NCBI RefSeq assembly: GCF_000377945.1
Contig: NZ_KB898951.1
Location: 1-34,923 of the forward strand
Reading direction: 5' to 3'
DNA from: Thioalkalivibrio sulfidiphilus
Lineage (GTDB): Bacteria; Pseudomonadota; Gammaproteobacteria; Ectothiorhodospirales; Ectothiorhodospiraceae
DNA: 34,923 nt
Below the pieces are notes generated by a model. It was not told the DNA's origin. It did no database searches and saw nothing but the letters and a program-made list of their open reading frames with translations. Of the stretch, positions 1-34,923 are shown one piece after another. Position 1 is the first letter of the stretch. Each line of letters begins with the position of its first letter. The translations under genes and the position numbers were made by a program.

Positions 1-92
1 CAGGCCACGGACGGCCTGTCAGCCGACCTCCCCGGAACGCCCCCGCGCGCAGGGCACCCCGCAGGGGCGAGAAAGTCGGGTGTCTTTTCTTT

Positions 93-126
93 GGTTACTT
101 TCTTTGGACAAGCAAAGAAAGTAACC
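93..126. repeat. Perfect hairpin repeat with 14-bp arms
   Basis: Arms at 93-106 (GGTTACTTTCTTTG) and 113-126 are exact reverse complements around the 6-base loop GACAAG. Similar pyrimidine-rich CTTTG/CAAAG hairpins are, from memory, widely dispersed between genes of proteobacteria and are often mis-annotated as short proteins. Nothing else recognisable lies in 1-252. The hairpin lies downstream of the secretin-like gene, which reads leftward. Confidence 0.75.
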
Positions 127-252
127 CGAGCCCCGTGCAACGGGGATCGGAAGCCTTTGATCTTGATTCCGTTTGGGAGTGTCAGCCAACAACACAACTG
201 TTTGCCAGGCACGGTCGATAAACTCACGCATGGCCAAAACAAACGCAAGTCA

Positions 253-1041
253 CTATCCCTCAACATCCACCTTCACCAAAACCGCCCCCGCATCCCGATC
301 CCTGCTCCGCTGCGTGCCGATGATCCGCTGATCATCCACACGCGATCTCCCGACTGTGCCACCCAGATCCACCCATTCTCCGGGCTCGATCGTCACCACG
401 GTCTCAAGCCCGCGGGTCTCGATCCGCCCGCCACCGGCAGGGCTCTCCCGCTCGGCGATCTGAACGATGTGCAGGCGGACCCGTCCATCGGGCATGAGAT
501 GCGGCGTGACCACGAAACCACGGTCGAGGCCCTGGTAGTCCACGCCACCGACCAGCGTGCCGTCGCGGCGCAGGTAGGCGATGGTGGCCATGGGGATCAC
601 CTCCCCTTCGCGGATGTGGGCCTGCTGGCCCTCCTGGACACGCACCCATTGCTCGCCGTTGCGGCGGGTGGTGGTGTAGCGGCGCACCACGCGGCCCTGG
701 GCATCGATTTCACCGGCGGGATCGATGCGTTGCTGGTCGCGCTGAGCACTGTCCTCTACACGTACCGTGAGGCGCAGCTGGCGCACGGGCTGGTCCAATT
801 CGGCGATCACTTCGCGGATCTGGTTCAGGCGGCCGGGGCTGGTGCGCACGATCAGGCGATAGCCGGTGCCGGTCAGGGCATCCCGCGGGCCGAGCAGGGG
901 CTGGATGTGAGGCATCAGTTCATCGGCGCTGCGGTGCTGCAGCTGGATGATCTCGATGGGCACCTTGTCGTCCGTCTCGGCCTGTACGACACCGCTCCAG
1001 AGCATGGGCATAAGCAGCAGTAAGAGGGAGATGTGTTTCAT
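253..1041 (-). CDS. Small secretin-like exported protein
   Basis: This 262-residue protein has a clear signal peptide (residues 1-21, ending VVQA). Residues about 27-85 resemble a secretin N-domain (IIQLQHRSADEL, then a helix ending in AELDQP), the ring-building unit of GspD/PilQ. Residues about 140-255 resemble a compact form of the secretin beta domain: an EGQQAHIREGEVIP-like strand, VTPHLMPDGRV, and a late VTIEPGEWVDLGG strand. It is far shorter than GspD or PilQ (600-700 aa), and no pilus or type II genes adjoin it. It may be a stand-alone outer-membrane-associated ring protein. The secretin relationship is fairly secure; the function is unknown. The ATG at 1041 gives a complete signal peptide, although the ribosome site is weak. 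Confidence 0.72.
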   Translation of the reverse strand: MKHISLLLLLMPMLWSGVVQAETDDKVPIEIIQLQHRSADELMPHIQPLLGPRDALTGTGYRLIVRTSPGRLNQIREVIAELDQPVRQLRLTVRVEDSAQRDQQRIDPAGEIDAQGRVVRRYTTTRRNGEQWVRVQEGQQAHIREGEVIPMATIAYLRRDGTLVGGVDYQGLDRGFVVTPHLMPDGRVRLHIVQIAERESPAGGGRIETRGLETVVTIEPGEWVDLGGTVGRSRVDDQRIIGTQRSRDRDAGAVLVKVDVEG

Positions 1042-1100
1042 CGTTTCGTGTTACCGGGATGGATTGGGTGGTATCTCCTGGGCTCGTCGTCGTAATGCCT

Positions 1101-1352
1101 CAAAGAAACAGAAGTGCGTTGACAGGATTCACATGATTAACATGAATAAAGGCCCGGAAGTTTTTAACAGGCTGTTGAAAAACCCTCGGGCGGCGCCATG
1201 CAGCGTTGGAAAGCGGCTCAAAATGCTCATGTACCCGCATGTACACTGCGCTTTTTCGCCGCTTTCCGCCTTGCCTTACATCCGCCGGAGGCTTTTTCAA
1301 CAGCCTGTTAATCCTCTAAATCATGTTAATCCTGTCCATTGCTTTTTCTTTG
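1101..1352. repeat. Nested inverted-repeat intergenic element
   Basis: The core element at 1164-1311 (148 bp) has 30-bp terminal inverted repeats, each starting TTAACAGGCTGTTGAAAAA and differing at about 2 positions. Inside it, GGAAAGCGGC and GCCGCTTTCC form a second inverted pair. Outside it, 1101-1138 and 1315-1352 form a third, imperfect pair sharing CAAAGAAA, GACAGGATT and ACATGATT. No credible coding sequence is present. This looks like a small non-autonomous element inserted into an older palindromic repeat, and it accounts for most of the 334-bp gap at 1042-1375. Confidence 0.75.
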
Positions 1353-1375
1353 AAGTCCGTCCGGACCCGGGTGTG

Positions 1376-1903
1376 TCAGATCTTCAGCCGGCGCAGTTCC
1401 GGGTCGGGCATGGCGTGGGTCCAGAAGGTGCGGAAGCGTCCTTCCAGGGTCTGCACCCGGGGTGGGGCGTAGGCATCCGCCATGGCCACGGGGTCGGCGG
1501 CGCGGCGCTGGTGCAGGTAGCCGCCGCTGTCGATGAGCACCATGGACTCATCCAGTCTGGTCTCGTCAGGCGGTTGACGGCGCAGGTGGATGCGGCTGCT
1601 GATGCGCAGTGCCAGATCGACCAGGCGGTGTCCGCCGCTTGGCAGGCTGCGGCTGTCCTGGATCAGGATGCGCACGTCCGCATGGCGGCTGCGCCGGGCC
1701 AGGGCCGAGACGGCGTCCACCAGGTCGGGGTCGTTGTAGATGAAGGCGTCGAGATCTGGGCTCAGGATCCAGAGACGCCTGCGGGCCTCTGCGACCCGGT
1801 GATGAATGAACTGACGGATGGCCTCAAGGCCTTCCAGGCGCACGAGGCCGGATTCCCGGTCGGTGCTATCGGGGTTCGAGTTCGGATTCCGTTTCAGGGG
1901 CAT
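1376..1903 (-). CDS. DUF7931-like protein, PLD-fold without HKD motif
   Basis: This soluble protein of about 175 residues has the pattern WILSPDLDAFIYNDPDLV, then ALARRSRHADVRILIQD, and later LIDSGGYLHQRR. The alternation of strands and helices resembles a phospholipase-D-type half domain, but no HxKxxxxD motif is present, so catalysis of that type is unlikely. I recall such domains (DUF7931) next to, or fused with, GNAT acetyltransferases, as here. The chosen ATG at 1903 overlaps the upstream GNAT gene by 38 bp; a GTG further inside would remove the overlap. The overlap implies translational coupling and a shared role, perhaps substrate recognition for the acetyltransferase. Function is inferred only from the neighbour. 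Confidence 0.65.
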   Translation of the reverse strand: MPLKRNPNSNPDSTDRESGLVRLEGLEAIRQFIHHRVAEARRRLWILSPDLDAFIYNDPDLVDAVSALARRSRHADVRILIQDSRSLPSGGHRLVDLALRISSRIHLRRQPPDETRLDESMVLIDSGGYLHQRRAADPVAMADAYAPPRVQTLEGRFRTFWTHAMPDPELRRLKI

Positions 1904-2378
1904 GGCATTCGATCCTTTTGACCATGCGGATGTGAGGGATGCCGGCATCCATGAAGACCTCGCCGGTCTGCTGGAAGCCTGCCTTGGCATAGAACGCGCT
2001 CGCATGGCACTGGGCGTTCAGTTCCACTTTAACCATGCACAGTTCCTTTGCAAGCTTGATGGCCGCATCCAGCAGTGCCATGCCGACACCGCGGCCCCGC
2101 CAGGCAGGGAGTACGGCCATGCGTCCGATGCGTCCGTCCGGAGCAAGGCGCGCAGCGCCGATGGGGTGGCCGCTGCTGTTTCTCGCCAGCAGGTGCAGGC
2201 AGGCGATATCCACGCCGTCGCGCTCAAGTTCCAGGGGCACGCCCTGTTCTTCCACGAAGACCGGTTCGCGGACGCTGCGAAGCGCCCCGGCATCCCGGGG
2301 CCAGAGGGCCTCGCTCACCGTGAAATCCCTAGGGACGGTGTGACGGGGCATGGAGGGTCTGTCTTCTTTATTCGGCAT
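1866..2378 (-). CDS. GNAT family N-acetyltransferase
   Basis: This 170-residue acetyltransferase has the acetyl-CoA pyrophosphate-binding loop RGRGVG at about 94-99, after the strand IGRMAVLPAW. The REPVFVEEQGVPLE stretch (about 38-51) is typical of ElaA-like and small-molecule GNATs. The late FYAKAGFQQTGEVF segment is the usual GNAT strand 6/7 region. It transfers an acetyl group from acetyl-CoA to an amine; the acceptor cannot be deduced. It is the first gene of a two-gene leftward unit with the DUF7931-like gene. A possible promoter lies 40-60 bp upstream. Confidence 0.88.
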   Translation of the reverse strand: MPNKEDRPSMPRHTVPRDFTVSEALWPRDAGALRSVREPVFVEEQGVPLELERDGVDIACLHLLARNSSGHPIGAARLAPDGRIGRMAVLPAWRGRGVGMALLDAAIKLAKELCMVKVELNAQCHASAFYAKAGFQQTGEVFMDAGIPHIRMVKRIECHAPETESELEPR

Positions 2379-2414
2379 CGGCGCGTAGGGTCCGTGTCGG
2401 TTTGGGCTGGGAAC

Positions 2415-2441
2415 ATCCTAGACATTGCACCCTTGTGTCAA
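2415..2441 (-). promoter_or_regulatory. Possible sigma-70 promoter for the GNAT unit
   Basis: On the minus strand a TTGACA (2441-2436) is followed after 15 bp by TAGGAT (2420-2415), about 37 bp upstream of the GNAT start. The -35 matches the consensus, but the spacer is short, so this is only a candidate. Confidence 0.35.
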
Positions 2442-2534
2442 TACTGACCGGGGTCAAGTGATCGTTGGATGGTGTCAACGGAGCCGACAAGCGGATGCTG
2501 CAGTGCACACTACGGCACCGTGCGGTGCATCACA

Positions 2535-3101
2535 TTACTGACCCAGCAAGGCGTTGCGCAGGTTGCTGGACAGGGGCTCATCGCCCAGCCAGATGCTGAA
2601 GTAGGCCCGCGCGAAATCCCGGCCTTCCACGGTGACCAGTGGCTCGCCGTTGAGGCGCAGCACCGTGCCCTGGTCGGGCAGGTACTCCATCACGTAGCGA
2701 TCGCCGGGGCGCACGCTGCGGTAGGCATCGTGCAGCTGGCGTATACGGGGTCCCAGGGCCTGAAGTTCCTCGGCGCTGAGCTGTCTCTCGAGGATGGTGT
2801 TGGCGGCAAGCACCAGGTCGGAGGCCTTGATGTCCACGAAGTACTCGATCTCCAGGCGCTTGGGCTCGCCACGCTCGAGCAGGCTTGAGGCGGGCACGCC
2901 CTCGGGGCCGTAGAGTCCGGCGCCGTAGACGCGGATGAACACCGCGTAGCGGGCCAGCCCGGTACCTTTGAGCTCCAGGGTCTTGCCTGCCTCGTTCTGT
3001 AACTGGGTCGGGAACCGGGCATCGCCCACGGTGACCACGCTGGCCTGCGCCGGCAGGGTCGGGATCAGGAACAGCAGCAGTGCAGCGACGAACAGGATCA
3101 T
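2535..3101 (-). CDS. Chalcone-isomerase-like exported protein
   Basis: With the ATG at 3101 the product is 188 aa, the usual family length, and begins with a hydrophobic signal sequence ending LPAQA. The mature part shows the bacterial chalcone-isomerase-like pattern: FPTQLQ..GKTLELKGTGLARY, VYGAGLYGPEG near residue 60, and a C-terminal YFSIWLGDEPLSSNLRNALLG. Bacterial members are periplasmic proteins of unclear activity, thought to bind fatty acids or small hydrophobic ligands. It is the last gene of the leftward photo-stress unit, following the VOC gene. Upstream in-frame ATGs at 3152 and 3173 are possible alternatives; they would add a positively charged N-terminus and, for 3173, overlap the VOC gene by 8 bp. 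Confidence 0.8.
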   Translation of the reverse strand: MILFVAALLLFLIPTLPAQASVVTVGDARFPTQLQNEAGKTLELKGTGLARYAVFIRVYGAGLYGPEGVPASSLLERGEPKRLEIEYFVDIKASDLVLAANTILERQLSAEELQALGPRIRQLHDAYRSVRPGDRYVMEYLPDQGTVLRLNGEPLVTVEGRDFARAYFSIWLGDEPLSSNLRNALLGQ

Positions 3102-3165
3102 GCGGTCCGTGCAGGTGCTGCGATTGGGCTGCGCGAGCGTCCGCGCGCGCATGTAGGTATGCAGG

Positions 3166-3495
3166 CTAGACATAGGCGTTGTCCTCCAGGATCTCGACAG
3201 CGTTGCCTTCGCTGTCCTTGAGATAGATGGATGCGGTGCCGTCCCGGTGCGTCTTGAGTTCACCGAAGCTTCTGGCATTGGGATGCACCACGCCGATGTG
3301 CGGCGGGTGCTGTCCGGGGACCACCAGGGCGAGACTGGTGTTGGCGAATTTCAGCAGTGCCCAGGTCTCGTCCTGATAGGCGATGCGCACCCGGAACTGG
3401 TTGCGGTACCAGTCCACCGCCCGCGCCACGTTCTCCACCGGAATGGCCACGTGGTGGAGGGCGTCCAGATCCGCGTCGAAGACCTTTTGTTTCAT
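3166..3495 (-). CDS. VOC (glyoxalase/dioxygenase-fold) family protein
   Basis: This 109-residue single-module vicinal-oxygen-chelate protein contains LDALHHVAIPVENVARAVDWYR at the N-terminus, with the metal-ligand His in HHVAI, and ends SIYLKDSEGNAVEILE, with the ligand Glu in VEILE. Members are metal-dependent isomerases or dioxygenases, or binding proteins, acting as dimers. The substrate is unknown. Its ATG overlaps the DUF3833 stop (ATGA, 4 bp), so it is cotranscribed with the photo-stress unit. A role in detoxifying reactive carbonyl products of lipid oxidation would fit the context but is inference. Confidence 0.82.
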   Translation of the reverse strand: MKQKVFDADLDALHHVAIPVENVARAVDWYRNQFRVRIAYQDETWALLKFANTSLALVVPGQHPPHIGVVHPNARSFGELKTHRDGTASIYLKDSEGNAVEILEDNAYV

Positions 3496-4040
3496 GTGTC
3501 GTGTCCCTCCTTCTTGAAGAACAGGGTGACCTCACCGAGACGGATGCCGAACTTGCTCATCTCGGCACGGTTGATGAGCACGCCGTCCTCGTGCATGAAC
3601 ATCCAGTCGTTGAAGTTCACGCGCCAGGTGCGCTCTCCCACTTCAAGCATCAGGGTATAGCGGAAGTTGAATGCCTGGCCATAGAGCACGCCGGTGGCGA
3701 CGCCGTCCACGTCGTCGGCACGGCCCTCGAAGCGATGTTCGTCCAGGCGCCTGAGACGCCACACGCGCCGGCTTTCCTCGCCGTCGCTGTAGATGAAGTC
3801 TTCTTCCAGCACCAGTTCGTCGCCGTCCATGTAGCCGAGGATGTCCACGGTGAACTGGCGACGGATCTTGCCGCTGCGATCCTGGAAGATGCCCCAGGCG
3901 CGCACCTGGCCGGTGAAGTAGGCCTCCAGGTCCAGGGTCGGGGTGGTGTCGCGGAAGTCCTCAGGCTTCATGCTGGCGCACCCGCTGAACAGGGCCGAGA
4001 CGAGCAGCAGCAGGAGAAGACGGCGAAGGGATCGGCTCAT
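3492..4040 (-). CDS. DUF3833 family lipoprotein
   Basis: The start at 4040 (preceded by GGAG) gives a 182-residue lipoprotein precursor: charged MSRSLRR, a leucine-rich core, and the lipobox LFSGC with the acylated Cys at 21. The mature protein has the DUF3833 pattern: FTGQVRAWGIFQDRSGKIRRQFTV, then YSDGEESRRVWRLRR, then NFNDWMFMHEDGVLINRAEMSKFG. The predicted fold is a lipocalin-like beta barrel facing the periplasm. DUF3833 genes recur beside DUF1365, CFA-type methyltransferase and FAD oxidoreductase genes, as here, suggesting a part in handling modified fatty acids. The start lies 80 bp inside the preceding MFS gene. Confidence 0.85.
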   Translation of the reverse strand: MSRSLRRLLLLLLVSALFSGCASMKPEDFRDTTPTLDLEAYFTGQVRAWGIFQDRSGKIRRQFTVDILGYMDGDELVLEEDFIYSDGEESRRVWRLRRLDEHRFEGRADDVDGVATGVLYGQAFNFRYTLMLEVGERTWRVNFNDWMFMHEDGVLINRAEMSKFGIRLGEVTLFFKKEGHDT

Positions 4041-5367
4041 GGGGAGACTCCGTGGCGGTGTCGAGGTGATCGCGCAGACGCGCGTGGGCGCCCGCATCGA
4101 TGGGAAAACGCCACACCAGGGCGGTGGCGGCGAGCTTGAGCAGCACCGGCAGTCCCGCGTAGAGCAGGGCCAGCCACATCAGGGCCGAGGCGCTGTTCTC
4201 GGCGCCGGCATCGAATCCGGCCAGCTGCAGCAGCGGGAAGGCGATACCCACAGCCAGCGCCAGGGCGAGCTTGGTAGCCATGCCCCAGAGACCGAAGAAC
4301 ACCCCCGCGCGCTCGCCGCCGCCGTTGGCGGTATCCAGGTCCACCACGTCCGCCTGGATGGCCGAGGGCAGGGCCAGGTCCACGCCCAGGCTCAGGCCCG
4401 ACAGCAGGCAGATCACGGCGAAGGCCCACACCTGCCCCTCGGACAGGAACGGCACCCACAGGAACACGGCGCAGGCCCAGAGCATGGACAGGGTCCAGGT
4501 GCGGTGCTTGGAGGTCACCCGTGCCAGGCGCAGCCACAGGGGCAGGGACAGCACCCCAGCGGCGAAGTAGACGAGCAGCAGCAGGCCGGCCATCTCCGGT
4601 GCGCCCAGCACATGGCCCACGAACAGCAGGAACAGGGTGGCGGGCAGGGCGTTGGCCGTGCCGTTGAGCACGTAGGCCAGCAGCAGGCGCTTGAACGGGG
4701 CGTTGCCCAGCAGGATGCGCCAGCCCTCGGACCAGGCCACGGGGGCACGCCGACGTTCTGGTTCGCGCACCCGCCAGAAGAGCATCAGCAGGCTCGCGGG
4801 GATCAGGACCCAGAGCCACAGGGCGAGACTGGCGAGCGTCGCGCCGGTGTCCTCGCCGTGGCCCAGCAGCACCGGGGCGGCGGCGGCCAGCAGGGTGCCT
4901 GCGATCACGAATCCCTCGCGGCTCGCGGCGATGCGCGAGCGCTGGTGGTAGTCGGGGGACAGCTCGGCACCCCAGGCGGTGTAGGGCAGGGCCACCAGGG
5001 TCCAGCCCAGGTAGGTGATGAGACTGAACACCAGCAGGTAAGTCGTGCCCGGAGATCCCGCCGGCAGGAACAGGAATGTCACGCCGATCAGCAGCAGCGG
5101 CGCACCGGCCAGCATCCACAGCTTGCGTCGGCCGAATCGTGATCGTGTGTGGTCACTCAGATGGCCTACCAGCGGGTCGGTGATCACGTCGAACAGGCGC
5201 GCCACCAGCAGCACCGCGCCCACGGCGGCAAGCCCGAGCCCGAACGCCTGGGCATAGAAGGCGGGCAGGAACACGTACAGTGGCAGCCCGAGCACGGCCA
5301 GCGGCAGACCCGGCAGGCCGTAGGCCAGCAGGGTGGTCGTGTTCACAGTGTCAGGCTGTGTGCTCAT
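3961..5367 (-). CDS. MFS transporter of the GPH (MelB-like) type
   Basis: This 468-residue protein has about twelve hydrophobic segments. Residues about 60-81 carry the loop D(x)3DPLVGHLSDHTRSRFGRR, the signature of glycoside-pentoside-hexuronide:cation symporters. A second similar half follows, with ADVVDLDTANGGGERAGVFFG around residue 340-360. Transporters of this subfamily in photo-stress clusters have no proven substrate; a lipid precursor or oxidised metabolite is possible. The last 26 residues are proline- and serine-rich and are read from DNA that also encodes the DUF3833 signal peptide, an 80-bp overlap that is unusual for this compact unit. It is separated from the CFA gene by 113 bp holding a repeat, so it may have its own transcript as well. 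Confidence 0.85.
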   Translation of the reverse strand: MSTQPDTVNTTTLLAYGLPGLPLAVLGLPLYVFLPAFYAQAFGLGLAAVGAVLLVARLFDVITDPLVGHLSDHTRSRFGRRKLWMLAGAPLLLIGVTFLFLPAGSPGTTYLLVFSLITYLGWTLVALPYTAWGAELSPDYHQRSRIAASREGFVIAGTLLAAAAPVLLGHGEDTGATLASLALWLWVLIPASLLMLFWRVREPERRRAPVAWSEGWRILLGNAPFKRLLLAYVLNGTANALPATLFLLFVGHVLGAPEMAGLLLLVYFAAGVLSLPLWLRLARVTSKHRTWTLSMLWACAVFLWVPFLSEGQVWAFAVICLLSGLSLGVDLALPSAIQADVVDLDTANGGGERAGVFFGLWGMATKLALALAVGIAFPLLQLAGFDAGAENSASALMWLALLYAGLPVLLKLAATALVWRFPIDAGAHARLRDHLDTATESPHEPIPSPSSPAAARLGPVQRVRQHEA

Positions 5368-5390
5368 GGCTCATGCTGTGTCTTGGAAGC

Positions 5391-5470
5391 CTTACCGCAA
5401 AGTGCGCGAAGGTATGCGCGAAGCTCGCCAAGGAATGATTGATTGAAAAAACTTCGCGCCCTTCGCGGTC
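5391..5470. repeat. Intergenic element with tandem CGCGAAG arms
   Basis: The left side carries repeated CGCRAAG-type units (CGCAAAG, CGCGAAGG, CGCGAAGC, CGCCAAGG). The right side carries their inverse (CTTCGCGCCCTTCGCGGT). Similar elements lie at 10990-11142, 24256-24332 and 29955-30033. It sits between the CFA and MFS genes of one operon. Confidence 0.6.
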
Positions 5471-5480
5471 AAGCTTTTCA

Positions 5481-6704
5481 TCAAGCCGGCTTGTGCAGAA
5501 GCACCTGCATCAGATCCGTGCGCCCGGTCCGGAAGCCCGCCTCGCAGTAGCTCAGGTAGTAGCGCCAGGTGCGCAGGAAGCGCTCGTCGTAGCCGAGCGC
5601 CGGCAGCACGTCGGCGTGGGCCATCACCTGGCGGTGCCACCGGGCCAGGGTCTCGGCGTAGTCCAGGCGGTGGAAGCTCTGGGCGCCCACATCCAGGCCC
5701 GCGGCCTCGGCCGCGGCGTTGAAGCGCTCCACCGAGGGCAGCATGCCGCCGGGGAAGATGTAGAGCTGGATGAAGTCGGCGGACTTGCGGTAGCGCTCGA
5801 ACACCGCCTCGTCGATGGTGATCACCTGCAGGGCGGCCCGCCCTGCGGGGCGCATGACCCGCTCCACGGTCTGGAAGTAGGTGGGCCAGTACTGCTCGCC
5901 CACGGCCTCGAACATCTCGATGGACACCACGTGGTCGAACTGCTCATCCAGATCCCGATAGTCCTGCAGGCGCAGGTCGACGCGATCGGACAGACCGGCG
6001 GCGGCGATGCGCTGTTGCGCGAAGGCCAGCTGCTCCCTGGAGAGGGTCAGGCCGGTGACCCGGTAGCCCTGGCGGGCGGCCAGTTCGGCGAAACCACCCC
6101 AGCCGCAACCGATCTCCAGGATGTGGGCGCCGGGCTCGGCATCGAGGCTGTCCAGCAGGCGCTGGTACTTGCGCGTCTGGGCGGTCTCCAGGGCCTCGTC
6201 CCTGGCCGCGAATATGGCGCTGGAGTAGGTCATGGTGCCGTCCAGCCAGAGCTTGTAGAACTCGTTGCCCAGGTCGTAGTGGAAGGATATGTTTGCGCGG
6301 CTGCCGCGCTTGCTGTTGCGGTTCATCAGGTGACGCAGTCTGCCCATGAAGGCGCTCAGCCGGTTGACCTCGATCACGCCGGACAGGCGGTGCTCGTTCA
6401 TGGCGCCCAGGGTGAGCAGGGCGCTCAGGCACGGTGTGCTCCACTCTCCCTGCATATAGCCTTCCGCGAAACCGATGTCGCCCCGTGTGAGCAGGCGGCG
6501 CAGCAGCCGCAAGGGACGGTGGATCTGGATGCTGGCGGAGGGGCCCGTGTGCTCGCCGGTGAGGGTGTGGCGATTACCATCGGCGGCGATCAGGGTCAGT
6601 TCGCCGTACTCCAGCTGTCCCAGGCGGCTGACCAGCCAGCGCAGGGGCAGGGGCAGCTTGGGAATGCTCAGTGCGGAGGCAACGCGGTCGGATGGCGTGG
6701 ACAT
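5481..6704 (-). CDS. CFA-type fatty-acid methyltransferase (UfaM/CfaA-like)
   Basis: This 407-residue SAM-dependent methyltransferase acts on unsaturated phospholipid acyl chains. The SAM-binding glycine loop is HILEIGCGWGGFAELA (about 194-209), preceded by the family segment FHYDLGNEFYKLWLDGTMTYS (about 141-161). The following YSS replaces the YSC seen in classical Cfa (E. coli Cys139), which separates it from housekeeping cyclopropane synthases. In Rhodobacter and Pseudomonas putida, related proteins in light- or singlet-oxygen-induced clusters make furan-containing fatty acids or methylated intermediates, which scavenge singlet oxygen. I infer that role here. Start and DUF1365 stop overlap as TGATG, so translation is coupled. 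Confidence 0.85.
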   Translation of the reverse strand: MSTPSDRVASALSIPKLPLPLRWLVSRLGQLEYGELTLIAADGNRHTLTGEHTGPSASIQIHRPLRLLRRLLTRGDIGFAEGYMQGEWSTPCLSALLTLGAMNEHRLSGVIEVNRLSAFMGRLRHLMNRNSKRGSRANISFHYDLGNEFYKLWLDGTMTYSSAIFAARDEALETAQTRKYQRLLDSLDAEPGAHILEIGCGWGGFAELAARQGYRVTGLTLSREQLAFAQQRIAAAGLSDRVDLRLQDYRDLDEQFDHVVSIEMFEAVGEQYWPTYFQTVERVMRPAGRAALQVITIDEAVFERYRKSADFIQLYIFPGGMLPSVERFNAAAEAAGLDVGAQSFHRLDYAETLARWHRQVMAHADVLPALGYDERFLRTWRYYLSYCEAGFRTGRTDLMQVLLHKPA

Positions 6705-7477
6705 CAGGACATCTCCTCTCGGGGCGGGGCGGGCTTGCTGTGGTATCGGGCGCCCTTGAGCCAGATCTTCAGGGCCTGCCAGTGGATCATGGTGATGACC
6801 TTGAAGGTCATCAGCGGCATGCGCAGCCAGGTGCGCAGCAGCTGTGTGTCGGTGAACGGGCGAGCCTCGCCGGTCTGGGTGGCGACCAGCATCAGCTCGC
6901 CCTGCTGGTATTCGTGGATCAGTACCCGCAGCTTCTCGTCGGGCACGGAGATGCGGAAACGGTACTCGGCGTCCATGTCGATGAACGGCGAGACGTGGAA
7001 GATCTTGTCCCGCTGCTGCCGCACCGGGTTCTGCATGGGCCGGCCCGCCTCGTGCAACAGATAGTGGTGGTGTTCGCCGAAGGTGTTGCTCACCTCGCAG
7101 ATCACCGCGCGCAGGCTGCCGTCGCGGTGATGGCAGAACCACACGCTCAGGGGGTTGAAGGCATAGCCCAGTACCCGGGGCATGCACAGCAGCCGGATCG
7201 CCCCACCCTCCAGGCGGATGCCGTGTTCCGCGAGCTTCGCCTCCACCCAGGGGCGCCAGGGGTTGCCGTCCCGGGGGCCGTGATCGCGGCTGCGCACGCT
7301 CAGCAGGTTGAAGCGCTCGAAGGAGAACAGGCGTGATTCCCGGCTGGTCTCCTCCAGGCGGTCGATGTCCAGGAGCAGGCTGAACACCGGGTACACGAAG
7401 CGATAACCCACGGGGAAACGACGCTGGTGCATCACCTGCGTGTGGTAGATGCGAGCTGCGGGCTGGGCGGTGTTCAC
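6704..7477 (-). CDS. DUF1365 family protein
   Basis: The GTG at 7477 overlaps the FAD oxidoreductase stop (GTGA) and gives 257 residues. The sequence shows the DUF1365 pattern: MHQRRFPVGYRFVYPVFSLLLD, then RVLGYAFNPLSVWFCH, EVSNTFGEHHHYLL, and KIFHVSPFIDMDAEYRF. The conserved His and Asn residues suggest a ligand- or metal-binding beta-rich domain, but no reaction is established. DUF1365 genes almost always sit between an FAD oxidoreductase and a CFA-type methyltransferase, exactly as here, so a role in converting methylated fatty acids (desaturation or furan formation) is likely. This is inference from context. No signal peptide is seen. Confidence 0.87.
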   Translation of the reverse strand: MNTAQPAARIYHTQVMHQRRFPVGYRFVYPVFSLLLDIDRLEETSRESRLFSFERFNLLSVRSRDHGPRDGNPWRPWVEAKLAEHGIRLEGGAIRLLCMPRVLGYAFNPLSVWFCHHRDGSLRAVICEVSNTFGEHHHYLLHEAGRPMQNPVRQQRDKIFHVSPFIDMDAEYRFRISVPDEKLRVLIHEYQQGELMLVATQTGEARPFTDTQLLRTWLRMPLMTFKVITMIHWQALKIWLKGARYHSKPAPPREEMS

Positions 7478-8811
7478 GCCGCCGCCACCCGGTCGGGCCG
7501 GGCCTGAACGTGCGCAGGCTCGCGGGATTCGCCGAGCCACGGCGGACTCACGCCCAGGCGCCAGGCCACCGTCTCGGCGGACTTGAGCCCGTCCTCGTGG
7601 AAACCGTAGCCGCACCAGGCACCGCAGAACCACAGGCGGTCCGCGCCCTGGATGCCCGGCACCCGTTTCTGTGCGGCCATGGCGGCGGCATCGAACACCG
7701 GGTGCTGGTAGGTCATCTCGCGGATGATGGTTTCCTCCCGGGGTTCGGTGAGCGGGTTCAGGCTCACCAGGTAGGGGCCCTCGTTCTCCGGCAGGCGGTG
7801 CAGGCGGTTCATCCAGTAGGTCACGGAGACCTGCGGGCTGCCGTCACCGAAATCCTTGGCCAGGTAGTTCCAGGAGGACCACACCGCCCGGCGCCTGGGC
7901 ATCAGGCGGGCATCGGTGTGCAGCAGGGTGCGGTTGGGCTGGTAGCGGAAGGCCCCCAGCACCTGGCGCTCCGCCTCCGTCGGGTTCTCGATCAGGGACA
8001 GGGTCTCGTCCGCGTGGCTGGCCATGACCACTTGGTCGAAGCGTTCCACCCGGCCATCTGCGCAGCGCACGTGTACCCCGTCGGGCCGGCGGCGCACCTG
8101 TACCACCGGGGAGCCGGTGTGCACGTCCCCGTTGAAGGTGTCCAACATGCGGCGCACGTACACGCGGCTGCCGCCGGTGACGGTGCGCCACTGGGGCCGG
8201 TCGGTGACGTTGAGCAGCCCGTGATTGCGGAAGAAGTTCAGGAACGAGATGAGCGGAAAGTCCAGCATCTGCCGGGTGGGGCAGGACCAGATGGCTGCGG
8301 CCATGGGCAGCAGGTAATCATCCCGGAAGCCGGCGCCGTAGCCTTCGGTGAACAGGTAGTCCCCCAGGCTCACGTCCGGCACCCAGTTGGTCTCCAGCAG
8401 TTCCTTGCCGTGGCGGTTGAAGCGCAGGATGTCGCGCACCATGCGCAGGAAGCGCGGCCGCACCAGGTTGCCGCGCTGGGCGAACAGGGTGTTGAGATTG
8501 GTGCCCGCGTACTCCATGCGCCCGTCGCCGATCGAGGCGCTGAAGGACATGTCCGTGTCCTGGGAGGCGATGCCCAGGTGGCGGAACAGGCTGGTGAGCT
8601 CCGGGTAGTTGTGCTCGTTGAACACCACGAAGCCGGTGTCCACCGGCACCGGACCCCGGGGGCTGTCCACCGTCAGGGTGTTGCTGTGGCCGCCCACGTA
8701 TTCATTGCGCTCGAACAGGGTGACCTGGTGGCGCTTGTCCAGCAGCCAGGCGCTGGCCAGACCGGAAATGCCGCCGCCGATGACTGCGATGCGGGAATCT
8801 GCGTGGATCAT
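7474..8811 (-). CDS. FAD-dependent amine-oxidase-type oxidoreductase
   Basis: This 445-residue flavoprotein begins with the dinucleotide-binding fold IAVIGGGISGLASAW (8-22), followed by LFERNEYVGGHSNT, the classic amine oxidase/phytoene desaturase entry. The C-terminal FAD motif is LWFCGAWCGYGFHEDGLKSA (about 400-419). Homologues lead the FAD-DUF1365-CFA gene set and probably oxidise or desaturate a lipid. The ATG at 8811 has AGGAG upstream. It is the first gene of the seven-gene leftward unit, and its promoter region holds the LitR-type boxes shared with the divergent peroxidase gene. The last 30 residues are low-complexity and poorly conserved by eye. Confidence 0.88.
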   Translation of the reverse strand: MIHADSRIAVIGGGISGLASAWLLDKRHQVTLFERNEYVGGHSNTLTVDSPRGPVPVDTGFVVFNEHNYPELTSLFRHLGIASQDTDMSFSASIGDGRMEYAGTNLNTLFAQRGNLVRPRFLRMVRDILRFNRHGKELLETNWVPDVSLGDYLFTEGYGAGFRDDYLLPMAAAIWSCPTRQMLDFPLISFLNFFRNHGLLNVTDRPQWRTVTGGSRVYVRRMLDTFNGDVHTGSPVVQVRRRPDGVHVRCADGRVERFDQVVMASHADETLSLIENPTEAERQVLGAFRYQPNRTLLHTDARLMPRRRAVWSSWNYLAKDFGDGSPQVSVTYWMNRLHRLPENEGPYLVSLNPLTEPREETIIREMTYQHPVFDAAAMAAQKRVPGIQGADRLWFCGAWCGYGFHEDGLKSAETVAWRLGVSPPWLGESREPAHVQARPDRVAAA

Positions 8812-8861
8812 GGGACGCTCCTGGGCGTGGGGTTATGGCCGTGTAGAAAGCCGATGCAATA

Positions 8862-8891
8862 CTTATACACCATCTGTACAATTTTTGTAAA
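8862..8891 (-). promoter_or_regulatory. Predicted promoter of the FAD-DUF1365-CFA unit
   Basis: On the minus strand TTTACA (8891-8886) is followed after 18 bp by TATAAG (8867-8862), giving a leader of about 45 nt to the ATG at 8811. The elements coincide with three of the four operator boxes, so bound regulator would block RNA polymerase. Confidence 0.55.
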
Positions 8892-8901
8892 TTGGTGTAC
8901 A
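8864..8901. promoter_or_regulatory. LitR/CarH-type operator, four boxes at 11-bp spacing
   Basis: Four direct TNTANA boxes lie at 8864-8869 (TATACA), 8875-8880 (TGTACA), 8886-8891 (TGTAAA) and 8896-8901 (TGTACA), so their starts are 11, 11 and 10 bp apart. CarH of Thermus binds a series of 11-bp repeats with core TNTACA, and P. putida LitR-type sites also use TGTACA units. The boxes lie between the divergent FAD-oxidoreductase and peroxidase genes. A second set with the same spacing precedes the regulator gene. Confidence 0.75.
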
Positions 8902-8949
8902 ACTATCTCGTGCTCGAGACCCGGGGTCTCAGATGAAGGAGTGATTGCC

Positions 8950-9492
8950 ATGCGCCGAATGAGCTTGCTTGCGATCCTGACGCTGCTGCTGGCGATGCCC
9001 GCCGCGCAGGCCGCCTGTCCCGACTACCTGGACGTGAACAAGCGCCCCCTGACCGGGGGCGAGGCCCTCAACCTGTGCGAGACCTATCGCGGTCAGGTGC
9101 TGCTGGTGGTCAACACCGCCAGCAAGTGCGGCTACACCCGCCAGTTCGAGGGCCTGGAGGCCCTGTACGCCCGCTACCAGGACCGCGGGCTGGTGGTGAT
9201 GGGCTTCCCCTCCAATGACTTCGGTGGCCAGGAGCCGGGTACCGAGGAGCAGATCCTGGAGTTCTGCCGCCTGACCTACGGGGTGCAGTTCCCCATGTTC
9301 GAGAAGACCCATGCCGCCCGGGGGCAGGCTGATCCCCTGTACCGGGGGCTGGCCCGGGAGGCGGGGGAGTTTCCGGCCTGGAACTTCCACAAGTACCTGA
9401 TCGACCGTGAGGGCCGCGTGGTGGGCAGCTTCCCGAGCCGGGTGACCCCGGAGGATCCTGCCTTGATCCGGGCCATCGAGGCGCTTCTGTGA
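8950..9492 (+). CDS. Exported glutathione-peroxidase-family protein
   Basis: This 180-residue thiol peroxidase is preceded by GAAGGAG. The signal peptide is residues 1-22 (ending AAQAA), so it acts in the periplasm. The catalytic set is complete: Cys60 in NTASKCGYT, Gln94 in DFGGQEPG, and Trp144-Asn145 in FPAWNFHKYLI. Cys106 (EFC) is placed like the resolving Cys of thioredoxin-dependent members. It reduces hydrogen peroxide or lipid hydroperoxides. As the first rightward gene from the LitR-boxed promoter, it would remove peroxides formed under light. It overlaps the next gene by GTGA. Confidence 0.92.
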   Translation: MRRMSLLAILTLLLAMPAAQAACPDYLDVNKRPLTGGEALNLCETYRGQVLLVVNTASKCGYTRQFEGLEALYARYQDRGLVVMGFPSNDFGGQEPGTEEQILEFCRLTYGVQFPMFEKTHAARGQADPLYRGLAREAGEFPAWNFHKYLIDREGRVVGSFPSRVTPEDPALIRAIEALL

Positions 9493-10280
9493 GCGCACAG
9501 GCCCCCGTTCATCCTGCAGGCCACAGCCCTGCCGCATGGGTGGACGAGGCCCTGTCGGGCGCGGAGGTGGTGATCTTCCGCTCCCGGCTCACGGATGTGC
9601 GGCCGCTCAAGACCTGGCTCTCCCGGCACCCAGAGGTGCGGGTGCGGGAGGTGCTGATGGAGATGGGTAGCGGCGAGCAGCGTGAGCGTTTCCAGGGGCT
9701 CAAGGCACGCACGCACTGGGAGACCCTGCCCCAGATCTTCATCAACGGACAGTTCGTGGGCGGGCAGGTGGAATTCTTCGGCCATCCGCTGGTGACCGGA
9801 CGGGACGTGACCCCGGCGACCCCCGGGGCCTCCCTGCCGTCGGCCGCCCTGGTCAAGGCCCTGGGCTACGCGGGACTCGTGCCCTTCGGAGTGGGTCTGC
9901 TGATGCTGCTGTTCGGGATGCCGCTGCCCCGGTCCTCTGCCGGCGCCTGGCTGGTCGCCTACGGCGCGGTGATCGCCACCTTCCTGGGGGCGGTGCACTG
10001 GGGACAGGCCCTGGCCGGACGCTTCCCGGCGAGGCAGGCGGGCAGGGCCATGGTCTGGGCCGTGGTGCCATCCATCCTGGCCTGGCTGACGCTGCTGTTG
10101 CCGGTGATCTGGGCCCTGCCCCTGCAGGTGGTCCTGTTCGCCCTGATCCTGGCGGTGGACGGCCGTTTCGGTGCGCAGCTGGGCTGGCCCGGGTATTATC
10201 GCCGCTTGAGACTTATCCTGAGTGCGGCAGTCATGATTATCCTGGCCACGGCATGGCTGATTCTGTTGGTAACCCCTTAA
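9489..10280 (+). CDS. Degenerate glutaredoxin fused to DUF3429 membrane domain
   Basis: Starting at a GTG that overlaps the peroxidase stop, this gives 263 aa. Residues about 15-100 follow the glutaredoxin fold: VVIF at 27-30 and [14 protein letters not shown] at 79-92 match the substrate-binding TVPxIFxxGxxxGG. The stretch where CPYC should be reads RSRLTDV, and the whole protein contains no cysteine, so it cannot do dithiol chemistry. Residues about 120-260 form a four- to five-segment membrane domain typical of DUF3429 ([27 protein letters not shown]). DUF3429 proteins occur in light-induced clusters; the role is unknown. The glutaredoxin part may serve only as a binding or anchoring module. 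Confidence 0.83.
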
Positions 10281-10302
10281 ACGCATCAGGAGTGAGACGA
10301 CG

Positions 10303-10932
10303 ATGAAAGCACAAGCGAAGGAATACCTGATGAGCCATCACGACTGCTGCGAGCAGGAAGACGATTTCCCGAGTGCCGATGCCGAACAGCGCATGGCCGA
10401 GGACTACACCCGCATCATTCGCGGCCTTGGGGAGGATCCCGATCGCAACGGCCTGATCGGTACCCCGCTGCGCGCGGCCCGGGCCATGTCCTACCTGACC
10501 CGCGGTTATCACCAGAGCCTCGACGAGCTGGTCAACGGCGCCCTGTTCGAGACCGACAACGACGAGATGGTGCTGGTGCGCGACATCGAGTTCTATTCCC
10601 TGTGCGAGCACCACCTGCTGCCCTTCCTGGGCCGCTGCCACGTAGCCTACCTGCCCAAGGGCAGGGTGATCGGCCTGTCCAAGATCGCCCGCATCGTGGA
10701 CATGTTCGCCCGCCGCCTGCAGATCCAGGAGACCCTCACGCGACAGATCGCCGAGGCCATCGAGTCGGTGACCGACGCCCGGGGCGTGGCGGTGGTCATG
10801 GAGGCAAAGCACATGTGCATGATGATGCGCGGCGTGGAGAAGCAGAACTCCACCATGACCACCTCCATGATGACCGGCACCTTCCGCAACGATGCCCGCA
10901 CCCGGGCGGAATTCATGGGCTTGATTCGTTGA
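10303..10932 (+). CDS. folE: GTP cyclohydrolase I
   Basis: This 209-residue enzyme converts GTP to 7,8-dihydroneopterin triphosphate, the first step of folate and pterin synthesis. The zinc ligands are Cys101 and His104 ([10 protein letters not shown]) and Cys172 (HMCMMMRGV), all intact. [28 protein letters not shown] and the C-terminal [10 protein letters not shown] complete the active-site pattern. The start has GGAG about ten bases upstream; ATG 10330 is an alternative. Being in the photo-stress cluster, it probably raises pterin or methenyltetrahydrofolate supply for the photolyase antenna. It converges on the photolyase gene across a repeat-filled 210-bp gap. Confidence 0.96.
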
Positions 10933-10959
10933 GGCGGGAAGCCAGAGGCGTGAGGGGTT

Positions 10960-10985
10960 AGGCGAAAGGCGAAAGGCGAAAGGCG
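10960..10985 (+). repeat. Heptamer tandem repeat AGGCGAA
   Basis: Three perfect AGGCGAA units at 10960-10980 are followed by a partial AGGCG. This is a short direct repeat just after folE, and slippage could change the copy number. No function is evident. Confidence 0.7.
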
Positions 10986-10989
10986 CTTT

Positions 10990-11142
10990 GCCACAGAGGG
11001 CACAGAGGTCACAGAGATAATGCATTGATGCAGGAGGCCCGACCTCGGGCCGAACGGCGGTGGTCAGCCGGGCATCGATGTTCGGGGCGAGGTCACCCCT
11101 CCTACATGGGTTTTCCCTCTGTGACCTCTGTGCCCTCTGTGG
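10990..11142. repeat. Nested inverted repeats between folE and phr
   Basis: The outer arms are CCACAGAGGGCACAGAGGTC (10991-11010, 9-bp units) and the inverse ending at about 11142. Inside lies a second inverted element: 11030-11053 starts CAGGAGGCCCGACCTCGG, and 11081-11105 reads as its inverse, ending CCCTCCTAC. The inner element has a relative at 22578-22649. The structure separates the convergent folE and phr genes and may act as a bidirectional transcript end, although no U-tract is present. Confidence 0.65.
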
Positions 11143-12594
11143 CTAAAAATCATCCTTCATCCCTTTGATCACCTCCCACATCTCCAGCGCCTGCCGGCGG
11201 CTTTCCGCGAGATCAACGATGGGCCGGGGATAGTTGCCACCCAGGCGTACACCCGCCGCCTTGAGGATCGCCTCCGGCGCCTCCCAGGGCCTGTGGATGT
11301 ATTTGACCGGCAGCTTCGCCAGTTCCGGCACCCACTGGCGCACGTAGTCGCCGTTAGGGTCGAAGCGTTCGCCCTGAAGCACGGGATTGAACACCCGAAA
11401 GTAGGGTGCGGCGTCGGCGCCGCAGCCGGCGGTCCATTGCCAGCCCAGGGTGTTGCTGGCCAGGTCCGCGTCCACCAGGGTGTCCCAGAACCAGCGGGCC
11501 CCGGTGAGCCAGTGGGCGCCCAGGTTCTTGGTGAGCAGGGAGGCGACGATCATGCGCACCCGGTTGTGCATCCAGCCGGTGGCCCACAGGGCGCGCATGG
11601 CGGCGTCCACCAGGGGGATGCCGGTGCGGCCCCGTTGCCAGGCCCGCAGTGTCTCTTCGTCCAGTTTGCGCCAGGGCAGCTTGAGAAAGCGCGGGTCCAG
11701 GGGCTCGTCGCTGGTCCGGGGGAAGTGGTAGAGCAGGTGATGGGCGAACTCCCGCCAGCCGATCTCGCGCAGGAAGCTGTCGATGCCCTTGTGGGCCGCC
11801 TTGCCGCCATGCCGGTCCTTGGCCACCTGGCAGGCGGCGGCCGCCTGGCGGGGGCCGAGCTCGCCGAAGTGCAGGTAGGGGGAGAGGCGTGAACTGCCGT
11901 CCCGGTCGGGGCGGTTGCGCATCTCGTCGTAGTCCGCCACCGCCTCGTCCATGAAATCCGCAAGGCGCGCCAGGGCACCCGCCTCGCCGGGCTGCCAGAG
12001 TTCGGTAAAGCCTACGGCCCAGTCCAGTTCGGGCAACAATCCGAGGGATTCGAGGGTCTCGCTCGGGGGAAGGGTGGCGGGGGTCCTGATGTGCTTGGGA
12101 GCAGGGGTCACGTCCACCGGCACGCCCAGTCCCAGGCAGGCCTTCCAGAAGGGGGTGAACACCTTGTAGGGGGCGCCGTCTTGCTTGGCCACCGTCCAGG
12201 GCTCGAACAGCAGGGCGGCATTGAAGCTCTCTGCCCGGATGCCCTGATCCCGCAGTTGCTGCTTGATGCCGGTGTCCCGGGCAATCAGCGCCGGTTCGTA
12301 GAGCCGGTTCCAAAGCACCTGTTGGGCCCCCGTCTCCCGGATCAGGCCCTGCAGGGTCTCAAGACTCGCACCCTGGCGGATGACGAGATCCGCTCCCCGG
12401 GCGCGCAGGTCTTCGCCCAGGGCCGCAAGGCTGTGGTGCAGCCACCAGAGGCTCGCGCCGCCGGGTGCCCAGTCGCCTTCCTCCTGCGGGGCGTGGATGT
12501 AGACGGGGATCACCTCGCCGTCTTCCAGCGCCCGGGCCAGCGCCGGGTTGTCGGTCAGGCGCAGGTCGCGCCGGAACCAGAGCAGGGTCCGCAT
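11143..12594 (-). CDS. phrB: Deoxyribodipyrimidine photolyase, class I type
   Basis: This protein of about 483 residues repairs cyclobutane pyrimidine dimers using blue light and FADH-. It starts RTLLWFRRDLRLTDNPAL, the antenna-domain signature. The FAD domain includes SRLSPYLHFGEL, TGIPLVDAAMRALWATGWMHNR, and DADLASNTLGWQWTAGCGADAAPYFR, which holds the electron-transfer Trp residues and the Asp/Asn contacts to FAD. It is the last of four overlapping leftward genes headed by the LitR-like regulator. The ATG at 12594 shares a base with the SDR stop (TGATG); a GTG three bases earlier is equally possible. Confidence 0.95.
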   Translation of the reverse strand: MRTLLWFRRDLRLTDNPALARALEDGEVIPVYIHAPQEEGDWAPGGASLWWLHHSLAALGEDLRARGADLVIRQGASLETLQGLIRETGAQQVLWNRLYEPALIARDTGIKQQLRDQGIRAESFNAALLFEPWTVAKQDGAPYKVFTPFWKACLGLGVPVDVTPAPKHIRTPATLPPSETLESLGLLPELDWAVGFTELWQPGEAGALARLADFMDEAVADYDEMRNRPDRDGSSRLSPYLHFGELGPRQAAAACQVAKDRHGGKAAHKGIDSFLREIGWREFAHHLLYHFPRTSDEPLDPRFLKLPWRKLDEETLRAWQRGRTGIPLVDAAMRALWATGWMHNRVRMIVASLLTKNLGAHWLTGARWFWDTLVDADLASNTLGWQWTAGCGADAAPYFRVFNPVLQGERFDPNGDYVRQWVPELAKLPVKYIHRPWEAPEAILKAAGVRLGGNYPRPIVDLAESRRQALEMWEVIKGMKDDF

Positions 12595-13340
12595 CACCGG
12601 GCCCTCACCATGGGGCGCACGGCGGTGAAGCCGCCGTCCACGGGCAACACCTGGCCGGTGATCCAGTCGGCTTCCTCGCAGACCAGCCAGCAGGCGGCCC
12701 GGGCCAGGTCCTCGGCGGCGCCGTAGCGGCCCAGGGGGTATTGGGCGCGGATCTGTTCCTCCGCCGTCTGGGCGGAGAACAGCCGCTCCGTGGCCGCCGT
12801 GCGGGTCAGGCCCGGGGCGATGGCGTTGATGCGGATGCCCTGGGGGGCATAGGTGGCGGCCGCCGAGCGCACCAGGGCCTCGATGCCGCCCTTGGCCATG
12901 GCGATGGCCTCGTGGTTGGAGACGCCCACCCGGGCCACCACGGAGCTGACCAGCACCACCTTGCCCGGCCGTTTCGCCGTAAGCAGCGCCTGCACATAGG
13001 CGCGCAGGGTGAAGAAGGCGCTGTCCAGGTTGGCGGCCAGGGTCTGGCGATAGGTGTCTTCGTCGGTGCGGTGCAGGGGGGCGAGCAGGGTGCTGCCCAC
13101 GGCGTGGATCAGGGCGTCGGGTGGTGCGCCGAAGGTCTCCATGCAGGCGGCGAGCGCCTGCTCCGCGCCCGCGCCGGTGGAGACGTCTGCCTGGATGGGC
13201 AGGAACTGTTCGGATGCGCCGGACAGGCGTGCGGCATCCCGGCTCACGCCGGCCACCCGCCAGCCCCGGGACTGCAACAGGGTGGTGGCGGCCTGGCCGA
13301 GTCCGCCGGCGGCGCCGGTGATCAGTGCGGTGCGGGTCAT
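12594..13340 (-). CDS. SDR-family protein lacking the catalytic Tyr
   Basis: This 248-residue Rossmann-fold protein has an intact nucleotide loop, TGAAGGLG (8-15), and a structural SDR end (VLPVDGGF). Ser132/133 is in place, but the YxxxK site reads IAMAK (146-150), so the catalytic Tyr is replaced by Ile while Lys150 stays. The NAG motif is HAVGS. It should bind NAD(P) but may not reduce a ketone in the usual way. Tyr-less SDRs with NHEAIA-like sequences appear, from memory, in other photolyase clusters. Its start overlaps the cryB stop (ATGA), and its stop overlaps phrB, so the four genes are translationally coupled. Confidence 0.85.
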   Translation of the reverse strand: MTRTALITGAAGGLGQAATTLLQSRGWRVAGVSRDAARLSGASEQFLPIQADVSTGAGAEQALAACMETFGAPPDALIHAVGSTLLAPLHRTDEDTYRQTLAANLDSAFFTLRAYVQALLTAKRPGKVVLVSSVVARVGVSNHEAIAMAKGGIEALVRSAAATYAPQGIRINAIAPGLTRTAATERLFSAQTAEEQIRAQYPLGRYGAAEDLARAACWLVCEEADWITGQVLPVDGGFTAVRPMVRAR

Positions 13341-14911
13341 GTTCGGTCTCCGGTGAGGGTTGTGCGGATGTCTTGAGCTTTCTGGCGGATGGCCGCCAGG
13401 CGCTCGGGGGAAAGTCGGTCCAGGTTGCGCCACTGCAACGCGGTGCGCGGATGCTTCGAGAACCTCGCCCGGTGCCGGTCCAGGAAGTCCCAGTACAGGG
13501 TGGTGAACGGGCAGGCCTGCTCGCCCAGGGCCTCCTGCGGTTGGTAGCGGCAGTGCTCGCAGTAGTTGCTCATGCGTTTGATGTACTGGCCCGAGGCCAC
13601 GTAGGGCTTGGAGGCCATGCGCCCGCCGTCGGCGTACTGGGACATGCCCAAGGTGTTGGGCAACTCGACCCATTCCACCGCGTCCACGTACACCGCCAGG
13701 TACCATTCATGGAGCGCCCGGGGTCTGACACCCAGCAGCTGGGCGAACAGGCCGGTGACCATGAGCCGCTGGATGTGGTGGGCATAGCCGAGTTCGAGCG
13801 TCTGGCCCAGGGTCTCGGCCAGGCAGCGCATGTCCGTCTCCCCGGTCCAGTAGAAGCCGGGCAGATCCTCCCCGGCCTCCAGCGCGTTCCATTCAAGCCA
13901 CTCGGGCATGTGCTGCCAGTACAGGCCGCGCACGTACTCACGCCAGCCCAGGACCTGGCGAATGAAACCCTCCACCGAGGCGAGCGGCGCACGGCCATCC
14001 CGCCAGGCGGCCTCGGCGGCCTCGATCACCTCCCGGGGGGAGATGAGCTTGAGGTTCAGGGCCGCGCTGATGCGCGCGTGGTAGAGCCAGGGCTCGCCGG
14101 TCCACAGGGCATCCTGGTAGGGGCCGAAGGCAGGCAGGCGGAGGTCGAAGAAGTCCTTGAGCGCCGCCCGGGCCTGTTCCGGGGTGATCGGCCAGTCGAA
14201 GGCCCGAAGCGATCCCGGGTGGTCGGGGAAATGGCGTTCCACGTCCGCCATGGCCTCACGGGTCAGGGCATCGGGTTCGAAGCCCAGGGGTGCCGGCAGC
14301 ATCCCGGGTCCGGTCTTGGGCAGGGGCTTGCGGTTCTCGGTGTCGAAGTTCCAGCGGCCGCCGGCGGGCTGGCCGTCTTCCATGAGCACGCCCAGCTGTT
14401 CGCGCACGTGGCGGTAGAAATGTTCCAGCCGGGTCTGTTTGCGCCGCCCGGCCCAGTGCCTGAACGTCTCCAGCGAGACGAGAAAGTGTGCGTCTTCCCG
14501 GATCTCCAGGGGCACGCCGGCCGCCTCGCAGACCCGGGTCAGGGACTGTAGCACCCGATGGTCGCCGGGCTGGGTGAGGATCACCCTCTCGGGGCGCAGT
14601 CGCGCCAGGTCCGCGCCCAGGGCCCCGGCGAGCGAGCCATGGGGATGGTGGCCGAGGCGGTGATACACCAGGGGCCGGCCGGCCTGCCGGCAGGCGTCCC
14701 GGAAGTGGCGCATGGCGGCCAGGAACAGGGTGGAGCGGGCCTTGTGGGACCAGACGTGGGTGGACTCTTCGGCCACCTCCGCCATCCACAGGCAGTCACG
14801 GGCGGAATCCAGCTCGATGAGCGGACGCGCGCGAGGGTCGAGCTGGTCACCCAGCACGACGATCAGGTGTCTGATTGGCGGACCAAACTCAGACCTGGAC
14901 GAGGCTTCCAT
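13337..14911 (-). CDS. cryB: Iron-sulfur photolyase/cryptochrome (FeS-BCP, CryB/PhrB type)
   Basis: This 524-residue protein has the four cluster-binding cysteines at 363, 451, 454 and 467. Their spacing (88, 3, 13) equals that of Agrobacterium PhrB, a (6-4) photolyase with a [4Fe-4S] cluster, FAD and a lumazine antenna. The segment GGRMASKPYVASGQYIKRMSNYCEHC is the family hallmark. It starts with the antenna domain HLIVVLGDQLDP. It probably repairs (6-4) photoproducts, and it could also signal light, as CryB does in Rhodobacter. It overlaps the regulator gene by 23 bp and the SDR gene by ATGA. The start is set by MEASSRSEF, just before the conserved N-terminal strand. Confidence 0.93.
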   Translation of the reverse strand: MEASSRSEFGPPIRHLIVVLGDQLDPRARPLIELDSARDCLWMAEVAEESTHVWSHKARSTLFLAAMRHFRDACRQAGRPLVYHRLGHHPHGSLAGALGADLARLRPERVILTQPGDHRVLQSLTRVCEAAGVPLEIREDAHFLVSLETFRHWAGRRKQTRLEHFYRHVREQLGVLMEDGQPAGGRWNFDTENRKPLPKTGPGMLPAPLGFEPDALTREAMADVERHFPDHPGSLRAFDWPITPEQARAALKDFFDLRLPAFGPYQDALWTGEPWLYHARISAALNLKLISPREVIEAAEAAWRDGRAPLASVEGFIRQVLGWREYVRGLYWQHMPEWLEWNALEAGEDLPGFYWTGETDMRCLAETLGQTLELGYAHHIQRLMVTGLFAQLLGVRPRALHEWYLAVYVDAVEWVELPNTLGMSQYADGGRMASKPYVASGQYIKRMSNYCEHCRYQPQEALGEQACPFTTLYWDFLDRHRARFSKHPRTALQWRNLDRLSPERLAAIRQKAQDIRTTLTGDRT

Positions 14912-15848
14912 GAAGCCGTCTCGCGGCCTTGTCCGGCTCGGTGCCCAGGGACTGGGCGCCGATGAGTTCCAGGGCGGGCGGCAGCGGGTCGAAGCCGGGA
15001 CCCATGGCGAACACCGGCAGGCGCTCGCCACCCGCCTCGGCGCCGGGCCAGTGGGCCAGCCGGGCGCTGTGCTGCAGGGGGCTGTCGCTGTAGAGCACGA
15101 TGGCGCTGGCGCCGGCGCGCCGTGCCAGGGCTTCGAGCCCGGCCACCGGGGCCCCCGTGGTGAGCAGGTGCGCATGGATGCCCCGTTGTGCCGAAGCCAG
15201 GGCGAACAGCAGCAGGCCCAGGTCGCCCGGGGATTCGTGCATCGGCACGGCGAGCACGCGCAAGGCATCGGCACTGCACTGCTGATGGCGCAGGCGGGTG
15301 TCCAGGGTCTGGCGCAGCCAGCGGTTGAGGAAGGCCAGTTCGGCACCGGCCACCACGTCCGTGACAGGGCGTTCCTGGAGCATGCGCTGCAGGGGCAGGG
15401 CCAGCTGCTGGATGACCGTCTCCAGGGAGAACAGTGACAGGGCGTCTTCCCAGGTGGCGCTCATGGCGGGGACATCCAGGCTGCCGATGGCCTCGCGCAG
15501 ACGCATGCGGTACTCGTTCCAGCCGCGGCTTTCGCGTCCCGGCGGCGGGGTCTGCGGCGCAGCCGTGCTCTCGGCGGGCGGGGTCTCGGTGCTCTCCAGC
15601 AGTTGTCCCACCTGGCCGATGGATACGCCCTGATCAAGCAGTCGCAGAACCCGGTTGATGAGTTCGATGTCCTCGCCGCTGTAGAGGCGGTGGCCCTTGG
15701 GTGTGCGCTTGGGTCGAATCAGGCCATAGCGGCGCTCCCAGGCGCGCAGGGTCACGGGATGAACGCCCGTCAGTGCACACACCGTGCGGATGGGGAACAG
15801 CCCTTCCTCGGTCGGCAGGTCTTCAATGGAGTCCGTGGTGATCGCCAT
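14889..15848 (-). CDS. litR: LitR/CarH-family MerR regulator without B12 ligands
   Basis: This 319-residue regulator has a MerR winged-helix N-terminus (about 18-85: FPIRTVCALTGVHPVTLRAWERRYG, then RLYSGEDIELI). A linker and a C-terminal region (about 115-319) follow, matching the helical bundle plus Rossmann B12 domain of CarH. By eye, the CarH ligands are missing. The W-x9-EH helix reads PVTDVVAGAELAF (161-173), and the lower-axial His loop (ExHxxG) reads HESPGDLG (204-211). This resembles class II LitR (PplR1 of P. putida), which does not need B12. The start at 15848 is chosen because the promoter lies immediately upstream; the open frame continues to 16178 through the operator. It is autoregulated by its own boxes. 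Confidence 0.88.
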   Translation of the reverse strand: MAITTDSIEDLPTEEGLFPIRTVCALTGVHPVTLRAWERRYGLIRPKRTPKGHRLYSGEDIELINRVLRLLDQGVSIGQVGQLLESTETPPAESTAAPQTPPPGRESRGWNEYRMRLREAIGSLDVPAMSATWEDALSLFSLETVIQQLALPLQRMLQERPVTDVVAGAELAFLNRWLRQTLDTRLRHQQCSADALRVLAVPMHESPGDLGLLLFALASAQRGIHAHLLTTGAPVAGLEALARRAGASAIVLYSDSPLQHSARLAHWPGAEAGGERLPVFAMGPGFDPLPPALELIGAQSLGTEPDKAARRLHGSLVQV

Positions 15849-15857
15849 GGAAATAAT

Positions 15858-15908
15858 TGTACAACAATTGTATAAAGGGTCCAGTGTTTCGCGTACAAAT
15901 ATTTTACA
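15858..15908. promoter_or_regulatory. LitR/CarH-type operator between litR and SDR
   Basis: Boxes read on the plus strand are TGTACA (15858-15863), TGTATA (15869-15874), CGTACA (15892-15897) and TTTACA (15903-15908). Their starts are 11, 23 and 11 bp apart, that is, one helical register with one position vacant. This is the same arrangement as at 8864-8901, placed between divergent litR and the second SDR gene. Confidence 0.72.
15869..15898 (-). promoter_or_regulatory. litR: Predicted litR promoter
   Basis: On the minus strand TTGTAC (15898-15893) and TATACA (15874-15869) are separated by 18 bp, 20 bp upstream of the ATG at 15848. Both hexamers are themselves operator boxes, which predicts direct autorepression. 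The leader would be only about 13 nt, with no clear ribosome site. Confidence 0.6.
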
Positions 15909-15927
15909 GGTAATCCGGAGGGTTTCC

Positions 15928-16677
15928 ATGGAATCACCCGTGGCATGGCTGATCGGCGCGAGCAGCGGCATTGGCGCCGAGCTGGCGCGGCGCCTGGCCG
16001 AGGCCGGCTGGCAGGTGGCGCTGACCGCCCGGCGGGCGGAGCGCCTGGAGGCCCTGTGCCAGGCATCGCCTTCGCAGTTATACAGTTTTCCCGGGGATGT
16101 CACCGACCCGGAGGGGCTCTCTGCCCTGGCTGCGCGTATCGAGGCGGAACTGGGGCCGGTCGAACTCTGCATCCTCAACGCCGGCGACTACGAGCCCATG
16201 GGTCTGGACGACTTCGATGTCAACCTGTTCCGACGGCTCATGGAGGTGAACTACCTGGGCGTGGTCCATGGCCTGGCCGCCGTGATGCCCGCCATGCGTG
16301 CCCGGGGGCGGGGACAGATCCTGATCACCGCGAGTCTGGCCGGTTACCGGGGGCTGCCCCGGGCCGCGCCCTACGGGGCCACCAAGGCGGCGCTGATCAG
16401 CCTGGCGGAATCCCTGCAGCCGGAACTGGCCGCCGAGGGGGTGCGCCTGCGGGTGATCAATCCGGGCTTCGTGAAGACCCCGCTCACGGACAAGAACCGC
16501 TTCGAGATGCCCTTCCTCATGACTACGGAACAGGCCGCAGAGGCCATCATGAAGGGATTGCACAAGGATGCCTTCGAGATCCGCTTTCCCTGGCGTTTCG
16601 CCCTGATGATGGGCCTGCTGAGGCTGTTGCCCAACGGCCTCTACCTGCGCATCGCCCGGCGCATGGTGTCGGCATGA
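15928..16677 (+). CDS. Classical SDR-family oxidoreductase
   Basis: This 249-residue NAD(P)-dependent dehydrogenase/reductase has an intact catalytic set: GASSGIG (10-16), NAG (84-86), Ser136, Tyr149 and Lys153 in YGATK. The C-terminal 30 residues (FPWRFALMMGLLRLLPNGLYLRI) are hydrophobic and may attach it to the membrane, fitting a lipid substrate. CCGGAGGG precedes the ATG. It is divergent from litR and shares its boxed promoter. An SDR followed by an NTF2-fold gene is also found, from memory, in sigmaE-ChrR photo-oxidative clusters of Vibrio and Shewanella. Confidence 0.9.
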   Translation: MESPVAWLIGASSGIGAELARRLAEAGWQVALTARRAERLEALCQASPSQLYSFPGDVTDPEGLSALAARIEAELGPVELCILNAGDYEPMGLDDFDVNLFRRLMEVNYLGVVHGLAAVMPAMRARGRGQILITASLAGYRGLPRAAPYGATKAALISLAESLQPELAAEGVRLRVINPGFVKTPLTDKNRFEMPFLMTTEQAAEAIMKGLHKDAFEIRFPWRFALMMGLLRLLPNGLYLRIARRMVSA

Positions 16678-17120
16678 ACGGCCCCGTGGATCTCGCCGAG
16701 CGGGTCCAGGACTATGCGGAGTTCTTCGCCACCCTGACGCCGCAATCCCTGGACAGGCTCGTTGAACTGTTCGCCCCCGATGCCTGCTTCAAGGACCCGT
16801 TCAACGACGTGACCGGCGTGCCCGCCATCCGCGCGGTGTTCGAGCACATGTACAGGGTCTGTCCGGCGCCCCGCTTCGAGGTGCGGGAGTGGGCCCTGAG
16901 CGGGCAGACCGCCTTCATCCGCTGGCGCTTCACCGACGGCCCTGCCGCCGGGCGGCGCATGGCCCTGGACGTGGACGGCATGAGCCGCGTGATGTTCGAC
17001 GAGGCGGGCCGGGTGGTGGAGCACGTGGATTACTGGGACCCGGCGGCAGCGATCTATGATCGCATCCCGGTATTCGGCGCGCTGCTGCGAGCCTTGCGGC
17101 GTAAACTGTCCGCGGTGTGA
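16674..17120 (+). CDS. SnoaL/NTF2-fold family protein
   Basis: The ATG overlaps the SDR stop (ATGA) and gives 148 residues. The NTF2-like cone fold is recognisable: LAERVQDYAEFFATLTPQSLDRLVELFAPDACFKDPFNDVTG at the N-terminus, then PRFEVREWALSGQTAFIRWRF and the C-terminal RVVEHVDYWDPAAAIYDRIPVFG. Members bind small hydrophobic molecules or act as isomerases or cyclases. The partner SDR suggests a shared substrate, possibly a lipid-derived carbonyl, but none can be named. It is the last gene of the rightward photo-stress unit. Confidence 0.85.
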   Translation: MNGPVDLAERVQDYAEFFATLTPQSLDRLVELFAPDACFKDPFNDVTGVPAIRAVFEHMYRVCPAPRFEVREWALSGQTAFIRWRFTDGPAAGRRMALDVDGMSRVMFDEAGRVVEHVDYWDPAAAIYDRIPVFGALLRALRRKLSAV

Positions 17121-17421
17121 ACCCTGGCCGGATGCCGCATCAGGGCGGCCGACAGCTCTGTGTACGCCTCTATCGCGCGTAGGGCGGCCCGTGGCCGCCG
17201 TCAGCCGCAGTGTCGCGGTCAGCAGGCGGGCACGGCCCGCCTTATGTTTCTCCTGGAAGCCGGCGGCGTGAGACAGGTCGTGCGACCACAATCAACCGTA
17301 GGCCCCGCTGCCCGCAGTGCGGGAAGGATCCGGCCGTCTGGCGCGTCGGTTTACTGATAGAACAACACATACAGGCGCGAGCCACGTCCTCGTGCCACCA
17401 CAGGACCACCGAGGAGTGTGC
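17121..17421. other. Intergenic region with a 65-bp palindromic repeat
   Basis: No gene is seen. The only structure is the palindrome at 17180-17244. The last 20 bases contain GAGGAG, the ribosome site of the DUF255 gene. No convincing promoter was found. Confidence 0.6.
17180..17244 (+). repeat. 65-bp palindromic repeat, copy 1
   Basis: Twenty-base arms (TAGGGCGGCCCGTGGCCGCC and its near-inverse at 17225-17244) flank a 25-bp core beginning GTCAGCCGCAG. Copy 2 at 31201-31265 is also 65 bp with the same arms, but its core is inverted. Confidence 0.8.
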
Positions 17422-19308
17422 ATGAATACCGTCCGACCCCTGTTTCTTGCCCTGTCCGCCCTGCTGTCCCTGGCGCTCGTCGCCCTGCCGGCCCAGGCCG
17501 AGACCCTGGGCATGGAAAACCGCATGGCCGAGAGCCCGTCGCCTTACCTGCGCCTGCACCAGGACGACCCGGTGCTCTGGCAGGCCTGGGAGGACGCCAC
17601 CCTGGAACTGGCGCGGGAGAGCGACCGGCTCATGTTCGTGTCCGTGGGCTACTTCTCCTGCCACTGGTGCCACGTGATGCAGCGGGAGAGCTTCAAGAAC
17701 GAGGGCATCGCCGCGCGCATCAACGCCGGTTTCGTGCCCGTGAAGGTGGACCGTGAGCTGGACGCGGCCCTGGACGCGCGCCTGATGAACTTCGTGCAGG
17801 TGACCCGCGGTTTCGGCGGCTGGCCCCTGAACGTGGTCCTCACCCCCGATGGTTATCCGCTGGTGGGCATCGTCTACATGCCCCCCGATGAGTTCGACGG
17901 TTTCATGGAACGGGTCCACGCCCACTGGATGTCCGACAAGGACAACCTGCGCGAGATCACCCGCCAGGCGGCCCTGGAACTGGCGCAGCTGGAACGGGCC
18001 CGGCAGGCCCCGGTGCAGGGCATCAACGTGGACGAACTGCTGGACCGCTTCATCAACGCCAGTCGCGGCCTGGCCGACAAGATGAGCGGCGGCTTCGGCA
18101 ACCAGAGCAAGTTCCCCCAGGCGGCGCAGCTGCTGGCCCTGCTGGAGGCGCGCCAGTTGCGCGACGAGCCCTGGCTGGACGAGTTTCTGACGGTCACCCT
18201 GGACACCATGGCGAGCCAGGGGCTGCGGGATCATCTGGGCGGCGGTTTCTACCGCTACACCGAGGATCCGGGCTGGCAGGTGCCGCACTTCGAGAAGATG
18301 CTCTACGACAACGCCCTGCTGGCCGAGGTCTATCTGCGCGCCGCCGAGGTCTTCGGGCGCGAGGACTACCGACGGGTGGCCCTCGATACGGTGCATTTCA
18401 TGATCGATGGCATGGCCACGGGCCGTGGAGATTACGTGGCCAGCCTGTCCGCCGTGGACGACCAGGACGTGGAGGGCGGCTACTACCTGTGGTCGCCGGA
18501 AGAGGTGCGCGGGATCATCGGCTACGAGGCCTGGCAGGTGGTGCAGCCCGCCTGGGGTTTCGACACCACGCCGATCCTCGAACATGGCCACCTGCCCATC
18601 GTTGCGCGCAGCGCGACCCAGGTGGCCGAACTGCTTGGCATGGAACAGGACCGGGTCGAGGCACTGCTGGAGCAGGCGCGCAGCCAGCTGATGGAGGCCC
18701 GGGCCTCACGGGTGCTGCCGGTGGATGACAAGGTGGTGGTGGCCTGGAACGGCCTGACCCTCTCGGCCCTGGCGGCGGCGGCCCCCCACGACCGGCGCGC
18801 CGCCGAGGCCGGCGCCGCCCTGCATGCACGCATGATCTCCGCCATGTGGCGCGACGGCGGCCTGCCCAGGGCCCTGGACGCCGCGGGCGCGCCGGTGGGC
18901 GAGGGCGAGCTGGAAGACTACGCTTTTGTGGCCCGCGGTCTCGCGGACTGGGCGGCGTTTACGGGTGATGAGAAGGTCTGGTCTCAGGCGAGCCTGGTTG
19001 CTGAGCGTGCCTGGCAGCTGTTCCACAACGACGATGGCTGGCGTCCCAGCCGTCAGCCGGTGCTGCCCGGCGCGCCGCGCCTGGTGCACCTCGAAGACAC
19101 GCCCCTGCCGTCCACCAGCGCGAGCCTGAAGCGCACGACCGCCCGCATCCTGGACCAGGTGGAGCATCAGGGGCTCAGTGAGCGGTCGAGCCGCGCACCA
19201 TCCAGCCTGACCCGCAACCTGGTGGAGACGCCGTTCGTGCATGCCAGCCAGATCCTGTATCTGCATGGCCTGGAAGGTGTTGATTCGAGTCCGTCTGGCG
19301 CGAACTGA
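17422..19308 (+). CDS. Exported thioredoxin-fold DUF255 (YyaL-like) protein
   Basis: This 628-residue protein starts with a signal peptide (1-26, ending LPAQA), unlike most cytoplasmic YyaL/SPATA20 relatives. The family entry PYLRLHQDDPVLWQAW is followed by a redox-type CHWC (Cys80, Cys83) in GYFSCHWCHVM and by GGWPLNVVLTPDG. The remainder is an (alpha/alpha)6 barrel similar to sugar epimerases, with FPQAAQ, GGGFYRYTEDPGWQVPHFEKMLYDNA and DDKVVVAWNGL. A role in thiol or glycan metabolism of the periplasm is possible; no activity is established. The C-terminus is short compared with full-length members. It follows a 301-bp gap, so it is a separate unit. Confidence 0.88.
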   Translation: MNTVRPLFLALSALLSLALVALPAQAETLGMENRMAESPSPYLRLHQDDPVLWQAWEDATLELARESDRLMFVSVGYFSCHWCHVMQRESFKNEGIAARINAGFVPVKVDRELDAALDARLMNFVQVTRGFGGWPLNVVLTPDGYPLVGIVYMPPDEFDGFMERVHAHWMSDKDNLREITRQAALELAQLERARQAPVQGINVDELLDRFINASRGLADKMSGGFGNQSKFPQAAQLLALLEARQLRDEPWLDEFLTVTLDTMASQGLRDHLGGGFYRYTEDPGWQVPHFEKMLYDNALLAEVYLRAAEVFGREDYRRVALDTVHFMIDGMATGRGDYVASLSAVDDQDVEGGYYLWSPEEVRGIIGYEAWQVVQPAWGFDTTPILEHGHLPIVARSATQVAELLGMEQDRVEALLEQARSQLMEARASRVLPVDDKVVVAWNGLTLSALAAAAPHDRRAAEAGAALHARMISAMWRDGGLPRALDAAGAPVGEGELEDYAFVARGLADWAAFTGDEKVWSQASLVAERAWQLFHNDDGWRPSRQPVLPGAPRLVHLEDTPLPSTSASLKRTTARILDQVEHQGLSERSSRAPSSLTRNLVETPFVHASQILYLHGLEGVDSSPSGAN

Positions 19309-19310
19309 GT

Positions 19311-19343
19311 GAAAAAACGAACCCCGCCGTATGGCGGGGTTCG
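19311..19343 (-). terminator. Rho-independent terminator of the DUF302 gene
   Basis: A perfect 11-bp stem (CGAACCCCGCC at 19318-19328 and its complement at 19333-19343) with loop GTAT is followed on the minus strand by six U residues. It lies about 70 bp beyond the DUF302 stop. The A-run precedes the stem on the plus strand, so termination is mainly leftward. Confidence 0.9.
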
Positions 19344-19412
19344 TGAGTGTGGCTGCGTCACTCAACAAGGGACAGAGACTGTACTGTGCTTCAGTCCCTC
19401 TATATCTTGCCG

Positions 19413-19904
19413 TCAGAAGGCGTCCAGGGTCTCCTGAACGATCTCCTCCAGCAGTTCCTCCACGGCCATCAGACTTTCCCTGGAGGCATCGTCACCCACG
19501 GGAATGGGACGACGGTAGGAGACGTAGACCGTGTTCGGCTCCGCCTCGGTGACGTAGACCGCCACGATGTAGGGGCAGAACACGATGTTGTGGATGTCCG
19601 CCTCCATCATGCGCCGGGAGATCACCGCGCTGCAGAACTCCAGGGCCTCGCCTTCCTGGTACAGGGGCTTGCCGCCCACGTCGGCGGCGGTGCGCTTGAG
19701 CATGTTGCCGATGTAGGCCACGTTGTTGATCACGATGCCGCGGTTGGTGATGGCCATCTCCAGGGCCTCGCGGTAGGTGGCGAACTCCCCTTCGATGCTG
19801 TAGACGCGCATGTGCTCGGTCTCCAGCAGCGGTTCCTTGGCGAGGGAAGCCTGGGAGAACAGGCACAGGCAGGCGGCGAGGGCGATGAGGATTCTGGATT
19901 TCAT
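19413..19904 (-). CDS. DUF302 family exported protein
   Basis: This 163-residue protein has a signal peptide (1-22, ending ASLA). The mature part has the DUF302-like alpha/beta pattern: FATYREALEMAITNRGIVINNVAYIGNML, then the Cys-containing LEFCSAVISRRMMEADIHNIVFCPYIVAVYV. The paired FCSA and FCPY cysteines could form a disulfide or bind a ligand. DUF302 proteins bind small molecules, in some cases haem-related, but the ligand here is unknown. GGAG precedes the start. It is monocistronic, with its own strong terminator. Confidence 0.8.
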   Translation of the reverse strand: MKSRILIALAACLCLFSQASLAKEPLLETEHMRVYSIEGEFATYREALEMAITNRGIVINNVAYIGNMLKRTAADVGGKPLYQEGEALEFCSAVISRRMMEADIHNIVFCPYIVAVYVTEAEPNTVYVSYRRPIPVGDDASRESLMAVEELLEEIVQETLDAF

Positions 19905-20015
19905 GGTGACTCCGGAATGCAGGTTTTTTTGTGGGGTTATGAAGCGTTGGAACGTGTCGAACCTGGAGGGTTCCGGTCACGCTGATCCCGGTAGTTTAAC
20001 CGTTTGCTGGCGGGA

Positions 20016-20543
20016 TCAGTCCGGAAAGTAATGGCCCACGTGCAGCAGGCGGGGTGCCCAGTAGGGATTGTCCAGGCGCTCGATGCTCACGTGGCCGCCG
20101 GAGGAGGGGGCGTGCACGAACTGGCCGTTGCCCAGGTAGATGCTCACGTGGGAGGGCTTGTTGTCGTTGATGCGAAAGAACAGCAGATCTCCCGGCTGCC
20201 GGGCCTGGGCCGGTACCGGGCGTGCGTGGGCGGCCTGATCGCCGGTCTGCCGAGGCACGGGGATGCGTGCCGCCTGGTGGGCATACTGGACCAGGCCGCT
20301 GCAATCGAAGCCCCGGGGGGTGTCGCCACCAAATCGATAGGGTGTGCCCAGTTGCGCCAGCGCGGTGTTGATCACCTGCACCCGGGCCGGGTGAAGACTG
20401 GTTTGATCCGGCAGCACAGGAGGCAGGCTCGCGACAGGGCGCTGCGGCGCGGTGCTGGCGCAGGCGCCGAGCAGGCTGGCCAGCAGCAGGGCTGCGGCGA
20501 GACGCCCGACACCTGTCAGCCTTTTGAGCACCGGCGGTGCCAT
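20016..20543 (-). CDS. NlpC/P60-family lipoprotein peptidase
   Basis: This 175-residue lipoprotein has lipobox LLGAC (Cys28). The papain-like peptidoglycan endopeptidase domain (about 55-165) carries Cys81 in RGFDCSG, His132 in SHVSIYLGNG and a third polar residue, His144 in FVHAPSSGG. Such enzymes cleave the D-iGlu-mDAP bond of stem peptides at the envelope and resemble MepS/Spr. The gene starts one base after the DUF4412-like stop, so the two are cotranscribed. Confidence 0.93.
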   Translation of the reverse strand: MAPPVLKRLTGVGRLAAALLLASLLGACASTAPQRPVASLPPVLPDQTSLHPARVQVINTALAQLGTPYRFGGDTPRGFDCSGLVQYAHQAARIPVPRQTGDQAAHARPVPAQARQPGDLLFFRINDNKPSHVSIYLGNGQFVHAPSSGGHVSIERLDNPYWAPRLLHVGHYFPD

Positions 20544-20544
20544 C

Positions 20545-21384
20545 TCAGAACGGGGCCACCGGCTGGTAGCCTTCCGGGATCCTGAACAGATCCGCGGAGA
20601 GTCGCTCGCCGGAACTTGAGACCAGGGTGACCGTGGACCCGTCCGCCATGTTCCTGACCTGCACCGGGATGCCGTCCACCACCGGCAGCATCTCGGCGCC
20701 GATTTCGGCGGCCGCCGGGCCGCCCATGGACAGGGCGATGTCGGACAGGCTCTGCATGAACTCGAACAGGTTTTTCAGGGTGGCGAAGTCAGCGCGGCTC
20801 ATGCCGATGCGATCGGGGGGCGCGACGCAGATCTGGTTGGTGACCCTGCCCTCCAGCAGCACCTCCATGTGATCGCAGCGTACACCGTTGATGGTGCTCG
20901 TCTCTCCGGTCTTGCGGGTGGTGAGCGAGGAGGAGTCCCGGATCGGTGCCTCGCTGCCGGCCATGACGGCAGGGTCAAAGCCCATCTGGATCAGTTGCTG
21001 CTCCATCTGCTGACGCATCTCGGGGGGCATCTGGGCCATCTGTTCGCGCATCTGCTGCACGAACTCCTGCTGCACGGCGCGCATCTCACCGGCCTGTGCC
21101 TTGAGCCCTGCCTCGGTCAACTCGCTGTAGCTCTGCTCCTCGTCGATGACCATGGTGAGGGTGCGCTTGCGGCTGTCGTAGAGGCTGTAGATGACGCTGC
21201 CGTCTTCCGCCTGTTCCTCCATGCGCACCAGCTCGCCCTTGATCATGAGGCGGCTGCCGGTGGCGCCGTCGGAGTCTGTGAAGTGCAGGGTCATGTCCGC
21301 CAGCAGTGTGGGGCTGGTGCTGGCGACGGCCAGCCCAAGAGCCAGGCTGAGAGCAGGGACGGCAAGACGGGAACGAGGGCGCAT
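20545..21384 (-). CDS. DUF4412-like exported protein
   Basis: With the start at 21384 (GGAG upstream) the product is 279 aa with a signal peptide (1-29). The mature part begins DMTLHFTDSDG..SRLMIKGELVRMEE, then YDSRKRTLTMVIDEEQSY, the pattern of DUF4412 and LolA-like beta folds. Residues about 80-130 are a Met/Gln-rich amphipathic helix (QQEFVQQMREQMAQMPPEMR). A single pair of cysteines (GVRCDHM and NQICVA) could form a disulfide. Its function is unknown; being first in a two-gene unit with an NlpC/P60 peptidase suggests an envelope role. Confidence 0.75.
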   Translation of the reverse strand: MRPRSRLAVPALSLALGLAVASTSPTLLADMTLHFTDSDGATGSRLMIKGELVRMEEQAEDGSVIYSLYDSRKRTLTMVIDEEQSYSELTEAGLKAQAGEMRAVQQEFVQQMREQMAQMPPEMRQQMEQQLIQMGFDPAVMAGSEAPIRDSSSLTTRKTGETSTINGVRCDHMEVLLEGRVTNQICVAPPDRIGMSRADFATLKNLFEFMQSLSDIALSMGGPAAAEIGAEMLPVVDGIPVQVRNMADGSTVTLVSSSGERLSADLFRIPEGYQPVAPF

Positions 21385-21484
21385 CAAGGACTCCGGACGA
21401 TGAGATGATATCCGGATCATAGCCCAGGGGCGGGCGGATGTACCAAGCAGGCCCCGACGGAACCGGACGGATTCGAGACCGCTG

Positions 21485-21793
21485 TCACGACTCCGGTTTC
21501 TTGCGCAGGGCATCAATGTTGATGGGCACCACCGTGTCGGTCTTTCTCGGTTCATCCGCGTAGCGGGGGCGCATGTTCATGTCTTGCCCCAGGGCCTCGG
21601 CCAGTTCCTGCTGACGCGCCGTGATCAGGCTCAGGCAGTCGCGGATGTTCTGGATGGTCTTGTCACTCAGGGGATGCTTCATACCGGGTGGCGCATGGGT
21701 GTCCCGGGCCACGTCGGTGAGCACCGACTGCATGATGCGCAGGATCTTCTGTTCCTTGGTCAGTTCGGCGTGGTCGTCGTCGCGATCGGTCAT
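21485..21793 (-). CDS. Conserved hypothetical protein
   Basis: The ATG at 21793, preceded by AAAGGA, gives a 102-residue charged, mostly helical protein without signal or membrane segments. It contains MTDRDDDHAELTKEQKILRIMQ, a PPGMKHPLSDKTIQNIRDCL stretch and a C-terminal RPRYADEPRK. I recognise similar short proteins in other gammaproteobacteria but know no function. It lies divergent to the diguanylate cyclase remnant. Confidence 0.7.
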   Translation of the reverse strand: MTDRDDDHAELTKEQKILRIMQSVLTDVARDTHAPPGMKHPLSDKTIQNIRDCLSLITARQQELAEALGQDMNMRPRYADEPRKTDTVVPINIDALRKKPES

Positions 21794-21872
21794 GGGGATG
21801 TCCTTTGGGGTTCGCTCTGGGACCACAGTATGGACTCGAAGGGGGACCAGTTTGATACCCGTAATGGGGTAG

Positions 21873-22536
21873 TTGCACCCTCGAATCATCGCCATCGCCT
21901 ACGTCTACAGCTTCCAGGACCCGGCGCTGCGCTTCGAGCACCACCTGTTCCACGAGGTGGCCATCGGCATTGCCATCGCCCCGAGCGCCTTCGCCACCTA
22001 CGTCACCTGGCGCTGCTACCGTGCCTCGGCCGAGGTCTTCCTGCGCTGGCTGGCCCTGGGAACACGCTCGCCCGGTGCTGGTGGGTCTGGAGACCGGCGC
22101 CATGCTGCTGTCCCTGGCGGGCATCCTGGTCATGGCGGTGTGGCGCACCCGTTCTCCCCTGATGACCGTCTACATGGTCTCCCTGGCGGCCTTTGCCCGG
22201 GCCTCCCTGGCATTCCTGCTCGCCACCCCCTGGAACCACCTGTGGTGGCTGGGTCATGGCATCTTTGCGGCCGGTTTCTTCATGCTCAGCTACGGCATCG
22301 TACAGGCGTTCCACACCACCCGGTCCTTTTCCACGATCTACAGCCAGATGGACATGATGGCGCAGCTGCGCGAGCAGCAGGCCTGGACCCAGGAGGCACT
22401 GCTGCATGTCACCGTCAGTGTGGGCTGCGCGCAGCTGGGGCCGGACGGCGCGGACATGAAGTCGCTGACCCACACGGCGGATGAGCGGCTTTACCAGGCG
22501 AAGGCGCTGGGCAGGAATCGGGTGGTGATCGCTTAG
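21873..22536 (+). pseudogene. Decayed diguanylate cyclase (GGDEF) gene
   Basis: Reading from about 21873, YVYSFQDPALRFEHHLFHEVAIGI... matches the membrane sensor region of a GGDEF protein but is lost at about 22060-22080. It then resumes in the next frame as PVLVGLETGAMLLSLAGILVM, followed by more membrane segments. After LREQQAWTQEALLH the sequence jumps to VTVSVGCAQLGPDG..ADERLYQAKALGRNRV, the very end of a GGDEF domain. The central part with GGDEF itself is missing. So there is no start codon of normal type, one frameshift and one internal deletion of roughly 120 codons. Confidence 0.82.
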
Positions 22537-22577
22537 GTCGATGCAGATGGGTATGTGAGGTCAGACTTGCACATCTC

Positions 22578-22649
22578 GTAGGAGGCCCGACCCCGGGCCG
22601 AAAGGGGTTCAACCGCAAGTCGCTGTTCGCGGCGAGGTCGCCGCCCTAC
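22578..22649. repeat. Dispersed inverted repeat, relative of 11030-11105
   Basis: The left arm GTAGGAGGCCCGACCCCGGG and the right arm ending GAGGTCGCCGCCCTAC are imperfect inverses around a variable centre. The same arms occur at 11030-11105. It occupies most of the gap between the cyclase remnant and the kinase gene. Confidence 0.7.
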
Positions 22650-22664
22650 GCAAAGCAAGACCTT

Positions 22665-24236
22665 TCAGGCCATGAGCCGCCCGATGGCCTCAACCGGCAC
22701 ATCCGTCTGCGTGTCGATCACCATCACCGGTTCATCCGCGCCCAGGGCCTGCGCACTGGCCAGCTGATGCTCCAGCACCTCGATGCCCGCATCGGAGGCA
22801 TCCCGGTCCGCCGCCTTTCGCGCCCGGATGCGCGCCCGCAACACGTCCTCCGGCGCCTGGTAATCCAGGACGTGGAAAGGCACGCCCAGATGCCTGGCCA
22901 GTGAAGCGAACCGGTCCCGCTGCGCGCGCTTGAGAAAGGTCGCATCGACGATCACGGAAAACCCCGCGCCGAGCACAGCCGTCGCGAGCCCTTCGAGCCG
23001 CGCATAGGTGCGTTCCCCCATCTCGCTGGAATAGATCCCGCTGCCTACGCCGCCCAGATCCCGTTCCCGGCTGTCCATGCCGGCGAGGCGCTTGCGTTCC
23101 ACGTCGGAGCGGATGCGGATGAGGCCAAGCTGCTCCACCAGCGGCTGGCTGGCGGTGGTCTTGCCGGAGCCGGAGAGGCCGTGGTTGATGAACAGGACCG
23201 GGCGCGCGGGCCGGGTCAGGCGTTCGGCCAGGTCCAGGTAGCCATGGCAGCGGGCCTCCGCCTGCGCGCGTTCGGCATCACCGATGCCCGCCTGGCCCAG
23301 GCGGATGCCGCTCACCTTGGCGCGCACCATGGCGCGGTACACCTGGTAGAAGCGCAGCAGCGTCAGGCCGGAGTAATCGCCGCTGCGCTCCAGCCAGGCG
23401 TTGAGGAAACGATTGGCATGGCTCGGCGCGCCCCGGTCCATCAGGTCCATAGTGACGAAGGCCACCTCGCTGATGATGTCGATCCAGCGCAGGGCCTCGC
23501 TGAACTCGATGCCGTCGAAGATGAGCAGGTGCCCGTCGATGTGGGCCATGTTGCCCAGGTGCATGTCGCCGTGGCACTCGCGCACGAAGCCCTGTCGGTG
23601 GCGTTCATCCAGCGTCGCGGAGAGCGCCCGGTGGTGCTCGAGGGTCCAGGCCTCCAGCCGGTCCAGCTGTGCCAGGCGATCCTTGGTGTTCACGAGTGGG
23701 CGCAGTTGCCTGAAGTTCTCCGTCATGGGCGCCAGCACCGCTTCGGGGGTGCCGTGGGCATCATCCGGAGTAGCACTCGGAATGCGGCCATGGAAGTCCG
23801 CCACGCAGTCGGCCAGTTCGTCCATCCATGCCAGGGGCAGGGCGTTGCGCTCGAGCAGCGCGTCCAGTTGCCGGTCCCGGTCGAAGCGTGCCATGCGCAC
23901 GGCGTATTCGAACGCCTGCTCCTGGCCGTTGAATGACGGGTGGTCCGGGTCGCCCGAGAAACCCACCACCGCCTGGTACAGGTCCGGGGCCAGGCGCCGG
24001 TTGATGCGCAGTTCCTCCTCGCAGAAAAAGCGTCGCCGCTCCAGGGTGGAGAAATCCAGGAAGCCCAGGTCCAGGGGCTTCTTGAACTTGTACGCGTAGT
24101 CGCCCGCCAGCAGCACCCAGGAGATGTGGGTCTCGATGCATTCCACAGAGTCCACCGGATGGGGATAGTGCTCGGGGCGCTGGAGCGCCTCGATGAGTCG
24201 CCGCTGGATCTCTGTCTGTGCGTCCATGGAAGTCAT
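22665..24236 (-). CDS. APH-like kinase fused to AAA (P-loop kinase) domain
   Basis: Starting at ATG 24236 (or 24227), this gives 523 residues in two domains. Residues about 1-340 are an aminoglycoside-phosphotransferase-like kinase with ECHGDMHLGN (221-229), the catalytic loop, and LIFDGIEFSE, the metal-binding Asp. Residues about 345-523 form an AAA_33-type P-loop kinase with Walker A GLSGSGKTT (353-361). The fusion is common in proteobacteria, but its substrate is unknown; it is not evidence of antibiotic resistance. The gene is flanked on both sides by intergenic repeats and appears to stand alone. Confidence 0.87.
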   Translation of the reverse strand: MTSMDAQTEIQRRLIEALQRPEHYPHPVDSVECIETHISWVLLAGDYAYKFKKPLDLGFLDFSTLERRRFFCEEELRINRRLAPDLYQAVVGFSGDPDHPSFNGQEQAFEYAVRMARFDRDRQLDALLERNALPLAWMDELADCVADFHGRIPSATPDDAHGTPEAVLAPMTENFRQLRPLVNTKDRLAQLDRLEAWTLEHHRALSATLDERHRQGFVRECHGDMHLGNMAHIDGHLLIFDGIEFSEALRWIDIISEVAFVTMDLMDRGAPSHANRFLNAWLERSGDYSGLTLLRFYQVYRAMVRAKVSGIRLGQAGIGDAERAQAEARCHGYLDLAERLTRPARPVLFINHGLSGSGKTTASQPLVEQLGLIRIRSDVERKRLAGMDSRERDLGGVGSGIYSSEMGERTYARLEGLATAVLGAGFSVIVDATFLKRAQRDRFASLARHLGVPFHVLDYQAPEDVLRARIRARKAADRDASDAGIEVLEHQLASAQALGADEPVMVIDTQTDVPVEAIGRLMA

Positions 24237-24255
24237 GTCATGTAGCTCGGGGATG

Positions 24256-24332
24256 CAACGCAAAGGCACAAAGTGATTGATCGAATTGCATTTTTGCGGC
24301 CATTGCGTCTTTGCGCCTTTGCGTTGAGGCTT
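24256..24332. repeat. Intergenic element with tandem CGCAAAG arms
   Basis: The left arm CAACGCAAAGGCACAAAG and the right arm TTGCGTCTTTGCGCCTTTGCG at about 24304-24324 are inverted 8-bp tandem units around a TTTTTGCGGCC centre. It belongs to the same family as 5391-5470, 10990-11142 and 29955-30033. Confidence 0.65.
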
Positions 24333-24431
24333 TTGGGGATTTCCCAGGATAGGCCCCCCATGGTAACGCATCACCCCACTGCTACGGGTGCACGGATCAA
24401 GCCACCGAAAAACCTGTAGAATCCGGGCCCC

Positions 24432-26789
24432 ATGGCACGCCGCAAACCCAGCAAGAAATCCTCCGCCCGCCGTCCGGCCAGGTCCCGCCGCCGCAGCTCA
24501 TCCCGCAAGCCCCTGCGCCTCTGGCGGGGGCTGTTCCTGGTCATGCTCGTGGGCCTGCTGGGCCTGGGCGGATACACCGCGTACCTCGACTACGAGATCC
24601 GCAGCCAGTTCGAGGGCAAGCGCTGGTCCCTGCCGGCGCGGGTGTTCGCCCGGCCCCTGGAGATCTACCCGGGACGGGAGCTGGATCGCGCCCAACTCAC
24701 CCGGGAACTGGAACTGCTGCACTACCGCCGCGGCGATGCCATCCGCAGCGGCGAATTTAGGGAGCAGGGCGGGCGCCTGATCCTCAGCACCCGGGGCTTC
24801 CCCTTTGCCGACGGTGCCGAGCCGCCCCGTCGCCTGAGCGTGGAGCTGCGCGACGGCCAGGTGGCCGCCGTGACGGAACTGGAGACCGGCCGCCCCGCCG
24901 CCCTGGTGCGCCTGGAGCCGGCCCTGATCGCCAACATCTACCCGCGCCACGGCGAGGACCGGGTGCTGGTGCGCCTGGACGAGGTGCCGCCCCTGCTGGT
25001 CAGTGCACTGATCGCCGTGGAGGACCGCAAGTTCTACGAACACCACGGTCTGGACTTCTCCGCCATCGCCCGGGCCGCCTGGGCCAACTTGCGCGCCGGA
25101 CGCACGGTGCAGGGCGGCAGCACGCTCACCCAGCAGCTGGTGAAGAATTACTTCCTCACCCAGGATCGCACCCTGCGGCGCAAGTTCAACGAGGCCATCA
25201 TGGCCCTGCTGCTGGAATGGCGTTACGAGAAGGACGAGATCCTGGAGGCCTATCTCAACGAGGTCTACCTGGGCCAGGACGGTGACCGGGCCATCCACGG
25301 CTTCGGCCTGGCCAGCCAGTTCTACTTCCAGCGCCGCCTGGACGAACTGCATCCCGAACAGATCGCCCTGCTGGTGGCCCTGGTGCGCGGGCCTTCCTTC
25401 TACGACCCGCGCCGCCGCGCCGAGCGCGCCCAGGCCCGGCGCGACCTGGTGCTGGACATCCTCGAGGCCCAGGGCGGACTGGAGCGGGAGGTGGTCGCCC
25501 GGGCCAAGGCGCGTCCCCTGGGCGTGGGCGCCCGTCCGCCCTCGGGCATCACGCCGTTTCCCGCCTTCCTGGACCTGGTGCGCGAACAGCTGCGCCGGGA
25601 CTACCGGGAGCAGGACCTGCAGACCGAGGGCCTGCTGATCTTCACCACCCTGGACCCGAGCATCCAGCTGGCCACCGAGGCCGCCGTGGCCCGGCGCCTC
25701 GCCCAGATCGAGCGCGCCCGGGGCATCGAGGCGGGCAGCCTGCAGGCGGGTGCCGTGGTCAGCGCCGTGGACAACGGCGAGGTGCTCGCCGTGGTGGGCG
25801 ACCGCAACCCGCGCAACGCCGGCTTCAACCGGGCGCTGAACGCCCGCCGCCCCGTGGGCTCCCTGGTCAAACCGGCGGTCTACCTCGCCGCCCTGTCGCG
25901 CCCCCGCCAGTACACGCTGGCCACCCTCCTGGACGACGGTCCGCTGACCCTGACCCTGGACGACGGCACCGAGTGGAGCCCGCGCAACTACGACCGGGAG
26001 TACCACGGCATGGTGACGGCCCTGGACGCCCTGGTGCACTCCTACAACATCGCCACCGCGCGCCTGGGCCTGGAGGTGGGGCTCAATGCCGTCATCCAGC
26101 AGATGCAGCGCCTGGGCGTGAGCCGCAACCTGCGCCCCTATCCCTCCCTGCTGCTGGGGGCCGTGGAGCTCACGCCCCTGGAGATGACCCACATGTACCA
26201 GTCCCTGGCCGCGGGCGGTTTCGAGACCCCGCCCCGGGCCATCCGCGAGGTCATGGACGCCAACGGCCAGCTGCTCAGCCGCTATGCCCTGGACCTGCGC
26301 CAGGCGGCCGACCCGGCCGCCGTGTACCTGGTGACCGCCGCCCTGCACGAGGTCACCCGGCGCGGCACCGGTGCGAGCCTGCGCAGCCTGCTGCCCGAGG
26401 ACCTGCCGGTGGCGGGCAAGACCGGCACCACCGACGACAACCGCGACGCCTGGTTCGCCGGCTACGCCGGGGACTACCTGTCCGTGGTCTGGGTGGGCCG
26501 GGACGACAACGCCCCCATGGGCCTGACCGGCTCATCCGGTGCGCTGCCCGTGTGGGCGGATCTGATGAAGGACATCAGCCGCCGCGGCTTGGAGCCCATC
26601 CGGCCCGATGGCGTAGAATGGCTGCTGATCGACCCCGCCAACGGCCTGCGTGCCGTGGAAGGCTGCGAGGGCGCCCAGTGGATGCCGTTCATCGAAGGTT
26701 CGGCACCCGCGGGGATGTCCCCCTGCGCCGAGGGGGTCCCGGCCGCGGTGCGGCGATCCTTCCGCTGGTTCAGAGGGCTGTTCGAGTAA
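24432..26789 (+). CDS. mrcB: Penicillin-binding protein 1B
   Basis: This 785-residue bifunctional peptidoglycan synthase is of normal length. It has a basic cytoplasmic tail (1-30), one membrane helix (about 31-52), a UB2H-like segment (about 70-160) and a GT51 transglycosylase with catalytic Glu197 in AVEDRKFYEHHG and GGSTLTQQLVKN. The transpeptidase has Ser477/Lys480 in RPVGSLVKP, S537-Y-N539 and KTGTT at 663. It builds glycan strands and crosslinks them in the periplasm. It overlaps the next gene (TAATG) and so heads the mrcB-lipoprotein-DinG-tsaB unit. Confidence 0.96.
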   Translation: MARRKPSKKSSARRPARSRRRSSSRKPLRLWRGLFLVMLVGLLGLGGYTAYLDYEIRSQFEGKRWSLPARVFARPLEIYPGRELDRAQLTRELELLHYRRGDAIRSGEFREQGGRLILSTRGFPFADGAEPPRRLSVELRDGQVAAVTELETGRPAALVRLEPALIANIYPRHGEDRVLVRLDEVPPLLVSALIAVEDRKFYEHHGLDFSAIARAAWANLRAGRTVQGGSTLTQQLVKNYFLTQDRTLRRKFNEAIMALLLEWRYEKDEILEAYLNEVYLGQDGDRAIHGFGLASQFYFQRRLDELHPEQIALLVALVRGPSFYDPRRRAERAQARRDLVLDILEAQGGLEREVVARAKARPLGVGARPPSGITPFPAFLDLVREQLRRDYREQDLQTEGLLIFTTLDPSIQLATEAAVARRLAQIERARGIEAGSLQAGAVVSAVDNGEVLAVVGDRNPRNAGFNRALNARRPVGSLVKPAVYLAALSRPRQYTLATLLDDGPLTLTLDDGTEWSPRNYDREYHGMVTALDALVHSYNIATARLGLEVGLNAVIQQMQRLGVSRNLRPYPSLLLGAVELTPLEMTHMYQSLAAGGFETPPRAIREVMDANGQLLSRYALDLRQAADPAAVYLVTAALHEVTRRGTGASLRSLLPEDLPVAGKTGTTDDNRDAWFAGYAGDYLSVVWVGRDDNAPMGLTGSSGALPVWADLMKDISRRGLEPIRPDGVEWLLIDPANGLRAVEGCEGAQWMPFIEGSAPAGMSPCAEGVPAAVRRSFRWFRGLFE

Positions 26790-27319
26790 TGCAACGATTC
26801 CTGCGTCCGGTGCCCGCCCTGGTGGCGGTCATGCTCCTTGCCGCCTGTGCGCCGCCCCAGGCCACCCGCCCCACGGCGGGAGAACCCGGGCTCGTGGAGG
26901 AGGGCGTCGCAGCGCCGTTGCCCGCCCCCGACGCCCGCCCTGCCATCGCCCGGGACCCCGCGCCTGCCGACAGCCGCGCGACCGGCTCCGACGCGGTGGT
27001 GGCGCTCATGGGCGAGGCGGACCGCCAGCTGGTCGCCGGCAACCCCGACGCGGCCGCCGCCACCCTGGAACGGGCGCTGCGCATCGATGCCCGCGATCCG
27101 CGCCTGTGGCAACGTCTCGCCGTGGTGCGTCTGCAGCAGGGCCAGCCCGCCCAGGCCGAGGCCATGGCTGTGCGCTCCAACGGCCTGGCCCGGGGCGACC
27201 GTGCCCTGATGGCCCGCAACTGGCGCATCATCGCCGAGGCCCGGCGCATGGCTGGCAACGCCGCCGGTGCCCGCGAGGCGGACGCCCGCGCCAACCAGCT
27301 CTCCGGCGAGCCCGGATGA
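26789..27319 (+). CDS. TPR-containing lipoprotein
   Basis: This 176-residue protein has a lipobox, LLAAC, about residue 20 (MQRFLRPVPALVAVMLLAAC). A Pro/Ala-rich linker follows, then a tetratricopeptide region (about 75-165: AVVALMGEADRQLVAGNPDAAAATLERALRIDARD, then LWQRLAVVRLQQGQPAQAEAM). It overlaps mrcB by one base and the helicase gene by ATGA. The place directly after mrcB suggests an outer-membrane activator like LpoB, but the fold differs and that role is inference. Similar TPR lipoproteins sit in the same position in other Chromatiales. Confidence 0.85.
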   Translation: MQRFLRPVPALVAVMLLAACAPPQATRPTAGEPGLVEEGVAAPLPAPDARPAIARDPAPADSRATGSDAVVALMGEADRQLVAGNPDAAAATLERALRIDARDPRLWQRLAVVRLQQGQPAQAEAMAVRSNGLARGDRALMARNWRIIAEARRMAGNAAGAREADARANQLSGEPG

Positions 27320-29271
27320 ACCCCAGCGCCTCCGAGGTCCTGGGCCCCGACGGCCCCCTGGCCGAGACCCTGAAGAACTTCCGTCCCCGCGCCGCCCAGC
27401 AGCAGATGGCCGCGGCGGTGGAGCGCGCCCTGGAGGTGCGCCAGGCCCTGGTGGTGGAGGCGGGTACCGGCGTGGGCAAGACCTTCGGCTACCTGGTGCC
27501 GGTACTCATGGACGGCCGGCGCACCATCCTCTCCACCGGCACGAAGAACCTCCAGGACCAGCTGTTCCAGAAGGATCTGCCCTTCGTGCGCGACGCCCTG
27601 GTCGGTGCGGGCCTCGGACGGGTGCCCCGGGTCGCCCTGCTCAAGGGCCGTTCCAACTATCTGTGTCGCCATCGCCTGGACCTGGCCCGTGAGGACGGCC
27701 GCCTCGGCGCCGCGCAGACCGAGCAGCTGCTGCGCGTGGTGCGCTGGGTCTCGCGCACCCTGCGCGGCGACATCGGCGAACTCTCCGGCATCCCCGAGGA
27801 TTCCCCCCTCTGGCCCCAGGTCACCTCCACCCCCGACAACTGCCTGGGCCAGGACTGTCCCGAGTACGAGGACTGCTTCGTGGTGCGCGCCCGGCGCGAG
27901 GCGCAGGAGGCGGACCTGGTGGTCATCAATCACCACCTGCTGATGGCGGACCTGACCCTCAAGGAGGAGGGCTTCGGCGAGATCCTGCCCTCCGCCGACG
28001 CCTTCGTGCTGGATGAGGCCCATCAGCTGCCGGACGTGGCCTCCGCCTTCTTCGGCCGTTCCGTGGGCAGCCGCCAGCTGCTGGACCTGGCCCGGGACGC
28101 GGTGGCCGAACAACTGCGCGAGGCCTCGGACATGGGCGACCTGCGCGATGCCGCCGACGCACTGTCGGTGGCGGTGGCCGCCCTGCGCAGCGAGCTGGGC
28201 GCGGCCAGCGGCCGCAGCCCCTGGACCCGCCACGAGCAGGACACCCGGATCAGCGGGGCCATGGACACCCTGGTGGCGCGCCTGGAGACCCTGGTCATGT
28301 GGCTGGACACCGCCGCCGACCGGGGCAAGGGCCTGGAACAGTGCGCCCGCCGGGCCAACACCCTGCGCGCCCGCCTGCTGGCCTTCATGAAGCCCGAGCC
28401 CGACACCGTGCGCTGGGTGGAGACCTTCACCCGCGCCTTCGCCCTGCACGCCACGCCGCTCAACGTGGCCGAGCGTTTCGGCGAGCGCATGCGCGCCTAT
28501 CCCAGCGCCTGGATCTTCGCCTCGGCGACCCTGTCCGTGGGCGGACGCTTCGAGCACTTCACCGGCCGCCTGGGCCTGGAGCAGGCCGAGACCCTGATGC
28601 TAGACAGCCCTTTCGACTACAGTCGCAACGCGCGCCTGTACCTGCCTGCCAACATGCCCCAGCCCAACGCCCCGAACCACACCGCCGCCGTGGTGGAGGC
28701 CGCATTGCCGGTGATCGAGGCCAACCCCGGCGGCACCTTCATGCTGTTCACCAGCCACCGTGCCCTGCGCGAGGCGGCACAACTGCTGGAAGGCCGCCTC
28801 GAGCGCGAACTGCTGGTGCAGGGCACCGCCCCCCGGGACGAACTGCTGGCGCGCTTCCGCGCGGCCGGGGACGCTGTGCTGCTGGGCGCCCACAGTTTCT
28901 GGGAAGGGGTGGACGTGCGCGGTCGTGCGCTCTCCTGCGTGATCATCGACAAGCTGCCCTTCGCCGCCCCCGACGACCCGCTGCTGGAGGCCCGCCTGCA
29001 GGCCATCCGCGACGCCGGCGGCAATCCCTTCATGGACTACCAGCTGCCCCAGGCGGTGCTGAGCCTCAAGCAGGGCGTCGGGCGCCTGATCCGCGACGTC
29101 ACCGACCGGGGCGTGCTCATGCTCTGTGATCCGCGCATCCGCACCAAGGCCTACGGCCGGCTGTTCATCAGCAGCCTGCCGCCCATCCCCAGGCTGGACA
29201 ACCTGGCCGAGGTGGCCAGTTTCCTGATGACCGAGGAACCCGAATTCGACGAGGTCGCTGGCCCCCTATGA
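27316..29271 (+). CDS. DinG/YoaA-type iron-sulfur helicase
   Basis: This 651-residue superfamily 2, XPD-like 5'-3' DNA helicase has Walker A VVEAGTGVGKTFGYL (46-60), cluster cysteines 117, 176, 181 and 187, the DEAH box VLDEAHQLP (231-239), and the late motif VLSLKQGVGRLIRD. The size and motif set fit YoaA, which assists replication-fork and lesion repair, better than DinG. The start is the ATG overlapping the lipoprotein stop. It overlaps tsaB by ATGA, the typical gammaproteobacterial order. Confidence 0.92.
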   Translation: MNPSASEVLGPDGPLAETLKNFRPRAAQQQMAAAVERALEVRQALVVEAGTGVGKTFGYLVPVLMDGRRTILSTGTKNLQDQLFQKDLPFVRDALVGAGLGRVPRVALLKGRSNYLCRHRLDLAREDGRLGAAQTEQLLRVVRWVSRTLRGDIGELSGIPEDSPLWPQVTSTPDNCLGQDCPEYEDCFVVRARREAQEADLVVINHHLLMADLTLKEEGFGEILPSADAFVLDEAHQLPDVASAFFGRSVGSRQLLDLARDAVAEQLREASDMGDLRDAADALSVAVAALRSELGAASGRSPWTRHEQDTRISGAMDTLVARLETLVMWLDTAADRGKGLEQCARRANTLRARLLAFMKPEPDTVRWVETFTRAFALHATPLNVAERFGERMRAYPSAWIFASATLSVGGRFEHFTGRLGLEQAETLMLDSPFDYSRNARLYLPANMPQPNAPNHTAAVVEAALPVIEANPGGTFMLFTSHRALREAAQLLEGRLERELLVQGTAPRDELLARFRAAGDAVLLGAHSFWEGVDVRGRALSCVIIDKLPFAAPDDPLLEARLQAIRDAGGNPFMDYQLPQAVLSLKQGVGRLIRDVTDRGVLMLCDPRIRTKAYGRLFISSLPPIPRLDNLAEVASFLMTEEPEFDEVAGPL

Positions 29272-29948
29272 AACTACTGAGCATTGAGACCGCCACCGAG
29301 GCCTGTTCCGCCGCCCTGTGGCTGGACGGCGCGCTCACCAGCCGTTTCGAGATGGCGCCCCGGGAACACACCCGTCTGATCCTGCCCATGATGGACGCAC
29401 TGCTGGCCGAGGCCGGCGTGCGACTGGCGGACCTGGATGCGCTCGCCTTCGGACGCGGACCCGGCGCCTTCACCGGCGTGCGCATCGCCGCCGCCGTGAT
29501 CCAGGGCGCCGCCTTCGGCGCGGATCTCCCCGTGGTGCCGGTCTCGACGCTCGCCGCACTCGCCCAGCAGGGCCTCGACGCCGGCGCGACGCGGGTGCTC
29601 GCGGCCCTGGACGCCCGCATGGGGGAGGTCTACTGGGCTGCCTTCGAGGCAGACTCGGAAGGACTCGCCGTCCCCGCCGGTCCCGAGCAGGTGGTTGCCC
29701 CCGATGCGGTGCCGGTGCCCGAAGGCCAGGGCTGGCGCTGCGTGGGTTCCGGCTGGGGGGGTTACGAACAGGCGCTGCGTACCCGCCTGGGTGGCCGCGT
29801 CAGCGACATTGATTCATCCCCGTATCCCGCCGCCGCCGAGGTGGCCCGCCTCGCCGTGCGCGACTTCGCCGCCGGCCTGGCCGTGCCTGCCGAGCAGGCC
29901 CTGCCGGTGTACCTGCGGGACAAGGTGGCTGAGAAGCCGAAAACCTGA
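29268..29948 (+). CDS. tsaB: tRNA threonylcarbamoyladenosine synthesis protein TsaB
   Basis: This 226-residue ASKHA-fold protein is the partner of TsaD and TsaE in making t6A37 in ANN-decoding tRNAs. The N-terminus LLSIETATEACSAALW, with EHTRLILPMMDALL and then AFGRGPGAFTGVRIA, is the family signature. The nucleotide-binding core is reduced compared with TsaD, as is usual. The length is typical. Coupling to the helicase by ATGA is the common neighbour arrangement. It ends just before a repeat element at 29955. Confidence 0.95.
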   Translation: MKLLSIETATEACSAALWLDGALTSRFEMAPREHTRLILPMMDALLAEAGVRLADLDALAFGRGPGAFTGVRIAAAVIQGAAFGADLPVVPVSTLAALAQQGLDAGATRVLAALDARMGEVYWAAFEADSEGLAVPAGPEQVVAPDAVPVPEGQGWRCVGSGWGGYEQALRTRLGGRVSDIDSSPYPAAAEVARLAVRDFAAGLAVPAEQALPVYLRDKVAEKPKT

Positions 29949-29954
29949 CTTCTG

Positions 29955-30033
29955 CCGCAGAGGCGCAGAGTCGCGGAGACAATGGCGTGAGAGAACCCCA
30001 TCCAGATGTCCTCCGCGTCTCCGCGTCTCTGCG
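29955..30033. repeat. Intergenic element with tandem CGCAGAG arms
   Basis: The left arm GCCGCAGAGGCGCAGAGTCG and the right arm ending CTCCGCGTCTCTGCGGC are inverse. A further half-arm CTCTGCGCCTTCGCGTCCC lies at 30084-30104, within the start of truD. It is a fourth member of the CGCRAAG family. Confidence 0.65.
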
Positions 30034-30062
30034 GCAATCCCTTCACAAGACTTAGCCTATTC

Positions 30063-31151
30063 ATGACAGATCCATCCGATTCTTCCTCTGCGCCTTCGCG
30101 TCCCTGCGGCCAGTCTTTTACGCATCCCACCGCGCCGCCGCTCTTCGAGGCCCGCATCCGCACCCGCCCAGAGGACTTCATCGTCGAGGAGCTCTCCGCC
30201 GCCGATCCCGATGGCCGGGGTGAGCATGTGTGGGTGTTGCTGGAGAAGACCGGCTGCAACACCGAACACGCCGCCCGTTGCCTGGCCCGTGCAGCCAACG
30301 TTTCCCGCAGCGCCGTGGGCTATGCCGGTCTCAAGGACCGCCACGCCGTCACCACCCAGTGGTTCAGCGTCCAGCTCCCCGGCAAGGACGCCCCCGACTG
30401 GTCCGCGCAGCTCGGCCCCGAGTTCAGGGTCCTGCGCTCAGTACGTCACAGCCGCAAGCTCAAGACCGGCTACCTCCTGGGCAACCGCTTTCGCCTGACC
30501 CTGCGCGAATGCCGTGGCGATCGAGCCGGTCTGGAACAGCGCCTCGAGCAGATCCGCAGCCACGGCGTACCCAACTACTTCGGCCCGCAGCGCTTCGGCC
30601 GGGAGGGCGCCAACCTGGACAAGGCCCGCGCCATGTTCGAGGGCAAGATGCGGGTGCGCGACAGGAAGCTGGCCGGTCTTTATCTCTCCGCCGCCCGCTC
30701 CGAACTGTTCAACCGGGTGCTTGCCCGTCGCGTGGAACAGGGCAACTGGTGCCGGGCCCTGCCCGGGGACGTGATGATCCTGGATGGCAGCCGCAGCCAT
30801 TTCCTGGCCGAGGCCGTGGACGCGGCCCTGGAAGAGCGGCTTCGCATCGGCGACGTGCATCCCAGCGGACCCCTGTGGGGCAAGGGGGCGCTGGCGACCC
30901 GCGGCGAAGTGGCTGCACTTGAGCAGGCGGTGGCGGAGGCTGAGCCGGTGTTCGCCCAAGGTCTCGCTCGGGCCGGGCTCAAACAGGAGCGGCGCGCACT
31001 GCGCATGCGGGTGAACGGCTTGAGCCATCAATGGCTCGACGAGGAAACCCTGGTGCTGGCGTTCGAGCTGCCTCCGGGTGGCTACGCGACCATGGTGCTG
31101 GCGGAGATCGCGGCGGTCGAGGATGCGGGCACGGGGGCGATGGAGGAGTAG
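30063..31151 (+). CDS. truD: tRNA pseudouridine(13) synthase
   Basis: This 362-residue enzyme makes pseudouridine 13 in tRNA-Glu. The catalytic Asp92 lies in GYAGLKDRHAVTTQ, and NYFGPQRFG and RSELFNRVLARRV are the other family blocks. The only in-frame start before the conserved core is the ATG at 30063, which adds about 26 residues (SSSAPSRPCGQSFTHP...) read from repeat DNA; homologues normally begin close to LFEARIRTRPEDF. No strong ribosome site is present, so expression may be low. In other genomes truD often sits near surE and ispF, which are absent here. Confidence 0.93.
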   Translation: MTDPSDSSSAPSRPCGQSFTHPTAPPLFEARIRTRPEDFIVEELSAADPDGRGEHVWVLLEKTGCNTEHAARCLARAANVSRSAVGYAGLKDRHAVTTQWFSVQLPGKDAPDWSAQLGPEFRVLRSVRHSRKLKTGYLLGNRFRLTLRECRGDRAGLEQRLEQIRSHGVPNYFGPQRFGREGANLDKARAMFEGKMRVRDRKLAGLYLSAARSELFNRVLARRVEQGNWCRALPGDVMILDGSRSHFLAEAVDAALEERLRIGDVHPSGPLWGKGALATRGEVAALEQAVAEAEPVFAQGLARAGLKQERRALRMRVNGLSHQWLDEETLVLAFELPPGGYATMVLAEIAAVEDAGTGAMEE

Positions 31152-31200
31152 CCCGGAGTCAGCGAAGGTTTGTGGTCGCTCGGCCTGTCTCACTAGCTTA

Positions 31201-31265
31201 TAGGGCGGCCCGTGGCCGCCTGCTGACCATGAACCTGCGGCTAACGGCGGGCACGGCCCGCCCTA
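31201..31265 (-). repeat. 65-bp palindromic repeat, copy 2, core inverted
   Basis: The arms match 17180-17244 in the same orientation, yet the 25-bp core (TGCTGACCATG...GCGGCTAAC) is the reverse complement of the copy 1 core with a few changes. Confidence 0.8.
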
Positions 31266-31308
31266 TGACGACTACAAAGCTGATGAGGCCGGATCAGGAA
31301 ACAGGACG

Positions 31309-31452
31309 ATGCGCGCAAAGGGAAGAATTCATGACTGGAAGGATGATCGCGGTTTCGGCTTCATCAGGCCGAACGCGGGGGGCAAGGAAGTCTTTGTCCA
31401 TCCTGCTCAACTGCGCAGCACTGGGCTGGCTGTTGTCTCCCATGGTGGCTGA
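31309..31452 (+). pseudogene. Truncated cold-shock-domain gene
   Basis: This 47-codon frame begins MRAKGRIHDWKDDRGFGFIR and continues to KEVFVHPAQLRSTGLAV before TGA. RNP1 (GFGFI) and RNP2 (VFVHPAQL) of a cold-shock domain are intact, with AGGA upstream. The domain normally runs about 65-70 residues, and in DUF1294 fusions a membrane part follows; neither remains. Neither of the other two frames continues the fold. It is either a remnant or a short single-strand nucleic-acid-binding peptide. Confidence 0.7.
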
Positions 31453-31496
31453 GCTTCGCGAGCTGATGATCGCATGGCCCTGATCACGGGACTGCC

Positions 31497-32213
31497 CTAA
31501 AGGTTTCGCAAGGCCTCGAATCCCCTTTGGCTGCCCTGATGCCCCGGATCCAGGGACAGTGCCCGTTCGTAGGCGGCCTTCGCCTCGCGCAGTAGGCCCA
31601 GGTCCCGCTGCCGATCTCCCGCCTTGTGATGGATCAGGCCTCTCAGGTAGTGGGCATAGGCGTTGCGCGGGTTGTAGGCCAGGGATTTTTCCACCACCGC
31701 CAGGCTGCGGGCGTCATGACCCTCCTGGTGCAGCCGGAAGGCCCAACGGTTGTAGTGCTGAGTGGCCGCTGCCTCGATGCGCTCGGCGAATGCAGCGAGA
31801 GAATCCTCGCTGCCGCCCCGGAAGGGGGAGAGTCTGACCGGGGCTTCGCCACTGGCCGGCACCAGCACGTAGAAGGAGGGATAGCCGGTACCGCCGTATT
31901 GTCTGAACAGGGCCATCTCCTGGGGGCCCCGTTCCGGGTTGATCTCCACCTTCTGCATGCTTGAGAGCGTGCTGCGCACCGCGCCGTTGCGCAGGTAGCG
32001 CTCATTGAGCTGGCGGCACCAGGGGCACCAGTCGGTGTGGAAGTACACCACCAGGGGTTGTTCTGAGCGTTGCGCGTCGGACAGCGCGAGGGTATGGCCG
32101 GCCGCACCGTGACGCCAGTCGGACCAGGCCGCCGGCTGCGCGAGGGCGAGCGCGGGCGTGACGAGGGTCAGGATCAGGAGCAGGAGCAGGGTGCGGATAG
32201 GTTGTGTTGTCAT
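31497..32213 (-). CDS. Exported thioredoxin-fold protein with TPR tail
   Basis: The ATG at 32213 (AAGGGA upstream) gives 238 residues. A signal peptide (1-26, ending LALAQ) leads to a DsbD-gamma/thioredoxin-like domain with redox pair Cys63/Cys66 in HTDWCPWCRQLNERYL and a cis-Pro at GTGYPSFYVL. Residues about 170-238 are two TPR-like repeats (NPRNAYAHYLRGLIHHKAGD). It probably reduces or relays electrons to periplasmic thiols; the partner is unknown. It is convergent with the cold-shock remnant and likely monocistronic. Confidence 0.88.
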   Translation of the reverse strand: MTTQPIRTLLLLLILTLVTPALALAQPAAWSDWRHGAAGHTLALSDAQRSEQPLVVYFHTDWCPWCRQLNERYLRNGAVRSTLSSMQKVEINPERGPQEMALFRQYGGTGYPSFYVLVPASGEAPVRLSPFRGGSEDSLAAFAERIEAAATQHYNRWAFRLHQEGHDARSLAVVEKSLAYNPRNAYAHYLRGLIHHKAGDRQRDLGLLREAKAAYERALSLDPGHQGSQRGFEALRNL

Positions 32214-32508
32214 GAAAATCCCTTTATGGCGAGGCATGGCGTCCTGGTGGATGCGCCGCAATGGCGCGTATCGAAATATGCTGGATTTTGTTCATGATCT
32301 CAATGGCATCCTCAATCGTGCTTCGATTTGGATATGTGCCGGAGACGTGCAGGTACTTCTTCTATTACAAGGACATGAGAGAGCGGGGCTGGGGAACGCT
32401 ATACCCTGCGGTTGGGCGAGAAAGCAAGGCGTGATCAAGCCGGTGGCTGTGTTTTTCACAGGGTCGACTATACACAGGTGAAGTTCTTCACCGATTCGGG
32501 TTCTCCAC
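32214..32508. other. Intergenic region between divergent genes
   Basis: 295 bp with no supported gene. Lower GC than the flanks, with a TATACA at about 32471 that may be a -10 for the zinc-ribbon gene; no good -35 was found. Confidence 0.4.
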
Positions 32509-32949
32509 ATGCCGGACACCCACGACAACACTGCCCAGGTGGCGGAGGGTATCCGCCGCCTGGGTTTTGTCCGCTGGCACGAACGCACGCTCATCGTGGC
32601 CCACCTGCACCTGGTCACCTGCTTACTGGGCCTGCTGCTCATTCCCATCGGCATGGAGGCCTTCAGCGACCCGACCACTGCCTGGGAATGGATGCAACGC
32701 TATGGCCTGATGATCGGCGGTGCGCTCCTGGGTTTCTTTGGTCTGAACCGTTACGTGATCAACATCGTTCGCGCCTGGCAACGTTCCGAGCGGGCCCGGT
32801 GTCCCCAGTGCAATGCCTACGGGAAATTTGATGTGCAGACCTACGGCGTCGATTCGGCCGCCGAGGGTGCCGGCAGCGGGCCGCGGGACCCGGGGGGAGG
32901 GTGGATACGGGTGCAGTGCCGGAAGTGTGGCGAACAATGGAACATCTAG
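32509..32949 (+). CDS. Membrane protein with C-terminal zinc ribbon
   Basis: This 146-residue protein has two hydrophobic segments (about 28-50 and 66-88) and a cytoplasmic or membrane-near tail with paired cysteines CPQC (98, 101) and CRKC (137, 140), which form a zinc-ribbon knuckle. The stretch between them is Gly-rich and probably flexible. I do not recognise the family. Co-orientation with the protease gene 133 bp downstream does not prove an operon. Confidence 0.7.
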   Translation: MPDTHDNTAQVAEGIRRLGFVRWHERTLIVAHLHLVTCLLGLLLIPIGMEAFSDPTTAWEWMQRYGLMIGGALLGFFGLNRYVINIVRAWQRSERARCPQCNAYGKFDVQTYGVDSAAEGAGSGPRDPGGGWIRVQCRKCGEQWNI

Positions 32950-33082
32950 CGGCGTCAGATGAAGGCTTTTCCGGTCAGTGGGCTTCACGGTGTGATCTGT
33001 CGTAGAGTGAAAGGAGCGTTTCTGGCGTCGTACACGACGTTGACCTTCCTGGCTCACCCATCAGACCCACTGGCGGCATTTC

Positions 33083-33811
33083 ATGATCGAATCCATCCTG
33101 CTCAGCGCGACCCGCATCTCCACCTTCAACGGACAGCAACTGCTTACCAACGCCAGTGGCTTTTTCTTCGCCCGTGACGGGCGGCTGTTCCTGGTCACCA
33201 GTCGTCACGTGATGCACGATGAACCCAGCGGCCATACCCCGGATCGCATCGAGATCGAGTTGCACATCGACGCGGACAACATGGCCCGTTCCACCGGCTT
33301 TTCCATACTGCTCTACCAGGACGGCATACCCCAGTGGCGCCAGGCGGTGGACACCTCCGGCGAGATCGACGTGGCAGTGATTGAGATAAACCGGGCAGCA
33401 TTGCCCGATACGGTCATCTATAACGCCTTCACTCCGGACCACCTGCTGGGTGAGTTCGACCAGGTGGAGGTGGGGACCTCGTTGGTGGTGGTGGGCTTTC
33501 CCCTGGGCTTTCACGACACCCTGCACCACATGCCCGTGGTGCGCCAGGCTGCTGTGGCGTCTTCTTTCGGCTTGCGCTTCCAGGGTCAGGGCTATTTCCT
33601 GACCGATGCCCGCACCCACCGCGGCACCAGCGGCGCGCCGGTGGTGATGCGTATCACGAATCCGATACGAGCAAACGACGTGCTGCCCTGGATGCTGCTC
33701 GGGGTGCATTCGGCACGGCTGGATGTGGGCACCCGGGACTTGGTGCTCGATGAGGCCCTTGGCCTCAATTGTGCGTGGTATGCGGATATTCTGATGACAC
33801 TGACACAGTAA
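33083..33811 (+). CDS. Trypsin-like serine protease without signal peptide
   Basis: This 242-residue chymotrypsin-fold protein has a plausible triad: His42 in LVTSRHVM, Asp96 in EIDVAVIEI and Ser183 in HRGTSGAPVVM. It lacks a signal peptide and PDZ domain, so it differs from DegP/DegS and probably acts in the cytoplasm. Similar stand-alone proteases are often described as trypsin-like peptidases of unknown substrate. A terminator-like hairpin follows at 33845. Confidence 0.85.
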   Translation: MIESILLSATRISTFNGQQLLTNASGFFFARDGRLFLVTSRHVMHDEPSGHTPDRIEIELHIDADNMARSTGFSILLYQDGIPQWRQAVDTSGEIDVAVIEINRAALPDTVIYNAFTPDHLLGEFDQVEVGTSLVVVGFPLGFHDTLHHMPVVRQAAVASSFGLRFQGQGYFLTDARTHRGTSGAPVVMRITNPIRANDVLPWMLLGVHSARLDVGTRDLVLDEALGLNCAWYADILMTLTQ

Positions 33812-33844
33812 TGAATGCTGCAAGACAGGATGCGGGTTCGCATT

Positions 33845-33884
33845 AACGGGGGCGCAATTTGCCCCCCCGTTTGTGTGTTTTAGT
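33845..33884 (+). terminator. Terminator-like hairpin after the protease gene
   Basis: AACGGGGGC at 33845-33853 pairs with GCCCCCCCGTT at 33861-33871 around GCAATTT, followed by a T-rich TTGTGTGTTTTAG. It could stop rightward transcription and, less well, leftward transcription of the barrel gene. Confidence 0.75.
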
Positions 33885-33896
33885 TTGTGCCGCTGC

Positions 33897-34535
33897 TCAG
33901 AAGCGGTAGGAAACCCCCAGGTTGATGACCGGATAGAACTTGAAGTCACTCAGTTCATCCTTCAGGGACTGTTCCTCACGGCGCAGGTCATCCTCGAAAG
34001 TATCCTGCAGCGTGCCGTCTCCAGTGGCGGAAAGACGGACATCGGGAGATCCTGTGAACATGACGCCGGCATCCAGGGCGAAGGAGACGCGGCCTCCCCG
34101 GACGGCGTTGCCATAGCCGATGCCCAGGTAGGGGGCGAAGTCGTTCCAGTCAATGGTGGCGTCGAGGCGCACATCATATTCGCGTTCTCCGATCTCCAGG
34201 TTGCCTTCGGCGCGACCCTTCAGCTCGTTGCCGTTGGCAAAGGCACCAGCGGTGACCCGGAAGCCGCGACCGCCGGGGTGCCAGTCCACCATCAGGGCGG
34301 CGCTGCGCAGTTGCAGGTCGCCCTGGTAGTCGATGCCTTCTTCCTCGAAGTCATAGCCGTATTTCAATCCATAGACCCCACCGCGCAGGTTGATGGTCTC
34401 GGTCATGCCCAGCGTGCCTTCAAGGCCGAGACCGGTGGTTCCCACCTTGGCACCCAGGGCAAAGCCATCAGCGGCCGCATTGCCCGTGCTGAGGCCCAGG
34501 GCCAGGGCAAGCACGATCTTGGTCGAGGTCTTCAT
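33897..34535 (-). CDS. Outer-membrane beta-barrel protein
   Basis: This 212-residue protein has a signal peptide (1-22, ending NAAA) and alternating amphipathic strands (FALGAKVGTTGLGLEGTLGM, INLRGGVYGLKYGYDF, FAPYLGIGYGN, SFALDAGVMFTG). It ends in the barrel signal YRF with a terminal Phe. About eight to ten strands are likely. A charged segment (DTFEDDLRREEQSLKDELSDF) near the end may be a periplasmic turn or coiled region. Similar proteins of unknown function occur widely. The start has AGGGAG upstream. Confidence 0.85.
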   Translation of the reverse strand: MKTSTKIVLALALGLSTGNAAADGFALGAKVGTTGLGLEGTLGMTETINLRGGVYGLKYGYDFEEEGIDYQGDLQLRSAALMVDWHPGGRGFRVTAGAFANGNELKGRAEGNLEIGEREYDVRLDATIDWNDFAPYLGIGYGNAVRGGRVSFALDAGVMFTGSPDVRLSATGDGTLQDTFEDDLRREEQSLKDELSDFKFYPVINLGVSYRF

Positions 34536-34687
34536 GAATGATCTCCCTGTAATGGTTCGCTATGTAGAGTTGCTCAAATTCTAAGTGGTGTCGGCCGATG
34601 TTCGGTGACGGTTCATCGGTTATATCTCGCCGTTTACACAGGGTCAGTGTTTACCCAATCATTGCATAAATTTGACGCAACCAGGTT

Positions 34688-34922
34688 TCAGGCTGCTTGC
34701 TTCAAGGTATTCAGGTAATGCAACAGCTCGGATTTCACGGCGGGGTTAGCGCTCATGGTCAGCGTCAAGGCGCCCTGGGGTCTTGTCAGGCGCCCGGCGC
34801 GCTGGATCAGTTTGCGCCGCAGGGTGCCGAGTTGTTCGAAACACCACAGCGGCGCGCGCTTCTCAGTCGTGTTGCGGACCTGTTCATGACACAGCATCTG
34901 CATTTCCCGGTTGAGATTGTGC
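34688..34922 (-). CDS. Transposase C-terminal part, cut by window edge
   Basis: The frame runs off the right edge. The visible 78 residues include HNLNREMQMLCHEQVRN, RRKLIQRAGRLTRPQGALTL and TMSANPAVKSELLHYL, which I recognise as the end of an IS1380-type DDE transposase. Only this end is present, so completeness and the terminal inverted repeats cannot be judged. An ATG at 34903 is internal, not the start. The IS end should lie to the left, in 34600-34687, but I could not place it. Confidence 0.65.
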   Translation of the reverse strand, partial: HNLNREMQMLCHEQVRNTTEKRAPLWCFEQLGTLRRKLIQRAGRLTRPQGALTLTMSANPAVKSELLHYLNTLKQAA

Positions 34923-34923
34923 G

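Follow-up and report, generated by a model that had tools for sequence, protein, structure and literature searches.

The gene at positions 9489–10280 on the forward strand of the window codes for a 263-aa membrane protein in which a thiol-free version of the glutaredoxin domain, designated here as Grx*, is fused to a DUF3429 domain. The window is the whole analysed stretch of 34,923 nt from Thioalkalivibrio sulfidiphilus (contig NZ_KB898951.1). The cysteine-free state of the active site is a family trait and not a one-off, as the place of the catalytic cysteine is taken by threonine or serine in all 55 distinct homologous domains. Grx* is a known fold in a new version, a conserved Cys-to-Thr/Ser glutaredoxin domain fused to DUF3429. 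Loci and genomes are given below by our own L and G numbers.

Gene and Protein

The gene and its parts are arranged as follows:

9489–10280, forward strand, Grx*-DUF3429 gene, 263 aa, GTG start, no internal stop, Pfam matches to Glutaredoxin and DUF3429
9522–9806, forward strand, thiol-free glutaredoxin-fold domain (Grx*), residues about 12–106, from the AlphaFold2 model and the alignment with 3rhb
9582–9596, forward strand, Ser32-x-Leu34-Thr35-Asp36 in place of CPYC, from hhalign, four MAFFT modes, and 55 homologous domains
9726–9764, forward strand, Leu80-Pro81 and Gly91-Gly92 of the glutaredoxin fold, residues 80–92, each pair in 55/55 domains
9843–10271, forward strand, DUF3429 membrane domain with five helices, the first one broken, residues 119–261, from Pfam and the models

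The translation of 9489–10280 has no cysteine among its 263 residues, as an earlier note made from the sequence alone had claimed, and both segments quoted there, of 13 and 14 residues, are found in it as given. The fusion of a glutaredoxin domain to a membrane domain, also described there, is borne out by Pfam and by the AlphaFold2 model. The membrane half clearly belongs to DUF3429 (PF11911), matched at residues 122–256 with E 3e-28 and 99.2 bits against a curated cut-off of 39.1; other DUF3429 proteins are mostly solo. The Glutaredoxin profile (PF00462) is matched at residues 49–90 with 28.4 bits (cut-off 22.9), and the match spans only profile positions 25–60 of 60, with the CxxC part outside it. 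This profile is matched by 20 of the 24 Grx* family members at E ≤ 1.

Active Site and Its Conservation

The alignment of Grx-DUF3429 homologues that the earlier note had proposed was run on 72 rows (69 fused and three stand-alone). Identical domain sequences were merged because many loci stem from the same organisms, and 55 distinct domains were obtained, with L072, whose domain is incomplete, left out of the count. CxxC is absent from all 55 and cysteine does not occur at positions 35–38 in any of them, so the CxxC/CxxS active site that defines PF00462 is lacking. A sequencing frameshift that hides CPYC, one of two objections foreseen in the note, is thereby excluded. The other, homologues with a cysteine close by, holds marginally: position 31, four before residue 35, is cysteine in two of the 55 domains, and 35–38 never are. 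Any cysteine at all was seen in 14/55 domains, at scattered positions, and 46 of 70 fused rows, read from the start adopted for each, are entirely free of it. The observation in the note was right, and the trait is wider than it claimed.

At position 35, the site of the catalytic cysteine, Thr was found in 39 and Ser in 16 of the 55 domains, followed at position 36 by Asp (52) or Glu (3). Ser32, Leu80-Pro81, and Gly91-Gly92 are present in 55/55, while position 33 within the motif is variable. Position 95 is acidic in 49 domains (Glu in 48, Asp in one) and not acidic in six. Outside the motif, Met59 (53/55), Arg65 (54/55), and Phe68 (53/55, and one Tyr) are nearly invariant. The GSH-site features of PF00462, namely Pro of Thr-Val-Pro, Gly-Gly, and the acidic residue, are present, and Ser32, Leu-Pro, Gly-Gly, and acidic 95 appear compatible with a retained GSH-type groove.

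When Grx* was aligned in hhalign with 11 dithiol glutaredoxins from the same genomes and their relatives (prob 97.3, E 1.6e-11), Thr35 was paired with the catalytic Cys, Asp36 with Pro, Val37 with Tyr, and a one-residue gap with the second Cys. Thr35 also falls on the catalytic Cys in all four MAFFT modes, and Glu95 on the Asp that never varies in the canonical glutaredoxins; the residue opposite the second Cys varies between modes. The register is uncertain by one residue, because the PDB profile alignment with 5zvl sets Leu34, not Thr35, at the first Cys. With monothiol glutaredoxins, the region of the motif either stays unaligned or is aligned ambiguously, and the profile alignment begins after the motif. 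As there is no thiol, no mixed disulfide with GSH can form; hence, ordinary glutaredoxin catalysis by Grx* is excluded on established chemistry.

Predicted Structure and Topology

The full-length AlphaFold2 model, computed with 31 aligned sequences, has a mean pLDDT of 89.3 and pTM of 0.72. Its N-terminal half is made of helix 14–22, strand 27–31, helix 38–45, strand 52–56, and helix 62–75, and continues with strands 82–85 and 88–91, short helices to residue 103, and membrane helices at 119–261. Glutaredoxins head the PDB structural matches listed for the Grx* model, with 2fls in Foldseek (E 4.4e-4) and 3rhb in VIA-align (Z 12.3, rmsd 2.1 over 92 residues, model range 12–106). That the glutaredoxin fold is kept, as stated in the earlier note, agrees with this high-confidence prediction, in which glutaredoxins are the best solved matches. 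The DUF3429 domain modelled alone reached pLDDT 95.6. It had no sequence match in the PDB at E up to 1 and its model none in Foldseek at E ≤ 0.001; the best match in VIA-align, a designed four-helix bundle with Z 10.1, lies below the informative level for helical bundles. The C-terminal helical domain of glutathione transferases (GST) is absent from the Grx*-DUF3429 model.

The mean net charge of loops in the 31 aligned fusions is −0.7 between helices 1 and 2, +1.2 between helices 2 and 3, and +3.3 between helices 4 and 5. By the positive-inside rule, these charges place the N-terminal Grx* in the cytosol, a predicted location based on charge. The linked glutathione peroxidase (GPx) proteins open with segments resembling signal peptides when inspected by eye. 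GPx and Grx* would then lie across the membrane from each other, and therefore a scaffold with direct contact between GPx and Grx* is unlikely. The coupling to the peroxidase looks regulatory rather than physical.

Distribution, Phylogeny, and Selection

DUF3429 was matched in 32 of 47 genomes of the window's order. The first 30 order loci read are all Grx-like fusions without CPYC, and the remaining two, L071 and L072, are fusions with incomplete sequence. In the class sample, DUF3429 was present in 68/369 genomes at E ≤ 0.001, ten of which have an N-terminal Grx* (frames below about 230 aa were excluded by length). Eight class fusions were found beyond the order, all without CxxC. The phylum sample gave DUF3429 in 92/398 genomes at E ≤ 1e-8, with nine frames of at least 230 aa besides that of the window. 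In the class, 16/229 genomes matched the Grx* profile at E ≤ 1e-8, and 12 of them still did so at E ≤ 1e-24; in the phylum sample of 398 genomes, the window's own genome was the only one to match at E ≤ 1e-10. Among named genomes, the best 80 of 530 confirmed DUF3429 places were taken, and 30 of them are fused; the carriers in these best 80 are Thioalkalivibrio, Spiribacter, a Natronospira MAG, a Halothiobacillus MAG, and other gammaproteobacterial MAGs. The carriers include salt- and alkali-loving bacteria.

The class and phylum loci that were read, with frames below about 230 aa excluded by length alone, included no dithiol or monothiol glutaredoxin fused to DUF3429. Dithiol and monothiol profiles run on L036–L072, L170–L183, and L208–L211 recovered known Grx* fusions only, and loci L001–L005 were excluded from the fusion scan. 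Four class matches below the cut-off with long frames had no glutaredoxin match, and only L211 fits the DUF3429 profile. The plasmid search yielded only two Burkholderia matches, both in the DUF3429 part. Within the window's family, DUF3429 is found in 0/10 genomes of genus g2 and in 29/30 of genus g4. Two further DUF3429 matches are probable pseudogenes, G755:C1:1065495–1065938 with in-frame stops (three TGA and one TAA) and G358:C64:157396–157806 with one in-frame TAG.

A tree was built from 48 rows, in which the 27 of Grx*, including the stand-alone ones, make up a single group against 21 other glutaredoxins with support 81/92; the alignment is short, and 17 of the 45 inner branches are open. 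A second glutaredoxin-like family without CxxC, with GMSQNP or GMRQNP at the site, was found by the Grx* profile (L166:2431–2811 and L168:1758–2153, both on the reverse strand). Its place next to Grx* in the tree is weakly supported.

The dN/dS of Grx* is 0.05–0.22 in 12/12 close pairs, which were picked by hand, and that of the DUF3429 half in the pair of the window and L023 is 0.43 on dS of 0.08. The values of Grx* support its conservation under purifying selection, and not decay. A pseudogene reading of the window's gene was ruled out by the intact ORF, the invariant motif in homologues, and the low dN/dS.

Gene Neighbourhood

The following features surround the gene in the window:

5481–7187, reverse strand, ORF with cyclopropane-fatty-acid-synthase-like gene (CMAS), true start inside
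6704–7633, reverse strand, DUF1365 gene, its ORF running into the neighbouring one at the 5′ end, true start uncertain
7474–8811, reverse strand, FAD-dependent amine-oxidase-like gene, divergent from GPx
8864–8901, forward strand, operator-like tandem repeats TATACA-N5-TGTACA-N5-TGTAAA-N4-TGTACA, between the flavoprotein and GPx genes
8950–9492, forward strand, exported glutathione peroxidase (GPx) gene, GSHPx 2e-31, N-terminus signal-peptide-like by eye
10303–10932, forward strand, folE, GTP cyclohydrolase I, next gene downstream
11143–12597, reverse strand, DNA photolyase
12594–13706, reverse strand, ORF with short-chain dehydrogenase (SDR), true start inside
13337–15346, reverse strand, ORF with photolyase-related protein DPRP, true start inside
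14889–15848, reverse strand, MerR-family regulator, LitR-like candidate

The TGA stop of GPx overlaps the GTG start of Grx*-DUF3429 by four bases (GTGA, 9489–9492). The coupling to a peroxidase gene put forward in the earlier note therefore stands for the window, but GPx does not define the fusion, as it immediately precedes the fusion gene in 22 of the 49 distinct fused loci. In 10 of the 73 solo DUF3429 loci, the DUF3429 gene likewise directly follows GPx, which thus associates with DUF3429 both with and without Grx*. Loci were merged for these counts by their last 140 residues, and 3/52 fused and 4/77 solo loci were omitted, their upstream sequence being too short. In 28 of 30 distinct linked GPx proteins, an extra N-terminal pair of cysteines (C-x19-C) precedes the segment of the peroxidatic cysteine; the pair is absent from GPx of L123 and L126. 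It is possibly an additional disulfide or a recycling pair.

Among the 30 fused loci in the best 80 of 530 named places, CFA synthase, DUF1365, and flavin oxidase occur together in 16, folE also in 16, and a MerR gene in L073 and L078 only. Relatives of the Thioalkalivibrio type have much of the window's setting in common with it, with CFA synthase, DUF1365, and flavin oxidase, often GPx and folE, and the CarH/LitR-like repeats. Photolyase or DPRP was found near none of these 30, with flanks of up to 5 kb and often less. About a third of the named fused loci are without the gene block; GPx and CFA genes were not seen in the available sequence, on some contigs short, of L074, L075, L076, L082, L085, L086, L093, L094, L096, L097, and L098. 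Chalcone_3 is near Grx*-DUF3429 in the Spiribacter-type loci L075, L076, and L085, together with DUF3833 in L075, and also in the window at 2535–3278. Of the stand-alone Grx* genes, L163 follows GPx and lies beside a MerR gene in a genome (G251) outside the 68 class genomes with a DUF3429 match, L165 directly follows a photolyase in a genome (G200) with a separate DUF3429 (L057), and L164 adjoins a gene of the glyoxalase family.

Promoter Repeats and Regulation

The four 6-mers at 8864–8901, three TnnACA and one TnnAAA, follow each other in steps of 11, 11, and 10 bp. CarH binds tandem 11-bp repeats 5′-nnnnTnnACAn-3′ according to excerpts of PMC9304148, and CarH/LitR regulons share with the window's promoter such 11-bp tandem repeats, as described in the same excerpts. 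Both these repeats and a nearby MerR regulator (14889–15848, reverse strand), as expected of a CarH/LitR operon, are present in the window. The pattern of the first three repeats has one exact site in the window; with up to two mismatches allowed, it was found in none of 100 shuffles. In the genome, a closely similar three-repeat pattern has a single exact site. The class II LitR site of Pseudomonas has another spacing, N12 (excerpts of PMC9758184). This class II box, T(G/A)TACA-N12-TGTA(C/T)A, is absent from the promoter at up to two mismatches; elsewhere in the window two sites with two mismatches were found against 0.25 expected. Single TGTACA words number five in the window against 1.7 expected, which is weak evidence alone. 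An ORF at 15945–17120 on the forward strand points away from the MerR gene, and a TGTACA at 15858 lies in the gap that separates the two; its upstream codons look SDR-Rossmann-like by eye, and SnoaL_2 is at its end.

Of 38 fused loci examined, 20 have at least two adjacent repeats with steps of 10–12 bp in the 1.2 kb upstream; two of the loci, L066 and L127, are identical in sequence. The other 18, some with little upstream sequence, have no such repeats. In L080, L081, L083, L084, L087, L088, and L115, where no GPx was found, the repeats are 51–158 bp before the Grx* start used. A repeat pair is present in three of 13 other loci examined. As neither photolyase nor DPRP is near the 30 named fusions, the link of the relatives to light rests on repeats and other genes.

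The same kinds of genes as in the window, i.e., exported GPx (PgpD), photolyase, CFA synthase, photolyase-related protein, and SDR, belong to the RpoE2 regulon of Shewanella. Exported GPx, photolyases, CFA synthase, and SDR are described there as a photo-oxidative regulon under RpoE2-ChrR (excerpts of PMC4336711). Unlike the window, the Shewanella regulon uses an ECF sigma factor, and Grx*-DUF3429 is unmentioned in those excerpts. Light-responsive operons of another gene are the subject of the excerpted PMC11417400. Judging from gene content and repeats, the setting of Grx*-DUF3429 is probably a CarH/LitR-type light/photo-oxidative-stress cluster, and we infer that its operon is probably induced by light.

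Proposed Function and Alternative Explanations

Our preferred, tentative reading is that Grx*-DUF3429 may be a membrane protein of light or photo-oxidative stress, with a cytosolic glutaredoxin-fold domain that is without thiol chemistry and keeps the ligand groove. A MerR/LitR-type repressor would block the operator in the dark, and in light the operon would yield exported GPx and Grx*-DUF3429. DUF3429 would anchor Grx* on the cytosolic side of the inner membrane, where Grx* would bind GSH or a gamma-glutamyl or peptide end with the Thr/Ser hydroxyl at the former place of Cys. The binding of GSH would be non-covalent because the nucleophilic thiol for a mixed disulfide is gone. Occupancy of Grx* or binding of a partner would then set the activity or assembly of DUF3429. 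Grx* would in this model be a non-redox binding module by which DUF3429 is controlled or positioned, and it might have a role of sensor or scaffold, as proposed in the earlier note. An unlikely proposal is that Grx* is a hydroxyl-type glutaredoxin, in which Thr/Ser35 and Asp36 replace Cys, handle GSH without mixed disulfides, and couple the cytosolic glutathione state to DUF3429 under light stress, either by GST-like activation or by GSH/GSSG read-out.

Grx* shares with glutaredoxins (PF00462; dithiol CPYC and monothiol CGFS) the fold, Pro, Gly-Gly, the acidic residue, and profile similarity. It differs from them in having no CxxC or CxxS, in Thr/Ser-Asp/Glu at the place of Cys-Pro, in a loop shorter by one residue, in the DUF3429 fusion as a rule, and in a narrow spread in the samples searched. 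Despite the profile and the predicted fold, Grx* should not be regarded as a glutaredoxin in function, because the defining active site is lost; with the Cys gone, GSH-dependent disulfide reductase activity is not expected. SH3BGR/SH3BGRL proteins (PF04908) likewise have a Grx/Trx fold without an enzymatic site, and the comparison is one of how they work; these proteins are eukaryotic and are not known to be membrane-fused. Membership in SH3BGR, which the appearance of the motif had brought to mind, was rejected, as the Pfam match in one of 24 members (E 0.17) is not significant. Ser-type glutathione transferases, as Grx*, have a hydroxyl where helix 1 of the Trx-like domain begins. In the theta, phi, tau, and delta classes of these enzymes, a catalytic Ser at the equivalent place donates a hydrogen bond to GS−. 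Grx* has neither sequence match to GST nor the GST C-terminal helical domain.

If the fold were reused as a GSH-independent adaptor for protein–protein interaction with DUF3429, in the manner of SH3BGRL and with GSH binding lost, the absence of acidic 95 in 6/55 domains, the variable position 33, and the near invariance of M59, R65, and F68 outside the motif would be accounted for. Grx/Trx folds that lack a thiol and serve in non-enzymatic binding do exist, e.g., SH3BGRL proteins, which are reported to be actin-capping and without a canonical enzymatic site (PMC12827327). We consider this adaptor somewhat unlikely: Ser32, Leu-Pro, Gly-Gly, and the mostly acidic residue of the GSH site are retained, a pure adaptor need not hold Thr/Ser at the Cys position in 55/55 domains, and only one of 24 members has the SH3BGR match.

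The hydroxyl residue in 55/55 domains and the invariant groove residues would also suit a Ser/Thr-type enzyme activating GSH, with Thr/Ser35 at the start of helix 1 hydrogen-bonded to GS− and conjugation or peroxidase activity on photoproducts of lipids at the membrane, and genes for fatty-acid modification, often with GPx, adjoin. Such an enzyme is quite unlikely, as Pfam matches of the 24 members included no GST family at E up to 1, the model has no GST C-terminal domain, and Asp at the next position would presumably disfavour the thiolate. It is hardly credible that Grx* is a relic, an ex-glutaredoxin with function lost and carried as a passenger of DUF3429. The partial Pfam match of the window's protein, limited to the C-terminal part of the profile, would fit a relic, but the low dN/dS, the motif invariant in 55/55 domains, and the existence of free-standing copies argue against it.

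Significance

The human protein TMEM69 is also a DUF3429 protein. No description of the Grx*-DUF3429 fusion was found in titles or abstract openings of open-licence papers; the term DUF3429 also occurs in PMC3597751, and the excerpts of PMC6504805 and PMC2757866 have no bearing on the fusion. According to parts of the 2016 paper on Bcmimp1 of Botrytis (PMC4767927), no DUF3429 member had been functionally characterised before, and deletion mutants of this DUF3429 gene had more ROS. DUF3429 occurs in bacteria and in eukaryotic mitochondria, and the Grx* fusion in a probable light-stress operon offers a handle on its function. A natural Cys-to-Thr/Ser glutaredoxin is also a test of whether such a groove is usable without thiol chemistry. 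If true, the hydroxyl-type glutaredoxin reading would give DUF3429 a biochemical function.
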